Below are positions 1-64,000 of a DNA stretch of 64,000 bases, piece by piece. This DNA comes from Bacteroidales bacterium (GTDB taxonomy: Bacteria > Bacteroidota > Bacteroidia > Bacteroidales > GCA-2748055): contig JARGFP010000004.1 in the NCBI GenBank assembly GCA_029210585.1, positions 78,244-142,243 on the forward strand. Direction: 5' to 3'. The notes below the pieces were generated by a model. It was not told the origin of the DNA. It worked only from the letters and a program-made list of their open reading frames with translations, and ran no database searches. Both the position numbers and the translations under genes were made by a program. Within the stretch, counting starts at the first letter, position 1. Every line of letters begins with the position of its first letter.

Positions 1-960
1 AAATATCCCGATGATGCCTATGTGGACATGGTATTGTGCCACAGCCTGAATACAATGGAGGAAGTGGATGTGCTCTACAAAGGAATGGAGACCCCGCTGA
101 ATCCTGCCGGCGATTTCGGAGCACTGGTGGCGCTGAAGGATTTCCGCGACGGTACCAACTTCACCGGACTGAATCCCGATGAGGAAAAGCTTGTCAGGCA
201 CATCGGTTTTTCCGGGCACCGTTCCGCCCCGGTCATGATGGAGATGATCCAGCGTGACCGCTTCGACATCCTGGACGGCATGCTGGTGGCCATCAATCCC
301 AACGACCGGTTGAATCTGAACATGCAGTACAATGTCATCCCGGTCGCAGATGAGAAGGGACTGGGAATCATTGCCATGAAAGTATTTGCCGATGGCGCCA
401 TGTATACCAAGAAGGCTGAATGGTCCAATACACCTGAGCATGTGGTGATGCAGGTGGGTTCCGCAGAACTACCCAGCAAACCACTGGTTGAATATGCCCT
501 GACCATCCCGGGGATCCATACGGCCATTATTGGCATCGGCCATATCGACGAAGATCCGCTGAAGTGCCAGCTGGTACAAAACTATTATGCCGCACAGGTG
601 AAGCCGGATGCCCTTTCTGAAGAGGACAGGCGGCAGATCGAGGCGAAGACAAAACAGGTGAAGGGAGGCAAAACCAACTATTTCCAGTTGGAAAACGAAG
701 GACTTTCGGCACCTCAGAATGTTCGCATTGAATTGGGCCGCCTGAGATGGGATACCGCCATTGCCGGGGATGAGCCGATTGAAAAATACGTGATTTACCA
801 GGGAGACGAGGAAATCGGGGAGGTGGTTCACCGGCCCCAGATCACCAAAACTCCCTTTGCATTCGATGACATCACGCAGGGTGTTGCCTATGCAGTCGCC
901 GCGGTGGACAGGATCGGCAGAAAAAATGTAAGTGATCCGGTCATGGAGCAGGTAAATTAG
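1..960 (+). CDS. Aldo/keto reductase with C-terminal FN3-like tail (5' end outside window)
   Basis: The reading frame is open from base 1, so the gene starts upstream; 319 codons are visible. The visible part reads as the C-terminal half of an aldo/keto reductase barrel: a stretch on a non-returning substrate or partner search (IGFSGHRSAP), then GLGIIAMKVFADGAM and PLVEYALTIPGIHTAIIGIG, the usual final strands of the family that also bind NADPH. The catalytic Asp/Tyr/Lys/His region would lie upstream and cannot be checked. The last ~80 residues (from LSAPQNVRIELGRLRW) look like a fibronectin type III-like beta domain (YVIYQGDEEIGEV...AYAVAAVDRIGRKN), which is not part of the canonical barrel. 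Substrate is unknown. Other oxidoreductases of the same fold cannot be excluded. Confidence 0.8.
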   Translation, partial: KYPDDAYVDMVLCHSLNTMEEVDVLYKGMETPLNPAGDFGALVALKDFRDGTNFTGLNPDEEKLVRHIGFSGHRSAPVMMEMIQRDRFDILDGMLVAINPNDRLNLNMQYNVIPVADEKGLGIIAMKVFADGAMYTKKAEWSNTPEHVVMQVGSAELPSKPLVEYALTIPGIHTAIIGIGHIDEDPLKCQLVQNYYAAQVKPDALSEEDRRQIEAKTKQVKGGKTNYFQLENEGLSAPQNVRIELGRLRWDTAIAGDEPIEKYVIYQGDEEIGEVVHRPQITKTPFAFDDITQGVAYAVAAVDRIGRKNVSDPVMEQVN

Positions 961-1065
961 TGCCTGAAGCAAGGGGATAAAGCGCTCAGCGAATCGAATA
1001 TTCGATTTGACGGAGTATACCCGCCATAAGAACAGGCAGTTGCGTTCAGAAATGCAGTGTACGGA

Positions 1066-2532
1066 TCAGAAAGGTCCCCCGTTCGTAACCGTATCCGCGC
1101 CCATTGCAGCCCCCGGCATCTCACCACGGATTCCGTGCTGGTTTGTTTGTATGTAGGCATCCGCTTTCCTGAGGTACCAGTCGGCAGTAAGCGTTGCCGG
1201 CTCTGTATCTGCTGTTTCCGATTGCCACTCTTTCAATAACCCGCGCATTTCTGCCAGTACACCTGCATATCGCGGGTCACCTGAAAGATTGTGCAACTGA
1301 TCCGGATCATCAGCGACCCGGTACAATTCCTCAGCCGGGCGCGGTACCAGGAGCACATCCATCATGGCTGTGTCGGCACTGCCGGAATCCAGCTGATGGT
1401 AAATATCATGCATCGACGGAGAGATCACTGCATCAGCCGGTCCCTGTTTGGCAAATTGCGGCCGGCCATTGCAGATATACATGTATTCTTCCGTTCTGAC
1501 CATCCGTCCGTAGGCTTCATAATCGTGCCAGTTGTGTTCTGCAAAAAGGGTTTTCCTGAAGGTGTCCGGGGCCTCTTCGTCCCTGATCAGGTGTTTGAAG
1601 CTCCTGCCCTGGAAATACCTGTCGGGCGCCAGTCCAGCCAAATCAGTAAGGGTCGGGGCCAGGTCGATGATGCTCACCAGGGCATCTTTCTGCGATCCAT
1701 GCCTGGCGATGCCCTGTGGCCACCAAAAGATGAAAGGAGTCTTCATCCCTGCATCGATCATCCGGGTTTTGGCGCGCGGGAAGGGCCTTCCGTTATCGGC
1801 ACATACGATAATCACCGTATTCGGCGCCTCTCCCTGGCGGATGATCTCGCGGTGCACCTCACCCACAAACCAGTCAAAACGCGCAATCTCATTGTAGTAG
1901 GAAGCCAGGTCCTGCCGTGTCCCGGGCAGGTCTGCCAGACCTGCGGGTACCGACAGTGTAGCCGGGTCGTATGCATTTCTGATGGTATCAGCCGACCAGT
2001 CACGGTGTGCATCGGTGGAAGCGAGCCATAAAAAGAAGGGGCGGTCTTTCGGACGCTCTTTCAGCATATTCAGCCAGTGTTTTTCCCCTCCGGGTCCGAT
2101 GTCGGTAATGGCCAGGGTGTCGAACCCCCTTTTGGCCGCTTCCCCCATGTGCCATTTCCCCGATGCGGCAGTATAGTATCCGGCCTTCTGCAGCTCCCCG
2201 GGGAAAACAGGAAGGTGACCCGGCAGGGAGGTGTGCAATTCGGCTGCCCCGGTATTGTGCGGGTACCGTCCCGAAATGATGCTGGTGCGGCTGGGGCTGC
2301 AGCTGCTTGCAGTCAGGTATACATTGTTAAATTTCAACCCCTCGCGTACCAGCCGGTCGATATAAGGGGTGTAGATATCCTCATTCCCGTAACAGCTGAA
2401 ATCATTCCAGCTAACGTCATCCGCGATAATGAACACAATGTTGGGCGGACCCTTGGGTTCGTTCTTGCATGAAGTGAGTAAAAATATCAGAAGAAGGGGC
2501 AAAATGGAAAGAAATGACAACCGGTATCTCAT
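1066..2532 (-). CDS. Sulfatase, predicted lipoprotein
   Basis: Family S1 sulfatase of 488 residues that would hydrolyse sulfate esters, probably on a glycan. The chosen start (2532) gives a clean lipoprotein signal: charged N-terminus, hydrophobic stretch, and lipobox LTSC at Cys22; an upstream ATG (2616) would add 28 residues that spoil it. Metal ligands IIADDVSWND (residues 35-44) follow. The activation motif is CSPSR with Cys78, the residue converted to formylglycine, then TSIISGR. SGKWHMGE and ADNGRPF complete the active site. The product is likely anchored in the periplasm or on the cell surface. A maturase (anSME or FGE) is needed but is not in this window. No SusC/SusD pair lies nearby, so the substrate cannot be guessed. 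A 15-bp tandem duplication lies just upstream. Confidence 0.9.
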   Translation of the reverse strand: MRYRLSFLSILPLLLIFLLTSCKNEPKGPPNIVFIIADDVSWNDFSCYGNEDIYTPYIDRLVREGLKFNNVYLTASSCSPSRTSIISGRYPHNTGAAELHTSLPGHLPVFPGELQKAGYYTAASGKWHMGEAAKRGFDTLAITDIGPGGEKHWLNMLKERPKDRPFFLWLASTDAHRDWSADTIRNAYDPATLSVPAGLADLPGTRQDLASYYNEIARFDWFVGEVHREIIRQGEAPNTVIIVCADNGRPFPRAKTRMIDAGMKTPFIFWWPQGIARHGSQKDALVSIIDLAPTLTDLAGLAPDRYFQGRSFKHLIRDEEAPDTFRKTLFAEHNWHDYEAYGRMVRTEEYMYICNGRPQFAKQGPADAVISPSMHDIYHQLDSGSADTAMMDVLLVPRPAEELYRVADDPDQLHNLSGDPRYAGVLAEMRGLLKEWQSETADTEPATLTADWYLRKADAYIQTNQHGIRGEMPGAAMGADTVTNGGPF

Positions 2533-2556
2533 GTGCGAATTTTTAAACATTAAATC

Positions 2557-2586
2557 CTGCAGGAATATAATCTGCAGGAATATACA
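2557..2586. repeat. 15-bp tandem duplication upstream of sulfatase
   Basis: Two adjacent copies of ctgcaggaatataat, the second ending in aca instead of aat (2557-2571 and 2572-2586). It lies in the leader of the sulfatase gene. Confidence 0.8.
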
Positions 2587-2656
2587 AATTAATCGACTAA
2601 CAGCGATCCTTATCAAGGCATACTTCTTTAACTGTACGCCGCATTATAAGTGATTC

Positions 2657-2720
2657 CCGCTCTCACGGTCTCAATCGTCTCCCTTTCTCCCACTCTCCCA
2701 GTCCCCTGTTCTCCCACTCG
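2657..2720 (-). repeat. G-rich ~8-bp tandem motif abutting the aspartate kinase stop
   Basis: Read on the minus strand, the sequence directly after the aspartate kinase stop codon is a degenerate tandem array of GGGAGAC/GGGAGAAC-type units with a period near 8 bp. The same motif family occurs at 10003-10045, right after the hemN stop, and at 51877-51933, inside miaB. Confidence 0.7.
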
Positions 2721-3983
2721 CTACCCCAAATCCCGCACTACCAGCTGGATATTCTGCACGCCGCGTTGCTCGAGCAACAGGGTCTTATTGATCATCACCC
2801 GCCGGATGGTGTCATCATCGAAATAACGGATGGTTACCAGTTCGAGCCCGGTCTCATACGATACCTTGAAATGCTCCTCCAGTTCGTCCACCACCTGGCG
2901 CACCTTGCGCTTGTCGTTGTTCACGATCACCTGGAAACTGACAGCAGAAGTCTGCTGCAGGTTGATCTTCAGTCCATGCTTGTGCAGGATGCCGTAGATG
3001 ATCTCCAGGTTGTCTTCAGCGATGAAGGAAAAATCGTGGGGTGAGATCCGGATCAGCACCTGGTCCATCTTGAAGATAAAAGAGGGCACCAGCTTTTCAT
3101 AGGCCAGGTTCGCAACCAGTGTGCCCGGATCGTCGGGATCCACAAATGACTTCACATACAGATTGATGTTCTTGTTCTGCAGCGGTTTGATGGTTTTCGG
3201 ATGAATGACGCTGGTACCGTAGTAAGCCAGTTCAATGGCATCGAGGTAGGACAGTTTATCCAGCAGTATGGTATCATCGAAATATTTCGGGTCTGCATTC
3301 AACACCCCCGGCACATCCTTCCAGATAGTCACCGACTCCGCCCTGAGCATGTGTGCAAGAATGGCGGCAGTATAATCCGACCCTTCCCTGCCCAGCGAGA
3401 CAGTCTGGTTGTTCATGTTGGAAGCAAGGAAACCCTGGGTCACCAGGAAATTCTCACCATTAAATACAAAATTCTTCTTCACAAGCCGGGTAGAGAGTTC
3501 CCAGTCGATGCGCCCCTCCCTGAAGGTATTGTCGGTTTTCAGTGATTTTCGCACATCAATCCATTTTGTCTTCAGTCCGGCATGGTCCAGGTAAAACGCT
3601 ATGATTTTCGTACTGAGGATCTCCCCGAACCCGATCACCTGGTCGTAATCGAAATCGTAATTCATCGTAGGTTCCTCACCCAGGCGGTCGGCCAGGTCTC
3701 CGAATACCTCTTCGATGTCCACATACGCCTTGTTGCCCTTGTCCTCAAAGAGTCCATGCATGATCTCCATGTGGTATTCCTTCAGCAGATTATACTCCTG
3801 CCTGAGATGCTCCTCATCCCTGTTCACGAAATGCTCGATGATCCGTTCCAGTGCATTCGTGGTCTTGCCCATCGCGGATACAACGATGACAATCTCTTCG
3901 GGATATTTTTTCAGGATATCCACAATGTTTTTCACAGCATCCGCACTTTTGACAGAAGCCCCTCCGAATTTGAACACTAACAT
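2721..3983 (-). CDS. lysC: Aspartate kinase
   Basis: Catalyses ATP-dependent phosphorylation of L-aspartate, the first step toward lysine, meso-diaminopimelate, threonine and methionine. The 420-residue length fits a monofunctional enzyme: an amino-acid kinase domain beginning MLVFKFGGASVKSA, then SLGREGSDYTAAILAHML (nucleotide and aspartate binding), followed by two ACT-type regulatory regions in the last ~130 residues (VLIRISPHDFSFIAEDNLE and a second copy near LVTIRYF). There is no homoserine dehydrogenase fusion. The ACT domains imply feedback control by an end product, but which one cannot be read from sequence. The diaminopimelate it feeds would be used by MurE encoded at 37.8-39.2 kb. 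The gene has its own -7 box at 4013-4020. Several aspartate kinase isoforms may exist in the genome, so the symbol is by type. Confidence 0.92.
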   Translation of the reverse strand: MLVFKFGGASVKSADAVKNIVDILKKYPEEIVIVVSAMGKTTNALERIIEHFVNRDEEHLRQEYNLLKEYHMEIMHGLFEDKGNKAYVDIEEVFGDLADRLGEEPTMNYDFDYDQVIGFGEILSTKIIAFYLDHAGLKTKWIDVRKSLKTDNTFREGRIDWELSTRLVKKNFVFNGENFLVTQGFLASNMNNQTVSLGREGSDYTAAILAHMLRAESVTIWKDVPGVLNADPKYFDDTILLDKLSYLDAIELAYYGTSVIHPKTIKPLQNKNINLYVKSFVDPDDPGTLVANLAYEKLVPSFIFKMDQVLIRISPHDFSFIAEDNLEIIYGILHKHGLKINLQQTSAVSFQVIVNNDKRKVRQVVDELEEHFKVSYETGLELVTIRYFDDDTIRRVMINKTLLLEQRGVQNIQLVVRDLG

Positions 3984-4012
3984 AATGTGCCGGATTTAAA
4001 ATTTTAACCCTG

Positions 4013-4020
4013 CAAAAATA
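4013..4020 (-). promoter_or_regulatory. Bacteroidota -7 box for aspartate kinase
   Basis: On the minus strand this reads TATTTTTG, an exact match to TAnnTTTG, about 30 nt upstream of the ATG at 3983. No convincing -33 element was seen. Confidence 0.5.
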
Positions 4021-4141
4021 GCAATAATTGCCGTATTTGCAGATGATCGTCTCCGGGAAGCAGTCAGCAGCATCATTCGGAAGACTGGCGGGATAGCGTA
4101 ATGGACCGGACTTCCTGCACCCTGGTGGTGCGGCTGCTGCG

Positions 4142-4175
4142 TGGAGGTTCAGACTTTATGGAGGTTCAGACTTTA
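4142..4175. repeat. 17-bp perfect tandem duplication
   Basis: tggaggttcagacttta occurs twice back to back (4142-4158 and 4159-4175) in the 296-nt gap between aspartate kinase and the SiaC-like gene. Apart from this and the promoter box, nothing recognisable was seen in the gap. Confidence 0.95.
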
Positions 4176-4279
4176 ATACTGGTGGAGTGGCTGGTGAAAA
4201 TATTTTCGGTGATGGGACGGGCATAAAAAAGTGTCCCGACGGGAACAACAGCAAATGTGCCGGGCACCAGCTATGTACA

Positions 4280-4687
4280 TCACTGCTGGCCAGACAAATA
4301 ACCTCCTTCGGGATAGCTGACCTTTTCAAACCGCAGGCCGGTCATCATCTCGAATGCTTCAGCTGTATCAATCATCTCCAGGTCGTCATCCTCGTACATC
4401 CATGTCACGTTAAAGGGATGGTTGTTGTCTGCAAGGTACCTGATCTTCTTAAGTACCTCAAGGATATACTTGGAACTGCTGGTATTGAACAACTCGAGGT
4501 TCAGCTTCAGGTGCGTGTGTGCAGCGGGTTGCTCCACATAACGGTCCAGCCACCTGATGACCGGTTCATACAACTCGTTGGCATTTTCGGGATTCGACCT
4601 GCCCTCAAAAAGAAGTTCGCCGGAAACGGCATCCATTATGATCGTCGGAGTCTTTGCTGTTCCTGTGATCTCGAGTTTCTCCATCAT
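4280..4687 (-). CDS. SiaC-like protein (DUF1987 family)
   Basis: A 135-residue cytosolic protein resembling the SiaC/DUF1987 family: an N-terminal beta pair ending in FEGRSNPENANELYEPVIRW, then KLNLELFNTSSSKYILEVLKKI and a C-terminal MIDTAEAFEMMTGLRFEKV. In Pseudomonas, SiaC is a small phosphoprotein that partners a SiaB kinase and SiaA phosphatase to control a diguanylate cyclase. The Thr/Ser-rich NTSSSK segment corresponds to the phosphorylated region of the family. No siaA or siaB lies next to it here, so the pathway is unknown; the STAS protein at 53.3 kb is functionally related only in a general sense. The start is chosen at the first Met of MMEK; the second Met is equally possible. Confidence 0.75.
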   Translation of the reverse strand: MMEKLEITGTAKTPTIIMDAVSGELLFEGRSNPENANELYEPVIRWLDRYVEQPAAHTHLKLNLELFNTSSSKYILEVLKKIRYLADNNHPFNVTWMYEDDDLEMIDTAEAFEMMTGLRFEKVSYPEGGYLSGQQ

Positions 4688-4882
4688 CGGTTGTGTTTTT
4701 ACGCGGAGCGGATAAGCATTGCCTTTACAAATTCAATTCAAGATACACTATTCTTTCAATTTCTGCAAAATCACGCAAATATGTGATTTGGAATCACTCT
4801 AAATTAGCCTGATAAACCAAATCCTCCCACACCTTTAAACGAATTTTGATTTCCTTTGCATTTACAATAAAAAACAGGTGGA

Positions 4883-5227
4883 ATGTTTTCGATAGGACTC
4901 TTTTCGACATACCTGCCCTACGTAATACTTGCCATGTTCTATGGTCTGTACGTGGGAGTGCATTCCATTATGAAGCTCGAACAGGGCAGCGACACCGATA
5001 AGGACCTGGCTGCAAACACGATCTTCACCGACCATGACGACATCCAGCAAGGTAACAGCAAGACTTTCTATTACGATCAATTCACCGCGGAGAACAACGA
5101 TAGTGCAGTCCCTGCGATTCACAGGATCGCGGCAGGAACCATCATGCCAAAACCGCACGAGGACCCTGTCCGACGATCGTATTACCATCCGCTTTTTTCC
5201 CGGCCACCACCCGTAATTTCATTGTAA
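4883..5227 (+). CDS. Small membrane protein upstream of TonB receptor
   Basis: A 114-residue product with one hydrophobic segment near the N-terminus (LPYVILAMFYGLYVGVHSIM) and a polar, probably extracytoplasmic remainder. I do not recognise a family. It is judged real because it starts directly after an AT-rich region, has a plausible N-terminal membrane anchor and sits 97 nt upstream of, and on the same strand as, the TonB receptor-permease-hem genes. Its proline-rich C-terminus (FSRPPPVISL) is unusual. It might be an accessory of the transport unit, but that is inference from position only. Confidence 0.5.
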   Translation: MFSIGLFSTYLPYVILAMFYGLYVGVHSIMKLEQGSDTDKDLAANTIFTDHDDIQQGNSKTFYYDQFTAENNDSAVPAIHRIAAGTIMPKPHEDPVRRSYYHPLFSRPPPVISL

Positions 5228-5245
5228 CCATCCCGATCAATTAAC

Positions 5246-5299
5246 GTTGTCCGGTCACCTTCCATGCAATTCCTGCATGAAGTGTGCATAACGGACAAC
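5246..5299 (+). promoter_or_regulatory. Nested inverted repeat in leader of TonB receptor gene
   Basis: An outer perfect 8-bp inverted repeat (gttgtccg at 5246-5253, cggacaac at 5292-5299) encloses an imperfect middle pair (cacctt/aagtgtg) and an inner 6-bp pair (catgca at 5263-5268, tgcatg at 5274-5279) around a 5-nt loop. It ends 25 nt before the receptor ATG. It could be a structured RNA leader or an operator for a dimeric regulator. There is no following T-run, so a simple terminator is less likely. Confidence 0.6.
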
Positions 5300-5324
5300 A
5301 TATTCCATTATTAAATGACTTACA

Positions 5325-7421
5325 ATGAAACTGAAAAATATTGCCATTGCATGTGTTACCCTGCTCTGCGCAGCTTCACTCTATGCACAGCAGGTGATCA
5401 TCATGACAGACAGCACCGAGGTTCCGGAACTGAATATTTCTGAGGTGCAGATCAGGGCCTCCAAGAGCAACCTGGGGCTGAAGCAGATGCCTGCGTCGGT
5501 AACCTTGCTGAACTCCATGATCCTGGAACAAACAGACGTCCGCTCCCTCACAGACATCTCAGCCATCGCCCCCGGCTTTTTTATGCCCGACTACGGCTCC
5601 AAACTGACTTCACCCGTGTATATCCGCGGGATCGGTTCCCGGATCAACAGTCCCTCGGTAGGATTGTACGTGGATAATGTGCCCTACTTTGAAAAGGCCG
5701 CTTTCAATTTCGATTTCTTTGATATCGACCGCATCGAAATACTGAAAGGGCCACAGGGAACGCTTTACGGAAGGAACACCATGGGAGGCATTATCAACAT
5801 CATCACCCGTTCCCCGTTCGATTTCCAGGGTACCACGATGGAGCTCAATGCCGGCACCTATGGGGCTTTCTGCGGGAATTTCGGACACTACGGAAAGGCC
5901 GGAGACGATTTTGCCTACTCTTTTGCATTTAATGTGCAGCATAACCAGGGGTATTATACCAATATGTTCTCGGGAGAGCAGGTGGACCGTTCCAATTCCC
6001 TCGGGGGAAGGAACAAGCTGATCTGGGCGATCAATGACCGCTGGAAGCTGGAAAACGTAATCAGCATGGAATACAGCACGGAAGGCGGGTACCCCTACGC
6101 ATTGCTGAATGATTCACTGATGACAGCCGAACACATCAACTATAACCAGCCCAGCTCGTACGAGCGGAACCTGGTTTCGGACGGACTGGTGCTGACCTAT
6201 TCAGGAAGCAACATTGCATTCACATCCACCACTTCCTACCAGTTCCTGGACGACCGCCAGGAGATCGACCAGGATTTTACGCCCGACTCGCTCTACTTCG
6301 TTGTGCAGGACCAGTTACAGCACATGGTGTCCCAGGAATTCATCCTGCGGTCGGCACGCCCCGACAGCCGTTACATCTGGCTGGCAGGCGCATATGGATT
6401 CACCCAGCGGTTCAACAAGCAGGTGGATGTGGACATATATACCACCAACATGGCACTGCAAAAAGGCTACAGGAACTCCGTCAGCGGCGCTGCACTCTTC
6501 CACCAGTCCACATTGAATGACTTCCTGGTGAAGAACCTTGCCCTCACAGCAGGGATTCGTGCAGACTTCGAACGCGACGCTCTGGATTATGTATATGATA
6601 TGAATGTCGCCGGAAACCATGTTCCCATGGCCGACACCACATACCCGGCACTCAGCTATGTAGAGATACTGCCCAAGATTGCACTCAGCTACAAGGCCGG
6701 ATCCTTCCAGGTATACGCAACAGCTGCCAAGGGGTACAAAACCGGTGGATTCAATTCCACTTTCGAAACCGACAGCGGACTCTATTACCGGCCCGAGACC
6801 AGCTGGAACTATGAAACAGGATTCAAAAGCAGCCTGCTGAACAGGCACCTCTACCTGGATGTTGCCCTGTTCTACATCGACTGGAACAACCAGCAGATCT
6901 ACCAGACCGTCCCCAGCGGAAGGGGCGCCAGGCTGAGCAACGCCGGCGAATCCGTCAGCAAGGGGTTTGAGATCACCATGAAAACGCTTCCCATGTATGG
7001 ATTCAAACCGGTACTTTCCTACGGGTACACCGATGCGCGGTTCATCAAATATGTGAAAGATGAGAATACGAACTACAATGGCAATGCCATTCCGTTCATC
7101 CCGAAACACACCCTTAACTTCGTATTGCGCAAATCGATCGACCTTCATCAAACGGGCCTGATCGACCGGGTGGATCTCAATCTCATCTACCGCGGACTGG
7201 GAAAAATTTACTGGAACGAGGAAAACACCTTCAGCAGCAATTACTACAACCTGGTGGATGCAAACATCGCGTTTTCAAAGAGCGGTTTTGAATTTGCCCT
7301 GTGGGGAAAGAACCTGCTCGGGACCGATTATGAATCGTTTTATTTTGAAGCACTCGGGAACCAGTATGTCCAGACGGGCAAACCCATGCGTTTTGGTGTC
7401 AACCTGAAATACGAATTCTGA
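5325..7421 (+). CDS. TonB-dependent outer-membrane receptor
   Basis: A 698-residue outer-membrane active transporter. Residues 1-21 form a signal peptide (cut after SLYA). A short region follows before the plug domain: PASVTLLNSMIL, VYIRGIGSR, GLYVDNVPY, DRIEILKGPQGTLYGRNT and GGIINIITR are typical plug motifs. The remainder is the 22-strand barrel, with the conserved AKGYKTGGFN region and the C-terminal aromatic ending (NLKYEF). It lacks the CarboxypepD-like N-terminal extension of SusC proteins, so it is of the siderophore/vitamin/heme-receptor size class. No FRAP/NPNL heme-receptor motif was seen. It is followed after 2 nt by an MFS permease and then late heme genes, which points to a porphyrin or iron-chelate ligand; the ligand itself is inference. 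Confidence 0.92.
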   Translation: MKLKNIAIACVTLLCAASLYAQQVIIMTDSTEVPELNISEVQIRASKSNLGLKQMPASVTLLNSMILEQTDVRSLTDISAIAPGFFMPDYGSKLTSPVYIRGIGSRINSPSVGLYVDNVPYFEKAAFNFDFFDIDRIEILKGPQGTLYGRNTMGGIINIITRSPFDFQGTTMELNAGTYGAFCGNFGHYGKAGDDFAYSFAFNVQHNQGYYTNMFSGEQVDRSNSLGGRNKLIWAINDRWKLENVISMEYSTEGGYPYALLNDSLMTAEHINYNQPSSYERNLVSDGLVLTYSGSNIAFTSTTSYQFLDDRQEIDQDFTPDSLYFVVQDQLQHMVSQEFILRSARPDSRYIWLAGAYGFTQRFNKQVDVDIYTTNMALQKGYRNSVSGAALFHQSTLNDFLVKNLALTAGIRADFERDALDYVYDMNVAGNHVPMADTTYPALSYVEILPKIALSYKAGSFQVYATAAKGYKTGGFNSTFETDSGLYYRPETSWNYETGFKSSLLNRHLYLDVALFYIDWNNQQIYQTVPSGRGARLSNAGESVSKGFEITMKTLPMYGFKPVLSYGYTDARFIKYVKDENTNYNGNAIPFIPKHTLNFVLRKSIDLHQTGLIDRVDLNLIYRGLGKIYWNEENTFSSNYYNLVDANIAFSKSGFEFALWGKNLLGTDYESFYFEALGNQYVQTGKPMRFGVNLKYEF

Positions 7422-7423
7422 GC

Positions 7424-8626
7424 ATGCACGAAGCTAAAAACTGGAAGAAGTTCCCCACCCTCTTCAGCCTGTATATTGCACAGTCAGTACCTATGAGTTT
7501 TTTCTCAACGGTGGTTCCTGTAATCATGCGCCAGGAAAACTATTCCCTGGAATCCATCGGGCTGCTTCAGCTGGTGAAACTCCCCTGGATCGCCAAGTTT
7601 CTCTGGGCACCACTGGTAGACAACAGCGTAAAAAACTCGAAAGACCTGAAGCGCTGGATCATTTTCTCCGAGCTGTTTTACGCGGTGGTGATCATGAGCA
7701 TTGCGTTCCTCAACCTGCAGACAGACTTCAAGCTGATCGTGGTACTGATGGTGGTCGCATTTGTCGCATCGGCCACGCAGGATATCGCAACGGATGCCTT
7801 TGCCATCCTGATCCTGAAAAAGGAGGAACGCAGCCTGGGGAACAGCATGCAGGTATCGGGCAGTTTCATCGGCGCACTTTTGGGAACGGGCGTATTGCTC
7901 ATCGCCTACAGTTTTTTCGGCTGGTCCGTTTTTCTCTTCATGCTCGCAGGATTTGTGGTCTTCGCCCTTATCCCGCTAAGGCTCTACAAATCCTTCCATA
8001 CCATTGAGAAATCGCAGGGTTACCGCCTGAATTTCAGGGAACTGGTAGGGTTTTTCAGGATTCCCGGCATGCCCAAATGGGTACTGATCCTGGTGTTTTA
8101 TTATTCGGGGTTCATCGGTGTGCTGACCATGCTGAAGCCTTACCTGGTGGACCTCGGATACAACATCAAACAGATCGGGTTCATGTCAGGTATCGTGGGA
8201 ACGTCGGTAGCAACGCTGAGTGCCTTGTCGGCCGGGTTACTGATTAAAAAAGCCGGCCGGAACGCCACGCTGGTGACACTGGGCACCATCAACATCATGG
8301 CAGCCTTGTATTTCTGGTGGATTTCCGGCATGGACCCCACCCTGTTGCACATCTACGGCGGAATTTGCCTGTTGTGGGGGGCCTATGGAGCCTCCTCGGT
8401 GATCATCTATACGACCTCAATGGATATGGTACGTCCCGGTGCCTCCGGAACAGATTTCACCATACAGATCGTCATCACCCATCTCAGCAGCCTGGTTATT
8501 GCCGTGAACAGCGGAAAAGTGGCAGACCTGCTGGGATATACCGGGCTGTTCGGCCTGGAAGCGGCACTGGGGGGGCTGACATTACTCATTATCATATTTT
8601 CCATGCCAAAAAAGCAAAGAACATGA
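7424..8626 (+). CDS. MFS permease, RhtX/FptX or AmpG-like
   Basis: A 400-residue inner-membrane protein with about 12 hydrophobic segments. LQLVKLPWIAKFLWAPLVD near the N-terminus and ATQDIATDAFAI in the first half match the siderophore permeases RhtX/FptX and the related AmpG muropeptide permeases. The gene starts 2 nt after the TonB receptor stop and its stop overlaps the hemN start (ATGA at 8623-8626), so the three are translationally tied. A likely role is moving the receptor's ligand from periplasm to cytoplasm. AmpG-type muropeptide import is an alternative, but the linkage to a TonB receptor and hem genes argues against it. Substrate unproven. Confidence 0.85.
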   Translation: MHEAKNWKKFPTLFSLYIAQSVPMSFFSTVVPVIMRQENYSLESIGLLQLVKLPWIAKFLWAPLVDNSVKNSKDLKRWIIFSELFYAVVIMSIAFLNLQTDFKLIVVLMVVAFVASATQDIATDAFAILILKKEERSLGNSMQVSGSFIGALLGTGVLLIAYSFFGWSVFLFMLAGFVVFALIPLRLYKSFHTIEKSQGYRLNFRELVGFFRIPGMPKWVLILVFYYSGFIGVLTMLKPYLVDLGYNIKQIGFMSGIVGTSVATLSALSAGLLIKKAGRNATLVTLGTINIMAALYFWWISGMDPTLLHIYGGICLLWGAYGASSVIIYTTSMDMVRPGASGTDFTIQIVITHLSSLVIAVNSGKVADLLGYTGLFGLEAALGGLTLLIIIFSMPKKQRT

Positions 8627-10002
8627 ACATCGCACCATACCTGCTGGAGAAATACAATGTCCCGGTGCCGCGGTATACCAGCTACCCACCTGCCAATCAT
8701 TTCGACGAACAGGTGACCGGCGGGGAAATGCCGGAACTGATCCGCAGCTCCAACAACTGGGCCCCCGATCATATTGGGTTCTATATTCATATCCCCTTTT
8801 GCAGGAAGATCTGTTTTTATTGCGGGTGCAATGCCTGTACACTGAAAAGCACCGGCGAGGTAACACAGTACACAGAGGCACTAAAACAGGAGATCAGGCT
8901 TGTGGCCAAAGCGCTCAACCGGTCCAGGAAGGTCACGCAGATCCATTTCGGGGGCGGCACCCCAAATTCCATTCCTGCAGAAATGCTGGAAGAAATCGTG
9001 CGGTTGATCAGGCTGGAATTCTCCGTCTCAGAAGCAGCCGAGATCGCCATCGAGACCAATCCCGCATACCTCGATGAAGCCTATCTTGAGACATTACTGG
9101 GTGTGGGCTTCAACAGGTTCAGCTTCGGGATCCAGGATTTCGATCCGCAGGTCCTGCGCAATGTGAACCGTGAGCCCAGTAAGCTGCCGGTGGAACAACT
9201 CATTGCCATGGTCAAAAAGGAGAATGACCAGGCAGCTGTCAATTTGGATTTCATCTACGGACTGCCGGGCCAGGATAAGACAACTTTTGTACGCACCATG
9301 GAACAGGCCATCGCCCTGCAGCCCGACCGCCTGGTGACCTTCTCCTATGCACACGTTCCCTGGCTGAAGAAGCACCAGCAGATCCTGGAGAAAAAAGGGT
9401 TGCCCGGACCGGCAGAGAAAACAGCCATGTTCCTGTCCGGATACGATGCCCTGGTTTCAGCAGGTTACAAACCCATCGGGCTGGATCATTTTGTAAAGCC
9501 GCAGGATGATCTCTTCCAGGCGCTTGAAAACAAACAGCTTCACCGCAATTTCCAGGGATATTGTACCCGGAAAACCACCGGGCAGGTCTATGCCTTTGGC
9601 ATCACGGCAATCAGCCAGCTGGAGAAAGCGTATATTCAGAATACCAAATCGATCGATACCTACGTGGAACAATTGTCACAGGGAAACCTACCCGTGGAAA
9701 AAGGCATTCGCGTGTCAGCTGAACAGGTGGTGATCAGGGAGGTGATCACCAGGCTCATGTGCAACAGGGAGCTTGACTGGAACCTGGTGTCAGGTGAACT
9801 GCAGGTGGACCTCCCGGAACTGAAAGGGATCCTGAATGACGATCCGAAGCAACTGGCAGAGATGGAAGCGGACGGACTGCTGCACAGGACGGAACATGGC
9901 CTTACGGTTACGGAGACAGGATCACTGTTCATCCGGAACATCGCCGCACTGTTCGATCCGGCCTACCGGCAACAGGTGAATAAATATTCCAAATCCCTTT
10001 AG
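8623..10002 (+). CDS. hemN: Oxygen-independent coproporphyrinogen III oxidase
   Basis: Radical SAM enzyme of 459 residues that decarboxylates coproporphyrinogen III to protoporphyrinogen IX. The N-terminal LEKYNVPVPRYTSYPP is typical of true HemN rather than HemW. The Fe-S motif is C60, C64, C67 with the extra C69 (FCRKICFYCGC), also a HemN trait. QIHFGGGTPN (SAM binding), IETNP, FNRFSFGIQDF and NLDFIYGLPGQ follow. The C-terminal domain contains GLDHFVKPQDDL and FQGYCTR. The start at 8623 is chosen because it begins at the conserved N-terminus and overlaps the permease stop by ATGA; an upstream in-frame start at 8317 would run through the permease gene. A G-rich repeat begins just after the stop. 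Confidence 0.95.
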   Translation: MNIAPYLLEKYNVPVPRYTSYPPANHFDEQVTGGEMPELIRSSNNWAPDHIGFYIHIPFCRKICFYCGCNACTLKSTGEVTQYTEALKQEIRLVAKALNRSRKVTQIHFGGGTPNSIPAEMLEEIVRLIRLEFSVSEAAEIAIETNPAYLDEAYLETLLGVGFNRFSFGIQDFDPQVLRNVNREPSKLPVEQLIAMVKKENDQAAVNLDFIYGLPGQDKTTFVRTMEQAIALQPDRLVTFSYAHVPWLKKHQQILEKKGLPGPAEKTAMFLSGYDALVSAGYKPIGLDHFVKPQDDLFQALENKQLHRNFQGYCTRKTTGQVYAFGITAISQLEKAYIQNTKSIDTYVEQLSQGNLPVEKGIRVSAEQVVIREVITRLMCNRELDWNLVSGELQVDLPELKGILNDDPKQLAEMEADGLLHRTEHGLTVTETGSLFIRNIAALFDPAYRQQVNKYSKSL

Positions 10003-10045
10003 GGGAGACTGGGAGATGGGGAGACGGGGTGATTGGGTGACGGGG
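10003..10045 (+). repeat. G-rich ~8-bp tandem motif after hemN stop
   Basis: Immediately after the hemN stop lies a run of degenerate units (ggggagact, gggagat, ggggagac, ggggtgatt, gggtgac, ggggagag). It is the same family as at 2657-2720 and 51877-51933. Confidence 0.8.
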
Positions 10046-10199
10046 AGAGCAGAGAGCGAAAAGGAAGAAGAGAGAAGGGAGCGAAGGGAGAGAAAAGGAA
10101 GAAGAGAGAAGGGAGAGAAAAGGAAGAAGAGAGCAGAGAGCGAAAAGGAAGAAGAGAGAAGGGAGCGAAGGGAGCGAACAGGAAGAAGAGAGAACAGTG
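10042..10199 (+). repeat. Long purine-only tandem repeat between hemN and hemG
   Basis: About 155 nt of almost pure A/G on the plus strand, built from imperfect copies of a 25-34 bp unit beginning aaaaggaagaagagagaa and often extended by gggagcgaagggag. It stays open in the hemG frame from 10016 and would encode a highly charged Arg/Glu/Lys segment, but the conserved HemG N-terminus starts downstream at 10232. Confidence 0.9.
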
Positions 10200-10231
10200 A
10201 TAAAAGCAGAAACAACAGGAATAAAGAGAAG

Positions 10232-11725
10232 ATGGAAAAGATAGAGGCAGATAGTATCATTGTCGGGGCTGGTCTGACGGGCCTGACCGTTGCTTTTTAC
10301 CTGGCCAGGGCCGGACAAAAGGTCGTGGTACTGGAAAAAACGGACCATATCGGCGGTGTGATCCGCACCATTCACCAGGACGGCTTCATTTTCGAAACCG
10401 GTCCGAACACGGGGGTCTATTCCTCCCCGGAGCTGGTCAGCCTCTTCGACGACCTGGAGGGAACGGCTGTTCCGGAATTCGCCAATGCAAAAGGAAAGCA
10501 GCGCTGGATATGGAAAAAGGGGCAATGGCACGCCCTTCCATCAGGCCTGGGATCAGCGGTTGGCACCCCCCTGTTTACCATCCATGACAAGTTCAGAATC
10601 CTGGGCGAACCCTTCAGGAAAAAAGGAACTGACCCATATGAATCCGTTGCACAACTGGTACGGCGAAGAATGGGTAAGAGTTTCCTGGAATATGCAGTGG
10701 ATCCCTTCATTTCGGGTATTTATGCTGGCGACCCGGAAAAACTCGTAACGCGTTTCGCATTGCCAAAATTATACCGGCTGGAACAGGATTACGGAAGTTT
10801 TATTCGCGGTGCAATGAAAAAACGCAGGGAACCCAGGGACGAGCTGACCAGGCGGGCGACCAGGGAGGTGTTCTCCGTGAAAGGCGGACTGCAGGAACTT
10901 ACTGAAGCACTCGGCAATAAGATCGGAAGGGGGCAGATCATCACCGGTACGCAGGACCTGAAAATCATCCGCAGGCAAAAAAAGTACGAGGCGGCATTCA
11001 AAACGGGCGGAAAGGAATACCTGGTATCTTCCGCGCATGTGGTCACCACCGTTCCCGGGCCTGCCCTGGAGAACATGTTCAGCTTTATCAGCACGCCAGC
11101 GCTCAAACCCATACTGGACCTGAGGTACGCAAAGGTGGTACAGGTCATTGCCGCCTACAGGAAATGGGCAGGCCCCCCGCTGAATGCCTTCGGCGGACTG
11201 ATTCCCTCCCGGGAAAAACGGGATGCACTCGGAATTCTTTTCACCTCTTCCATCTTCAATGACAGGACCCCTGAAGGAGGGGCAATCCTCTCGGTATTCA
11301 TGGGAGGCGACCGGCGACCCGGTTTTATTGAGAAGTCGGACGAAGAGATCAGGACCCTGGCGCTGCAGGAGATCACAGGAACCCTCGGGCAGCAGGAGAT
11401 CACAGGAAGCCCCGGGCAGCAGGAGATCTCCGGGACCACCGGGCAACAGGAAATCGCCGGAACCCCCGGTCAGCAGGATCTGCAACCTGGCCAACAGCAG
11501 GACCTAAGGGCTTTGCTGCAGCCTGATTTCATGAAGATTTTTCGCTACCCGTACGCCATTCCACAGTATGAAGCTTCCACGGAACAGCGCCTGGAAGCCA
11601 TTGAAAAAATGGAAGCGGCGTATCCCGGGATCCACCTGGCCGGGAACATCCGCGACGGGATCGGGATGGCCGACCGGGTGAAGCAGGGATACCAGGTTGC
11701 AATGCATATTTTAAAGGACGCCTGA
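10232..11725 (+). CDS. hemG: Protoporphyrinogen oxidase with in-frame repeat insertion
   Basis: FAD enzyme (HemY/PPO type, often called hemG in this phylum) oxidising protoporphyrinogen IX to protoporphyrin IX; 497 residues. The dinucleotide fold is at the N-terminus (IIVGAGLTGLTVAFYLARAG, then VLEKTDHIGGVIRT), followed by GFIFETGPNTG and DPFISGIYAGDPEKL; the C-terminus has HLAGNIRDGIGMADRV. The start at 10232 precedes this fold directly; the frame is open back to 10016 through the purine repeat. Residues 380-424 are an insertion: four 9-residue repeats of the type EITGxxGQQ, then a Gln-rich tail, between DEEIRTLAL and LRALLQPDF, which are normally close together. The insertion probably forms a surface loop. 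Confidence 0.92.
   Translation: MEKIEADSIIVGAGLTGLTVAFYLARAGQKVVVLEKTDHIGGVIRTIHQDGFIFETGPNTGVYSSPELVSLFDDLEGTAVPEFANAKGKQRWIWKKGQWHALPSGLGSAVGTPLFTIHDKFRILGEPFRKKGTDPYESVAQLVRRRMGKSFLEYAVDPFISGIYAGDPEKLVTRFALPKLYRLEQDYGSFIRGAMKKRREPRDELTRRATREVFSVKGGLQELTEALGNKIGRGQIITGTQDLKIIRRQKKYEAAFKTGGKEYLVSSAHVVTTVPGPALENMFSFISTPALKPILDLRYAKVVQVIAAYRKWAGPPLNAFGGLIPSREKRDALGILFTSSIFNDRTPEGGAILSVFMGGDRRPGFIEKSDEEIRTLALQEITGTLGQQEITGSPGQQEISGTTGQQEIAGTPGQQDLQPGQQQDLRALLQPDFMKIFRYPYAIPQYEASTEQRLEAIEKMEAAYPGIHLAGNIRDGIGMADRVKQGYQVAMHILKDA
11369..11476 (+). repeat. Four in-frame 27-bp tandem repeats inside hemG
   Basis: Units at 11369-11395, 11396-11422, 11423-11449 and 11450-11476 encode EITGTLGQQ, EITGSPGQQ, EISGTTGQQ and EIAGTPGQQ. 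A partial Gln-rich continuation runs to about 11503. Confidence 0.95.
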
Positions 11726-11935
11726 TGTGGTAACTTCATAGAGAGGCACAACCGCTGATGCGGGCACGGAAAGTATGAAGCGCAAAAAAGAGTGACCGCA
11801 GGGACAAAGGGAACATCAGAAAGATTGAATCCTGCCAGGCAAAAATGTGAAGCATAGGTGAATAAGAAGTCGAAGCAATGATCCAGGAGCGTTTAAATGA
11901 TTATTTTTAGCGTATCCAGACAAAACAGGAAAAAG

Positions 11936-13138
11936 ATGACAGCAAACCATCAACAAAAAACAGCCTGGGTACTGGTGAACGTCGGCACCCCGAAACACCC
12001 TTCCAATATTGAAGTTGAAAAGTATTTGAAGGAATTCCTCGATGATCCCAAAGTGATCGATCTCCCGTTCCTGCTGAGAAAATTCCTCGTCCATGCCATC
12101 ATCGTACCCTTCAGGTCGCCCCGTTCAGCAAAAAAATACAGGCAGATATGGACTGCCGATGGCTCCCCCCTGCTGACCCACATGAACCGCCTGGTGGAAA
12201 AGGTCCAGGTTGTGGCCCCGGAAGACACAGATGTATTCGGACTCATGCGGTACGGTCAGCCGGCATTGAAAGACTTTCTGCAGCAATTACCGGAAAAGCA
12301 ATACAACGAAGTGATCGTGCTGCCCCTCTACCCGCAATATGCCGACTCCACCTCGGGCTCAGTGGAACAACTGGTCTCCTCCTTCCCGGACAAATCACGC
12401 GATCACACCAGCCGCGGCAGCAACGGCAAGGGCAGCAACGCCAAGACCAGCAATGTAAGTAGCATCGCTGGCGACGGTAACGCTGGCGACGGTAACGAGC
12501 GCTACGATACCAGCAGCAGCAAGGGCAGCCAGGGCAGCCAGGGCAGCAGCAGCAACACCGGCGACACCGGAAACCCCGGCAGCGTCAGCATCAGGACCAT
12601 TGACCAGTTCTATAACCATCCCGGGTTCATTGCCAGCTTCGCTGAGCGGATACAGGTCCATGATCTGACAGACTTCGATCATATACTCTTCTCCTACCAT
12701 GGTCTTCCCCTGAGACAGCTACAGAAAGTTCATCCGGAGCAACCGGTCGCGGACTGTAATTGCCACCTCAGTATGCCCCCGTACGGTCATCATTGCTACC
12801 GGGCCACTTGCTACACCACCACCCGGCTGCTGGCAACCGCGACAGGGATCACGCCCGATCGTTGTTCCACCTCGTTCCAGTCGAGGCTCTCCCGGAACTG
12901 GATGACACCTTTTACCGATGAATCACTGATCCGCCTTGCAGCCGAGGGAAAGAAAAAAGTGCTGGTCGTTCCCGCCTCCTTCGTGGCCGACTGCCTGGAA
13001 ACCACCCTGGAGATCGGCATGGAGTACAGGGAACTGTATATTGAAAACGGGGGAGAGGAACTGGTAATGGCCGAAAGCCTGAACAGCAGCGACCGCTGGA
13101 TGGAAACGGTAAAAGCATTGATGCAAAAAACCGGTTGA
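11936..13138 (+). CDS. hemH: Ferrochelatase with low-complexity insertion
   Basis: Inserts ferrous iron into a porphyrin; 400 residues, against about 320-345 for most family members. Conserved parts: KTAWVLVNVGTP at the N-terminus, FRSPRSAKKYRQIW, GSPLLTHM, VIVLPLYPQYADSTSGS, ILFSYHGLPLRQ (the metal-inserting His), TSFQSRL and ASFVADCLETTLEIG (catalytic Glu). The start at 11936 gives the normal N-terminus; a start at 11897 would add 13 residues. Residues ~153-215 are a Gly/Ser/Asn/Asp-rich insertion between LVSSFPD and SVSIRTIDQF. Four Cys/His-rich residues around DCNCHLSMPPYGHHCYRATC might bind metal, but this is not certain. It is 210 nt downstream of hemG, on the same strand. The stop lies at the start of a tandem repeat. 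Confidence 0.94.
   Translation: MTANHQQKTAWVLVNVGTPKHPSNIEVEKYLKEFLDDPKVIDLPFLLRKFLVHAIIVPFRSPRSAKKYRQIWTADGSPLLTHMNRLVEKVQVVAPEDTDVFGLMRYGQPALKDFLQQLPEKQYNEVIVLPLYPQYADSTSGSVEQLVSSFPDKSRDHTSRGSNGKGSNAKTSNVSSIAGDGNAGDGNERYDTSSSKGSQGSQGSSSNTGDTGNPGSVSIRTIDQFYNHPGFIASFAERIQVHDLTDFDHILFSYHGLPLRQLQKVHPEQPVADCNCHLSMPPYGHHCYRATCYTTTRLLATATGITPDRCSTSFQSRLSRNWMTPFTDESLIRLAAEGKKKVLVVPASFVADCLETTLEIGMEYRELYIENGGEELVMAESLNSSDRWMETVKALMQKTG
12392..12580 (+). repeat. Low-complexity repeats inside hemH
   Basis: Includes a perfect 15-bp tandem pair, gctggcgacggtaac, at 12467-12481 and 12482-12496, plus iterated ggcagc/cagggcagc units around 12520-12555. The reading frame is kept throughout. Confidence 0.9.
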
Positions 13139-13236
13139 CAGCAACGCATCCACCTTCAGGCGGGTTATTAGGTGCAATACAGGCAACAGCAGCGCATCCA
13201 ACTGCTGGCCGGTTATAGGATGCAGTACGGCAGAAG
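13131..13236 (+). repeat. Imperfect tandem repeat spanning the hemH stop
   Basis: A first partial copy (13131-13160) contains the hemH stop codon (TGA at 13136-13138). It is followed by a full 48-nt copy (13161-13208) and a third partial copy from 13209. Shared core: cggtta, then gcaacGCATCC, then a ctgg/cagg end. Confidence 0.7.
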
Positions 13237-13294
13237 TTGTCGCCGGGATGTGAAAAAGAGGTTCCAGTATTGAGATAAGGAATGTCCCCGGGTA

Positions 13295-14305
13295 CTATTT
13301 TCCCAGCGAACGGTACAGGTCATTGACAATACTGTCGCGGTCGAAATGCTCCCACAAGATGATCTCACGTTCGTTCCCCGGGCGATCGACCCATCCGCCG
13401 GCGCCATAGAAAGGAGCTGGTACGGACCTGGGAACTGCCCATTCCGGGTTTTTGACGATCGCCACTGCGCCCAGGTCAAAAAGCGACCTGGAGGGGGGAT
13501 CACCATAGAGATCAATGTGATGGAAAAGATTCACTGCATAATCCCCGAAATTACTATAGGTGCCGCCGTGTCTTCCCGTAATGGCCGTTTCGCTCTGCGG
13601 ACCCAGGCCCGGCATTACCGAATCGATCTCGGGAAGTGATACCACTAAATCTGATGTGCCGGTCTTCCTTCCGTAACTTACGGTAACGATCTCAAAATGC
13701 ACCTCTTTTTCAAGCATGTAGTTCAGCGCCGAGGTGTCATTTTCCAGGTTATATTCCCCGGGCTCCGGGTAATTGCTCCCCAACCAGACAACCCTTATGT
13801 TATCGGCAATAGCGGGCTCCTTTTCCAGTGCCAGAGCGATATTCGTAAGTTTACCGATGGAAATCAGCACCAGTTGTTCCTCCGAACCTGTAAATTTCCC
13901 GGCCTCAGCGATGATGAAATCCACTGCTTCCTCACCATCATATCCCGGGGTGTCCAGGTGTTCCCTGATCTCGGCAAATGTGGTATCGGCGCCACGCCTG
14001 ACAATGATGTTGTCCTCCTGGTTGAAAAGGGTGAGGATGCGCATCGCTTCCCTGTAGTGGTCCTCGATATATCCTCCGTTTTGCGTGGAATTGACCGTGA
14101 TACCCAGGATGTCAAATGCTTCCTGGTTTTGCAGCATATAAGCAATGGCATGCTGGTCATCCAGCTCATTGTTGGCATCCGTATCGAGGATGACAGGAAT
14201 CCGTTGGTCCGGACTGCCGGGGTCTGTTTTACAGCCTGCACTCATCAACAGGAATATCACGATAAAAAAGCGGGTGATGCTGGTAAGAAGGTTACGGGTT
14301 TCCAT
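13295..14305 (-). CDS. Nucleoside hydrolase, predicted lipoprotein
   Basis: IunH-superfamily protein of 336 residues that would cleave the N-glycosidic bond of nucleosides. A hydrophobic N-terminus with the lipobox MSAGC (Cys25) predicts periplasmic or outer-membrane anchoring, unlike the cytosolic purine/pyrimidine ribohydrolases. The calcium-binding motif is VILDTDANNELDDQHAIAY (DTD..N.LDD), followed by ILGITVNSTQNGG. Met/Asn-containing active-site segments later in the chain are less canonical (SIGKLTNIALAL, HGGTYSNFGDYAVNLFHH). Substrate may differ from free nucleosides. It is downstream of and convergent with hemH, with 156 nt between them that hold the repeat array. Confidence 0.85.
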   Translation of the reverse strand: METRNLLTSITRFFIVIFLLMSAGCKTDPGSPDQRIPVILDTDANNELDDQHAIAYMLQNQEAFDILGITVNSTQNGGYIEDHYREAMRILTLFNQEDNIIVRRGADTTFAEIREHLDTPGYDGEEAVDFIIAEAGKFTGSEEQLVLISIGKLTNIALALEKEPAIADNIRVVWLGSNYPEPGEYNLENDTSALNYMLEKEVHFEIVTVSYGRKTGTSDLVVSLPEIDSVMPGLGPQSETAITGRHGGTYSNFGDYAVNLFHHIDLYGDPPSRSLFDLGAVAIVKNPEWAVPRSVPAPFYGAGGWVDRPGNEREIILWEHFDRDSIVNDLYRSLGK

Positions 14306-14317
14306 CGTTGGAGATAA

Positions 14318-14333
14318 TTATTTGATTATTTGA
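14318..14333. repeat. 8-bp tandem duplication at the pabC stop
   Basis: ttatttga occurs twice back to back (14318-14325, 14326-14333). The second copy includes the pabC stop codon (tta on the plus strand, 14326-14328), so the gene tail is duplicated just beyond the stop. The short length makes chance possible. Confidence 0.6.
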
Positions 14334-14922
14334 TCTGGTTCACATCCACATCCTCCTGCGCATCGAAATCCAGCATGGCGTTGATCAGCCGGAAATGCCT
14401 GTAATGTTTCAGGTCCTCCACGCGGATATCCCCTTCCCTGATCCTGCCTTCCCTGATCAGCCTGGCCCTGCAGGTGCCCTGCAGCAACGGGTAGATCGGC
14501 GTGATCCACATTTCTCCGTTGAACAACACGATATTGGTATAGGAGGTATCCGTGATCCTGCCATTCTGCACCACGAGGATATCATCACAATCTTCTTTCT
14601 GACTGTACAATTGGTCGAGCGAGCTGCGCCCGGTGTATTTCATGGAATACTCGATGTGGTCGCCGTCGACCAGTTTCAGGGAACGGACCGGTTTCGGTGT
14701 ATAGTGAGAAAACCCGGCTGTATGCGCAGACCTGTTGTAAAAAAATTTACATTTCACGGTCCCCTGGCTGTATGCTTCGGGAACGCGGATCACCTCCTCC
14801 AGTACCGGTCCGCCGAACCGTTTAAAATACCGGTAATAGGAGTCGTTCAGCCGGGCCTGGTGCCATTGCAGGTGTTGGGGTACCCCATCCTGGATCCTGA
14901 TGGTTTCAAATAAATGGAACAT
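14326..14922 (-). CDS. pabC: Aminotransferase class IV, aminodeoxychorismate lyase-like
   Basis: A 198-residue fold-type IV PLP enzyme, predicted to release pyruvate from 4-amino-4-deoxychorismate to give p-aminobenzoate for folate. MKYTGRSSLDQLYS carries the likely PLP lysine; DDILVVQNGRITDTSYTNIVLF and PIYPLLQGTCRARLI are the usual phosphate- and cofactor-contact strands (the family form is E.S..N; here D/T.TSYTN). It is shorter than E. coli PabC, as in other members of this phylum. The start overlaps the pabB stop by 17 nt, so the pair is translationally coupled, which supports the assignment over D-amino-acid or branched-chain aminotransferase. PabA is not in the window. Confidence 0.82.
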   Translation of the reverse strand: MFHLFETIRIQDGVPQHLQWHQARLNDSYYRYFKRFGGPVLEEVIRVPEAYSQGTVKCKFFYNRSAHTAGFSHYTPKPVRSLKLVDGDHIEYSMKYTGRSSLDQLYSQKEDCDDILVVQNGRITDTSYTNIVLFNGEMWITPIYPLLQGTCRARLIREGRIREGDIRVEDLKHYRHFRLINAMLDFDAQEDVDVNQIK

Positions 14923-15907
14923 ATACTTTATCGATCATTTCATTGTATTCCTTTTGTGCCTCACTGTGCCCGGTGATCCCTCCGCCACTCCTGAACTGCA
15001 ATCCGCCACCGTTCTGTTCAATATACCTGATCATCACCCCGCTGTCGAGCGTTACGCCGTCAAATATGCCAAAAATCCCTGTAAAATAACCTCTTTTTTC
15101 ACCTTCAGCCTGTGCAATAATCTCCAGCGTCTTCTTTTTAGGTGCCCCGCTGATGGATCCGGCGGGAAGAAGCTGCAGCAATATTTCGCCCAGCCTGCCC
15201 TGCCAGCCCCTGTCCAACCGTCCCCTGATCTCGGAACTCACCTGCAGCAATTCATTCCTGTTTGTACGCAACCGGTCGATGTACCTGTACTTTGTCACCT
15301 CCACATCATGCGCAACCATCGACAGGTCGTTGCGGATCAGGTCGACGATGGTATTGTGCTCCCACAGCTCCTTGTCATTGTTCATAATGGTCTTTTCTGC
15401 CTGCGGAATGGCAGCATCGATGGTACCCTTCATGGGGTAACTGAAAATGAATCCATCACGGATCCTGATGAACGTCTCGGGTGAGAACAGTACGAACCGG
15501 TTTTTGAACAGCAGCTTGTACGGGGCATTGCTGCGCTGAAAAACCTGTTCCAGGGTAAGGTCCGTATCGAGCTGCGTGGGAAAGGTAAGGTTCAGCAGGA
15601 ACGAATTTCCGTGGAGGATGTTCTCCCGCACCAGTGAGAAAGCCCGTGCGTACCGGTCATATGACACCGGGGAGAGTTCGAACCGAAACCCTGCCGGGGG
15701 TGGGTCCATGCCCGGCTGCTCCAGCTGCTGCCAGGTTGCCCCTGCGGCATTAGACAACGCGCCCACCTTGAAAAAAACCTGCGCTTCCGCAGCATCCCCA
15801 AGCCTGATGATATGGAAACGGGTCATTTCAAAATCGATCACGAACAGGAAAGGAGTTCCTGAAACAGCCCATTGATTGCAGCGGTGCACAAATCCGGATC
15901 GGTCCAT
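14906..15907 (-). CDS. pabB: Aminodeoxychorismate synthase component I
   Basis: Chorismate-binding enzyme of 333 residues that, with glutamine-derived ammonia, makes 4-amino-4-deoxychorismate. YPMKGTID holds the Lys that distinguishes PabB from anthranilate synthase (which has Ala there). ELWEHNTIVDLIRNDLSMVA, LLPAGSISGAPKKKTLEII and RSGGGITGHSEAQKEYNEM are chorismate-site motifs. It is shorter than E. coli PabB because the N-terminal domain is reduced, as in the compact PabB proteins of this phylum. Directly upstream of and overlapping pabC. The gene is divergent from mfd with a 236-nt shared upstream region carrying three AGTAAGT sites. Confidence 0.92.
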   Translation of the reverse strand: MDRSGFVHRCNQWAVSGTPFLFVIDFEMTRFHIIRLGDAAEAQVFFKVGALSNAAGATWQQLEQPGMDPPPAGFRFELSPVSYDRYARAFSLVRENILHGNSFLLNLTFPTQLDTDLTLEQVFQRSNAPYKLLFKNRFVLFSPETFIRIRDGFIFSYPMKGTIDAAIPQAEKTIMNNDKELWEHNTIVDLIRNDLSMVAHDVEVTKYRYIDRLRTNRNELLQVSSEIRGRLDRGWQGRLGEILLQLLPAGSISGAPKKKTLEIIAQAEGEKRGYFTGIFGIFDGVTLDSGVMIRYIEQNGGGLQFRSGGGITGHSEAQKEYNEMIDKVYVPFI

Positions 15908-15935
15908 TTGGTAAAGATAGAAATTCTACATTTTT

Positions 15936-15982
15936 AGTAAGTTTGCAACCGCTAAAAAACAGTAAGTTTGCACCCACTTACT
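15936..15982. promoter_or_regulatory. Three AGTAAGT half-sites between pabB and mfd
   Basis: AGTAAGT occurs at 15936-15942 and 15961-15967, and inverted as ACTTACT at 15976-15982; the last two form a 7-bp inverted repeat with an 8-nt spacer. The first two are part of a 25-bp direct repeat that also holds TAAGTTTG at 15938-15945 and 15963-15970, each matching the -7 consensus TAnnTTTG. The site may be promoter and operator together. The remainder of the gap (15908-16143) shows nothing else. Confidence 0.45.
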
Positions 15983-16143
15983 AATTATGCACAGTATTTA
16001 AAAAATATGCATCTGTTTCAGGTGTCTGTCCATCAATGTCCGGTATTGCACAGCAAGGTCCCGGGCATCATGAGCCAGTCACCCGAATCCATTGATAAAC
16101 CCTGCGAATTAAAAATGAGTTTTCTTTCTGACACAAACTAAAA

Positions 16144-19100
16144 ATGTTTTCAAATCCGTACATACCGCATCCGTATACTGCCGGGATCATCCGATCGCTG
16201 GAGGATAAGGGAAACAAGGTGTTTCACCTGAAGGGATTGTCGGGATCTTCCAGGGCAGCCCTGTTCCAGGCTGTGGTGTCGGAGGCAAAAGGGAACCACC
16301 TGGTGCTGTTCCACGACAAGGAGGAGGCTGCCTATTTTTACACCGACCTGGTGAACCTGGAGGGAACACCGGAGCGAACGCTGTTTTTTCCTTCTTCCTA
16401 TAAACGATCGGTACAGTACGGTCAGACCGACGAGGCAAACATCATTACCCGCACACAGACCCTGAAGCGGCTGAATGAACAGCGTGTTTCGAGCTTCATC
16501 ATCACTTATGCCGAAGCGCTGCTGGAGCGGGTGATGACCCGGGCCGAACTGGGAAGGCACACCCTGGAGATCAAAACGGGGGAAAGCCTGGGCATGGAAT
16601 TCCTGGAGGAAGTGCTGAACACCTATCATTTCCAGCTGGTGGATTTTGTCTATGAACCGGGTCAGTACGCCATCCGGGGCGGGATCGCAGATGTCTTTTC
16701 CTATGCATCAAGCCAGCCCTGCCGCATCGACTTTTTTGGTGATGAGGTGGATTCCATCCGGTTGTTCGATGTGGAGACACAGCGTTCGCAGGAACAGATG
16801 AAGCGCATCTCGATCATTCCCAATGTCCAGTGGGAACAGGAGATGGGCGACAAAAGGGTCTCGTTCCTGGAGTTCATCCCTTCCAATACCACCATCTGGC
16901 TCGACGACCTGGAACTTGTGCTGGACCATATCAGAGATATTTGGGAAAAAACTACGATCGGAGCCGAAGGAAGACCGACAGGGATACCGCAGAAGTCCGG
17001 GGCTGAAGAGCGCAGAGAAAAGAAAGAGCGCGGGCTCGATAGAGGCGGACAAAGCGCCATGCCTCCATCACAAGACGACAGCGTATATTCTGAACGCACT
17101 GCCGACGGGAGCCATCCAGGATTAAAGGAAGCATTCCTGGTGCGCGAGGACCTTATCAGGGAAAAACTGGAGGACCATGCCCGGATTGAATTCACCCGAC
17201 CGGTACTGCCCGCTCCGGCGCAGGAATGGAAATTCAGCACCACCCCGCAGCCTCCCTTCAACAAGGATTTCGGACTGCTGGCCCGCATCCTGCACGAGAA
17301 CAACCGGAACGGCTTACACAACTATATTCTTTCTGAAAGCAGCAGTCAGCTCGAACGGCTGCGGGCCATCTTTGACGAGGTGCATCCCGGCCTGGCCTAC
17401 ACGGAAGGGACCACAACGGTGCACGAAGGATTCACCGACCATGACCTCAGGGTAGCGATCTACACCGACCACCAGATCTTCGACCGGTACCACAAGTTCA
17501 GGCTGCACGACCGCTTTACCAAAAAAGAGGCACTGTCGGTAAAGGAACTCTCCGGCCTTATGCCCGGCGACTACGTGGTGCATGTGGATCACGGTATCGG
17601 CAAGTTCGGCGGACTGGAACGGATCGATGTGAACGGACGCAGGCAGGAAGCGGTGCGCCTGGTGTACAAGGACAACGACGTGTTGTTCGTGAACATCCAC
17701 TCGCTCCACAAGATCTCCAAGTACAAAGGCAAGGAGGGACATGCGCCCCGGGTGTATAAGCTCGGCACCGGGGCCTGGCAGAAACTGAAGCAGAAGACCA
17801 AGAGCAAGGTCAAGGACATCGCCACCGAACTCATCGCCCTGTATGCCAGGCGCAGGGAGCAGAAAGGATTTGCATTTTCCCCCGACACCTACCTGCAACG
17901 TGAGCTGGAGGCTTCCTTTATATACGAGGACACCCCCGACCAGGAAAAAGCCACCCGGGACTTCAAGTCAGGCATGGAAGCAGAATTTCCCATGGACCGC
18001 CTGATCTGCGGCGACGTAGGGTTCGGCAAGACCGAAGTGGCCATTCGTGCCGCTTTCAAGGCCTTGAGTGACAGCAAACAGGTGGCAGTGCTGGTGCCCA
18101 CAACCGTGCTGGCTTTCCAGCATTACAACACCTTTAAGAACAGGCTGAAGGATTTTCCCTGTACCGTCGACTATATCAGCAGGTTCCGGACCGCCGGGGA
18201 GCAGACAAACATAGTGAAACGGCTGAAAGAGGGATCGCTCGACATCCTCATCGGCACCCACAAACTGGTGAGCCAGCAGGTGAAATTCAGGGACCTGGGA
18301 TTGCTGATCATCGATGAGGAACAGAAGTTCGGGGTATCGGTAAAAGAGAAACTGAAGCAGATCAAGCTGAACGTGGACACGCTGACCCTCACGGCCACAC
18401 CGATCCCCCGTACACTGCAGTTCTCCCTGATGGGCGCCAGGGACCTGTCCATTATCAATACCCCGCCCCCCAACAGGCACCCGATCATCACCGAGCTGCA
18501 TCCCTTCAACGAAGAGATCATCCGCGAAGCCATCGAGTATGAAGTAAGCCGGGGCGGACAGGTATTTTTCATCCACAACCGTGTCCAGAACATTGTCGAG
18601 GTGAAACAGATGGTCGATGCACTCGTACCCGGCATCCGGTCCGTGATCGCACACGGTCAGATGGAAGGGAAACAACTGGAAAAAGTGATGCTGGACTTCA
18701 TGGCAGGAGACCACGATGTGCTGATCGCCACCTCCATTATCGAGTCGGGACTCGATATTCCCAATACCAATACAATAATTATCAACAATGCGCACCACTT
18801 CGGACTCAGCGATCTGCACCAGCTCCGGGGGAGGGTCGGGAGGTCCAACAAGAAGGCATTCTGCTACCTGTTTGCCCCCCATGTGACCCTGCTTACGCAG
18901 GAAGCCCGCAGGCGTCTGAAGGCGATCGAGGAGCACTCCGGACTGGGCAGCGGATTCAACATCGCCATGCAGGACCTGGACATCCGGGGCGCCGGAAACC
19001 TGCTGGGAGCCGAGCAGAGCGGGTTTATTGCCGATATAGGTTTCGAGACCTATCACAAGATACTGAACGAGGCCATCCAGGAGCTGAAAGAGGGCATATT

Positions 19101-19614
19101 TTCCGACCTGTTCGAAAAGGAAACAGTTGAAAAAGCTGGTCCGAACCAACACTACGCACAAGATTGTCAGATCGACACCGACCTGGAACTGCTGTTGCCG
19201 GAATCCTATATTGCGAACATCTCTGAACGGATGCACCTGTACCGGGAACTTGACAGTATCGAGACCAGTGAAGCCCTGGAGCAATTCAGGAAGATGCTGA
19301 GGGACAGGTTCGGGGAGCTGCCTTCTGAAGCAGAGGAACTGTTGAACGTGGTCCGTCTCAGGTGGCTGGCCATGCAGACAGGTGTTGAAAAGATTATCTT
19401 GAAAAAGAGCACGCTGATCGCGTACTTTGTAAGTGACCCGGATGCACTGTTCTACCGGTCGCAGGTGTTTGAAAAAATAATCGGGAATATCCAGCGGAAT
19501 CCCCGGCTTTTCAGCATGCGACAGGACAAAGACCGGTTAAGTTTCAGGATGGAAAATACCGGCAGCATCGATGCAACATTCAGGATACTGGAACATCTGC
19601 AAGACGGGGAATAG
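16144..19614 (+). CDS. mfd: Transcription-repair coupling factor
   Basis: ATP-dependent translocase of 1156 residues that removes stalled RNA polymerase and recruits UvrA. Order: UvrB-like N-terminal domains (PGQYAIRGGIADVFSY), the RNA polymerase-interaction CarD-like domain (GDYVVHVDHGIGKFGGLERI), then the helicase core with Walker A GDVGFGKTEVAIRAAF, VLVPTTVLAFQHY, IIDEEQKFGV (DEEQ box), LTATPIPRTL, IIESGLDIPNTNTIIINN, QLRGRVGRS, and the C-terminal TRCF domain (QIDTDLELLLPESYI). Residues ~270-328 (nt ~16951-17130) form a polar, non-conserved stretch rich in Glu, Lys and Arg (GAEERREKKERG) in the linker after VWL-type domain 2, where homologues are short. A 26-nt gap separates it from coaX. 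Confidence 0.97.
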   Translation: MFSNPYIPHPYTAGIIRSLEDKGNKVFHLKGLSGSSRAALFQAVVSEAKGNHLVLFHDKEEAAYFYTDLVNLEGTPERTLFFPSSYKRSVQYGQTDEANIITRTQTLKRLNEQRVSSFIITYAEALLERVMTRAELGRHTLEIKTGESLGMEFLEEVLNTYHFQLVDFVYEPGQYAIRGGIADVFSYASSQPCRIDFFGDEVDSIRLFDVETQRSQEQMKRISIIPNVQWEQEMGDKRVSFLEFIPSNTTIWLDDLELVLDHIRDIWEKTTIGAEGRPTGIPQKSGAEERREKKERGLDRGGQSAMPPSQDDSVYSERTADGSHPGLKEAFLVREDLIREKLEDHARIEFTRPVLPAPAQEWKFSTTPQPPFNKDFGLLARILHENNRNGLHNYILSESSSQLERLRAIFDEVHPGLAYTEGTTTVHEGFTDHDLRVAIYTDHQIFDRYHKFRLHDRFTKKEALSVKELSGLMPGDYVVHVDHGIGKFGGLERIDVNGRRQEAVRLVYKDNDVLFVNIHSLHKISKYKGKEGHAPRVYKLGTGAWQKLKQKTKSKVKDIATELIALYARRREQKGFAFSPDTYLQRELEASFIYEDTPDQEKATRDFKSGMEAEFPMDRLICGDVGFGKTEVAIRAAFKALSDSKQVAVLVPTTVLAFQHYNTFKNRLKDFPCTVDYISRFRTAGEQTNIVKRLKEGSLDILIGTHKLVSQQVKFRDLGLLIIDEEQKFGVSVKEKLKQIKLNVDTLTLTATPIPRTLQFSLMGARDLSIINTPPPNRHPIITELHPFNEEIIREAIEYEVSRGGQVFFIHNRVQNIVEVKQMVDALVPGIRSVIAHGQMEGKQLEKVMLDFMAGDHDVLIATSIIESGLDIPNTNTIIINNAHHFGLSDLHQLRGRVGRSNKKAFCYLFAPHVTLLTQEARRRLKAIEEHSGLGSGFNIAMQDLDIRGAGNLLGAEQSGFIADIGFETYHKILNEAIQELKEGIFSDLFEKETVEKAGPNQHYAQDCQIDTDLELLLPESYIANISERMHLYRELDSIETSEALEQFRKMLRDRFGELPSEAEELLNVVRLRWLAMQTGVEKIILKKSTLIAYFVSDPDALFYRSQVFEKIIGNIQRNPRLFSMRQDKDRLSFRMENTGSIDATFRILEHLQDGE

Positions 19615-19640
19615 TTAAATAAACTTAAAAATAATCCTGC

Positions 19641-20387
19641 ATGAACCTGGTAATTGACCTGGGCAATACCTACGCAAAGATCGCGGTCTGCGAGGGCAAG
19701 GAGATCATCGAGAGTGCGGTATCGGATAAGATATCGAACCGGGAGATTGCTTATTTTATATCGCAATATGATACGCTGAAAGGCGCAATCATCTCCAGTG
19801 TTGTCAACCACTCCCGTGAACTTATCGATTACCTGGATGCTTCATTCGATACCTTCCTGGAGCTGACCAACACCACCCCCCTGCCGCTGACCAACCACTA
19901 CAAAACCCCGGAAACACTTGGATACGACAGGATTGCCGCGGTGACCGGTGCACACACTATTTTGCCGGGGAAGAACGTTCTCGTAATAGATGCGGGGACC
20001 GCCATCACTTTTGACGTTGTCACAGCTGAAGGAGCATACATGGGAGGGAACATTTCACCCGGACTGAACATGCGGTTCAGGGCGCTTCATAAATTTACGA
20101 ACAGGCTGCCACACCTGTCGGCAGAAGACGCCGATGTGAAGCAGCTGGGTGTAACCACCAATGAAGCGATCATATCCGGGGTGATCAATGGCCTGACATA
20201 CGAGATAGAGGGCTATATTTCAAGCATTTCCCGTCAGTACAAAGACCTCCAGGTGGTTTTGACCGGGGGAGATGCAAATTCTTTTGATAAAAACTTAAAA
20301 AATAGCATCTTTGTGGTCGCGCATCTGAACCTTATAGGATTAAACAGAATTTTAGACTACAATGCAGAGAAAAAACAAAGGGATTAG
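19641..20387 (+). CDS. coaX: Type III pantothenate kinase
   Basis: ATP-dependent phosphorylation of pantothenate, the first step to coenzyme A; 248 residues. The ASKHA fold is clear: phosphate-1 loop MNLVIDLGNTYAKIAV, TPETLGYDRIAAVTGA, phosphate-2 loop VIDAGTAITFDVV, substrate site GGNISPGLNMRFRALHKFTNRLP, and VVLTGGDAN near the C-terminus. It starts 26 nt after mfd, and its end overlaps the following outer-membrane gene by 26 nt, so translation is probably coupled. Confidence 0.95.
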   Translation: MNLVIDLGNTYAKIAVCEGKEIIESAVSDKISNREIAYFISQYDTLKGAIISSVVNHSRELIDYLDASFDTFLELTNTTPLPLTNHYKTPETLGYDRIAAVTGAHTILPGKNVLVIDAGTAITFDVVTAEGAYMGGNISPGLNMRFRALHKFTNRLPHLSAEDADVKQLGVTTNEAIISGVINGLTYEIEGYISSISRQYKDLQVVLTGGDANSFDKNLKNSIFVVAHLNLIGLNRILDYNAEKKQRD

Positions 20388-21672
20388 CTTTTTGGCAGTG
20401 CTTCTCTCCTTTCTTGCCATCCAGGCTTATTCGCAGGTAAACACCTATTCTCCTTACACAAGGTTCGGACTTGGCGATATTGCGCGTGCCGGCTTCGGAC
20501 AGAACCAGGCCATGGGTGGAACCGGGCTTGCCATCCAGGAAGAAAATAAACTGAACTACCTGAATCCCGCCGCCTATGCAGCACGGGACAGCATGTCGGT
20601 GTTGCTGGATTTCGGGATGAGTGCCTACACGAACCGGTACAGCACCAGGCAGCTGTCCAACCGCTGGTACAATGGCAACTTCCATCATATCGCACTCTCT
20701 GTGCCCATTGGAAATCATTTTGCCATGGCCACCGGGATCGTACCCTTCAGCTCGGTCGGATACAATATCAAGCAGGAATACGACAATTTGGGTACCGGTG
20801 ATGCGATTGACTATTATTTCAAGGGAACCGGCGGGATAATGAAATATTTTGCAGGACTCTCAGCCGAAGCCTTCAACAGGATCTCCGTAGGGGTGAACAT
20901 GAATTACCTCCTTGGGGATATCACCAGGCAGCGATCCATCACATTCCCCAAAAACAGGGGATTTGCCGAAACCCGCTCTGTGGAGGAAATCAATATCAGT
21001 CAGGTCTATTTTGGATTCGGATTGCAGTACAAGGAGGTATTTGATGACCGGTTCTTTTTCACGCTGGCAGGCACCTATGACATGGAAGCCAACTTGAAAT
21101 CAGCCTTCAGTTCTTCCGTTACGAATTATTTCCAGGGAACACCCGGAGCTGTCAATGATTCAACCATTATTTTTCCTGAATTCCCCATCCGGGATGACAG
21201 GACAGAAGAACCCATCATCATTCCTTCCAGGATTGGAGTCGGGATCGCACTCGGAATTCCCGGAAAGCTTACAGTGACAGGTGATTACTACCTGCAGGAC
21301 TGGGCAGCAGTGGATAATTCCCCGTTGTATGAAGAAGGATTCGACCTTGCCAGCGCAACATCGATGCACGCAGGCATTGAATATACTCCCGATTTTCAAG
21401 CCTTCAGGGGATACCATAACTTAATGAGCTACAGGCTCGGCGGATACATGAACGAATCGTATGTCATGATCGGAGATTACCAGCTTAAAGATTATGGCAT
21501 AACTTTTGGAGTAGGTCTACCACTTGGCAGAACCAGGTCTTCGATGAACATCGCGTTTACCTATGGTTCAAGAGGTACACTGGAGAATAATTTAGTAAAG
21601 GAAAATTATGGTATTCTTACATTTAGTGTAACTTTGCACGATCTTTGGTTCTACAAGCGAAAATTTGATTAA
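20362..21672 (+). CDS. Outer-membrane beta-barrel protein (FadL/OmpP1-like region)
   Basis: A 436-residue protein with a signal peptide (cut after QAYS or AYSQ) and a beta-rich body. NTYSPYTRFGLGDIARAGFGQNQAMGGTGLA and LNYLNPAAYAA are the typical opening of Bacteroidota FadL-like barrel proteins; alternating polar and aromatic residues continue to the terminal TLHDLWFYKRKFD. It sits in the block coaX - OMP - TPR - lptC, which I believe recurs across Bacteroidales, so a role in outer-membrane assembly or transport is plausible. The exact function is unknown. The start overlaps coaX. Confidence 0.8.
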   Translation: MQRKNKGISFLAVLLSFLAIQAYSQVNTYSPYTRFGLGDIARAGFGQNQAMGGTGLAIQEENKLNYLNPAAYAARDSMSVLLDFGMSAYTNRYSTRQLSNRWYNGNFHHIALSVPIGNHFAMATGIVPFSSVGYNIKQEYDNLGTGDAIDYYFKGTGGIMKYFAGLSAEAFNRISVGVNMNYLLGDITRQRSITFPKNRGFAETRSVEEINISQVYFGFGLQYKEVFDDRFFFTLAGTYDMEANLKSAFSSSVTNYFQGTPGAVNDSTIIFPEFPIRDDRTEEPIIIPSRIGVGIALGIPGKLTVTGDYYLQDWAAVDNSPLYEEGFDLASATSMHAGIEYTPDFQAFRGYHNLMSYRLGGYMNESYVMIGDYQLKDYGITFGVGLPLGRTRSSMNIAFTYGSRGTLENNLVKENYGILTFSVTLHDLWFYKRKFD

Positions 21673-21691
21673 TATACCTGGAAAAAACTGA

Positions 21692-23038
21692 ATGATGAAA
21701 ACTGTAGCACTTAAGTCACTGCTTGTCTCCGCCCTGGCATTTATGATGCTGGTGCCGGTAATGTCGCAGAAGGGGGTTGATGATGGCTCGAAATACGGAC
21801 AAGGTCAGGACAGCATCAACTGCCTGATGAACCTCTCCCTGTACAGGGAATTTTTCAAGCACAACAACTACAACGATGCGATCAGGTCATGGAGAAAGGC
21901 TTTTAATGAGTGTCCTGCCTCCAGTGAAAACATGTATGTTGATGGCGTAAAGATGTACAAGAAATTCATTTCCGGCGAGAAGAACCCGGATGTGGTTGAT
22001 GCTTACGTCGATACCATTATGCTGATTTATGACCAGCGGATTACCTATTTCAATGACGAAGCCAATGTGCTCGGGCGTAAAGCCATCGATTTGCTCAGGT
22101 ACAGGAAAGACAATATCGAATCCATTGAACAGTCGTACAATTTCCTGGGCAGGAGTATCAGGCTGGATCCGGATAAGGCGCGTGACGCCGTACTCATTCT
22201 CTTTACAAACGCAAGCGTATCCCTGAACAAGGCTGGTGTAATCACCGTGGACGATGCCATTGAGGATTATTTCCTGGCAAGTCAGATCATCGATGAGCAG
22301 TTGGATAAAAACCCCAATAATACGCACTTTACAAGGGCCAAGGAAAATGTGGATGAACTCATGCTGGATGCAAACATCATGAATTGCGATGCATTGAACC
22401 GGTATTACGAGCCTAAATTTGAAGCCAACAAGAATGACGAGGCATTCCTGAATAATATGATCGATTTCTATTATACAGCTGCATGCGACAGGTCAGATAT
22501 GTACGTAATGGCCTCTGAACAGCTTTACAAGATCAACCCTTCCCACGAATCGGCCTACAAACTGGCAAGGCTCCTCGTTGCAAAGGAAACATACGACAAA
22601 GCCAGCCAGTATTACAAGGAGGCAGTATCCGGCGATGCTGATAACGATACAAAAGCGCAGTATTATTATGAGCTTGCGCAGGTCACACGGGTATTGGGCA
22701 ACACCTGCGAGGCCATAGAATATGCCAGGGAAGCAGTCAAGAATGACCCTGGTTATGGAAATGCATTTATCCTGCTTGGCGACCTCTATATTGAAAGCAG
22801 GGAGAATCTCGGGGATGAATTTGAACAGCGGACTGCATTCTGGGCAGCTGCCGACAAGTATATCCAGGCAAAGAATGTGGATGCATCCACTGCCTCCGAT
22901 GCCAACAAGCGGATCAGCGATTATGCATCGCAGTATCCTGATGGTGAAGCCATTTTCTTCCGCACCCTGCAGGAAGGCGATTCCTACCTGGTTAAAGGAT
23001 GTATCAATGAATATACCACGGTCAGGCCCAGGAAATAA
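21692..23038 (+). CDS. TPR-repeat periplasmic protein
   Basis: A 448-residue protein with a signal peptide (cleavage near VMSQ) and helical repeats: SLYREFFKHNNYNDAIRSWRKAFNECP at the N-terminus and a classic TPR pair near the C-terminus (AQYYYELAQVTRVLGNTCEAIEYAREAVKNDPGYGNAFILLGDLYI). It probably acts as a scaffold in the periplasm with the neighbouring outer-membrane protein, from which it is separated by 19 nt. The start could be either Met of the MMKT pair. Confidence 0.85.
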   Translation: MMKTVALKSLLVSALAFMMLVPVMSQKGVDDGSKYGQGQDSINCLMNLSLYREFFKHNNYNDAIRSWRKAFNECPASSENMYVDGVKMYKKFISGEKNPDVVDAYVDTIMLIYDQRITYFNDEANVLGRKAIDLLRYRKDNIESIEQSYNFLGRSIRLDPDKARDAVLILFTNASVSLNKAGVITVDDAIEDYFLASQIIDEQLDKNPNNTHFTRAKENVDELMLDANIMNCDALNRYYEPKFEANKNDEAFLNNMIDFYYTAACDRSDMYVMASEQLYKINPSHESAYKLARLLVAKETYDKASQYYKEAVSGDADNDTKAQYYYELAQVTRVLGNTCEAIEYAREAVKNDPGYGNAFILLGDLYIESRENLGDEFEQRTAFWAAADKYIQAKNVDASTASDANKRISDYASQYPDGEAIFFRTLQEGDSYLVKGCINEYTTVRPRK

Positions 23039-23061
23039 ATGGGTTAAAATATAAGGAGAGG

Positions 23062-23127
23062 CTGCCTTTAGGGTCGGAATCGTTTTAAAATCAGAAATGG
23101 TTCCGTAACTTTGAAGGCAGTTTTTTT
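23062..23127 (+). terminator. Possible intrinsic terminator after TPR gene
   Basis: ctgcctt (23062-23068) pairs with aaggcag (23114-23120), which is followed by seven Ts (23121-23127). Inside the loop cggaa and ttccg can also pair. The long loop makes it weaker than a textbook terminator. Confidence 0.5.
23106..23113 (+). promoter_or_regulatory. Bacteroidota -7 box upstream of lptC
   Basis: TAACTTTG matches TAnnTTTG, 51 nt before the lptC start. It overlaps the possible terminator. Confidence 0.4.
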
Positions 23128-23163
23128 GTAAAACCCTCATCATAGGATATAGTTAATTCAGTT

Positions 23164-23760
23164 GTGCAAAGACAGACAGTTATAAGCATTTTCACCCGAA
23201 GCAGGCAGCACCGGCCGGCGGCAGCCATCCTTGTCTTGACAGCCCTGTTTCTGACAGCGTGTGAGAATGATATTGAGAAAATCAACATGCTGAACACCAG
23301 CGGTAATTATCCGGATGTGAGGGGGCAGGATATCGAGGTGATCTACAGCGATTCAGCACGGGTGAAGGTGCAGATGTTCGCGTCGGAGCTGAACCAGTAC
23401 AACAATGCTGAAAAGCCCTACAGCGAATTTCCACAGGGAATGAAAGTCTTTTTTTTCAACGACAGCATGGAAATCGAATCAGAGATCCATGCCAATTATG
23501 CAATCTACTACAACGACGAAAAGCTCTGGCACGCCACGGGCAATGTCATTGCCGAAAACCACAAGACAGGTGAAAGGCTTGATACGGAAGAACTCTTCTG
23601 GAATGAAGAAAAAGAGGAGATCTATTCAGACTCTTATACACGCATTGTCAACGAAAACGGAACATTCTACGGACAAAACGGTTTCAGGTCAAATCAATCA
23701 TTAACCGAATACACCCTGATCGGATCCAAGGGTGTGGTAAATATCCAGGAAGATGAATAA
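23164..23760 (+). CDS. lptC: LPS export periplasmic protein LptC
   Basis: A 198-residue lipoprotein-type LptC. N-terminal hydrophobic segment with a lipobox LTAC at Cys30, then the periplasmic beta-jellyroll: VRGQDIEVIYSDSARVKVQMFASEL, MKVFFFNDSMEIESEIHANYAIYYNDEKLWHATGNVIAENHKTGERLDTEELFWNEEKEEIYSD. It would receive LPS from LptBFG and pass it to LptA. The start is GTG at 23164, the first in-frame start before the lipobox; no ATG exists in that stretch. It overlaps the next small gene by 8 nt. Confidence 0.9.
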   Translation: MQRQTVISIFTRSRQHRPAAAILVLTALFLTACENDIEKINMLNTSGNYPDVRGQDIEVIYSDSARVKVQMFASELNQYNNAEKPYSEFPQGMKVFFFNDSMEIESEIHANYAIYYNDEKLWHATGNVIAENHKTGERLDTEELFWNEEKEEIYSDSYTRIVNENGTFYGQNGFRSNQSLTEYTLIGSKGVVNIQEDE

Positions 23761-23935
23761 AGCAGGTGTCATTCTCGAAATTATCTGGTTCGTCATGGGC
23801 GGACTGTTCCTATTTATCGGTGTGGATGTTACCATCGACAGCGGAATCGGTGACAGCTGGTACTATCTCCTCTTCGCGTTCCTTGCGCTGGTCATGTACC
23901 TGCGAAGACGGAAAATCCGCATATCTGGAAAATAG
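23753..23935 (+). CDS. 60-residue two-helix membrane protein
   Basis: Two hydrophobic helices (VILEIIWFVMGGLFLFIGV and WYYLLFAFLALVMYL) joined by a short polar loop, ending in a basic tail LRRRKIRISGK, so both ends are likely cytoplasmic. The start overlaps lptC and the stop is 1 nt before the CNNM gene, which argues that it is a real, coupled gene. No family recognised. Confidence 0.7.
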   Translation: MNKAGVILEIIWFVMGGLFLFIGVDVTIDSGIGDSWYYLLFAFLALVMYLRRRKIRISGK

Positions 23936-23936
23936 C

Positions 23937-25199
23937 ATGCCGGACGCACTCATTATACTGGTCGCACTTCTCTTCTCGGCATTTTTTTCCGGAATGGAAA
24001 TTGCCTTCCTCACCTCCAACAAGCTGCGGATAGAGATCGACAAGAAACACAAAGCCTTCGCATCCCGGATCATTTCCGTGTTTACCCGCAACCCGGCCCG
24101 GTACATCGCCACCATGCTGGTGGGCAATAACATTGCACTTGTAATCTATGGTATCGCATTTGCCAGGGTGCTTGAAGATCCGGTTACCAACCTGCTGAAT
24201 ACCCATTCAGAAGCATTGGTACTGCTGGCACAGACCATCCTGTCCACACTGCTGATCCTGCTTACTGCTGAATTCCTGCCCAAGGCACTCTTCAGGATCA
24301 ACCCGAACGGCGCATTGCGCATATTCTCGCTGCCGGTAATGATCTTTTACATTATCCTGTACCCGATTTCGATCCTCTCCATCGGGATCTCGCATTTCAC
24401 CATGCGGTATATCCTGAAGTTACGGATGGAAGGGATGGCTGGTCAGACCGTATTCGGAAAAGTGGACCTGAGCCACCTGGTCACGGAAAGCCACCCGCAA
24501 TACGAAACAGATGCAAATATTACGCAGGACCTGAAGATCTTTAAAAACGCAATGGAACTCTCCGAACTCAAAGTGCGTGATTGCATGATTCCCCGTCCGG
24601 AAATTGTTGCCATGGAGATCGAAAGCACGGTGCGGCAACTGACAGATACATTTATTGAGACGGGACTGAGCCGCATTCTTATTTACCGGGATAATATCGA
24701 TAATATCATCGGGTATGTCAACTCCAAGGACATGTTCCAGAACCCCGAACATATCGGCAATTTTCTTAAAACAGTACCCGTCGTTCCGGAAACCCTCCCG
24801 GTGAACAGGATCCTCAAGTCCTTCATCAAGGATCAGAAAGGGATTGCCGTTGTACTGGATGAGTTTGGCGGAACATCGGGACTGATCACCACAGAGGATG
24901 TGATCGAGGAGATCTTTGGCGAAATCGAAGATGAACACGACACCATTGAACTTGTCAGCCAGCAAATCAGCGAAAACAAGTACAGGCTGTCGGGCCGCCA
25001 TGAGATCAATTACCTCAACGACACCTTCCACCTGCAGCTGCCGGAATCAGAGGAATACGACACCCTTGCCGGCTTTATCATCTATCACCTGAAGAACATC
25101 CCGGGACTGAATGAGACCATCAAGATCAATCAGTTCGTAATGAAGGTGATCAAAGTAAGTGCCAACCGCATTGAGCTGGTGGAAATGACCGTGGAATAG
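23937..25199 (+). CDS. CNNM/CorC-type membrane protein with CBS pair
   Basis: A 420-residue hemolysin C-like transporter. An N-terminal CNNM (DUF21) domain with four hydrophobic segments (ALIILVALLFSAFFSGMEIAFL, ATMLVGNNIALVIYGIAFA, ILLTAEFLPKALFRINP), then a CBS pair (VRDCMIPRPEIVAMEIES, GLSRILIYRDNIDNIIGYVNSKDMF, IKDQKGIAVVLDEFGGTSGLITTEDVIEEIFGEIEDE), then a CorC/HlyC C-terminal domain (YRLSGRHEINYLND). The family is implicated in magnesium/cobalt efflux; gliding protein GldE is a related member. The start at 23937 gives a normal N-terminus; an upstream in-frame start would run through the small membrane protein. Confidence 0.9.
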   Translation: MPDALIILVALLFSAFFSGMEIAFLTSNKLRIEIDKKHKAFASRIISVFTRNPARYIATMLVGNNIALVIYGIAFARVLEDPVTNLLNTHSEALVLLAQTILSTLLILLTAEFLPKALFRINPNGALRIFSLPVMIFYIILYPISILSIGISHFTMRYILKLRMEGMAGQTVFGKVDLSHLVTESHPQYETDANITQDLKIFKNAMELSELKVRDCMIPRPEIVAMEIESTVRQLTDTFIETGLSRILIYRDNIDNIIGYVNSKDMFQNPEHIGNFLKTVPVVPETLPVNRILKSFIKDQKGIAVVLDEFGGTSGLITTEDVIEEIFGEIEDEHDTIELVSQQISENKYRLSGRHEINYLNDTFHLQLPESEEYDTLAGFIIYHLKNIPGLNETIKINQFVMKVIKVSANRIELVEMTVE

Positions 25200-25271
25200 G
25201 TCCGCGGGGCCGGCTGTTTAGTTGCCTCTTTTCTACCGAAATAGGGTGCGCTTTTATCCTGCACTTCTTTT

Positions 25272-25300
25272 TTTGTTTCAACCTATTATTACTATATTCG
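25272..25300 (+). promoter_or_regulatory. Possible promoter of ppiD-like gene
   Basis: TTTG at 25272-25275, a 17-nt spacer and TATATTCG at 25293-25300 resemble the Bacteroidota -33/-7 pair with one mismatch, 47 nt upstream of the ATG. Confidence 0.45.
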
Positions 25301-25346
25301 TACGCTCAAAAAAATAGAACAATACTGTAACTGAAATTTATATTAA

Positions 25347-27485
25347 ATGGCAACGCTGGAAAACATAAGAAGAAGGGCTGGAATACTTGTAATGGTTGTA
25401 ATCGGGCTTGCAATGCTCGGTTTCGTACTGGGTGATTTCAATATCAGGCCCTCCAATAAGGTCGCTGAGATCAACGGTACAACTTACGGAGTTGAAGAAT
25501 ACCGGGCAGAGCAACAAACCCTGATCAATTTTTATGAGATGAATTATGGTCAGAATCTCGATCAGCAGCTTGAACAGCAGATAGAGGACGAGACCTGGCG
25601 ACGCCTGGTGCGTAATTCCGTGATGGACGAATCCTATAACAGAACCGGCATCATGGTCAGCACCGACGAGCTGAAAGCCATGGTAGCAGGAGACCAGGCA
25701 GCCGGCATGGGTGCTCCCGGAGTAGCAGCGTTCAGCGAGCCACACCCGATCGTCCGCCAGATGTTTACCAACCCGGAGACAGGTGAATTCAACAGGTTCA
25801 TCATGATCAACTATTTCAACTCCCTTGACCAGGAACAGTTTGCACAGGAGAAAGCACGCTGGCTGTTCATCGAGAATGAAATTGTTGAAGAACGCAAAAA
25901 CCAGAAATACATCACGCTCATCAGCAAGGGCCTCCGCCCATCACAACTGGAAGTCCGTGACCACCACATGGCTACCGGCAAACGCGTGGATTTCAGTTAT
26001 GTTGCCAGGAATTTTACTTCCGTGCCTGACGAAGAGATAACGGTATCCGAAGCAGACCTGAAAGCCTACTACAAGGAGCATATCGAACTGTATGCATCCG
26101 AAGAATCCCGAACCATCGAGTACGTTGTTTTCGAAGTCGTTCCCAGTGAGGCAGATGATGCAAATGCAGAATTATGGACCGTCCAGACGAAAAGTGAATT
26201 TGCCAGGACCAGTGAACAAAACCTGGTTTCCTATGTGAACGGTATCTCTGACGAACCCTTCGACCCAACATACTACAGCACAGATGAGCTGGACCCGCTG
26301 CTCAGGGATTCGCTGCTGACATTGCCTGTGGGAGAGGTATTCGGTCCCTATTTTGAAGACAATGCATACAAGCTTTCCAGGGTGAAAGAACTGCAGATGC
26401 GTCCCGATTCAGTCAGGGCACGGCACATCCTCATCGGTTATGCCGAGATCGGAGATATGAGGCGGGCCGAAGAGATCGCCGACAGTCTCATGACCGTTAT
26501 TGAGAATGGTGGCAATTTCAATGCACTCGCCATGGAATATTCCTCCGATGAATCCAACCGTGCCATAGGCGGCGACCTGGGATGGTTCGAGGAAGGTGTG
26601 ATGGAAACACCCTTCAACAACGCATGTTTCTCCAATGAAACAGGTGATCTTGTGAAAGCTGAAACACGTTTTGGCGTCCACATCATCAGGATAGAGAACC
26701 AGAGCCGGCCCGTTGAAAAGGCACAGGTTGCAACGATCGTGCACACGGTCATTCCAACCAACCAGACCGACCAGGAATACTATAACAGGGCAGTGAAATT
26801 CCGCGGAAAAGCCACAAATGTGGAGAAATTCGAGGAACAGGCAAAAGAATACGGACTGGATCCGAGGATTGTACCGAATATCACCAAAGACCAGCGGACC
26901 ATCCCCGGACTGGGCAGCCCTGTGAACATGATCGGCTGGGCCTTCTCTGCCGAACAGGGAGATGTGAGCTCCATCTTTGAAGTAGAGGACCAGTATATCG
27001 TTGCTGCACTTACCGAGGTGAAGGAAGATGGATATTCTGCTTTCGAGGATGTCCGTTCGGAAGTGGAACTTGCCGTGAAAAAACGAAAGAAAGGCGAGGC
27101 CATTTTTGCAGCCATGCAGGAGGATCTCCAAAATGCGAGCGACCTTGCAGCATTTGCCCGGGCCCGGGGACTTGAGATCAGCGAAGCCAGCCAGGTCCAG
27201 TTTGCCAATACCTTTGTTTCGGGAATCGGAATGGAACCCTTTATTGTTGGTGCTGCCATGACTCTGCCTGTTGAAACACTTGCAGGACCCTACATTGGAG
27301 AGAACAGCGTGTTCGTTCTCAGTGTAACCAACAGGGATGAAGCCGATCCGGATGCCAACCTGGACGCAGTGGAAAACAGGCTCAATTTCTCCCTGCAGTC
27401 AAGAACAACCTACGAAGCCTACAATGCCATGCTGGAAGCAGCAAATATTGTTGACAACAGGCTGAAGGTGTTTTACGGAAGGTAA
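25347..27485 (+). CDS. PpiD/SurA-type periplasmic peptidyl-prolyl isomerase
   Basis: A 712-residue membrane-anchored chaperone. One N-terminal transmembrane helix (GILVMVVIGLAMLGFVLG), a SurA-like N-terminal chaperone domain (VAEINGTTYGVEEYRAEQQ), and one clear parvulin domain near residues 350-450 (SVRARHILIGYAEIGD ... EYSSDESNRAIGGDLGWFEEGVM ... FGVHIIRIEN). The rest is a second, more divergent helical/parvulin-like region. It is predicted to help outer-membrane proteins fold, which fits the upstream outer-membrane protein and lptC genes. The start is the first ATG, 12 residues before the membrane helix. Confidence 0.9.
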   Translation: MATLENIRRRAGILVMVVIGLAMLGFVLGDFNIRPSNKVAEINGTTYGVEEYRAEQQTLINFYEMNYGQNLDQQLEQQIEDETWRRLVRNSVMDESYNRTGIMVSTDELKAMVAGDQAAGMGAPGVAAFSEPHPIVRQMFTNPETGEFNRFIMINYFNSLDQEQFAQEKARWLFIENEIVEERKNQKYITLISKGLRPSQLEVRDHHMATGKRVDFSYVARNFTSVPDEEITVSEADLKAYYKEHIELYASEESRTIEYVVFEVVPSEADDANAELWTVQTKSEFARTSEQNLVSYVNGISDEPFDPTYYSTDELDPLLRDSLLTLPVGEVFGPYFEDNAYKLSRVKELQMRPDSVRARHILIGYAEIGDMRRAEEIADSLMTVIENGGNFNALAMEYSSDESNRAIGGDLGWFEEGVMETPFNNACFSNETGDLVKAETRFGVHIIRIENQSRPVEKAQVATIVHTVIPTNQTDQEYYNRAVKFRGKATNVEKFEEQAKEYGLDPRIVPNITKDQRTIPGLGSPVNMIGWAFSAEQGDVSSIFEVEDQYIVAALTEVKEDGYSAFEDVRSEVELAVKKRKKGEAIFAAMQEDLQNASDLAAFARARGLEISEASQVQFANTFVSGIGMEPFIVGAAMTLPVETLAGPYIGENSVFVLSVTNRDEADPDANLDAVENRLNFSLQSRTTYEAYNAMLEAANIVDNRLKVFYGR

Positions 27486-27550
27486 CAGGTTTTCTGTATA
27501 GCTGTCGACATTGTTCAGTGGCTGGATCATAATATTCGAGATCAAGGCGC

Positions 27551-27604
27551 GTAAAAATTTTATACCGCAGTATACTGACGTATTCGAGGATATAAAATTT
27601 TTAC
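27551..27604. repeat. Palindromic intergenic element between ppiD and ftsZ
   Basis: A perfect 14-bp inverted repeat (gtaaaaattttata at 27551-27564 and its complement at 27591-27604) surrounds a 26-nt loop that contains the perfect palindrome cagtatactg (27568-27577). The two flanking genes converge here, so it may end both transcripts; its form also resembles REP/MITE-type dispersed repeats. Confidence 0.75.
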
Positions 27605-27641
27605 AGTAACGAAGATATCGGACATTATGGACAGACAATGT

Positions 27642-29066
27642 TTAATCTACATTGTCGTGCAGGTAGGAATTATCCTGCCGCAGCTTCGGTTTCTCCTCCT
27701 CGTCATCTGTAAGCCTGTACCTCGATACCTCTTCATTCTCAGAATGTTTTTCAGGATCGAGTTTCAGTTTTTTCCTGACATATGCAGGTACATTTTCCAT
27801 CTCATCGATCTCGCTGTCCTTCGAACGGGCAGTATAGCCGGCTTCTTTCAGGCGTTCGTGGGTTTCCCTGAGACTCCGGACGCGCTCCGCAAGCTTGCGC
27901 TCCTTCTCCCCCTGTCCGGCACTATCGGTGCCTTTATCCATCAGGATGTATTCCTCGGACCTTCTTTCCGGCTCCGAATCTTCGAAATTGAAGCGTTGCT
28001 GCAACGGGCGCCTGGCAGCAGCATCCGAACGGTCCTTCCCGTCACGCAGCGGCACAAAATCGATGGGCTTTTTGTCTACGTATACATCCAGTATATTGTT
28101 CATCTTGAACCCCGTGGCGATGACGGTCACTCCGATCTTTTCCTCCAGGTTCGGATCATGCCCCATGCCCCAGATCAGCGAACTTTCCCTGGAAGAGGAG
28201 GCGACCACGTAATCGGTGATCTCCGAGATCTCGTCCATGGTGATCTCCTTATTTCCTGAAGTAATATTCAGCAATATACTCCTGGCCCCCGTAATCTCGT
28301 TGTTGTTCAGCAAGGGAGAGGTCAGCGCCGCTTCTATGGCCCTGATGGCACGGTCTTCCCCTTCCGCAGTGGCCGATCCCATGATCGCTCCACCGCTGTC
28401 GGTCATCACGGTCTGCACATCTGCGAAATCCACATTCACATACCCCGGAACGGTAATGATCTCTGCAATCCCCTTTGCAGCAGAAGCCAGGACATCGTCG
28501 GCCCTGGAAAAGGCTTCGCTGAGCGTGAGATTGCCATATATTTCCCGCAGTTTTTCATTTTTGATCACCAGCAGGGAATCCACATGGTCCTTGAGCTCGC
28601 TGATCCCATTGATGGCATGGTTGATGCGCTCAGGACCTTCAAATCCAAAAGGTATGGTAACGATCCCAACGGTAAGGATGCCCATCTCCCTGGCAGCCTT
28701 CGCAATCACCGGGGCGGCACCTGTACCGGTTCCGCCGCCCATCCCGGCGGTAATGAACGCCATGTTGGTATTGGCCTCGAGCACCTCCTTGATCAGGTCC
28801 AGGCTCTCCAGGGCAGCCTGTCTCCCGATATCGGGCTTGCTGCCGGCTCCCCTTCCTTCGGTCAGGTTCTCTCCCAACTGCAGTTTCACCGAAACCGGGC
28901 TCTTGGCAAGCGCCTGTGCATCGGTATTACACACTACAAAATTCACATCCCTTATGCCTTTGTCAAACATATGGTTGACAGCGTTTCCGCCGCCTCCTCC
29001 CACACCGATCACCTTGATGATCGATGACCTTTCCGGTGCCAGGTCAAAATTCAGTATATCACTCAT
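27642..29066 (-). CDS. ftsZ: Cell division GTPase FtsZ
   Basis: Tubulin homologue of 474 residues that forms the division ring. IIKVIGVGGGGGNAVNHM, the tubulin signature GGGTGTG at residues 110-116, GILTVGIVTIPF and the T7 region (YVNVDFADVQTVMTDSGGAIMGS) are intact. After residue ~330 comes a long acidic/basic linker (ERRSEEYILMDKG, SLRETHERLKEAGY) usual in this phylum, and a short C-terminus (SYLHDNVD). It is the last gene of the dcw cluster, 35 nt after ftsA, and converges on ppiD. Confidence 0.98.
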   Translation of the reverse strand: MSDILNFDLAPERSSIIKVIGVGGGGGNAVNHMFDKGIRDVNFVVCNTDAQALAKSPVSVKLQLGENLTEGRGAGSKPDIGRQAALESLDLIKEVLEANTNMAFITAGMGGGTGTGAAPVIAKAAREMGILTVGIVTIPFGFEGPERINHAINGISELKDHVDSLLVIKNEKLREIYGNLTLSEAFSRADDVLASAAKGIAEIITVPGYVNVDFADVQTVMTDSGGAIMGSATAEGEDRAIRAIEAALTSPLLNNNEITGARSILLNITSGNKEITMDEISEITDYVVASSSRESSLIWGMGHDPNLEEKIGVTVIATGFKMNNILDVYVDKKPIDFVPLRDGKDRSDAAARRPLQQRFNFEDSEPERRSEEYILMDKGTDSAGQGEKERKLAERVRSLRETHERLKEAGYTARSKDSEIDEMENVPAYVRKKLKLDPEKHSENEEVSRYRLTDDEEEKPKLRQDNSYLHDNVD

Positions 29067-29101
29067 AGCTATATTATTTAACGTTCCAGGGGTTCGTAGT
29101 C

Positions 29102-30433
29102 CTACATTTTCACGTCGCTCTCATCAAAAATATTGTTCAGGTGGTGTTTCAGACTTTCAAGCATCTTGCCTCCCTTGAACCGGTCTTTCATTTTTTTCTT
29201 CCCGAGGTCTTCCACCTCTTCCGGTACGGTATCTTCCCCGGAAATGGCAGCCACTTCCAGCGACTCTTTCTTCTGTTCATAGATTTCCAGGCCCTTCAGC
29301 AACAATCCCAGCGAGGTACTGTACATGGGCTGGTTGATCTCCTCGGGGGTATCTGCAGCCAAACGCTCATTGGGATAACCGATCCTGACATCCATGCCCG
29401 TCTTGAATTTGACCAGCTGGTTGAGGTTCTTCAGCATCGCTCCGCCGCCCGTAAGCACAATCCCGGCGCTCAGTTTCTCCATGTATCCTGAATTCTCAAT
29501 CTCGTAGATCACTGCATCGATGATCTCCTCCATGCGGGACTGGATGATATAGGCCAGGCTCTTGAAGCTGATCTCCTTCGGGTCACGCCCGGAAATCCCG
29601 GGTATGGTCACCACCTTGTCCTCATTGGCAAGGTCGCCGAGGGCAGAACCGAACTGTACCTTCAGTGATTCCGCCTGGCGCTGGAGAATAGAACAACCCT
29701 CCTTGATGTCCCTGGTCACCACGTTCCCTCCGAAGGGGATCACGGCGGTATGCCGGATCACATCGTCATAATACACTGCCACATCGGTGGTTCCGCCCCC
29801 GATGTCTACCAGTGCAACACCGGCTTCCATCTCGTCTTCGGTAAGTACCGCGGCACTGGAAGCCAGCGGTTCCAGGATGAGCTGGTTCACCTTCAGTCCC
29901 ACCCGCCTGATGCATTTTTCGATGTTGCGTGCCGAGGAGATCTGCCCGATGACGATATGAAAATTGGCTTCCAGTCTTTTCCCGAACATCCCCACGGGGT
30001 TTTTCACACCGGTTTCATTGTCCACGATGTAATTCTGTGGCAGAACATGGATGATCTCCTCCCCCACATCCACGGGGATCTTGTACATGTCCTCGATCAG
30101 TGCCTGGAGATCCTCCCGGGTAATCTCGTCCTCGTAGGAATCGCGGTTCACATAGCCCCGGTTGCGAACTGATTTGATATGCTGACCGGCAATGCCGACA
30201 AATACCTCGGAAAAATGCAGTCCCGACTGTGCCTGTGCCTCGGTGATTGTTTGCTGAATGGCATGTACCGTCTCTTCGATGTTCAGCACCACGCCCCGTT
30301 TTACACCCTTGGAGGCAGACCTGCTGATTCCAAGTACTTCGAGCCTGTCATGCTCGTTCAGCCGACCGATCAGGCTAACGATCTTGGTCGTACCAATGTC
30401 AATTGCTGCTACAATTCGATTTTCTTGCGCCAT
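29102..30433 (-). CDS. ftsA: Cell division protein FtsA
   Basis: Actin-like protein of 443 residues that tethers FtsZ to the membrane. IVAAIDIGTTKIVSLIGRL (phosphate-1), the 1C/SHS2 region (VFVGIAGQHIKSVRNRGYVNR), VALVDIGGGTTDVAVYYDD (phosphate-2) and GIVLTGGGAMLKNL (adenosine) are clear. The C-terminus is basic and amphipathic (LKHHLNNIFDE), which fits membrane attachment. It lies 5 nt after ftsQ. Confidence 0.97.
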   Translation of the reverse strand: MAQENRIVAAIDIGTTKIVSLIGRLNEHDRLEVLGISRSASKGVKRGVVLNIEETVHAIQQTITEAQAQSGLHFSEVFVGIAGQHIKSVRNRGYVNRDSYEDEITREDLQALIEDMYKIPVDVGEEIIHVLPQNYIVDNETGVKNPVGMFGKRLEANFHIVIGQISSARNIEKCIRRVGLKVNQLILEPLASSAAVLTEDEMEAGVALVDIGGGTTDVAVYYDDVIRHTAVIPFGGNVVTRDIKEGCSILQRQAESLKVQFGSALGDLANEDKVVTIPGISGRDPKEISFKSLAYIIQSRMEEIIDAVIYEIENSGYMEKLSAGIVLTGGGAMLKNLNQLVKFKTGMDVRIGYPNERLAADTPEEINQPMYSTSLGLLLKGLEIYEQKKESLEVAAISGEDTVPEEVEDLGKKKMKDRFKGGKMLESLKHHLNNIFDESDVKM

Positions 30434-30438
30434 AATAT

Positions 30439-31221
30439 TTAACGTTTAGTACAGATTATCTGGTTTGAATATTTAAGATCTATTTTGTCGTATGTATTCC
30501 ATCCGTATTGCCTGAGTCCCTGGTCGTACAGCAGTTTCAGGTTCCTGAGCTTGGTTGCGTAATCATCAAGTGTGCCGAATTCGATCTGGTGCGCCCCTAC
30601 CCTTGGGATCAGTTCATACTGTCCATCCCTGCCACGGTACACCTGGACGATTTGCCTGTTCCAGAAAGGATGCCGGGTTACTTTCCCGGCAAACCCGATC
30701 AACTGTTTCAGCTCCTCGTCGGCCGACAGGTCTGCGATGCGCATTCCGGTGGCATCGGTTGTCTCTGCGAAGGAAAGATCGCCGGTAACGAGCAGGACCA
30801 TGGGTGAATAATGCTCCGAGAGGGGGAGCATCCGTCCATCATCGTCGATATAGTATCCTTCCCTGCCATCGGGCATCACCCGCAACAGGGGTTTCCGTTG
30901 TACGATATCCACATAGAGGTTGCCATCCACGTCAACATACACCTCGGCATTTTCAACATAGGGATCATGCTCCAGTTGTTCTTCCAGGTCACGGGTAGGG
31001 ATCCCTTCCACGGGATAGCCATGGAGTTCCATGCCTGCGGCCATGATCTGTTCGCGAACCGAAAGATTGGTAACAAAACGCACCTCACTGCTGTCGGTGA
31101 TATTCACAATGATCTGCTTGCACAACACGCGTTCATTGCTGCCGGAAACGAATCCCAGTATTACTGTGAACCAGGCTCCAAGCGCCAGCCATAGGACGAT
31201 ATGTGTAATTTTCCGAATCAT
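30439..31221 (-). CDS. ftsQ: Cell division protein FtsQ
   Basis: Bitopic protein of 260 residues: an N-terminal membrane helix (IVLWLALGAWFTVILGFV), a POTRA-like domain (DLEEQLEHDPYVENAEVYVDVDGNLYVDIVQRKPLLRV), YYIDDDGRMLPLSEHYSPMVLLVTGDL, and a beta domain. It links the early and late divisome. The gene overlaps the murC end by 4 nt (ATGA-type). Confidence 0.9.
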   Translation of the reverse strand: MIRKITHIVLWLALGAWFTVILGFVSGSNERVLCKQIIVNITDSSEVRFVTNLSVREQIMAAGMELHGYPVEGIPTRDLEEQLEHDPYVENAEVYVDVDGNLYVDIVQRKPLLRVMPDGREGYYIDDDGRMLPLSEHYSPMVLLVTGDLSFAETTDATGMRIADLSADEELKQLIGFAGKVTRHPFWNRQIVQVYRGRDGQYELIPRVGAHQIEFGTLDDYATKLRNLKLLYDQGLRQYGWNTYDKIDLKYSNQIICTKR

Positions 31222-32588
31222 TTTCTTTCCATCCAGGATTTCAGGGGTTCCACCAACCTGTCAATATCACCTGCCCCCATGGTAAGGAGCACTTCGGGAT
31301 TCCTTTCCTTCAAAACATTCATCAGTTGTTCGTATTTGATCAGCACCTTTTCTGCCAGCTGTACCTCCCTGAATATTATCCCGGAGGTAATGCCCTGTAT
31401 GGGCGCTTCCCTGGCAGGATAGATGTCCAGGAGGATCAGTTCATCCAGCATGGACAAGCTGGCACCGAACGCCTCCGCCAGGTCCCTTGTCCGCGTGAAA
31501 AGGTGCGGCTGGAAGATCCCCGTGATCTTTTTGCCGGGAAAGATTTCACGTACTGAACCGATGAAGGCCTTCAGTTCCTCCGGGTGGTGCGCATAATCGT
31601 CGATATATACCCGGTCCTCATTCCAGACCTGCACATCGAAGCGTCGTTTCACTCCCCTGAATCCTTCCAGTGCTGACGAGATTTTTTCGAGTGGCACGCC
31701 CGACTGGTCGGCGACGGCGATGGCTGCCAGGGCATTTTCAACATTGACCAGTCCGGGCACACCCAGGGAGGTTTCGAAAATATCCATCGGGGTCCTGACT
31801 GTGAAATGGTATTTGCCCATCACGGATTTCCGGCTGGAGACATAATAATCGGCATCCGGGTTGTCCAGCGCATAGGTGAACACCTCCAGGTGGCCGGGGA
31901 TCTGAAGCTCCAGCCCGTGTTTGATCACGAGCTTGCCCTTTTCACTTACCTGGTCAAGAAATTTTTCAAATCCCTCCAGCAGGTTCCGGCGTGTTCCATA
32001 AATATCCATGTGGTCATCATCCACCGAGGTCACAACGGCGATCTTTGGGAACAGTGTCAGGAATGACCTGTCGTATTCATCCGCCTCCGCGATTATGGTA
32101 TCGGAGATTGGATGGATCACAATGTTGCTGTTGAAATTTTTTGATATCCCGCCGAGGAACGCATTGCAGCCAATGGATGCATCGCTCATTACATGTGCCA
32201 GCATGGTGGATACCGATGTTTTTCCATGGGTGCCTGCAACGCCGATGCCATGACCTGCATTGAACACTTCTCCAAGCGCCGTAGAGCGCTTGATCACCCT
32301 GAAACCATGGTCGTGGAAATAGTTCAGTTCGCTGTTCTGTTCCGATACGGCAGGGGTATAGATCACCAGCGTCCGTTCCGGATCCCTGAATGCGCGGGGA
32401 ATCATGGCGTGTTGGTCGAGAAAATGAATATCGATCCCTTCCCGCGCCAGCTGGTCCGTCAGCTCCGTACTGGTACGGTCATACCCGGCAACGTTCTTTC
32501 CGCGGTGACGGAAAAACCGGGCCAGGGCGCTCATACCGATGCCGCCGATCCCAACAAAATAGACACTATCAAGGTTTGCCCAAATCAT
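31218..32588 (-). CDS. murC: UDP-N-acetylmuramate--L-alanine ligase
   Basis: First Mur ligase of 456 residues, adding L-Ala to UDP-MurNAc. VYFVGIGGIGMSALARF (UDP binding), VAGTHGKTSVSTMLAHVM (ATP loop), EADEYDRSFL, VTSVDDDHMDIYG and YIDDYAHHPEELKA identify MurC rather than MurD/E/F. Overlaps murG and ftsQ by 4 nt each. Confidence 0.97.
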   Translation of the reverse strand: MIWANLDSVYFVGIGGIGMSALARFFRHRGKNVAGYDRTSTELTDQLAREGIDIHFLDQHAMIPRAFRDPERTLVIYTPAVSEQNSELNYFHDHGFRVIKRSTALGEVFNAGHGIGVAGTHGKTSVSTMLAHVMSDASIGCNAFLGGISKNFNSNIVIHPISDTIIAEADEYDRSFLTLFPKIAVVTSVDDDHMDIYGTRRNLLEGFEKFLDQVSEKGKLVIKHGLELQIPGHLEVFTYALDNPDADYYVSSRKSVMGKYHFTVRTPMDIFETSLGVPGLVNVENALAAIAVADQSGVPLEKISSALEGFRGVKRRFDVQVWNEDRVYIDDYAHHPEELKAFIGSVREIFPGKKITGIFQPHLFTRTRDLAEAFGASLSMLDELILLDIYPAREAPIQGITSGIIFREVQLAEKVLIKYEQLMNVLKERNPEVLLTMGAGDIDRLVEPLKSWMERK

Positions 32589-33703
32589 GCGCGTTTCAAT
32601 AAGTTGGTTACTATGCCGGCGATGCGTTCCGACGCATCCGGAATGGCCAGCTTTTTAATGTTCTCCGACAATTCTGCTTTCCTCTGCGTATCATACAGCA
32701 ATTGAATTGCAGTACCGATCAATTCGCTCCTCGCATCCCTGTCATGTACCAGGATCCCTGCATTCGCGTCTGTCAGGTAACGCGCATTGCGCGTCTGGTG
32801 GTCCTCAGCCACATTGGGAGAAGGCACCAGGATCACCGGTTTGCCGATCACGCACAGCTCCGAGATCGTCCCGGCCCCCGCACGAGAAATGACCAGGTCG
32901 GCCACCTGGAATGCACGGTTCATCTCCCTGATGAAAGGCAGCAGGACGATGTTCTTCGCCCAGCTCTGCTGCAATGACAGCCTGGCCGCTTCGTGGTAAT
33001 ATTTTCCCGACTGCCAGATCAGTTGTGCACCGGAGGAATCGATCTCCCCGATGTGTTCCATCACACTTTCATTCAGTGTCCTGGCCCCGCCGCTGCCCCC
33101 GATCAGCAGCATCACCCTGCGTGAAGGATCCAGCCCGAAATGACGGAAGCTGGCATCCCGCTCTTCTGCCGGAAGAAGCAGGTCCTGGCGCACCGGGTTA
33201 CCGGTGAGAATGATCTTTTCCGCCGGGAAATACCGCTCCATTCCCTTGTAGGCCACACAGATCTGTTCGGCCGATTTTGCCAGGATCCTGTTGGTTACCC
33301 CGGCGTAGGAATTCTGTTCCTGCAGTACCACGGGTACTTTTCGCCTGGCCGCCGCTTTCACGATCGGTCCGCTTGCATATCCGCCCACACCGATGGCAAG
33401 GTGCGGATCAAAGGTGCGGACCAGCTTCCGTGACAGCTGCATACTGCGTATCAATTTGAAGAAGAAAGTGATATTCTTCCACGTGATCTTTCTCTGGAAA
33501 CCGGCCACGGGAAGCCCTGTAATTTTGTAGCCTGCCTCGGGCACTTTTTCCATCTCTATCTTTCCCCTGGCACCGACAAACAGGAACGAGACGGCATCGC
33601 CCAACACATTGCCAATGGCATTTGCAATGGAAATAGCCGGGAAAATATGTCCCCCGGTACCACCGCCGCCGATAATGACCCTGTATTTATTTGTCTCCTT
33701 CAT
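32585..33703 (-). CDS. murG: UDP-GlcNAc:lipid I N-acetylglucosaminyltransferase
   Basis: Peripheral membrane glycosyltransferase of 372 residues that makes lipid II. VIIGGGGTGGHIFPAISIA (N-terminal G-loop), GVGGYASGPIVKAA, EQNSYAGVTNRIL, LIGGSGGARTLNE and ISRAGAGTISELCVIGKPVILVPSP (UDP-GlcNAc site) are all present. It overlaps the ftsW end by 17 nt. Confidence 0.97.
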   Translation of the reverse strand: MKETNKYRVIIGGGGTGGHIFPAISIANAIGNVLGDAVSFLFVGARGKIEMEKVPEAGYKITGLPVAGFQRKITWKNITFFFKLIRSMQLSRKLVRTFDPHLAIGVGGYASGPIVKAAARRKVPVVLQEQNSYAGVTNRILAKSAEQICVAYKGMERYFPAEKIILTGNPVRQDLLLPAEERDASFRHFGLDPSRRVMLLIGGSGGARTLNESVMEHIGEIDSSGAQLIWQSGKYYHEAARLSLQQSWAKNIVLLPFIREMNRAFQVADLVISRAGAGTISELCVIGKPVILVPSPNVAEDHQTRNARYLTDANAGILVHDRDARSELIGTAIQLLYDTQRKAELSENIKKLAIPDASERIAGIVTNLLKRA

Positions 33704-34922
33704 GCACTGATTCTTCCATTAAATCTTGTCCTGCAACCTGTTCTGCTGCAACCTGTTCTGAGTTTTCTTTTTCTGCTGCCTCATCATCCGCCTGCGCTGC
33801 CATTTCCTTTTCGACTCCCCAGCTGATGCTGAGGATCATGCCCAGCGCCATACTTGTGAAAAGCATGGACGATCCACCCATACTGACCAATGGCAGGGTC
33901 TGGCCCGTCACCGGCAGCAATCCCACGGCAACCCCCATGTTTACAAATGCCTGGAATACCAGGCCGAGTGAGAGGCCAAAGGCCAGGAATGCCCCGAAGG
34001 TGCTTTTCGTTCGCCTGACGATCAGGCCGGTCCTGAACAGCAGCCACAGGTACATAAATATCAGGAGCAGTCCCCCGATGATCGATCCGTACTCCTCGAT
34101 GATGATCGCAAAGATGAAATCGGAATATGGGTGGGGCAACAACATTCTTTGTGTGCTGGTGCCCGGTCCGTTGGGCAGTATACCGCCCCTTACGATGGCC
34201 ACCTTGGCCTGGTCTGCCTGGAAATTATCTCCCTTCCCGGTCACATAGCGTTCGATGCGGTTTTTCCAGGTGGTGATCCTTCCCTCCCTACTCATCGCCG
34301 TGGAAAGCAGCAGGAACAAAGCAAGTCCGGCAATACCCGTACCCACGAACAGGGCCAGGTACCTGGTGGGAATTCGACCGATAAACAGCAGGATGAATGA
34401 TACCGTGAAAACGATCGCTGCCGTCGACAGGTTGGAAGGCAGGATGAGGATGCACACCAGGGAGATGGCGCCGATCAGCTTCAGGAACACCCCTTTGAAA
34501 TCCTGCAGGTTGTTCTGGTTGTTTCCCAAAACCCGTGCGAGATACATGATCAAGGCAAATTTTGCGAATTCCGATGGCTGAAAGGTATTACTGGTGCCCG
34601 GAATGGCTAGCCAGCGGTTGGCTTCATTGATATCCTGCCCTTTGATCAGGGTGATCACAAGGAGTACGATGGCACCCAGCAGAAAAGGGATCGACAATTT
34701 GCTGAAGATGCGGTAAGGGATCATCTGGAAGAGAATAATCACAGTCAGGCCGAGAATGATGTATTTGAACTGCCTGAACAGGTAGTAAAAGGTATCACCC
34801 GACACTTTCGTATAGGCCAGTGACCCGGTAGAGCTGTACACCGACAATAGCGATACAACGCTCAGTATGATGATCACTGTCCAGATCACCCTGTCGCCCC
34901 GTATGTATTTAAGTGCATTCAT
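33687..34922 (-). CDS. ftsW: Septal peptidoglycan polymerase FtsW
   Basis: SEDS-family polytopic protein of 411 residues with about ten membrane helices. Landmarks: SVVSLLSVYSSTGSLAY, NEANRWLAIPG, QPSEFAKFALIMYLA, HPYSDFIFAIIIEEYG, GLLPVTGQTLPLVSMGGSSML. It polymerises glycan strands together with the transpeptidase encoded upstream. The hydrophilic C-terminal tail after the last helix contains a 5-residue in-frame duplication (EQVAA/EQVAG) from a 15-bp tandem repeat at 33731-33760. Confidence 0.96.
   Translation of the reverse strand: MNALKYIRGDRVIWTVIIILSVVSLLSVYSSTGSLAYTKVSGDTFYYLFRQFKYIILGLTVIILFQMIPYRIFSKLSIPFLLGAIVLLVITLIKGQDINEANRWLAIPGTSNTFQPSEFAKFALIMYLARVLGNNQNNLQDFKGVFLKLIGAISLVCILILPSNLSTAAIVFTVSFILLFIGRIPTRYLALFVGTGIAGLALFLLLSTAMSREGRITTWKNRIERYVTGKGDNFQADQAKVAIVRGGILPNGPGTSTQRMLLPHPYSDFIFAIIIEEYGSIIGGLLLIFMYLWLLFRTGLIVRRTKSTFGAFLAFGLSLGLVFQAFVNMGVAVGLLPVTGQTLPLVSMGGSSMLFTSMALGMILSISWGVEKEMAAQADDEAAEKENSEQVAAEQVAGQDLMEESVHEGDK
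33731..33760. repeat. 15-bp tandem duplication in the ftsW tail
   Basis: ctgcaacctgttctg twice in direct succession (33731-33745, 33746-33760), in frame, close to the 3' end of ftsW. Confidence 0.95.
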
Positions 34923-34963
34923 CTGTTACTTTAGTTCCTGTTTTTTTTCAGGTATATTCCTTC

Positions 34964-35067
34964 GTTATGTTCCCTCGTTACGCTCTTTCGTTATGTTCCT
35001 TCATTACGCTCTTTCGTTATGTTCCTTCGTTACGCTCTTTCGTTACGCTCTTTCATTACGTTCCTTC
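34964..35067. repeat. 13-bp tandem array between murD and ftsW
   Basis: Eight successive copies of a 13-bp unit, consensus gttaYgYtcYttc, at 34964-35067. The whole 230-nt gap between murD and ftsW (34923-35152) is otherwise empty except for a T-run near 34941-34948 and the murD-tail duplication. The array interrupts an otherwise tightly packed cluster. Confidence 0.95.
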
Positions 35068-35130
35068 GTTCCTGTCCCTTTTGATCCTCCCCACGGCATT
35101 TCTGAAAAATTCCGGACGGTAACCAAATCA

Positions 35131-35168
35131 GCTTTACAGTTCCCTGACTGCTTTACAGTTCCCTGACT
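35131..35168. repeat. 19-bp perfect tandem duplication spanning the murD stop
   Basis: gctttacagttccctgact occurs at 35131-35149 and again at 35150-35168. The second copy holds the murD stop codon (tta, 35153-35155) and last codons; the first lies just beyond the gene. Confidence 0.97.
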
Positions 35169-36499
35169 GCCTCCTTGAATTTCCTGCCCCGATCCTCGTA
35201 GCTCTCAAAAAGATCAAAGCTTGCGCAGGCAGGTGACAACAATACCGTATCGTCTTTCGAAGAGAGGTAATAGGCCGATTTCACCGCCTCGGTCATGGTC
35301 TTCGACTCAACGATTGTATCCACTTTGTCGCTGAATGCTTCCAGCAGCCTGCTGTTGTCTTTTCCCAGGCAGATCAGCGCCTTTACTTTTTTCCTTACCA
35401 GTTCGCTCAGTTCAGCATAATTGTTTCCTTTGTCCACACCCCCGGCAATCCAGATAATATCTCCCTTGATGCTTTCCAGCGCATACCAGGTGGAGTTCAC
35501 ATTGGTGGCCTTGGAGTCATTGATAAAATTGATCCCGTGCACCTTGTTCAGCTGTTCCAGCCTGTGTTCGATTCCCTGGAAGTCCATCAGGGCTTCCCTG
35601 ATGATGTCGTTCCTGATCTTCAGTACATTTCCGGCGATACCGGCAGCCATGCTGTTATAGGTATTGTGCCTGCCCTTGAGTGCGAGTTCGTGCACCGACA
35701 TGGAGAAATCCACATCCTCGAATTCGATATGCATTTGTTCTTTCCTGTCGACCCAGGCAACGTCCTCCTCTTTCTTTTCATAGGCATAGGGAAGCCTGAC
35801 GGCGCGGGAGACAATCTTCTCCAGTTCCTTGATAGTGATCTCATCGTCCGAGCAGAACACGAAATAGTCTTCCTCCGTGAGGTTTTGTGTGATCCTGAAC
35901 TTGGAGTCGACATAGTTCTGTATGTTGTAATCGTAGCGGTCCATGTGGTCGGCCGTGATGTTCAGCAGGATAGCGATATCGGCCTTGAATTCAAACATGC
36001 CGTCCAGCTGAAAGCTGCTGAGCTCCAGCACATAATAATCGTAGACTTCCGTTGCGACCTGCAGGGCGAAACTCCGCCCCACATTCCCGGCGATGCCAAT
36101 GTTCAGGCCTGCTTTCCTCAGCATATGATGGATCAGGGAGGTAGTGGTGGTCTTCCCGTTGCTGCCCGTAACACAGATCTTCTTTGCGTTGGTGAACCTG
36201 GCGGCGAATTCTATCTCGGAGATCACGTGTATCCCTTTCTTCCGGATTGACCGCATGATGGGAGCACTTTCCGGGATGCCAGGACTCTTGATGATCTCAT
36301 CGGCATTCAGGATCAGCCGTTCCGTATGCCCGTTCCCCTCGTACAGGACCTGGTAATCATTGAGCATCTCCTTGTATTTCGGATTGATCTTGCCCGAATC
36401 GGAAACAAAAACATCCAAACCTTCCTGCTTTGCCAGGATAGCGGAACCGGTACCACTTTCCCCGGCGCCCAAAATGACTATTCGTTTTCTCTTTTCCAT
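35153..36499 (-). CDS. murD: UDP-N-acetylmuramoyl-L-alanine--D-glutamate ligase
   Basis: Second Mur ligase of 448 residues. IVILGAGESGTGSAILA, SPGIPESAP, ICVTGSNGKTTTTSLIHHML (ATP loop), LNITADHMDRYD, HRLEQL and INDSKATNVNSTWYAL are MurD landmarks. The last codons and the stop are duplicated just downstream. It lies 8 nt after mraY. Confidence 0.97.
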   Translation of the reverse strand: MEKRKRIVILGAGESGTGSAILAKQEGLDVFVSDSGKINPKYKEMLNDYQVLYEGNGHTERLILNADEIIKSPGIPESAPIMRSIRKKGIHVISEIEFAARFTNAKKICVTGSNGKTTTTSLIHHMLRKAGLNIGIAGNVGRSFALQVATEVYDYYVLELSSFQLDGMFEFKADIAILLNITADHMDRYDYNIQNYVDSKFRITQNLTEEDYFVFCSDDEITIKELEKIVSRAVRLPYAYEKKEEDVAWVDRKEQMHIEFEDVDFSMSVHELALKGRHNTYNSMAAGIAGNVLKIRNDIIREALMDFQGIEHRLEQLNKVHGINFINDSKATNVNSTWYALESIKGDIIWIAGGVDKGNNYAELSELVRKKVKALICLGKDNSRLLEAFSDKVDTIVESKTMTEAVKSAYYLSSKDDTVLLSPACASFDLFESYEDRGRKFKEAVREL

Positions 36500-36507
36500 A
36501 TCTGATG

Positions 36508-37758
36508 TTATCTGATTTTTAAGGTTACAACTGTGATTACTGCCAGGAGCAGACCGATGATCCAGAACCGGGTCACGATTTTTGCTTCATGGTACCCCAG
36601 TTTCTGAAAATGATGATGTGCCGGGGCCATCAGGAAGATGCGCCTGCCTGTGCCGGTTTTTCTTTTTGTATGTTTGAACCAGCTGACCTGGAGAATCACG
36701 GAGACACTTTCAAAAAGATAGATGCCGCAGAGGATCGGGATCAGCAGTTCCTTCCTGATCACGATGGCAAATACCGCGATGATCCCTCCCAGGGCCAGGC
36801 TTCCCGTGTCTCCCATAAAGATCTGGGCCGGGAAGGAATTGTACCACAGGAAGCCGATGGTGGCACCGATCAGGGCCGCTGCATAGATCATCAGCTCACC
36901 GGCGTTGGGAATGTACATGATATTCAGGTAGTCGGCAAAAATAGCGTTCCCCGAAACCCAGGCGAAGATTCCCAGGGTGGTCCCGATAATCGCCGCGGAT
37001 CCTGTCGCCAGTCCATCCAGCCCGTCTGATAGATTGGCCCCGTTGGACACGGCTGTCACGATAAAGATCACCACCAGGATAAATACCACCCACACCAGCT
37101 TGTCGGCATGTTTCCCCGCGAACCACACCAGCCATTTATAATTGAATTCGTTGTTTTTTACAAACGGGATCGTGGTAAGGGGCGTCTTGTGGTCGCGCAG
37201 GAAAAACGATTCCCCGTCATCGTTGGTCACCATGGGAAGATCGGTATATTCCTGTTCCGATGCTTCGGTTACCGGTATACGTTCGCGGATAATTGCTTCG
37301 TCGCTGAGCAGGAAAGTGATCCCCACGATGAGGCCCAGTCCGACCTGGCCGATGATCTTGAATTTCCCGCGCAGTCCTTCCTTGTTTTTCAGGAATACCT
37401 TGATATAATCATCCAGGAATCCGATCAGGCCCAGCCATACGGTTGTAATCAGCATCAGGATCACGTACACATTGTTCAGGTTCCCGAACAGCAGCACCGG
37501 TACCACGATGGATGCGATGATGATGATCCCGCCCATGGTGGGGGTACCCTGTTTCTGGTTCTGTCCGTCGAGCCCCAGGTTGCGCACCGTTTCGCCGATC
37601 TGTTTGCGGCGCAGGTAATTGATGATCCGTTTCCCGATAAACAGGGAGATCAGCAGCGAAACGATCACCGTCATGGCTGCCCGGAACGATATGTACTGGA
37701 ACAGCCCCGCCCCGGGGAGGTCAAATTGATCCAGGTATTGAAACAGATAGTAAAACAT
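36508..37758 (-). CDS. mraY: Phospho-MurNAc-pentapeptide translocase
   Basis: Polytopic enzyme of 416 residues that makes lipid [35 protein letters not shown] (DD motif), [55 protein letters not shown] and the HHHFQKLG loop (residues of the HHH motif) are present. It is longer than E. coli MraY (360) because of an extracytoplasmic insertion around residues 165-220, usual for this phylum. 6 nt from murE. Confidence 0.97.
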
Positions 37759-37764
37759 GCGTCC

Positions 37765-39213
37765 TTACTCTAAATATTTTGCTACGATCTCCCGGTCATC
37801 GAAATGCCGTTTCTCTCCCATGATCTCCTGGTACTTTTCATGTCCTTTTCCTGCCACCAGCACCACCGATCCCTGTCCCGCCAGCATGCAGGCAGTTTTG
37901 ATGGCTGCTTCGCGGTCGGTGATCTTCAGCACATCTGCCTGGTGTTCTGCAGGAATTCCTGCTTCCATTTCCGCCATGATCACGGCCGGATCTTCCGACC
38001 GCGGGTTGTCTGATGTGAGGATGACCTTGTTGCTCAAGCGCGCTGCAACCGCTCCCATCAGGGGCCGCTTCGACCGGTCCCTGTCGCCGCCGGCACCTAC
38101 CACCGTAATGATCTCCCTTCCCTCCCGGTTTACTTCGTGGATCGTTTCGAGGACATTGCGCAGTGCATCGTCCGTATGTGCATAATCGATCACTGCAACC
38201 GCACCTTCCGCACCCCTGTATATCTCGAACCTTCCTTCTGCGGGCCCGGCATTGCTGAGCTGCTCCAGCACCTCCACCGGTTGATGCCCAAGCAACAGGC
38301 AAGTACCATATATTGCCAGGATATTCAGTGCATTGAACTTCCCGGTAAGTTTTACCCACACCTCTTTTTCGTTGATCACCATCCGCATTCCTTCGAAATG
38401 GGATTCGAGTATCCTGGCATGGAAATCTGTATTCCTGCCCAGGCTGTACCTGTATTTTTCTGCCCTGGTGTGCTGAAGCATCACTTCCCCGTTGCGGTCG
38501 TCGCGGTTGGTCAGCGCAAAAGCCTGTTCATCCAGCTGGTCGAAAAAGGAGCGCTTTGCCTCCAGGTACTCCCTGAAATCCTTGTGGTAGTCGAGGTGGT
38601 CATGGCTCAGGTTGGTGAAGACACCCCCGCTGAACTGCAGGCCTGCAATGCGCTGCTGACTGGCGGCATGCGATGACACCTCCATGAAACAGTATTCACA
38701 TCCCGCGGTCACCATTTCCCGCAGCCACCTGTTGATCTGCAACGGATCGGGAGTGGTATGCGTGGCATGAAAGGACTTACCGTCGATGCGTACTTCGATG
38801 GTGGTTAAAATACCGGCCTTGTACCCAAGGCCGGTATTGACCTTATATAATAAGGTGGCTATGGTCGTTTTTCCATTGGTTCCGGTAACTCCCACCAGGC
38901 GGATCTCCCGGGAGGGATGGCCGTACCAGGCAGATGCAATCAGCGCGATCGCCTTTCGTGCATCCTCAGTCTCGATGAAGGTCACCTGCTTGTTGTACGC
39001 AACGGGAGTTTCCTCGCACACCACGGCAACGGCACCCTTGCCGATGGCCTGCTGTATATAGGCGTGTCCGTCGGATGCGGTTCCCCTGACGGCTACGAAC
39101 AGGCTGCCGGGCTGCACCTCCCTGGAGTCGAATGTGACCGCAAGGATCTCCCTGTCCGTGCTTCCTGTCACACGAACAACCTCCAGTTCCTGTATGAGTG
39201 CCTGCAATATCAT
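37765..39213 (-). CDS. murE: UDP-MurNAc-L-Ala-D-Glu--2,6-diaminopimelate ligase
   Basis: Third Mur ligase of 482 residues. SREVQPGSLFVAVRG, VGVTGTNGKTTIATLLYKV (ATP loop), TNLSHDHLDYHKDF, VIDYAHTDDALRNVL and the specificity motif TSDNPRSEDP are seen. DNPR marks the meso-diaminopimelate-adding type rather than lysine. It overlaps the transpeptidase gene by 4 nt. Confidence 0.97.
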   Translation of the reverse strand: MILQALIQELEVVRVTGSTDREILAVTFDSREVQPGSLFVAVRGTASDGHAYIQQAIGKGAVAVVCEETPVAYNKQVTFIETEDARKAIALIASAWYGHPSREIRLVGVTGTNGKTTIATLLYKVNTGLGYKAGILTTIEVRIDGKSFHATHTTPDPLQINRWLREMVTAGCEYCFMEVSSHAASQQRIAGLQFSGGVFTNLSHDHLDYHKDFREYLEAKRSFFDQLDEQAFALTNRDDRNGEVMLQHTRAEKYRYSLGRNTDFHARILESHFEGMRMVINEKEVWVKLTGKFNALNILAIYGTCLLLGHQPVEVLEQLSNAGPAEGRFEIYRGAEGAVAVIDYAHTDDALRNVLETIHEVNREGREIITVVGAGGDRDRSKRPLMGAVAARLSNKVILTSDNPRSEDPAVIMAEMEAGIPAEHQADVLKITDREAAIKTACMLAGQGSVVLVAGKGHEKYQEIMGEKRHFDDREIVAKYLE

Positions 39214-41324
39214 CCTTCTGTAATACTCATTTTCAGTGTGATACGATCGCCTTTACGTAATATCGTTCCTGCCGGCGGGTGCTGACTGCGCACGGTACCC
39301 CGGCCATTGATCTCTGTCTTCAGCCCCAGGTTTTCCAGCAGGAAAACCGCATCCCTGGCACCCATGTCCTTTACATCGGGTACGTACAGGCTGCTGATAT
39401 CGCTTCGCCGCAGCACCACGCTTTCTTCCGTGCTCATGGTCTTTACCCACTCCGATTCATGCTCATTTGAAGTGTAGGGAATGTCGAGGTACTTCAGTGC
39501 CGATTCCAGTTCCCGCTTGTACCCGCTCTTGGAATAGGGAGCCCCGGTGTTTTCAGCCAGGAAGTGCGTTCCGGGCTTCTGCATGTTCAGGTCCTGTATG
39601 TAGATCCGGTCGGTGATTTCCCTGAAGATCGGTCCGGCCACAAGGTTTCCGTAATAGACCGATTGTGACGGGGAACTGATCACCACGATACAGGAATACC
39701 TTGGATCATCAGAGGGGAAGTAGCCGGCAAAGGAAGCCTGGTACCTGCCTTTCGTGTAGCCATGATTGGCGTCTGCAATCTGGCTGGTCCCGGTTTTTCC
39801 CGCGATGGGATAATAGGAATTCCGCAGGTTCTTCGCTGATCCCCTTTCGACCACCCCTTCCAGCATGGGGCGGATCTTCTCCAGGGTTTCCTGTGAGCAG
39901 ATTTTATGGTTCAGGACTGTTTTATCATACCGGCGGATTACCTTTCCGTGGTAGCGGACCTCTTCCACAAAAAGGGGTTTGACCATCTCACCGTTGTTGG
40001 CAATGGCATTATAGAAGGTAAGCACCTGGAGGGGCGTCTGCCTGACTTCGTAGCCGATGGACATCATGGGCAGGGAGATCTTTGACCAGAGGGGGCTGTC
40101 GGTATACTTGATATCGGGAGCGCCTTCGCCCTTGATTTCGAGCCCCAGCTTTTGGTTCAGACCAAGCCGGTAGAGCCTGTCGACGAAATCTGAAGGCCGT
40201 TTTTCATAGTTTTCCACTATCAGTTTTGAGATTCCCACATTGGAAGATTTCTCGAACGCCTCCTGGAAGGTGATCACCCCCAGCCCTTCGTCTCCGCTGT
40301 CCTCCAGCCGGTGATTGCCGTATACAATATACCCGTCTCCAACATCCACTTTGTCATCCGGCTCCACCAGTCCGTCCTCCAGCAGGGAGAGGGCCGATGC
40401 CAGTTTGAAAGTTGAACCCGGTTCGGTGCTTTCACCGATGGCGTAATTAAAATTCTCTGTATAGACACCCTCCTCATTCATCCCAAGGTTGGCAATGGCC
40501 CTGACCTTCCCGGTCTTTACCTCCATGACCACCACGGAACCATGATCGGCCTCATGTTTCATGAGCTGCGTCAGCAGGGCATTTTCCGCCACATCCTGCA
40601 GGTCAATGTCGATGGTGGTAACCACGTCGAACCCGTCACACGGTTCCACTTCGTTCCTGTCGCTGACCGGCATCCAGTTGCCATCCGGGATCTTCTGCAT
40701 CAGCCTGTACCCCTGGATCCCTGAAAGATCTTCATCATAGGCTCCTTCGATCCCCACCACGCTGCCGTAGTCGCCCTGCATGACATACCCGATGGTGCGG
40801 GCAGCAAGCTCCCTGTGCGGCAATATCCGCTGGTTCTGCTGGACGAAAATTGTTCCGCCTTTGTACCGGCCAAGCCTGAAAATGGGGAAATCCCTGAGTT
40901 CCTGCAGCTGGGAATAGGAAACATGTCGTTTAACAAGGTAATAGCGGTCGCCTTTCTCGCGGGCTTTTACCAGGTTCCGCTTGTATACGGTCCAGTGCCT
41001 GTCGTTGAAAAGCCGGGAAAGCCTGATGGCCAGCGAATCCACGTTCCGGTCGAAGACCTCCCGCGTAAATGCCTCGCTCCGCATGTCCATCCTGATCTCG
41101 TAATAGGGCACAGAAACAGCAAGCAGGCGCCCCTCTGCGGAATAAATATTGCCCCGGTTGGGCTCAATGGTTTTATAGGAGATACTGTTTTCCCCGGCCT
41201 CCTTCCACTTGTCCTTTTCAATCAGCTGAACATAGAACATCTTGCCCAGGATGGCGATGGCAAAGACCACCATGGCGAGGTATACCACGCTTACGCGGAT
41301 CAGTATGTTCCTTTTCAGTGACAT
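39210..41324 (-). CDS. ftsI: Septal penicillin-binding protein (FtsI/Spv-type) with PASTA domain
   Basis: Class B PBP of 704 residues. One N-terminal membrane helix (VVYLAMVVFAIAILGKMFYV), a dimerisation domain (IEPNRGNIYSAEGRLLA), then the transpeptidase with SxxK in STEPGSTFKLASAL, SSN in FEKSSNVGISK and KTG in AGKTGTSQIA. The last ~65 residues are a PASTA domain (LYVPDVKDMGARDAVFLLENLGLK). Partner of FtsW; its target is the D-Ala-D-Ala peptide. Ends 1 nt into ftsL. Confidence 0.96.
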   Translation of the reverse strand: MSLKRNILIRVSVVYLAMVVFAIAILGKMFYVQLIEKDKWKEAGENSISYKTIEPNRGNIYSAEGRLLAVSVPYYEIRMDMRSEAFTREVFDRNVDSLAIRLSRLFNDRHWTVYKRNLVKAREKGDRYYLVKRHVSYSQLQELRDFPIFRLGRYKGGTIFVQQNQRILPHRELAARTIGYVMQGDYGSVVGIEGAYDEDLSGIQGYRLMQKIPDGNWMPVSDRNEVEPCDGFDVVTTIDIDLQDVAENALLTQLMKHEADHGSVVVMEVKTGKVRAIANLGMNEEGVYTENFNYAIGESTEPGSTFKLASALSLLEDGLVEPDDKVDVGDGYIVYGNHRLEDSGDEGLGVITFQEAFEKSSNVGISKLIVENYEKRPSDFVDRLYRLGLNQKLGLEIKGEGAPDIKYTDSPLWSKISLPMMSIGYEVRQTPLQVLTFYNAIANNGEMVKPLFVEEVRYHGKVIRRYDKTVLNHKICSQETLEKIRPMLEGVVERGSAKNLRNSYYPIAGKTGTSQIADANHGYTKGRYQASFAGYFPSDDPRYSCIVVISSPSQSVYYGNLVAGPIFREITDRIYIQDLNMQKPGTHFLAENTGAPYSKSGYKRELESALKYLDIPYTSNEHESEWVKTMSTEESVVLRRSDISSLYVPDVKDMGARDAVFLLENLGLKTEINGRGTVRSQHPPAGTILRKGDRITLKMSITEG

Positions 41325-41698
41325 TACTTCTTTTCGATCACCAGTTTTTTAAGCGGTTCCTTATTCTCTGTCAATCCAAGTTCTTTCTCCCTTACCAGCT
41401 GCTCCACCCTGCTCTGCCGGCTCACTGTCATCAGCTCCGAAGAGGTGGTGATGGCCTGCGACCGCAGCTCCTTCACTTCGGTCTGCAGCGCATTGGAACG
41501 GATCACCAGCTTTTCTGCATGGTTCCTGTTTGCAATCATGATCAGTGCAAGCAACACCAGCAGCGCCATGAAGGGGGCCTGCCTGATCACTGCACGCTGT
41601 GTAAGCACGTTCCCGTCGATCAGGCTGCGGAAGGAGAACTGCTGGCCCTTTTCTTCCCTGACCTCTTCAAATTCAATATTTTTTCGTTCCCTGCTCAT
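41324..41698 (-). CDS. ftsL: FtsL-like divisome protein
   Basis: A 124-residue bitopic protein: cytoplasmic N-terminus, one membrane helix (APFMALLVLLALIMIAN), then a coiled coil (RSNALQTEVKELRSQAITTSSELMTVSRQSRVEQLVREKELGL). FtsL is poorly conserved in sequence; the call rests on this topology and on position between rsmH and the transpeptidase gene. Confidence 0.85.
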   Translation of the reverse strand: MSRERKNIEFEEVREEKGQQFSFRSLIDGNVLTQRAVIRQAPFMALLVLLALIMIANRNHAEKLVIRSNALQTEVKELRSQAITTSSELMTVSRQSRVEQLVREKELGLTENKEPLKKLVIEKK

Positions 41699-42598
41699 TC
41701 ACTTCTTTTCTGCGATCCGGAGTTTGGCACTTCTTGCCCTGCTGTTCTCTCTCAGTTCATCTTCCCCGGGCGTAATGACCTTGCGGTTGATCTGTTTCCA
41801 GCACGTTTCAGGATGGCCATAAAAATCCTTTTTCAACTCGCCCACCGTATTGCCCGTTTTCATATAGTTCTTCACCAGCCGGTCCTCCAGCGAATGGTAG
41901 GTGATGACCACCAGCCGTCCGCCTTCAGCCATGACCCCGGCTGTCTGCTCCAGCATCTCTTCCAGGGCTTCCATCTCTCCGTTGACCTCGATCCTGATTG
42001 CCTGGAACACCTTCGCCAGGAACTTGGAACGGGTCTGCCGGGGAACCAGTTCCCCGAGGAGTGCCTCCAGCTGGGCAGTTGAACTGATCAACCCTGCCTC
42101 CCTGCCCTTCATGACCGCACGCACAACAGCACCGGTATTTTTCAGCTCTCCGTAAGTGCGAAAGATCCTGTAGAGCTCATTTTCGGGCGTTTCGTTGAGG
42201 ACTTCAACGGCTGATTTCCGGGAGGAAGGATCCATGCGCATATCCAGGCGGCTGTCGGCCCGGAACGAAAACCCCCTGCCTGGCTGGTCGATCTGGTGCG
42301 AGGAGATCCCAAGGTCGGCAAGAATCCCGTTTACGGCTTCTATACCATGATACCTTAGAAAATTCCTGAGGTACCTGAAGTTTGCCCTGACAAAGATGAA
42401 CCTGCGGTCGTCGATGACATTCTTCGCTGCATCAGGGTCCTGATCAAAGGCGATCAGCGTTCCTTTTTTACCCAACTTTTCAAGAACATGGCGGGAGTGT
42501 CCCCCTCCACCAAAAGTAAGATCCACGTAGGTCCCTTTTGGCTGTATATTCAATCCTTCAACACTTTCCTTCAGCAACACTGGCCTGTGGTAAGCCAT
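41699..42598 (-). CDS. rsmH: 16S rRNA m4C1402 methyltransferase
   Basis: SAM-dependent enzyme of 299 residues (also called MraW). YHRPVLLKESVEGL at the N-terminus, VDLTFGGGGHSRHVLEKLG (SAM site), NGILADLGISSHQIDQPGRGFSF, FLAKVFQAIRIEVNGEMEALE and VVITYHSLEDRLVKNYM are characteristic. The start at 42598 (MAYHRP) lies 1 nt after the mraZ stop; an ATG at 42613 would give five more residues and overlap mraZ by 14 nt, and is about equally possible. Confidence 0.95.
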   Translation of the reverse strand: MAYHRPVLLKESVEGLNIQPKGTYVDLTFGGGGHSRHVLEKLGKKGTLIAFDQDPDAAKNVIDDRRFIFVRANFRYLRNFLRYHGIEAVNGILADLGISSHQIDQPGRGFSFRADSRLDMRMDPSSRKSAVEVLNETPENELYRIFRTYGELKNTGAVVRAVMKGREAGLISSTAQLEALLGELVPRQTRSKFLAKVFQAIRIEVNGEMEALEEMLEQTAGVMAEGGRLVVITYHSLEDRLVKNYMKTGNTVGELKKDFYGHPETCWKQINRKVITPGEDELRENSRARSAKLRIAEKK

Positions 42599-42599
42599 A

Positions 42600-43064
42600 T
42601 TATTCTGGTTCATTTGATGATCCACCAAGTATTTTCTCAGCCATGGCAGCAAAATCATCGTCAGCCGTGCTCACACCCGGATAGGTGGCTGCATCCCACA
42701 GCTCAATCCGCCCCGACTGTCCGGCCAGCACAACTTCATCGGCAATCCCGGCATGATCCAGCAGACGACGCGGTACGAGCATCCTGTTACTTGCATCCAG
42801 GGCCAATTCAGCTGTACCGGCATAAAACATGCGCAGGAATTTTGCGTGCTCCTTGTTGTAAGGATTTGTCTTCTCCCTGATCATGGCATTCTGCCGCTCC
42901 CACTCTTCCATAGGATAGAGGATCAGGCACTTTTCAAACACATCACGCTTGAGCACAAACCCCTCGGAGGAAGCATCCTTCATCTGCCGCTTGAATGCAG
43001 CAGGGAACGAGAGCCTCCCCTTGGAATCGAGCCTGACTGTATAGTCTCCTATGAATGTGATCAT
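42600..43064 (-). CDS. mraZ: Transcriptional regulator MraZ
   Basis: AbrB-like DNA-binding protein of 154 residues with two repeats: IGDYTVRLDSKGRLSFPAAFKRQM and AELALDASNRMLVPRRLLDHAGI. It binds tandem TGGG-type boxes in front of its own cluster and is known to repress dcw transcription in E. coli. The start at 43064 gives the standard N-terminus MITFIGDYT; a start at 43118 would add 18 residues. First gene of the dcw cluster. Confidence 0.96.
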   Translation of the reverse strand: MITFIGDYTVRLDSKGRLSFPAAFKRQMKDASSEGFVLKRDVFEKCLILYPMEEWERQNAMIREKTNPYNKEHAKFLRMFYAGTAELALDASNRMLVPRRLLDHAGIADEVVLAGQSGRIELWDAATYPGVSTADDDFAAMAEKILGGSSNEPE

Positions 43065-43089
43065 GCCTCTGGGTTCATTAAGAGGTAAA

Positions 43090-43097
43090 AATATAGA
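43090..43097 (-). promoter_or_regulatory. Possible -7 element of the dcw cluster
   Basis: TATATTTT on the minus strand, near the Bacteroidota -7 consensus (last base differs), 26 nt upstream of mraZ and directly downstream of the MraZ boxes. Confidence 0.35.
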
Positions 43098-43103
43098 ATT
43101 TTT

Positions 43104-43139
43104 CCCACTTTGATCCATTTTTCCCCACTTTTTCCCACT
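43104..43139 (-). promoter_or_regulatory. MraZ operator: four 10-bp phased boxes
   Basis: On the minus strand AGTGGG occurs three times (plus coordinates 43134-43139, 43124-43129, 43104-43109) and a degenerate copy, AATGGA, fills the 10-bp step between the second and third. The exact 10-bp phasing matches the known MraZ target of TGGG repeats with 5-nt spacers. Confidence 0.85.
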
Positions 43140-43224
43140 TTGTTAATAACTTTCACCCGATCAAATAGAACCGCAGCATTTGCAGTACATTCAAAGTTTT
43201 ATCTGCTATACCGTATTTTTTTAA

Positions 43225-43232
43225 TATTTTTG
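43225..43232 (+). promoter_or_regulatory. Bacteroidota -7 box for glycine-lipid genes
   Basis: TATTTTTG, an exact TAnnTTTG match, 24 nt before the ATG at 43257. Confidence 0.5.
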
Positions 43233-43256
43233 TAATCTGCGACCTACCGGAACAGC

Positions 43257-44123
43257 ATGGACAATGAAAACATGAACAGGGATTTCAAGCCCGTTGATAT
43301 CAGGCAGATCTTCAGGAGCAAGAGCCCCGGGATGGCCCGGTGGATCCCCGGATTCATCTACCGCTACCTGCACCGCACCCTGGTGCTGGACCAGATCAAC
43401 GAGATCCTCGAACACCACGGTCACAAAAAGGATTTTGACTTCGCGGCAGCGGCCATCGATATGTTCAATGTGAAGGTGGACCTGGTGGGAGAAGAAAACT
43501 TCCCGGAGGACGGACGCAACATCTTTGTTGCCAATCACCCGCTGGGTGGTTTTGACGGCGTGATGCTCCTCCATGAGCTGGGGAAACGCTACGATCGCAA
43601 AGTGAAGGTCCTGGTAAATGACATCCTGATGAATGCAAAAAACATGGATGGCGTGTTTGTTCCCATTAACAAACATGGAAGCCAGGTGATTGAAAATGTA
43701 AAACGCATTGACCATATCTTCCAGTCGGACGACCAGGTGATGACATTCCCGGCGGGACTGGTATCCAGGAGGAGAAAAGGGGTGATCCGGGATCCTGAAT
43801 GGAAAAAGAGTTTTGTCACCAAAGCGGTGCAGCATCAACGCAACGTGGTCCCGGTCCATATCACCGGCCGCTGTTCCAATTTCTTCTACAACCTGGCCAA
43901 CCTGCGCAAATTTTTTGGGATCAAAGCGAACATTGAGATGTTCTACCTGCCCGGCGAGACTTTTAAGCACAAGAATGGACATTACAGGATTACCATTGGC
44001 AAACCTATTGTTTTTCAAACATTTGACAAGCGGCACAAACCGGCCGAATGGGCCGAAAAGGTAAAACAATATACCTACGAACTTGCACAGGATTCGAATG
44101 CTGCGTTCACTGCAAATCATTAA
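43257..44123 (+). CDS. glsA: Lysophospholipid-type O-acyltransferase, GlsA-like
   Basis: A PlsC-superfamily acyltransferase of 288 residues. The catalytic motif is VANHPLGGFDGVML; VFVPINKHGSQ and TFPAGLVSRRRKGVIRDPEWKKSFV (substrate and phosphate site) and NVVPVHITGRCSNFFYNLANLRKFFGI follow. The HPLGGxD form is that of OlsA/GlsA enzymes, which acylate the hydroxyl of an N-acylated amino acid, rather than of 1-acylglycerol-phosphate acyltransferases. The next gene is a GNAT N-acyltransferase, matching the paired glycine-lipid genes described in Bacteroides. Ornithine lipid or other aminolipid synthesis is the alternative. Confidence 0.8.
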   Translation: MDNENMNRDFKPVDIRQIFRSKSPGMARWIPGFIYRYLHRTLVLDQINEILEHHGHKKDFDFAAAAIDMFNVKVDLVGEENFPEDGRNIFVANHPLGGFDGVMLLHELGKRYDRKVKVLVNDILMNAKNMDGVFVPINKHGSQVIENVKRIDHIFQSDDQVMTFPAGLVSRRRKGVIRDPEWKKSFVTKAVQHQRNVVPVHITGRCSNFFYNLANLRKFFGIKANIEMFYLPGETFKHKNGHYRITIGKPIVFQTFDKRHKPAEWAEKVKQYTYELAQDSNAAFTANH

Positions 44124-44134
44124 AACTGACAATC

Positions 44135-45157
44135 ATGAATATGAAACGCGTTATTCCTCCGCTGGATAAAAAACTGCTCCTGTCTGAGCTCACGGAGGAT
44201 AAATTCATACGCAAGACCAACAAGGGCGGGAACCTGCTGTACATTGTCGACCACAACGATTCCCCCAACCTGTTGCGTGAAATAGGGAGGTTGCGTGAAG
44301 TAGCTTTCCGCACAGCGGGGGGAGGAACCGGCAAAGAATGTGACCTGGACGATTACGATACCGGCGAAAACGCCTATAAGCAGCTGATTGTATGGGACCC
44401 GGACCAGAAGGAGATCCTGGGCGGATACCGGTTCATGATCTGCACCTCCGGTTCGTGCTGTGTGGATGGGGAGGTGAAGCTTGCGACCGCGAAGCTGTTC
44501 ACTTTTTCCGAGGAGTTCAAAAAAGACTACCTGCCGCATATGATCGAGCTGGGCAGGTCGTTCGTTCAACCCATGTACCAGTCGACCAATCTCCGCAGGA
44601 AAGGACTGTATGCCCTCGACAACCTATGGGACGGACTGGGAACCCTGGTGATGGACCACCCGGAGATCAAATATTTCTTTGGGAAGGTTACCATGTACCT
44701 GCACTACCACCAACAGGCACGCGACATGATCCTCTTCTTTCTGAACAAGCATTTCCCCGACAATGACAAGCTGGTGGTACCCAGGGAGCCGCTGCGGGTG
44801 CTGATGGATCCGAAAAAGCTGGATGCCATTTTCACAGGTTCCGATTACATGGAAGATTACAAAATATTGTCCAAAGAAGTAAGGTCACTGGGGGAATCCA
44901 TTCCGCCCCTGATCAATGCTTACATGAGCCTGTCCCCATCCATGCGCTCATTCGGCACGGTAATGAACCACAGCTTTGGCGAAGTGGAGGAAACCGGTAT
45001 CATGATCACGGTGAATGACCTGTACAAGAGCAAGGTGGAGCGTCATCTTTCCAATTACGTGCCCGAGCACCTGCGGATGATCAAGAACATGAGTATGCGT
45101 GACACCTATCTCAACGACCTGTTTAAAAGATTCAGGTTCAATAAGCACGGGAATTGA
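44135..45157 (+). CDS. glsB: GNAT-type N-acyltransferase, GlsB-like
   Basis: A 340-residue protein with an OlsB/GlsB-like GNAT fold: LREIGRLREVAFRTAGGGTG, LDDYDTGENAYKQLIVWDP, ILGGYRFMI, MIELGRSFVQPMYQS and LDNLWDGLGTLVMDHPEIKYFFGKV. Predicted to transfer a beta-hydroxy fatty acyl group from acyl-ACP to the amino group of glycine (or a related amino acid), giving the substrate for GlsA. It starts 11 nt after glsA. The ATG at 44135 is chosen over 44048, which lies inside glsA. Its 3' end overlaps that of the convergent PurF-like gene by 20 nt. Confidence 0.8.
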   Translation: MNMKRVIPPLDKKLLLSELTEDKFIRKTNKGGNLLYIVDHNDSPNLLREIGRLREVAFRTAGGGTGKECDLDDYDTGENAYKQLIVWDPDQKEILGGYRFMICTSGSCCVDGEVKLATAKLFTFSEEFKKDYLPHMIELGRSFVQPMYQSTNLRRKGLYALDNLWDGLGTLVMDHPEIKYFFGKVTMYLHYHQQARDMILFFLNKHFPDNDKLVVPREPLRVLMDPKKLDAIFTGSDYMEDYKILSKEVRSLGESIPPLINAYMSLSPSMRSFGTVMNHSFGEVEETGIMITVNDLYKSKVERHLSNYVPEHLRMIKNMSMRDTYLNDLFKRFRFNKHGN

Positions 45158-47039
45158 TCCCTTCAATATAGTTAATGAAGGAGGTGTTCACCACCTTGTT
45201 CCCTCCCGGCGTGGGATAATCTCCTGTAAAGTACCAGTCGCCCAGGTCATTGGGGATTGCTTCGTGCAGGTTTTCAATACTCTGGTACACGATCTTTATC
45301 TCTGCTGAAATCCCGGTAGTGGTCAGCAACTGCGCAATCTTGTCCGAGATCTGTACGGCTGTAAAGGGCTTGTAAATATCCTTCACATAGTTGATTATAT
45401 TTTCCTTGGGTTCATGTTTCTGGGCAACAGACTTTTTATACACTTCGTTGATCACATGTTCCTTTCCGTGGTCCTTCAGCAATGCAATGGCTGCCTGGAA
45501 GGCAATGAAATCGCCCAGCCTTGCCATATCAATTCCGTAGCAGTCGGGGTACCGGATCTGGGGTGAGGAGGAAACCACAACGATTCTCCTGGGACCGAGC
45601 CTGTCGAGGATCTTGATGATGCTTTCACGAAGGGTGGTCCCGCGCACGATGGAATCATCGATGATCACCAGGTTATCAACCCCCCTTTTGATGGTTCCGT
45701 AGGTGATGTCATACACGTGGTTGACCAGGTCCTTCCTTCCCTTGTCCTGCGATATAAAGGTGCGTAGCTTGATGTCCTTGATGGCCACTTTTTCCACCCT
45801 TGGCCGTTCTGAAATAATCGCAGCCAGCTCCTCATCGTCCATTTCCCCCTTGAATCCCCTGATCCTGCTAATCTTGTCCTTGATCATCTGGTCCTCAATC
45901 CCTGCAACCATGCCATAAAATGCCGATTCAGCGGTATTGGGTATAAATGAAAAAACGGTATGCTGCGTATCCCCGTCAATGGCCTCGATGATCATAGGGA
46001 CAAGCAATCTTCCCAGCTTTTTGCGCTCATTGTAGATGCTCCTGTCGCTGCCCCTTGAAAAATAGATGCGTTCAAAGGAACATGAACGTCTTTCGAATGG
46101 CTCCCTGACCTGTGGGTGCAGAATGGTGCCGTTTTTCTTGATCACGATGGCATTCCCCGGCTCCAGTTCATGGATCTGGTCCGCCTTGAGATCCATCACA
46201 GTCTGTATGACAGGTCGTTCCGAGGCAACAATTGCAATCTCATCGTCGTGGTAATAAAATGCGGGTCGGATGCCCCATGGATCACGCAGCACAAATGCAT
46301 CTCCGTGCCCCATCATTCCGGCAATGGCATACCCGCCGTCCCAGCTTTTGGATGCCTCGGCGAGGATCTTGCCCACATCCAGCTTGTCCGAAATCAGATC
46401 GGTGATGTCCTTGTTTGTATAGCCTTTCGACTTAAAATCATCGAACAGCAGCTGGTTCTCCTTGTCAAGGAAATGGCCCACCTTTTCAAGAATAGTAACG
46501 GTATCGGTAAAATCCTTGGGCGACTGTCCGAGTTCCAGCAGGCGGTTGAACAGCTCATCCACGTTGGTGAGATTGAAATTGCCGGCGATCACCAGGTTCC
46601 GGGTCTTCCAGTTATTCTGTCGCATCACCGGGTGCAGGTTGTCGGAAGAATTGCTGCCAAAGGTGCCGTAACGCAGGTGTCCCAGGTAGAGTTCTCCTGC
46701 AAAGGGAAGGTTTGATTTTGCCCAGTTTGCATCTTCCGTGGAATGGGGATATTTTCGTTCTGCCTTTTTGAAATTGCCGTAGACAGACTTGAATATATCG
46801 TTGATCGCATCACTTTTGGAAGACCTGAGACGACTGAAATATTTTTTTCCCGGGGCTGCATCCAGCTTGAGACTTACCAGTCCCGCTCCATCCTGTCCCC
46901 GGTTGCGCTGCTTCTCCATCAGGAGGTAAAGCTTCTGGAGTCCGTATTTCCATGACCCGTATTTCAACTGATAGTACTCCAGTGGTTTCAACAGCCGGAT
47001 CAGGGCGATGCCGCACTTGTGATGAATTTCGTCGCTCAT
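45138..47039 (-). CDS. PurF-like amidophosphoribosyltransferase
   Basis: A 633-residue class II glutamine amidotransferase fused to a phosphoribosyltransferase domain, as in PurF, but about 130-170 residues longer. The nucleophile would be Cys9 (HHKCGIALIRLL), so an 8-residue propeptide must be removed; GELYLGHLRYGTFG and IAGNFNLTN are glutaminase motifs. LVIIDDSIVRGTTLRESI is the PRPP loop. Extra helical segments (KSKGYTNKDITDLISDKLD and the C-terminal 100 residues) have no counterpart in standard PurF. This long form may be a second copy next to a canonical purF elsewhere; role in purine synthesis is likely but not certain. 21 nt downstream of the SPOR gene. Confidence 0.85.
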   Translation of the reverse strand: MSDEIHHKCGIALIRLLKPLEYYQLKYGSWKYGLQKLYLLMEKQRNRGQDGAGLVSLKLDAAPGKKYFSRLRSSKSDAINDIFKSVYGNFKKAERKYPHSTEDANWAKSNLPFAGELYLGHLRYGTFGSNSSDNLHPVMRQNNWKTRNLVIAGNFNLTNVDELFNRLLELGQSPKDFTDTVTILEKVGHFLDKENQLLFDDFKSKGYTNKDITDLISDKLDVGKILAEASKSWDGGYAIAGMMGHGDAFVLRDPWGIRPAFYYHDDEIAIVASERPVIQTVMDLKADQIHELEPGNAIVIKKNGTILHPQVREPFERRSCSFERIYFSRGSDRSIYNERKKLGRLLVPMIIEAIDGDTQHTVFSFIPNTAESAFYGMVAGIEDQMIKDKISRIRGFKGEMDDEELAAIISERPRVEKVAIKDIKLRTFISQDKGRKDLVNHVYDITYGTIKRGVDNLVIIDDSIVRGTTLRESIIKILDRLGPRRIVVVSSSPQIRYPDCYGIDMARLGDFIAFQAAIALLKDHGKEHVINEVYKKSVAQKHEPKENIINYVKDIYKPFTAVQISDKIAQLLTTTGISAEIKIVYQSIENLHEAIPNDLGDWYFTGDYPTPGGNKVVNTSFINYIEGINSRAY

Positions 47040-47060
47040 ATATCTTTTGCCAACAGCATA

Positions 47061-47516
47061 TTATTCTTCGATTATAATTTTGTCCTCCACGATGAACGCA
47101 TCAGGAAAATCCTTGCGGATAATATCCATGGTTCTCAGGGCATCACGCTTTGTCCTGAAATTCCCGACGTAGATCTTGTAGTAGGAACCTTCATATTCAG
47201 GATAAGAAGAGATCTCCGGGTGCAGCGAAAGGAACCTGGCACGCACCCGCATTTGCTCATCCTTGGCTCCATGGCCGTTGTCTGAAAAGATCCTGATCCT
47301 GTATCCTTCGATCCCCCTGTTCCTGCTGTTGTACACCAGGTGCTTCCGGTAATGCTCCTGTACCAGTTTATCCATGCTGATCATTCCCTGTCCGTTCATC
47401 TCTCTCTGCTGAAGACGTTCAAGGGCATCGGTTGCGTTTACATCCGTCCGGGTGCTTTGCGCTAAGGCAGCAACGCTGAAGATGGCGGTTAAAATAAAAA
47501 CTGTAATGATTCTCAT
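47061..47516 (-). CDS. SPOR-domain protein
   Basis: Secreted protein of 151 residues: signal peptide (cut near ALAQ, residues ~17-20), a short linker, and a C-terminal SPOR domain (YRIRIFSDNGHGAKDEQMRVRARFLSLHPEISSYPEYEGSYYKIYVGNFRTKRDALRTMDIIRKDFPDAFIVED is spread over residues 72-147). SPOR domains bind denuded glycan at division sites. The gene is transcribed toward the PurF-like gene. Confidence 0.85.
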   Translation of the reverse strand: MRIITVFILTAIFSVAALAQSTRTDVNATDALERLQQREMNGQGMISMDKLVQEHYRKHLVYNSRNRGIEGYRIRIFSDNGHGAKDEQMRVRARFLSLHPEISSYPEYEGSYYKIYVGNFRTKRDALRTMDIIRKDFPDAFIVEDKIIIEE

Positions 47517-47571
47517 GGTCGTTATTCGTGGTTCAAAATTAATTAAAAATGTATTCTATTTAAATTTACAG

Positions 47572-47579
47572 CAAAAATA
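47572..47579 (-). promoter_or_regulatory. Bacteroidota -7 box for the SPOR gene
   Basis: TATTTTTG on the minus strand, 55 nt upstream of the SPOR start. A plus-strand near match (TACTTTCG, 47585-47592) serves the divergent membrane-protein gene. Confidence 0.45.
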
Positions 47580-47596
47580 ATAAGTACTTTCGCTGT

Positions 47597-48304
47597 ATGC
47601 CTCAAGAACGGAGAAATACGCGCATTATTGAGATTGCCACCGGTTTGTTGCTGATCCTCTCTGTGCTGATGATGCTGGCAGCGGTACTCCTGGGAGTTGA
47701 TTACACCCTGCCGAATGCCACTTTCAGTGAGGATATTGATTTTTTAAGGGACAGTGTCAGCCGTCAGCAGGTGAGTGCAGTCACCTGGCTTGTTGCCTCC
47801 GGGATCATCCTGGTTTTCCAGCCGGTATACCTGATGATGTTCCATCGTTTCCAGGTAGGTGTGCATATTCTCAACAGCCTGTTCATCCTCGCCATGGCGT
47901 TTTCTTTCTTCAGGGTGGGCCTCAGCGGGCTGCGTATTGCCGATATCACATCGCAACTGATCGATACCGACCCGGAGCTGGGCGATGCAATTACGACGGA
48001 GATACTCATGTCGATCAGGCAGGTCAAACTGTTTCTCAAACTGGGACTGACTGCCTTCGGTGCATTTGCAACCATTTTCACCGTTGCTCGGTTCAGCGAG
48101 GTAAAGTTCCCGGTGTTCGGAAGCACACTTACGTTTCTTGCAGCACCGGTGGTGATCACTTTCACCTGGCTGAATCCCGACCACATATTAATGACTTCCT
48201 CACTTGCAGTTGCATGGACCGGGCTGCTGATCATCGGTGCCAGGTTTGTTACACTGGGACTCAAGGAAAAGGTATTGCCCGGGTCACTACCGGAATACAG
48301 CTGA
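47597..48304 (+). CDS. Multi-pass membrane protein of unknown function
   Basis: A 235-residue protein with six hydrophobic segments (IIEIATGLLLILSVLMMLA, VTWLVASGIILVFQPVYLM, ILNSLFILAMAFSFF, LFLKLGLTAFGAFATIFTVA, FGSTLTFLAAPVVITFTWL, LAVAWTGLLIIGARF). It resembles the DUF4386-type membrane proteins in overall layout, but I cannot name a family with confidence. It is followed after 42 nt by a histidine kinase on the same strand. Confidence 0.7.
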   Translation: MPQERRNTRIIEIATGLLLILSVLMMLAAVLLGVDYTLPNATFSEDIDFLRDSVSRQQVSAVTWLVASGIILVFQPVYLMMFHRFQVGVHILNSLFILAMAFSFFRVGLSGLRIADITSQLIDTDPELGDAITTEILMSIRQVKLFLKLGLTAFGAFATIFTVARFSEVKFPVFGSTLTFLAAPVVITFTWLNPDHILMTSSLAVAWTGLLIIGARFVTLGLKEKVLPGSLPEYS

Positions 48305-48346
48305 CAAAGCAAAATAATTCCCGGATCGTTCATCACCCAAATCAAT

Positions 48347-49459
48347 ATGGAAAAGAAAAAAACCACGAATAAGAAACTGCTTGAAACCCTGGTCCCCGAT
48401 ATTGTTTCCAGGAAATTCCTGGAGGGACTGATTGAGACACTCCCCAACATTGTCGCTCTCCTGGACGACGAACGCAGGCTGGTTTATTCCAACAGGGCCA
48501 TGGATGAGTCGCTTGGGGAACAGGACCTTGAAACAGCATTTAACCTGCGTCCCGGGGAAATTTTCCAGTGTGTACATGCACACAATACGCCGGGCGGATG
48601 CGGCACATCTGAAGCGTGTGAATTCTGCGGGGCCATGCGTGCCATGCAACGGTCCAGGTCCGAGGCAACCACCATTAGCAGCAACTACAGGATCTTCAGT
48701 TCCATAAATGGCAAAAACAAAGCCTACAATTTCCGGTTCACAGCGTCTCCTGTCCGGCATGAAGGCAATTTCTTCTACCTGGTAACCATTGAAGACACCA
48801 GCGATCAGAACAGGAAGGAAGAACTGGTAAGGATTTTCTTCCACGATGTGATGAATGCGCTGGGAAGCCTGCACGGCGTTATCAACCTGATCAGGGAAAA
48901 GGACCATCCTGATCCCCTGCACATGGAGATTCTGGAGTCAACCTACAATTCCCTGTTTGACAGCATCAGCGAACAAAAGCAATACAGCCTGGCAGCAAGC
49001 GGTCAGCTGGCCGTAAGGCAGGAAGAGATCCATACCCGTGATCTGCTGATCGAGGTCGCATTGCCTTTCAGCGGAGATTCCACGTCCAGGTCTGCAGTTG
49101 AAGTGGAAGAAACAATTGCAGAGGTGACCTTCGTGTCGGACCCTGCGCTGCTCGGAAGGGTGCTCACCAATATGCTGAAAAATGCGACCGAGGCTTCGGC
49201 ACCCGGAAAACCGGTGAGGATCGGAGCCGAACTGGCAGGTGAACAGATACGTTTCTGGGTGCATAACCAGGGGATGATCCCGCGGGAAGTACAACAGCAA
49301 ATCTTCGAACGGTCGTTTTCGACCAAGGGGAAAGGCCGCGGACTCGGAACCTTCAGCATGAAACTGATCGGCGAAACCTACCTTAACGGGAAAGTTGATT
49401 TTTCTTCAGATGCAGAGAACGGGACGATCTTCATGATCGATCTTCCTATGCATCCATAG
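48347..49459 (+). CDS. Soluble PAS histidine kinase with Cys-rich motif
   Basis: A 370-residue sensor kinase with no membrane helix. Residues ~25-150 are a PAS domain carrying four Cys (C75, C85, C91, C94: CVHAHNTPGGCG, then EACEFCG), a spacing suited to metal or Fe-S binding. The phosphoacceptor box is FFHDVMNALGSLHG (His166). The ATPase domain has LTNMLKNATEAS (N box), FWVHNQGMIP (replacing the usual DNG), FERSFSTKGKGRGLGTFSMKL (F and G boxes). No response regulator lies beside it, so the partner is unknown. Its 3' end overlaps the convergent yebC by 14 nt. Confidence 0.85.
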   Translation: MEKKKTTNKKLLETLVPDIVSRKFLEGLIETLPNIVALLDDERRLVYSNRAMDESLGEQDLETAFNLRPGEIFQCVHAHNTPGGCGTSEACEFCGAMRAMQRSRSEATTISSNYRIFSSINGKNKAYNFRFTASPVRHEGNFFYLVTIEDTSDQNRKEELVRIFFHDVMNALGSLHGVINLIREKDHPDPLHMEILESTYNSLFDSISEQKQYSLAASGQLAVRQEEIHTRDLLIEVALPFSGDSTSRSAVEVEETIAEVTFVSDPALLGRVLTNMLKNATEASAPGKPVRIGAELAGEQIRFWVHNQGMIPREVQQQIFERSFSTKGKGRGLGTFSMKLIGETYLNGKVDFSSDAENGTIFMIDLPMHP

Positions 49460-50189
49460 CAGCCTCCACCTCTTCTGTAACTTCGAGGTTGTGGAATACA
49501 TTCTGAACGTCATCGTCATCCTCGAACTCCTCGACGATCCGCAGTATCTGCAGGGATTCTTCCACTGAAAGCGTCTTGGTATCATTCGGAATACGCTGCA
49601 GCTCTGCACTTTCGGTATCGAGCCCCAGTTCTTCCAGTTTCTTCTGCACCGCATGAAATTCTTCCATCGGCGTGGTGATCATGAAGGTATCATCGTTGAG
49701 TTCGATATCCTCCACCCCGGCATCAATGATTTCCAGTTCAAATTCTTCCGGATCCAGGTCGCCCTTGGGCAGGGTGATGACCCCTTTGCGATCGAACAGG
49801 AACGACAGGGAACCGTTGGTGCCCAGCGACCCACCCCTTTTGGAAAAGATCGACCTTACACTGCTCACGGTCCTGTTGTTATTGTCGGTAAGTGCTTCAA
49901 TGAAAACTGCTATGCCGTGGGGAAGATATCCCTCAAAGGTCACCTCCTGGTAACTTGCGTTATCTTTATTGGCCTTGTTGATCGCCCGCTGGATATTGTC
50001 CTTGGGCATGTTCATCCCTTTGGCCGTCTGCACAGCCGACCGCAAGCGCGGGTTGGTCTCCGGATCACTTCCCCCCTGCTCGGCGGCAATGGTGATCTCC
50101 TTGATCAGCTTCGTGAATATCTTTCCCCTTTTGGCATCAATTGCCCCTTTCTTTCTTTTGATCGTCGACCATTTGCTGTGTCCTGACAT
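49446..50189 (-). CDS. yebC: YebC/PmpR family protein
   Basis: A 247-residue DNA-binding or ribosome-associated factor. MSGHSKWSTIKRKKGAIDAKRGKIFTKLIKEI, NPRLRSAVQTAKGMNMPKDNIQRAI, YEGYLP-type FEGYLPHGIAVFIEALTDNNNRT and FSKRGGSLGTNGSLSFLFDRKG are diagnostic. Recent work on the family supports a role in translation of hard peptide stretches; older work names it a transcription regulator. Confidence 0.95.
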   Translation of the reverse strand: MSGHSKWSTIKRKKGAIDAKRGKIFTKLIKEITIAAEQGGSDPETNPRLRSAVQTAKGMNMPKDNIQRAINKANKDNASYQEVTFEGYLPHGIAVFIEALTDNNNRTVSSVRSIFSKRGGSLGTNGSLSFLFDRKGVITLPKGDLDPEEFELEIIDAGVEDIELNDDTFMITTPMEEFHAVQKKLEELGLDTESAELQRIPNDTKTLSVEESLQILRIVEEFEDDDDVQNVFHNLEVTEEVEAAMDA

Positions 50190-50210
50190 ATCCTGTTGTT
50201 TGGTTCACTG

Positions 50211-50218
50211 CAAAAATA
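50211..50218 (-). promoter_or_regulatory. Bacteroidota -7 box for yebC
   Basis: TATTTTTG on the minus strand, 22 nt upstream of the yebC ATG; a TTTC lies 19 nt further upstream at the -33 position. Confidence 0.5.
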
Positions 50219-50244
50219 GAAAAACAGGCGGATATTTGAAACAG

Positions 50245-50778
50245 TTACCGCCGAACTACCTGCACACCTCCGAATACAACGCCTACCCGTATATGCAGTG
50301 AAGCTGAATCAGAATTGTAACTGTCTGACGTATAGCTTGTAGTTCCGAATACAGCCGTATTGCCACCCGGCAATTCTGCACCGGCAAATACTGCGTCGGC
50401 ATCAATGCGTACAGGCATGTCTTCTCTGATCCTGATCACGGAACCGCCAAAGATGGTGTTCACCTTGGCATCGAAATTACCTTCTGACAGATCCACATTG
50501 GTGAAGTCATAGACCCCTTTTCCAAAGATAACGCTGTATTCCTTGCCCCTTTCAGGTTGTTCATACACGCGTTCGTTAAAGATGGTCTCCTCGGGACCGA
50601 TCTTTCCTTCCGGGATCAATACCCTGCCAAAGAGCACCTTGATGCCCAGGAAAATGAAGAATACACCTACCAGGACCTTGAAGATCGGGAAATCGATGTT
50701 AAAAACCACCTTGATAATGAGTACGGTACCTAATATAAGTAACAGCGCACCCCAGAATAAACCAGCTCCCATTTTCAT
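50245..50778 (-). CDS. LiaF-like membrane protein
   Basis: A 177-residue protein: two N-terminal hydrophobic segments (GLFWGALLLILGTVLIIKVVF, IFKVLVGVFFIFLGIKVLF) followed by a beta-solenoid-like domain (YDFTNVDLSEGNFDAKVNTIFGGSVIRI, PVRIDADAVFAGAELPG, LHIRVGVVFGGVQVV), typical of the LiaF C-terminal domain (cell-wall-active antibiotic response family). In Firmicutes LiaF inhibits the LiaRS system; here there is no LiaS/LiaR beside it. The start is taken at 50778 (MKMGAG); an upstream ATG at 50826 adds 16 residues before the helix. Confidence 0.75.
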   Translation of the reverse strand: MKMGAGLFWGALLLILGTVLIIKVVFNIDFPIFKVLVGVFFIFLGIKVLFGRVLIPEGKIGPEETIFNERVYEQPERGKEYSVIFGKGVYDFTNVDLSEGNFDAKVNTIFGGSVIRIREDMPVRIDADAVFAGAELPGGNTAVFGTTSYTSDSYNSDSASLHIRVGVVFGGVQVVRR

Positions 50779-51238
50779 TCGTTTAAAATTTATATTAAAA
50801 TAAGAAGAAATAATAAATTTCTTCACTCATGTAACCGCTTCGCTCTCACATAATTTTTTTTAATCCTGTCCATAAGGAGTGTACAATTAAAAAAAATCAT
50901 GTTCGTTTCATTTTGTTTTAAATTAATATGATTCGTTTAAAATTGTTCCTTATTGTTTTATGAAACAAACTTACAACCTGTTCATCAAATCCAACAGTGC
51001 TAATCGGCGAAATGCAGGTAAAAATCGGTGAATTGGTGTTTCCGGCACCTGCATGTACCTCCGGTGGATTCAAGGTGCGGAATGATATATATATTTTACT
51101 ATACATTTATATAACTATTTAAATTTTGATTAATATATATATTTCTTTGGCCAGACCGGGGCTCTGTCACTTACATAATTTCACGTTAAAAAACGCACCA
51201 GACCTGCCGGTTGCTGCAAAATTGACTATTTTTGCGGC
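50779..51238. other. AT-rich intergenic region before miaB
   Basis: 460 nt without a convincing gene. It is AT-rich with several runs of alternating TA (near 51090-51145) and a T-run at 50854-50860. It separates a minus-strand gene from the plus-strand miaB, so it should hold both promoters; no repeat or RNA gene was recognised. Confidence 0.6.
51227..51234 (+). promoter_or_regulatory. Bacteroidota -7 box directly before miaB
   Basis: TATTTTTG ends 4 nt before the miaB ATG, so if it is used the message is leaderless or nearly so. Confidence 0.4.
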
Positions 51239-52708
51239 ATGCCGGCAAAGAAGTTATATATAGAGACCTACGGTTGTCAGATGAACGTGGTGGACTCCGA
51301 GGTGGTGGTGGCCATTCTTCAGCAGCAGGACTACGAGTTGACGGAAAAAATGGAAGAGGCCGATTTGGTACTGGTCAACACATGCTCCATCCGCGACAAC
51401 GCGGAGCAGAAGGTACGGACCAGGATCATGGAATTCGGAAGACAGAAGAAAATCAACGAACACCTGGTGGTGGGAGTGATCGGTTGTATGGCCGAGCGGC
51501 TCAAGGAAAAACTGTTGGAAGACGAGCGCTCCGTCGACCTGGTGGTGGGTCCGGATGCCTACCGCGAACTTCCCCGGCTGTTGCAGGAAGTGGACAATGG
51601 CCAGAAGGGGATCAATACACAGCTTTCCCTGGAGGAGACCTACGCCGATGTCAGCCCGGTAAGGCTGGACAAAAACAGGGTATCCTCCTTCGTCTCCATC
51701 ATGCGGGGCTGCAACAACTTTTGTGCCTACTGCGTGGTCCCCTATACCCGGGGAAGGGAACGCAGCCGTGATCCGCATACCATCGAACGGGAAGTGCGGG
51801 AACTTTTTGACAACGGATACAGGGAAGTCACCCTGCTGGGACAGAATGTCAACTCGTACCTCTGGGACGGCAGCCAGGGAGACCGGGGAACCGGGGGACC
51901 GGGGGACCGGGGGACCCGGGGAGCGGGTGATGGAAGCAATGGAAAATTCGGCGCAGCTGGTATTTGGGCAGCTGATGCAGGCGACCCTGGCGGAACCGCA
52001 AAGAAAGAAGAATCGGGCACATCGCCGGTCAGGTTTGAGGACCTGCTGGAACGGATCGCGAACATCTCACCAAGGCTGAGGGTCCGGTTCGCTACTTCCC
52101 ATCCCAAGGACATGTCTGATGAGCTATTGCTGACAATGGCAAAACACCAGAACCTCTGCCGGAGCATCCACCTGCCGGTGCAGTCGGGCAGTACAGCAGT
52201 GCTGAAAAGAATGAAACGGGGATACACCCGCGAAATGTATGAAGACCGTGTGCGGGCGATCCGAAAATACCTGCCCGAGGCAACTATCTCCACCGATATC
52301 ATCGCCGGATTCTGTGGCGAGACAGAAGCGGAACACCGCGAAACCCTTGAACTGATGCGATGGGCAGGATTCGACCTGGCCTACATGTTCAAATACAGCG
52401 AACGCCCCGATACTTTTGCAGCAAAGAAATACAAAGACGATGTCCCGGAAGAGATCAAGTCCAGGAGGCTGAGCGAGATCATCCGGCTGCAGGGAGAACT
52501 TTCCCTGGCAAGTAAAAAAGAGGATATCGGCAATACCTATGAAGTGCTGGTGGAAGGCACTTCAAAGAAATCGGCAGCAGAACTGGTGGGCAGGACCAGT
52601 CAGAACAAAGTGGTGGTGTTCCCCGCGCATGACATGCAGGCCGGTGATTACGCACAGGTGCGCATCAGGGATTGTACCTCGGCCACCCTGCTGGGAGAGG
52701 TGGTGTAA
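51239..52708 (+). CDS. miaB: tRNA-2-methylthio-N6-dimethylallyladenosine synthase with insertion
   Basis: Radical SAM methylthiotransferase of 489 residues, about 40-50 more than usual. UPF0004 domain: YIETYGCQMNVVDSE, NTCSIRDNAEQKV, VIGCMAERLKE. Radical SAM: IMRGCNNFCAYCVVPYTRGRERSR (CxxxCxxC). Then VTLLGQNVNSYLW, RFATSHPKDM, CRSIHLPVQSGS, TDIIAGFCGETE and a C-terminal TRAM domain (YEVLVEGTSKKSAAELVGRTSQNKVVVF). Residues ~212-262 are an insertion between NSYLWDG and VRFEDLLERI: first GDRGTGGPGDRGTRGAGDG, encoded by G-rich 8-bp repeats, then a Gly/Ala-rich stretch. The frame is intact, so the enzyme may be functional. Confidence 0.94.
   Translation: MPAKKLYIETYGCQMNVVDSEVVVAILQQQDYELTEKMEEADLVLVNTCSIRDNAEQKVRTRIMEFGRQKKINEHLVVGVIGCMAERLKEKLLEDERSVDLVVGPDAYRELPRLLQEVDNGQKGINTQLSLEETYADVSPVRLDKNRVSSFVSIMRGCNNFCAYCVVPYTRGRERSRDPHTIEREVRELFDNGYREVTLLGQNVNSYLWDGSQGDRGTGGPGDRGTRGAGDGSNGKFGAAGIWAADAGDPGGTAKKEESGTSPVRFEDLLERIANISPRLRVRFATSHPKDMSDELLLTMAKHQNLCRSIHLPVQSGSTAVLKRMKRGYTREMYEDRVRAIRKYLPEATISTDIIAGFCGETEAEHRETLELMRWAGFDLAYMFKYSERPDTFAAKKYKDDVPEEIKSRRLSEIIRLQGELSLASKKEDIGNTYEVLVEGTSKKSAAELVGRTSQNKVVVFPAHDMQAGDYAQVRIRDCTSATLLGEVV
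51877..51933 (+). repeat. G-rich 8-bp tandem repeat inside miaB
   Basis: Successive units gggagacc, ggggaacc, gggggacc, gggggacc, gggggaccc, ggggagcg, ggtgatgg. Same motif family as the arrays after the aspartate kinase and hemN stops. The 8-bp unit is not a multiple of three, yet the total insertion keeps the frame. Confidence 0.92.
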
Positions 52709-52940
52709 ATCTGTATAAACACCACCAATTCTTTTTCTATATAACCGGTTGTTGATGAACGATAAACATTTATGGCAGCCATGTGTGTAATTGATGACAG
52801 TTCTTCCACCCGGGCCACCTGTACATCCGGCGTATCTGTTATATTTGATCTTAAATCCGAAACAGGTGAGGCTAAACGGCCAGAAGAAGATTATGTAACA
52901 TTTGAACCAATGATCAACCTGATATTGAAATAATATACCC

Positions 52941-53285
52941 ATGAACGACCAGATAAAAGATTTCCGCTCCTACCGCGAGCAAATGAACGAACGGCTGCTG
53001 GCCGCAGATAACAAAGTGATCAAGCGCATCTTCAACCTGGATACGAATACCTTCACCGACGGTGCACTTTCGGCAAAGGTGAAAGAAATGCTCGGACTTG
53101 CCACTTCCATGGTGCTGCGCTGCGACGACTGCATCAAATACCACCTGGAAAAATGCATGGAACAGGGCGTCAACAAGGAGGAACTCATGGAGATATTTGC
53201 GGTTGCCAACCTGGTGGGCGGCACAATTGTAATCCCGCACACACGACGTGCACTGGAGTATTGGGAACTGCTGGAGAAGGAATAA
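52941..53285 (+). CDS. Carboxymuconolactone decarboxylase-family (AhpD-like) protein
   Basis: A 114-residue helical protein with the AhpD-like redox motif: VLRCDDCIKYHLEKC (Cys61, Cys64, His68) followed by GVNKEELMEIFAVANLVGG. Members act as alkylhydroperoxidases or decarboxylases; the CxxC with its His favours a redox role. It stands alone, 232 nt after miaB; that gap holds nothing recognisable. Confidence 0.85.
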   Translation: MNDQIKDFRSYREQMNERLLAADNKVIKRIFNLDTNTFTDGALSAKVKEMLGLATSMVLRCDDCIKYHLEKCMEQGVNKEELMEIFAVANLVGGTIVIPHTRRALEYWELLEKE

Positions 53286-53332
53286 CTTCAACAATCTCCT
53301 TCACATTCATCCCCCAAATAATTCCCTTCCGC

Positions 53333-53683
53333 TCAGTCATCCAGCTCTAATTCAAGCTTCTCCTGCACCTCATAGGAAGAGAGAATTTCGAATGCATTAT
53401 ACACATCCGTCTCGGAAAGTAACTCTTGCACCTCATCGCCCACATTGCACAGCTGAAACCTGCTCCCCCTGGCCTGCGATATCTCCGCTGCCAGCTTCAG
53501 GGTGCTGAAACCCGAGGAATCAATAAAACGGATCCCGGAAAGGTTAAATATGATGTGTCTGCCAGGTACACTTACCAGGTCGTTTAACTGTTCCTTGATA
53601 AGCTCTGAAAACAGAATATTGAGTTTATTAACGTTGAAGAGGGAAACAATGAATTTCTCCTCCTCCTTCGCTATTTTTAACAT
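53333..53683 (-). CDS. STAS-domain protein (anti-anti-sigma type)
   Basis: A 116-residue single STAS domain: HIIFNLSGIRFIDSSGFSTLKLAAEI holds the DSSG phosphoserine site (Ser56/Ser57), then RFQLCNVGDEVQELLSETDVYNAFEI. In the family this serine is phosphorylated by an anti-sigma kinase and dephosphorylated by a PP2C phosphatase, releasing a target. No partner kinase, phosphatase or sigma factor is adjacent. The C-terminus is acidic. Confidence 0.82.
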   Translation of the reverse strand: MLKIAKEEEKFIVSLFNVNKLNILFSELIKEQLNDLVSVPGRHIIFNLSGIRFIDSSGFSTLKLAAEISQARGSRFQLCNVGDEVQELLSETDVYNAFEILSSYEVQEKLELELDD

Positions 53684-53905
53684 AAATCCTGTATACTTAA
53701 TTTATTTATCATTGGCTGCAGGTGGCTGGTAAAGTCCCGATCTTGCGGGTACAGTATAACGCTTGTCCCGGATCATGATTCCGGACATTATACACAACCA
53801 CTCATTCAACTTCACGTCACAAAATTATGCATAGTTTCAATGCAGTCTTATCCGAAAAGATGAAAATATGCACATATCTGCATATTTTTTTTAAGATCCG
53901 GCCGC

Positions 53906-53951
53906 TTTAAGATTCATCTTACTCTATCTTTAAGATTCATCTTACTCTATC
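53906..53951. repeat. 23-bp perfect tandem duplication spanning the aspS stop
   Basis: tttaagattcatcttactc followed by tatc occurs at 53906-53928 and 53929-53951. The second copy contains the aspS stop codon (tta, 53942-53944); the first lies just outside the gene. Nothing else was seen in the gap 53684-53941. Confidence 0.97.
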
Positions 53952-55696
53952 TTCCTGACATCCAGGAACAACTCATCAAGCTGCGCTTCTGAAATCGTAC
54001 TGGGTGTATCGATCATCACATCGCGGCCGGCGTTGTTCTTTGGAAATGCAATGGTATCCCTTATTGAATCGAGTCCCGCGAACAGCGCCACCCAGCGGTC
54101 GAAACCGAAGGCTATACCGCCATGTGGCGGTGCTCCGTAGCGGAAGGCTCCCATGAGGAACCCGAACTGCTTTGCGGCTTCTTCCCTGGTAAACCCGAGA
54201 TTATCGAACATCTGCTGCTGCAGGTCCTCGTTGTGGATCCTGATGGAACCACCGCCGATCTCCACGCCGTTGATCACCAGGTCGTATGCCATGGCACGCA
54301 CTTTTCCGGGGTCGGTTTTGAACAACTCCAGGTCCTCTTCATAGGGACGTGTAAACGGGTGGTGCATGGCATGGTATCTTTTGGTTTCCTCATCCCATTC
54401 CAACAAGGGGAAGTCCACCACCCACAATGGTCTGAACACATCCGGATCCATGAGCTCCAGCCTTCTCCCCATCTCCAGCCGCAGCTCGCTCAGGGCGCGG
54501 CGGGTTGATTCGGTCTCCCCTGCCAGGATCAGCATCAGGTCACCGGGGCGGGCACCCATGGCGTCGGCCCATTTTTGCAGATCGTCAGGACTGAAGAACT
54601 TGTCCACCGAAGATTTGAACGATCCGGCTTCGTTATATTTTACATAGACCAGTCCCTTTGCACCAATCTGTGGTTTCTTCACGAAATCGGTCAGCTCATC
54701 CAGCTGTTTCCTGGAGTATTCCGCGCATCCTTCAGCACAAATTCCCCGCACATATTCAGCTGAATCGAACACGTTGAAATTCTTTCCGGCAGTCAGTTCC
54801 TTGATATCAACAATCTCCATTTCAAACCGTGTATCCGGTTTGTCATTACCAAACCGTCTCAGCGCCTCCTCGTAGGAGAGCTTCGGGTATTTTTCGGTGA
54901 TCTCAACCCCTTTGATCGATTTAAAGAGGTGGTTGGAGAGGCCCTCGAAAGCATCCAGCACATCGTCCCTGCCCACGAACGACATTTCGCAATCGATCTG
55001 CGTGAACTCCGGCTGCCGGTCGGCCCGCAGGTCCTCGTCCCTGAAACACTTTACGATCTGGAAATACCGGTCCAGACCCGCCACCATCAGCAGCTGCTTA
55101 AAGGTCTGAGGTGACTGGGGCAATGCATAGAACTGTCCGGGATTCATTCTTGAAGGCACCACGAAATCTCGCGCACCCTCAGGTGTGGATTTGATCAGCA
55201 CCGGGGTCTCCACCTCCAGAAAATTTTCACCGCTCAGGTAATTTCGGATCTGGATGGCCATCTGGTGACGCAGTTCCAGGTTCTTACGCACAGCCTCGCG
55301 CCTGAGGTCGAGGTACCGGTATTTCATCCGCAGCTCATCGCCGCCATCGGTATGCGACTCAATTGTAAAAGGCGGGGTGAGCGAAGAATTCAGCACCTGG
55401 AACGATTTGGTAATGATCTCGATCTCGCCCGTGGGAATATTTTTGTTCTTGTTGCTGCGTTCTGCGACAACGCCTTCGACCTGGATCACGAACTCGCGGC
55501 CCAGTTTACGTGCCGACTTGCACAGGTCGGGATCTGTTTCCATGTTAAATACCAGCTGGGTGATTCCGTAGCGGTCGCGCAGGTCGACAAACGTCATGCC
55601 TCCCAGGTCGCGTGACCGCTGGACCCATCCGCTGAGTTTAACATTTGCACCAATATGCTTGATATTCAATTCTCCACAAGTGTGTGTTCTGTACAT
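53942..55696 (-). CDS. aspS: Aspartyl-tRNA synthetase
   Basis: Class IIb synthetase of 584 residues. N-terminal OB fold ([26 protein letters not shown]), motif 2 [23 protein letters not shown], a bacterial GAD insertion domain (residues ~290-420) and motif 3 [16 protein letters not shown]. The length and GAD domain fit the bacterial discriminating or non-discriminating AspRS; which of the two cannot be told here. The stop codon and last codons are duplicated downstream. Confidence 0.97.
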
Positions 55697-55894
55697 TTTA
55701 TAAGGATTTTATTCAGCCAATTCAGTTTTACTTCGAATATATTCATCATCTGACTCTGCCTGATCACCCTGTTCAGCACCCGCTTCTCCTGCAATGAATA
55801 TTGTTAACGGTACACTGATTTCCGAACAGATGAACCTATGAATTATTCAGGTTAATGATTACTTTGCGAAAATATAAAGAATTATTGAGGTACT

Positions 55895-56344
55895 ATGGCA
55901 TATCCACTCTTCTCTGACGAATATTTTATGAATGAGGCACTCAAGGAGGCACAAAATGCTTTTGAGCAGGATGAGGTCCCGGTGGGTGCCGTTGTGGTCT
56001 CCAACAACCGGGTCATCGCCCGCGGGCACAACATGACCGAACAACTGGGGGATGTGACTGCCCATGCAGAGATGATCGCACTTACCAGCGCTGCCAATTT
56101 CCTGGGTGCGAAGTACCTGAACGATTGTGCACTGTTTGTCACCCTGGAACCCTGCCTGATGTGCGCTTCCGCTTATAAATGGGCACAACTGGGACGGCTG
56201 GTATTCGGCGCTTCCGATGACAAGGCGGGGTACCACATCGTTGAAGCCCCGGTGCTGCATCCCAAAACGGAGATCAAATTCGGGGTACTGGAAAAGGAGT
56301 GTGGCGACCTGCTGAAAGCGTTTTTCCGGGGTAAGAGGATGTAA
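55895..56344 (+). CDS. tadA: tRNA-specific adenosine deaminase
   Basis: Zinc deaminase of 149 residues that converts A34 of tRNA-Arg(ACG) to inosine. Motif TAHAEMIAL holds the zinc His57 and catalytic Glu59; TLEPCLMCA holds zinc Cys87 and Cys90. DEVPVGAVVV and GHNMTEQLGDVTAHAE are typical of TadA rather than guanine deaminase. The gene is divergent from aspS with a 198-nt gap that shows nothing clear. Confidence 0.9.
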   Translation: MAYPLFSDEYFMNEALKEAQNAFEQDEVPVGAVVVSNNRVIARGHNMTEQLGDVTAHAEMIALTSAANFLGAKYLNDCALFVTLEPCLMCASAYKWAQLGRLVFGASDDKAGYHIVEAPVLHPKTEIKFGVLEKECGDLLKAFFRGKRM

Positions 56345-56471
56345 TGATTATCGCACAGTTCGCCTGATGCTCCCGGGTTGTTATGGTTAGGAAATGTTTC
56401 AATGTATCCTTCGGGCCACCTGCTTTATCTGGAATCCTGTTTCACTGGCCTGCATGTAAAAGTTCCTTGCT

Positions 56472-57707
56472 TCAGAATTCCTCGTCGATACGGAATCCTG
56501 CCTTCTTAAGGTGTTCCCAGAATTGAGGATAGGACTTGGTAACCACCAGCGGATCCCTGATGCGGATATGCCCCAGCACAAGTGCGGCGGGTGCAAAGGC
56601 CATGGCCATCCGGTGGTCGTGATAGGTTTCAATGACCGGGTCGGAATCAGGTTCACAGTACTGCCTGTTCCAGGCAAGGAACGAACCTTTTTTGTCGGTT
56701 TTCAGCACGTACCCCAGTTTTATAAGTTCATTCTGCAGCGCCAGGATCCGGTCGGTCTCCTTGATCCGGAGGGTTTGCGTCCCGGTAAACCTGAAGGGGA
56801 TGCCTGCCATGCACAGTGCCACTGCCATGGATTGTACGATATCGGGAGAATTGGTAAAGTCGTAGCTGAAAATTCCCGGGTGGATCCTGGCCAGGCGGGT
56901 CAGAACCAGCTGTCCCTGACGGAATTCACTTACCAGTCCCAGTCCGTGAAAAATATTCACCAGTGCGCTGTCGCCCTGCAGACTGTCATTTTTCAAAAAG
57001 GAGAGCCGGAGCCTGGCGTGCTCTTCAAGCAGGGCCATGGCATACCAGTACGAAGCACCGCTCCAGTCGGACTCCACCCTGTAATCGCCCACCGCATAGG
57101 TGCCGGGAAGGACCGTGATCCTGCCTTCATCCCAGCGGAACTGTGCACCGTTCTCCGCCATCAGCTCCAGGGTCATTTTGACATAGGAGGAGGAAACCAG
57201 TTCGCCGCGGATGTGAAGCACCAGTCCTTTTTTCATCGTGGGTGCGTTCATCAGCAGTGCGCTGATGAACTGGCTGCTGATGCTGCCATCAATAGTGATC
57301 TCTCCTCCATCCATCTTACTGCCATGGATCTCCAGCGGTGGGAACCCCTCGTTCCCTGCGTAGGTGATCGCTGCACCCAGGCTCCGGAGCGCTTCGACCA
57401 GCGGTCCGATGGGCCGTTCTTTCATCCTTTCAGAACCTGTCAGTACCACCTTACCGGGCCGGCAGCTGAAATAGGCCGCCAGGAACCGCATGGAAGTGCC
57501 GGCATGTCCCACGTCCTTTTGTTCACTGTCGGACGAAAGTGCTTCCAGCATCACACGTGTATCATCACTGTCGGAAAGATTCTGCGGCAGTTCACTGCTC
57601 CCGGCAAGTGCGTTAATGATCAGCAGCCTGTTGGAAATACTCTTGGAGGCCGGCAGGCGTACCGCGGTCTTCAGGATGGAGGCTGGACGTGATACCTGGT
57701 AAATCAT
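56472..57707 (-). CDS. aroA: 3-phosphoshikimate 1-carboxyvinyltransferase
   Basis: EPSP synthase of 411 residues in the chorismate pathway, which feeds PabB at 14.9 kb. LPASKSISNRLLI, GHAGTSMRFLAAYF, SERMKERPIGPLVEALRSLGA, SSQFISALLM, YRVESDWSGASYWYAMA and IKETDRI (PEP and S3P contacts) are present. Slightly shorter than E. coli AroA (427). Convergent with tadA. Confidence 0.95.
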   Translation of the reverse strand: MIYQVSRPASILKTAVRLPASKSISNRLLIINALAGSSELPQNLSDSDDTRVMLEALSSDSEQKDVGHAGTSMRFLAAYFSCRPGKVVLTGSERMKERPIGPLVEALRSLGAAITYAGNEGFPPLEIHGSKMDGGEITIDGSISSQFISALLMNAPTMKKGLVLHIRGELVSSSYVKMTLELMAENGAQFRWDEGRITVLPGTYAVGDYRVESDWSGASYWYAMALLEEHARLRLSFLKNDSLQGDSALVNIFHGLGLVSEFRQGQLVLTRLARIHPGIFSYDFTNSPDIVQSMAVALCMAGIPFRFTGTQTLRIKETDRILALQNELIKLGYVLKTDKKGSFLAWNRQYCEPDSDPVIETYHDHRMAMAFAPAALVLGHIRIRDPLVVTKSYPQFWEHLKKAGFRIDEEF

Positions 57708-57742
57708 GGGTTAAAAATAATAAAAATGCCACGAATTAACAT

Positions 57743-57989
57743 GCACAATTTCAGGACGGGCATAATGCAGCTAACGGACATGGGGAGCAGCCACCAATTT
57801 CTACACACTCAGCTTAATGTGGCTTGAGCATCATTCCCTGGATCAGCGCCTGAGGAGCAGCGGTGGCTGGAGCATCATGTTCGTTTGCAAGGCCTGCGCA
57901 GTCGTGAAATGCGGAGTTCACATTGGTAAATGAGCAATTTCAGGACAAGCATAACGCAGCAAACGGACATGAGGAACAGCCACCAAATG
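57743..57989. repeat. Dispersed direct repeats between aroA and proline dehydrogenase
   Basis: A 58-bp imperfect direct repeat at 57743-57800 and 57932-57989 (about ten differences by eye; shared aatttcaggac, gcataa, acggacatg, cagccacca). Between them a second pair, gtggcttgagcatcat (57819-57834) and gtggctggagcatcat (57863-57878). The whole 348-nt gap (57708-58055) holds no convincing gene. Confidence 0.85.
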
Positions 57990-58055
57990 TTTTAAAACCT
58001 GTTTAGCATGTGCCGATAAGATATTAAATTGCAGGCGCTAAAAACAACCCCATAC

Positions 58056-59219
58056 ATGTTAGATTTTACAGATACCAGAACGGCCTTCTCCATTAAATCC
58101 GACAGGGATATCAGGAGAGCCTATTTCATGTATAAGCTGATCTCCTATCCCTGGCTGGTGAAGATGGCCAATCCCATGATCAGGTTCGCTTCGGCCATCA
58201 GGTTTCCCATTAACTGGATCGTCAAACCCACCGTATATGCACAGTTTTGCGGCGGGGAAACCATTGATGAATGTGGCCCGGTGATCATAAAACTCAAAGA
58301 GGGCGGTGTTTCCTCAATCCTGGATTATTCCGTGGAGGGATCGGAGGAGGAGAAAGTAATTGAGCAGGCATTGCAGGAGACCCTGCGGGTGATCGATTAT
58401 GCCGCTTCCAACGAAAATATTCCGTTTACTGTTTTTAAGCCCACGGCATTTGGTAATAGTAATGCCCTGGAAGTACTCAGCACCTCGCACAGCCCGGATG
58501 CAGAAAGCGTAAAGGAGGGAGACAAATTCAGGCAGCGCATACAGAAGCTTTGCGAAAGGGCCTATGGGTACGGGATCCCGATCATGATCGATGCCGAGGA
58601 TTCCTGGTACCAGGAGATCATCGACCAGGTGGTCATGGACATGATGGCCAACTACAACAAGGAGAAGCCCATTGTATTCAACACCTACCAGATGTACCGT
58701 CACGACCGGCTGGAACGACTGAAGCAGGACCATGCACGTGCTAAAAAAGAGCAGTTTTTTATGGGTGCCAAATTTGTGCGCGGAGCCTACATGGAGAAAG
58801 AACGGGAAAGGGCTGAAGAGATGGGCTACGAGGACCCCATTCAGCCCGACAAACCGGCCACTGACAGGGATTACAACCTGGCGCTGAAGTACACGCTGGA
58901 AAACATAGATGATTTCGCGGTATTCAACGGCACACACAACGAGGAGAGCAGCCGCTACATGGCAGAGCTGATGGATGAGTTAAAGATAGCGAGGAACGAT
59001 AACAGGTGCTGGTTCTCACAGCTGTACGGCATGAGTGACCACATCAGTTTCAACCTGGCAAATGAAGGATTCAATGTTGCAAAATACGTGCCCTACGGTC
59101 CGGTGAAATTTGTACTACCCTACCTGATGCGGCGGGCCGAGGAGAACACGTCGGTGAAGGGGCAGACCAGCAGGGAACTGATGCTGTTGAAGCAGGAAAA
59201 GGACCGCAGGAAGAGGTAA
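58056..59219 (+). CDS. Proline dehydrogenase
   Basis: FAD-dependent oxidation of proline to pyrroline-5-carboxylate; 387 residues with a beta/alpha barrel. PFTVFKPTAFG, YGIPIMIDAEDSWYQEIIDQV, PIVFNTYQMYRHDRLERL, FFMGAKFVRGAYMEKERERA and CWFSQLYGMSDHISFNLA match the PRODH domain; the Arg pair that holds the proline carboxylate would lie in PYGPVKFVLPYLMRRAEEN. It is the stand-alone form without a P5C dehydrogenase fusion. The start is ATG 58056; a TTG at 58029 would add nine residues. The stop codon lies in the first unit of a tandem array. Confidence 0.92.
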   Translation: MLDFTDTRTAFSIKSDRDIRRAYFMYKLISYPWLVKMANPMIRFASAIRFPINWIVKPTVYAQFCGGETIDECGPVIIKLKEGGVSSILDYSVEGSEEEKVIEQALQETLRVIDYAASNENIPFTVFKPTAFGNSNALEVLSTSHSPDAESVKEGDKFRQRIQKLCERAYGYGIPIMIDAEDSWYQEIIDQVVMDMMANYNKEKPIVFNTYQMYRHDRLERLKQDHARAKKEQFFMGAKFVRGAYMEKERERAEEMGYEDPIQPDKPATDRDYNLALKYTLENIDDFAVFNGTHNEESSRYMAELMDELKIARNDNRCWFSQLYGMSDHISFNLANEGFNVAKYVPYGPVKFVLPYLMRRAEENTSVKGQTSRELMLLKQEKDRRKR

Positions 59220-59326
59220 CCGAAAGCGACCAGTGCAAGAGGTAATCGCTGTTGAGCAGACAGCGGAGGAGGTAATCGCAGGCGAGCAGTCAGCACAGCA
59301 GGGAATCGCATCAGGGAATTATTGAC
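59211..59326 (+). repeat. ~30-bp tandem array starting at the proline dehydrogenase stop
   Basis: Four degenerate units begin at 59211, 59237, 59267 and 59297 (steps 26, 30 and 30). The first contains the last codons and stop (aagaggtaa); the next two repeat aagaggtaatcgc and aggaggtaatcgc; the last has agcagggaatcgc. Confidence 0.88.
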
Positions 59327-59361
59327 TGAAGATGCAATCACCGGAAGACGCAGGAATTTCT

Positions 59362-59369
59362 TACCTTTG
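59362..59369 (+). promoter_or_regulatory. Bacteroidota -7 box
   Basis: TACCTTTG matches TAnnTTTG. It sits 2 nt before the ATG at 59372, so if used the transcript would begin after that ATG and translation would start at 59393. Confidence 0.45.
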
Positions 59370-59392
59370 TTATGTCAACAACAGGAACGTAC

Positions 59393-59875
59393 ATGAAGAT
59401 TGATAACCAGCGGAACATCTACAAAATATGGCTGCGGAAGATGGTGTTTACCATTACTTTCACGGCAGCCATCGTGGCCATTGTATTTCTCAATATCTTC
59501 GATCAACCCGGATCTCCCATCACCAAGTACCACCTGGTCATTGCCATTTCACTGGTGTTTATCGTGATCAGCATCATCGGTTACCTGCGCAATCCCAATT
59601 ATTTCTATTTCGATGACACCAACGATGTGCTGGTCTTCCGGTATTACCCGGTTGGACTGTTCAACAGCCGCAAGAACTCCATCCAGATCCCCAAACAGCA
59701 ATTCGTGAAGTTCGAAACCGAGAAGTTTTTCCTTGGTATGGAGGAGAAGCTGATCCTGCACCAGCACTACAGGAAGAAAGTGGCAAAATACAAACCCATC
59801 AGTCTTTCCGCGGTAGACAAAGCGGACCGTGAAAAACTGAAGAATGTCCTCTCCCGTTACAGCAGTCGGCAATAA
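59393..59875 (+). CDS. Small two-helix membrane protein, function unknown
   Basis: A 160-residue protein with two N-terminal hydrophobic segments (MVFTITFTAAIVAIVFLNIF and LVIAISLVFIVISIIGYL) and a cytoplasmic, PH-like beta domain (YFYFDDTNDVLVFRYYPVGLFNSRKNSIQIPKQQF is spread over residues 63-100; then EKLILHQHYRKKVAKYKPISLSAVDKADREKL). I do not recognise the family. The start at 59393 is preferred because of the promoter box; 59372 would add seven residues. The last 70 nt, including the stop, are repeated in diverged form directly downstream. Confidence 0.7.
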   Translation: MKIDNQRNIYKIWLRKMVFTITFTAAIVAIVFLNIFDQPGSPITKYHLVIAISLVFIVISIIGYLRNPNYFYFDDTNDVLVFRYYPVGLFNSRKNSIQIPKQQFVKFETEKFFLGMEEKLILHQHYRKKVAKYKPISLSAVDKADREKLKNVLSRYSSRQ

Positions 59876-59945
59876 TTCCACTGTGGATAAAGCCGGGCAT
59901 GAAAAACTGAAGTCTTTCCCGTCCCGCTATAACATTCAGCAATAA
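59806..59945 (+). repeat. Diverged 70-bp tandem duplication of a gene tail
   Basis: Copy 1 (59806-59875) is the end of the small membrane protein gene including its stop; copy 2 (59876-59945) directly follows and is about three-quarters identical by eye. Copy 2 still reads DKAGHEKLKSFPSRYNIQQ and a stop in its own frame, matching DKADREKLKNVLSRYSSRQ of the gene. Confidence 0.92.
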
Positions 59946-59957
59946 ATTTCCCTTTAT

Positions 59958-59997
59958 AACCAGCCGATATTTCATTTAACAAGCCGATATTTCATTC
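59958..59997. repeat. 20-bp tandem duplication
   Basis: aaccagccgatatttcattt followed by aacaagccgatatttcattc (59958-59977, 59978-59997). The gap to dprA (59876-60191) holds these repeats and nothing else recognised. Confidence 0.9.
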
Positions 59998-60191
59998 ACC
60001 TGGTACATTAACAGGTGGATGTCTGTCTTATTTTATCTCCAGCCTTTACATTGTCAGAATAAAGACACATATAAATAACCTGTGTCTGAAGAGAGAACGC
60101 CAGGCGCGGTATACAGCTGTTGATGCATAAGTTACGCTGTGTTCATAACACCAGGTTTTTGCAGGCTAAATAAGTACAATGAAATACGCAT

Positions 60192-61313
60192 ATGTCAAAA
60201 GATCCGCTGGTTTACCAGCTTGCCATGACCATGGTTCCCGGTATCGGGGCGATCACGGCCAGGAAACTGATCGGGTACGTGGGTTCCCCGGAGGCCGTGT
60301 TCAGTGAGAAGCCTGCTGTATTGAAGCAGATTCCCGGGGTTGGGGAACACCTGGCCGCCCAGGTCTCTGCCAGGGATTTTATTGCCGGGGCGGAGGAAGA
60401 GATTGCCAGGATGAAAAAATACACGATTTCCAGTGTATATTACCAGGACGAAGCCTATCCCTGGCGGCTGAAGCATTGCGAAGACGGTCCTCTGGTGCTC
60501 TTCTACAGGGGGAACCCCGATTTCCGGAATACAAAATGTCTGAGCATCGTAGGTACCCGGAATGCATCTCATTACGGCAGGGAAATGACCGAAGCGATCA
60601 TTAACGGGCTGGCAGCAAAACATCCCGGACTGGTGATTATCAGCGGCCTGGCGTACGGCATCGACATCCATGCGCATCGTTCTGCCCTGGGGAACGGACT
60701 TGATACGTATGCCGTCATGGCACATGGTCTGCACACGGTCTACCCATCCGCACATGCTTCCACTGCTTCCCGGATGCTGCGTCAGGGCGCCCTGCTGTCG
60801 GATTTCCCCACCACGATGAAACCGGAGCGCAACAACTTCCTCCGCCGCAACAGGATCATCGCCGGTTTATCGGAAGCCACCCTGGTGATCGAATCGGGCA
60901 AAAAAGGGGGCGCCCTGATCACCGCTGAACTGGCTGCCTCCTATCACCGGGAGGTCTTTGCCGTTCCCGGCAGGACCACCGACCCCTATTCAGCCGGTTG
61001 CAACCAGCTCATCCAGCTGAATATAGCAGCACTGGTCACCTCGGATACCGAGATCGAGCAATTGCTGGGATGGGAAGCAGCCGGTACACCACCGCCCCCC
61101 GAACCTTCAACCGTCAGCAATTTGTCACCCCAGGAAGAGCAGATCCTGCGGGAGATTATTGCAGTGCCCGGACTGGGACAGGAGATCCTCTCGGTCCGCA
61201 CGGGGATTGCCGTGCACCGACTGGTTGGAATCCTGCTGCAGATGGAGCTCAACCAGTGGATTTCCGTAATGCCCGGGAACCATTACAAAGCGCTGGTCAG
61301 TCCCGCAGGCTGA
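60192..61313 (+). CDS. dprA: DNA-processing protein DprA
   Basis: A 373-residue protein that loads RecA on incoming single-stranded DNA. An N-terminal helix-hairpin-helix-like region (VPGIGAITARKLIGYVGSPEAVF, IPGVGEHLAAQV), the Rossmann-type domain (LSIVGTRNASHYGREMTEAIINGLA, IISGLAYGIDIHAHRSAL, AHGLHTVYPSAH, LLSDFPTTMKPERNNFLRRNRIIAGLSEATLVIESGKKGGALITAELA, FAVPGRTTDPYSAGCNQLI) and a C-terminal winged helix (LSPQEEQILREIIAVPGLGQEILSVRTGIAVHRLVGILLQME). All three parts are intact. Confidence 0.95.
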   Translation: MSKDPLVYQLAMTMVPGIGAITARKLIGYVGSPEAVFSEKPAVLKQIPGVGEHLAAQVSARDFIAGAEEEIARMKKYTISSVYYQDEAYPWRLKHCEDGPLVLFYRGNPDFRNTKCLSIVGTRNASHYGREMTEAIINGLAAKHPGLVIISGLAYGIDIHAHRSALGNGLDTYAVMAHGLHTVYPSAHASTASRMLRQGALLSDFPTTMKPERNNFLRRNRIIAGLSEATLVIESGKKGGALITAELAASYHREVFAVPGRTTDPYSAGCNQLIQLNIAALVTSDTEIEQLLGWEAAGTPPPPEPSTVSNLSPQEEQILREIIAVPGLGQEILSVRTGIAVHRLVGILLQMELNQWISVMPGNHYKALVSPAG

Positions 61314-61331
61314 ATGACAAATGCGTCCCTG

Positions 61332-61366
61332 TTTTTTCCCGGAACCGGATCCAAAGCCGGAAAAAA
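61332..61366. terminator. Possible terminator between dprA and gdhA
   Basis: ttttttcccgg (61332-61342) and ccggaaaaaa (61357-61366) are inverted repeats around a 14-nt loop; the arms have an A/T run on each side, as in bidirectional terminators. One base is bulged. Confidence 0.45.
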
Positions 61367-61423
61367 TTATGGTTCAGTGCAAAAAAAAAAGGAAATCAGG
61401 CAGAGAATCACATAGGATAATCA

Positions 61424-61431
61424 TAAATTTG
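61424..61431 (+). promoter_or_regulatory. Bacteroidota -7 box for gdhA
   Basis: TAAATTTG, an exact TAnnTTTG match, 28 nt before the gdhA ATG. Confidence 0.5.
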
Positions 61432-61459
61432 TTTTCCGAAAAACCAAAACAAAAAACCT

Positions 61460-62797
61460 ATGGACCCGAAAGTTGAACATTTCATGGCTGCGATCAAGGC
61501 AAAAAATCCATCACAGCCAGAATTCCACCAGGCCGTGCACGAAGTGGCCGAATCCCTCATCCCGTTTATTGAAGAGCATCCCAGGTACAAGCATTCCAAA
61601 ATACTTGAACGGATCGCTGAGCCCGAACGGGTGATCATTTTCCGCGTCCCATGGATCAACGACAAGGGCGAAGTGGAGATCAACCGCGGTTTTCGGATTG
61701 AAATGAACTCAGCCATCGGACCCTATAAAGGAGGCCTCCGCTTCCACCCGACCGTCAACCTGGGTATCCTGAAATTCCTGGCATTCGAGCAGGTATTCAA
61801 GAACAGCCTCACGACCCTGCCCATGGGCGGTGGCAAGGGAGGCTCCGACTTCGATCCGAAGGGTAAATCCGACAACGAGGTCATGCGCTTCTGCCAGAGT
61901 TTCATGACCGAGCTCTGCCGCCATATCGGTCCAAATACGGATATTCCCGCCGGCGATATTGGTGTGGGAGGACGCGAAATTGGTTACCTGTTCGGTCAGT
62001 ACAAACGGATCAGGAATGAATTTACCGGGGTACTGACAGGCAAAGGGCTCGAATGGGGAGGCAGCGTGATCCGTCCGGAAGCGACAGGTTACGGGGCGGT
62101 ATATTTCGCACAGGAAATGCTGTCCATGAAAGACGACAGCCTGGAAGGCAAGGTGTGCGTTGTATCCGGATCAGGGAACGTGGCACAGTTCACTACCCAG
62201 AAAGTGAACGAACTGGGAGGCAAGGTGGTGACACTGTCCGATTCGGCCGGGTTCATCTATGATCCCAAAGGCATCGATGCAGAAAAACTCGCATGGGTGA
62301 TGGATCTGAAGAATATCCGCCGGGGAAGGATCAAGGAATATGCCGAGGAATTTGGCTGTGAATACCACGATGGGAAACGTCCGTGGAGCGTTCCCTGCGA
62401 TGTGGCCTTCCCTTCCGCCACCGAGAACGAAATCAGGAAGGAAGACGCGGAAACCCTGGTGAAGAACAACTGCAGGGTGATCAGTGAAGGCGCCAACATG
62501 CCCTCCACACCGGAGGCAATCGAAATCTACCAGAAAAACAAACTGCTCTTTGGACCCGGGAAAGCCGCCAATGCAGGTGGCGTTGCTGTTTCCGGACTGG
62601 AGATGACGCAGAATTCCATGCGCCTGCCCTGGAACCGGGACGAGGTGGACAACAGGCTGCACATGATCATGAAGAATATCCATGCCACGTGTGTCAAATA
62701 TGGCAGCGAGGGCGAGTACATCGACTACGTGAAAGGGGCCAATATCGGCGGCTTTGTAAAGGTTGCCGATGCCATGCTGGCACAGGGCGTGGTCTGA
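61460..62797 (+). CDS. gdhA: Glutamate dehydrogenase
   Basis: Hexameric enzyme of 445 residues that interconverts 2-oxoglutarate plus ammonia and glutamate. GPYKGGLRFHPTVNLGILKFLAFEQ, LPMGGGKGGSDFDPKGKS (catalytic Lys region), PAGDIGVGGREIGYLFGQYK and the nucleotide fold CVVSGSGNVAQFTTQKVNELG are standard. Length and motifs fit the 50-kDa class, most often NADP-linked; cofactor use is not proven. Followed by a strong terminator. Confidence 0.97.
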   Translation: MDPKVEHFMAAIKAKNPSQPEFHQAVHEVAESLIPFIEEHPRYKHSKILERIAEPERVIIFRVPWINDKGEVEINRGFRIEMNSAIGPYKGGLRFHPTVNLGILKFLAFEQVFKNSLTTLPMGGGKGGSDFDPKGKSDNEVMRFCQSFMTELCRHIGPNTDIPAGDIGVGGREIGYLFGQYKRIRNEFTGVLTGKGLEWGGSVIRPEATGYGAVYFAQEMLSMKDDSLEGKVCVVSGSGNVAQFTTQKVNELGGKVVTLSDSAGFIYDPKGIDAEKLAWVMDLKNIRRGRIKEYAEEFGCEYHDGKRPWSVPCDVAFPSATENEIRKEDAETLVKNNCRVISEGANMPSTPEAIEIYQKNKLLFGPGKAANAGGVAVSGLEMTQNSMRLPWNRDEVDNRLHMIMKNIHATCVKYGSEGEYIDYVKGANIGGFVKVADAMLAQGVV

Positions 62798-62820
62798 TCA
62801 CATCACTCCAGGCACTTCAC

Positions 62821-62862
62821 AGAGGCTGCTTCCATCTCCCGGGGCAGCCTCTGCTGGTTTTT
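62821..62862 (+). terminator. Intrinsic terminator of gdhA
   Basis: agaggctgc (62821-62829) pairs perfectly with gcagcctct (62844-62852) over a 14-nt loop, followed by gctggttttt. Confidence 0.85.
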
Positions 62863-62941
62863 GCCCGGCTGATGCAGCACCGCGCAACATTCCCTGCCCG
62901 GCGCTGTTATACAGCTACTTTTTTTCGCTCCAAAGATTAAT

Positions 62942-62949
62942 TAAGTTTG
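62942..62949 (+). promoter_or_regulatory. Bacteroidota -7 box for tatD
   Basis: TAAGTTTG matches TAnnTTTG; a T-run lies near the -33 position at 62917-62925. The ATG is only 8 nt downstream, so the message would have almost no leader. Confidence 0.5.
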
Positions 62950-62957
62950 CATTCTAT

Positions 62958-63737
62958 ATGAGCTATCCTTTCACAGACACACATGCGCATCTCTACCTGG
63001 AGGAGTTCAGGGATGATAAAGACAGTGTGATCCGGCGAGCCATCGCGCAGGGCGTGGAAAAAATTTTCCTGCCCAATCTCGACAGCTCCTCACTCGCCGG
63101 AATGAACAATCTTGCTGAACAATACCCCGGAACCTGCTATGCAATGATCGGGTTGCACCCCACTTCTGTTAAAGAGAATTTCCGGGAAGAACTGCAGCGC
63201 ATTGAGAAGGAACTGGACCGGGACCATTACATTGCCATCGGGGAAACCGGGATCGACCTTTACTGGGACACCTCCTTTCTGAAGGACCAGCAGGAGTCAT
63301 TCCGCCGGCAGATCGGCTGGGCAAAGCAGCACAGCCTGCCCATCGTGATCCATGCACGCGATTCCTTCGACGAGATCTTTGCTATCCTCGACCAGGAACA
63401 TGACGGGCAACTCAGGGGCGTTTTTCACAGTTTTACAGGAACCAGGGAGCAGGCTGAGAAAATCCTGGCGTACGGTTTCTACATCGGGATCAACGGCATC
63501 GTTACCTTTAAGAATGCCGGTCTGGACAAGGTGGCTGCGGCGATCCCCACCAACAGGCTGCTCATTGAAACGGACGCTCCTTTCCTTGCTCCCGTTCCCC
63601 ACCGCGGCAAACGGAATGAAAGTGCCTTTGTCATACAGGTGGCTGAAAAAATGGCAGAGATTCATGGACTGGAGGTCGCTGAGATTGCACACCGTACAAC
63701 AGAAAATGCACGAACACTTTTTAGCAAAGCATTCTGA
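62958..63737 (+). CDS. TatD-family metal-dependent hydrolase
   Basis: A 259-residue TIM-barrel hydrolase of the TatD/YcfH group. Metal ligands: FTDTHAHLYLEEF (HxH), AIGETGIDLYWD (Glu), IHARDSFDE (His), GVFHSFTGT (His) and LIETDAPFLAPVPHRGKRNE (Asp). TatD enzymes are 3'-5' exonucleases or nucleases in DNA repair and quality control; YcfH-type function is less clear. The start at 62958 gives the standard N-terminus; an upstream in-frame start at 62763 would run out of gdhA. Stop overlaps nothing; the next ATG is 2 nt on. Confidence 0.92.
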   Translation: MSYPFTDTHAHLYLEEFRDDKDSVIRRAIAQGVEKIFLPNLDSSSLAGMNNLAEQYPGTCYAMIGLHPTSVKENFREELQRIEKELDRDHYIAIGETGIDLYWDTSFLKDQQESFRRQIGWAKQHSLPIVIHARDSFDEIFAILDQEHDGQLRGVFHSFTGTREQAEKILAYGFYIGINGIVTFKNAGLDKVAAAIPTNRLLIETDAPFLAPVPHRGKRNESAFVIQVAEKMAEIHGLEVAEIAHRTTENARTLFSKAF

Positions 63738-63739
63738 CA

Positions 63740-64000
63740 ATGGACCAAAACAATGGCATATTGCTGATCTATACCGGCGGCACCATCGGCATGGAAAAAG
63801 ACCCTGTAAATGGTTCCCTCCGGCCCTTTGATTTCTCCAAAGTACTTGAAAAGATCCCGGAACTACAGCGTTTCGGGTTCGATATCGATACCATCCAGTT
63901 CAAATCACCCGTGGATTCTTCCGATATCCATCCCGGGTTCTGGATCGAGATTGCCGATATCATCGAGGAAAATTACGAACACTATCGTGGTTTCGTAGTG
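63740..64000 (+). CDS. L-asparaginase, type I (3' end outside window)
   Basis: The first 87 codons of an asparaginase/glutaminase-type amidohydrolase. ILLIYTGGTIGMEKD holds the first catalytic threonine (TGGTIG). FKSPVDSSDIHPGFWIEIADIIEENYEHYRGFVV fits the cytosolic type I (AnsA) enzymes, which have no signal peptide, as here. The second catalytic Thr-Asp pair lies beyond the window. Starts 2 nt after the tatD stop, so probably the same operon. Confidence 0.9.
   Translation, partial: MDQNNGILLIYTGGTIGMEKDPVNGSLRPFDFSKVLEKIPELQRFGFDIDTIQFKSPVDSSDIHPGFWIEIADIIEENYEHYRGFVV

Follow-up and report, generated by a model that had tools for sequence, protein, structure and literature searches.

Bacterial core enzymes are usually regarded as streamlined. 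The locus studied here raises the question of how one of them, the ferrochelatase HemH of a Bacteroidales bacterium, came to contain a long in-frame segment built of short tandem repeats, whether that segment is real, and what it may mean for the enzyme. The question was approached within the window, i.e. the whole stretch of 64,000 nucleotides that was analyzed, in the genome to which it belongs (G000), and in samples of related genomes, among which G001 and G003 are of the same genus.

The HemH insert and the enzyme core

The features of hemH and its immediate surroundings, in window positions, are:

11897–13138, + strand: hemH, an open frame for a ferrochelatase of 413 aa (NCBIfam TIGR00109; match to Pfam PF00762 divided in two, E 9e-81)
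12392–12580, + strand: in-frame Ser/Gly/Asn/Asp-rich insert of HemH (alignment of 32 HemH; AF2 model)
12416–12453, + strand: 15-bp array in the insert, 2.5 copies, 86% (TRF)
12466–12497, + strand: 15-bp array in the insert, 2.1 copies, 100% (TRF; exact 15-bp pair at 12466 and 12481)
12516–12547, + strand: 9-bp array in the insert, 3.6 copies, 95% (TRF)
13138–13232, no strand: 48-bp repeat, 2.0 copies, immediately 3′ of hemH (TRF)

The hemH frame comprises 413 codons with no internal stop, and translation may start at the inner ATG at 11936. The protein scored 271.7 bits with PF00762 (cut-off 27) and 198.2 bits with TIGR00109 (cut-off 124.6). The insert stretch measures 189 bp, i.e. 63 codons. 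The net insertion amounted to 57 aa versus the HemH of G001 and to 66 aa versus that of G068 (the latter in a comparison with limits of 35% identity and 25 aligned residues), its edges varying with the alignment, and residues from about 162 to 228 have no counterpart in nearly all the relatives. Gly, Ser, Asn, Thr, Asp, Lys and Gln make up 82% of the insert residues, a value matched by none of 4,255 segments of 60 aa taken from conserved G000 genes, in which the maximum was 65%. An earlier note on this DNA had described a Gly/Ser/Asn-rich insertion of 63 residues at this place, keeping the frame and made of small tandem repeats with a perfect 15-bp pair among them, a description that was borne out in its position, frame, composition and repeats.

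Concerning the DNA of the insert, no second copy was found in G000, G001, G003 or G008, where the best other matches were of 16–21 bp with E values of at least 0.06, and the 8-mers of the insert did not exceed GC-matched controls in their frequency in G000 (percentile 6.7). A dispersed element with further copies was thereby ruled out as the source of the HemH insert. As judged from their sequence, its own 15- and 9-bp units are local and stand outside the 8-bp family considered below.

His268, in the motif SYHGLP, and Glu368, in the motif DCLETT, were invariant in the alignments, as were both motifs, and we take these two residues to be the catalytic pair, corresponding to human His263 and Glu343. 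After His268 come four conserved cysteines (Cys287, Cys289, Cys300 and Cys305, in the pattern CxC...C...C; window positions 12755–12811), which probably represent the usual [2Fe-2S] insertion of Bacteroidetes. In the available text of PMC8529089, the latter is an internal insertion of 22–34 aa with conserved cysteines, common in ferrochelatases of that phylum. The repeat insert resembles it in lying also inside the ferrochelatase core, but differs in being located at another site and in being cysteine-free, with no cysteine among the 61 of its residues that were counted. Since the four cysteines are present in addition, and elsewhere, the two insertions are distinct, and the possibility that the repeat insert was the known [2Fe-2S] insertion was discarded.

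The AF2 model obtained for HemH was weak (mean pLDDT 51.6, with 3 sequences). In this weak model, the insert runs between a helix (146–161) and a strand (231–234) and is the least certain part, with pLDDT values of 23–30 over most of it, near-devoid of secondary structure and with a short helix turn at 166–169. When the model was compared with the PDB using Foldseek, the best matches were ferrochelatases (E 3e-12), with a query TM-score of only 0.43–0.49. The composition of the insert and its lowest pLDDT would fit a disordered segment.

HemH insertions among related genomes

The protein was matched in 31 of 100 related genomes, and 32 HemH loci were aligned, that of the window included. In 30 of these 32, the insert was missing and the length of the loop was near-constant. 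The exception besides G000 was G003, which holds in the same HemH loop an insert of about 50 aa, with a sequence unrelated to that of G000 and without evident clear repeats; the hemH gene of G003 lies at a contig end and adjoins there a 7-bp array. The HemH of G001, on the other hand, has no insert. In a wider sample of 393 genomes across the order, a ferrochelatase above the Pfam cut-off was found in 93, and a profile match split at positions 140–147 occurred only in G000 and G003. A phylum-wide search gave a ferrochelatase above the cut-off in 337 of 395 genomes, and the split at 140–147 was not found in 12 genomes re-inspected from that search. The HemH insert at this site is thus confined, within the samples searched, to two congeners. 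On the HemH tree, G000 and G003 are sisters (support 89/67) and the genus forms a clade (100/99), so that one gain followed by complete turnover and two separate gains are both possible.

Insertions of other kinds were seen at other sites of the enzyme. Two genomes of the genus g83 (G104 and G207) are expanded at the following loop, at about positions 175–179, by a long acidic insert that is missing from their congener G362. With TRF at score 40, no array was detected in the ferrochelatase locus of G104, nor within the gene at the locus of G207, where a contig break splits the gene within its acidic insert. Elsewhere in the phylum, two of the 12 re-inspected genomes, G495 and G522 (L111, L112), have some 20 additional residues where the ferrochelatase match splits at profile positions 63/64, which makes a third site of insertion.

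Inserts and tandem arrays in other genes

The other insert-bearing genes of the window, and the repeats that precede one of them, are:

10002–10206, no strand: repeats between hemN and the PPO gene, 8/16/24-bp GGGGAGAC-like and then 84-bp purine-rich (TRF)
10016–11725, + strand: protoporphyrinogen oxidase (PPO) gene (TIGR00562, 258 bits, cut-off 97.85, on 10226–11722)
11365–11478, + strand: 27-bp array, 4.2 copies, translated as 9-aa repeats and forming the core of the 39-aa PPO insert (TRF; alignment)
16144–19614, + strand: mfd, transcription-repair coupling factor (TIGR00580, 964 bits, cut-off 800)
16960–17121, + strand: insert-holding stretch of Mfd, charged, without a TRF array (Mfd alignment)
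51239–52708, + strand: miaB, tRNA methylthiotransferase (TIGR01574, 466 bits, cut-off 355)
51870–52030, + strand: in-frame insert of MiaB (loop-length comparison; TRF)
51877–51927, + strand: 8-bp GGGGGACC array within the MiaB insert, 6.4 copies (TRF)

The earlier note had pointed to a second enzyme of the same pathway with an in-frame expansion, and this was recognized in PPO, whose 39-aa insert is missing from 8 homologues, those of G003 and G001 among them. The 8-mers of this insert exceeded those of every control in their frequency in G000 (percentile 100). The true start of PPO is probably near 10226, past the purine-rich array, of which no other copies were found in G000, G001 or G003. 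The implied link with heme synthesis held only in part: HemH and PPO are both expanded, but HemN, encoded in the same operon, showed no net gain when aligned to that of G003, and inserts occur also in Mfd and MiaB, within the window, and in LysS and a hybrid histidine kinase, elsewhere in the genome. Given the inserts in Mfd, MiaB and LysS, heme synthesis was discarded as what the expanded enzymes share. Mfd contains about 44 extra charged residues, seen only in G000 among 28 Mfd rows that extend over the site, and their 8-mers were not in excess in G000 versus controls (percentile 1.7). Two further repeats of the window lie apart from these genes, namely an intergenic composite array of 13/26/39/52 bp (34953–35070) and a perfect 15-bp duplication close to the C-terminal end of a gene of the FtsW/RodA family (33731–33760).

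In MiaB, the loop that follows the motif LLGQNVNSYxW has 65 aa in G000, 73 in G003 and 39 in G001, versus 31 in G008 (another genus of the same family) and 13–20 in all 21 others aligned. Its repeat unit is the 8-bp GGGGGACC in G000 and the 7-bp GGCAGTC in G003, and the loop sequences differ between these sister species. The linker that precedes the C-terminal domain of LysS, measured by eye, has about 56 aa in G000 and about 80 aa in G001, with 8-bp units in both (L206, L208), and about 66 residues in G003, where the unit differs by one base from the 7-bp one (L207); in the rows counted among 16 other loci, also by eye, it has 8–26 residues. This comparison took in 19 of 24 loci, the remaining five being fragments or missed by the motif. 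In a hybrid histidine kinase of G000 (L195:1121–3001), an in-frame 8-bp array codes for the linker between the receiver and Hpt domains. The LysS and histidine kinase cases were reached by tracing 8-bp arrays with a pattern derived from the MiaB insert. The 7-bp arrays of G003 were mostly outside conserved genes: among the 24 loci inspected, they were in frame in MiaB and perhaps in the N terminus of RsgA (L185:1378–2556), whose start codon is unsure. In the LysS linker of G001, a segment SAFAEATADG next to the 8-bp units gave the impression of resembling another dispersed repeat.

The kind of dispersed repeat depended on the species, G000 and G001 having 8-bp GGGGGACC-like repeats and G003 7-bp CAGTCGG-like ones. 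The 7-bp pattern matched G003 124 times and seven other genomes not once, and its reversed control gave 28 matches in G003. The 8-bp pattern, with up to 3 mismatches, gave the following matches (control in parentheses): G000, 33 (1); G001, 20 (4); G017, 13 (2); G003, 9 (24); G004, 5 (2); G009, 3 (7); and none in G008 and G007. The 7- and 8-bp units of MiaB and LysS are stop-free in every frame, but this also holds for about half of random units when both strands are considered, so it denotes no special adaptation. The density of tandem arrays per 100 kb was 13.6 in G000, 10.1 in G001 and 10.9 in G003, versus 0–2.5 in five of six other sampled genomes; the sixth, G055, from another genus, reached 10 with two arrays in only 20 kb. 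The array period was divisible by three in 9 of 13 arrays of conserved genes versus 33 of 93 elsewhere (Fisher p 0.03), and was not so in the other 4 of the 13.

Inserts of at least 15 aa were also surveyed in orthologue pairs, dropping pairs below 45% identity and insertions with fewer than 30 aligned residues on a side. The 88 pairs of G000 and G001 (32,041 aligned residues) yielded inserts in four G000 genes (those of HemH, PPO, Mfd and MiaB) and in none of G001; the 95 pairs of G000 and G003 yielded two in G000 (PPO and Mfd), and the 59 pairs of G003 and G001 two in G003 (HemH and MiaB). The four insert-bearing G000 genes are all inside the 64-kb window, three of them within about 7 kb. 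Because only 4 of 88 and 2 of 95 pairs showed G000 inserts, all in the window, the description of the inserts as a trait of the genus draws on few genes together with the cases found by pattern.

Origin and significance of the inserts

The explanation that we consider probable is that repeats grown by slippage are tolerated where they fall in exposed loops of enzymes that still work, the HemH insert being one case of a trait of the genus. Short DNA units would have been duplicated by replication slippage or unequal recombination, making the HemH insert grow in a loop tolerant of extra length; the insert would be translated as a disordered surface loop, the HemH core would stay functional, and selection would retain the frame and the enzyme. 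In the genus, with its minisatellite-rich genomes, tandem repeats would come to lie, with the frame kept, within the loops and linkers of conserved enzymes, and the units that are still readable, those of MiaB and LysS, are of the dispersed repeat kind of the same species. From the observations we infer that slippage produced the insert, that the loop is translated and disordered, that the enzyme remains active and that no special function is involved; the HemH insert itself is real, and probably harmless to the enzyme.

That the insert is functional, serving as a disordered tether or a loop for docking by which HemH would be joined to PPO and possibly also to membranes or partners, seems quite improbable to us. 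A tether joining the two enzymes would account for the gain of inserts by both operon neighbours, which are adjacent and carry each a hydrophilic repeat insert, and it would agree with the filling of the same HemH loop in two sister species and with the long acidic insert at the second loop in two g83 genomes. However, the HemH inserts of G000 and G003 share no sequence, G003 lacks the PPO insert and G001 lacks both, and like inserts exist in enzymes foreign to heme, such as Mfd, MiaB and LysS. A function of the HemH loop is possible but unsupported. We find it unlikely that a dispersed or mobile repeat family is actively entering genes, in the manner of the Rickettsia palindromic elements (RPEs) discussed below, with the HemH insert as a decayed copy. 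The species-specific 7- and 8-bp arrays, the presence of their units in MiaB and LysS and the 8-mer excess of the PPO insert are what such a family would produce, but no further copy of the HemH insert was found in the genomes searched, and its 8-mers and those of the Mfd insert fall at low percentiles.

An artefact of assembly or binning could be suspected in G000, a draft of 116 contigs, short repeats being error-prone, and the location of the G003 hemH, which borders a 7-bp array where its contig ends, adds to the suspicion. It is nevertheless very improbable, as the frame is kept, the 189 bp combine mostly imperfect repeats with unique sequence, and the same HemH site also carries an insert in a congener whose genome was assembled independently; the repeat count of the HemH insert may still be wrong in the assembly. 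The interruption of a conserved enzyme might likewise evoke an insert that is removed, as an intron, an intein or by translational bypass. This is scarcely credible in view of 63 sense codons in frame with a strongly hydrophilic, protein-like composition; no Rfam family reached the gathering score in 9900–13400, and the Pfam search gave no intein family in HemH. Misassembly, splicing-out and a broken protein were the outcomes that the earlier note had named as refuting its insertion, and the open frame, the negative Rfam and Pfam results and the insert of the congener speak against them.

Growth of repeats in tolerant loops, the explanation preferred here, has partial parallels. Borg elements, in the portion of PMC9879509 available, have genome-specific and rapidly changing tandem repeats, both intergenic and in frame in genes, where they code for disordered segments, and several of their genes with repeats are gathered in one hotspot. 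The likeness lies in the genome-specific repeats, both intergenic and in frame, and in the grouping of several repeat-bearing genes in one region. Borgs, however, are archaeal extrachromosomal elements whose in-gene units are all divisible by three according to that text, whereas the present case concerns a bacterial draft genome, with degenerate copies and core enzymes as targets, in which the rule fails (units of 15, 15, 9 and 27 bp in HemH and PPO, but of 8 bp in the MiaB of G000 and 7 bp in that of G003). The RPEs, as presented in the part of PMC10969869 available, which cites Ogata et al. 2000, are palindromic elements of about 150 bp, of named families, found in frame in unrelated metabolic genes and apparently tolerated by the proteins. 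In-frame repeats in unrelated metabolic genes, apparently tolerated, are common to both situations, but here no common element extends across genes save the 7- and 8-bp units, and the HemH insert occurs just once in the four genomes searched. Dispersed heptamer repeats, according to the accessible sections of PMC4692102 and PMC4679880, occur in Xanthomonas, Nostoc, Beggiatoaceae and some Bacteroidetes as many short arrays of one unit, sporadic between relatives, mainly intergenic and scarce in coding regions. The arrays described here are likewise many, short, of one unit across one genome and sporadic among relatives, but some of them lie inside conserved enzymes.

Within the literature searched, as far as its available text goes, no report was recognized as describing such inserts. 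Compared with the Borg, RPE and heptamer cases, what is new, at the level of sequence, is the occurrence of different repeat families at the same core-enzyme linkers in sister bacterial species. Repeat growth together with frame-keeping selection in an array-rich genome explains the observations by known processes. Going further, the linkers of MiaB, LysS and perhaps HemH might be standing docking places for the short tandem-repeat family of each species, with a running rewriting of housekeeping linkers that may even be selected, an idea that we offer tentatively and hold to be rather unlikely. If it were true, homologous enzymes of sister species would differ in their linkers, these being built of 7-bp or 8-bp repeats unrelated to each other.

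As a caution, proteins of this kind split profile searches, and assemblies break at such repeats. For the biology of the genus, sister species with different repeats in the same enzyme linkers constitute natural replicates in which the origin of disordered segments, the keeping of the frame and the cost to the enzyme can be followed.
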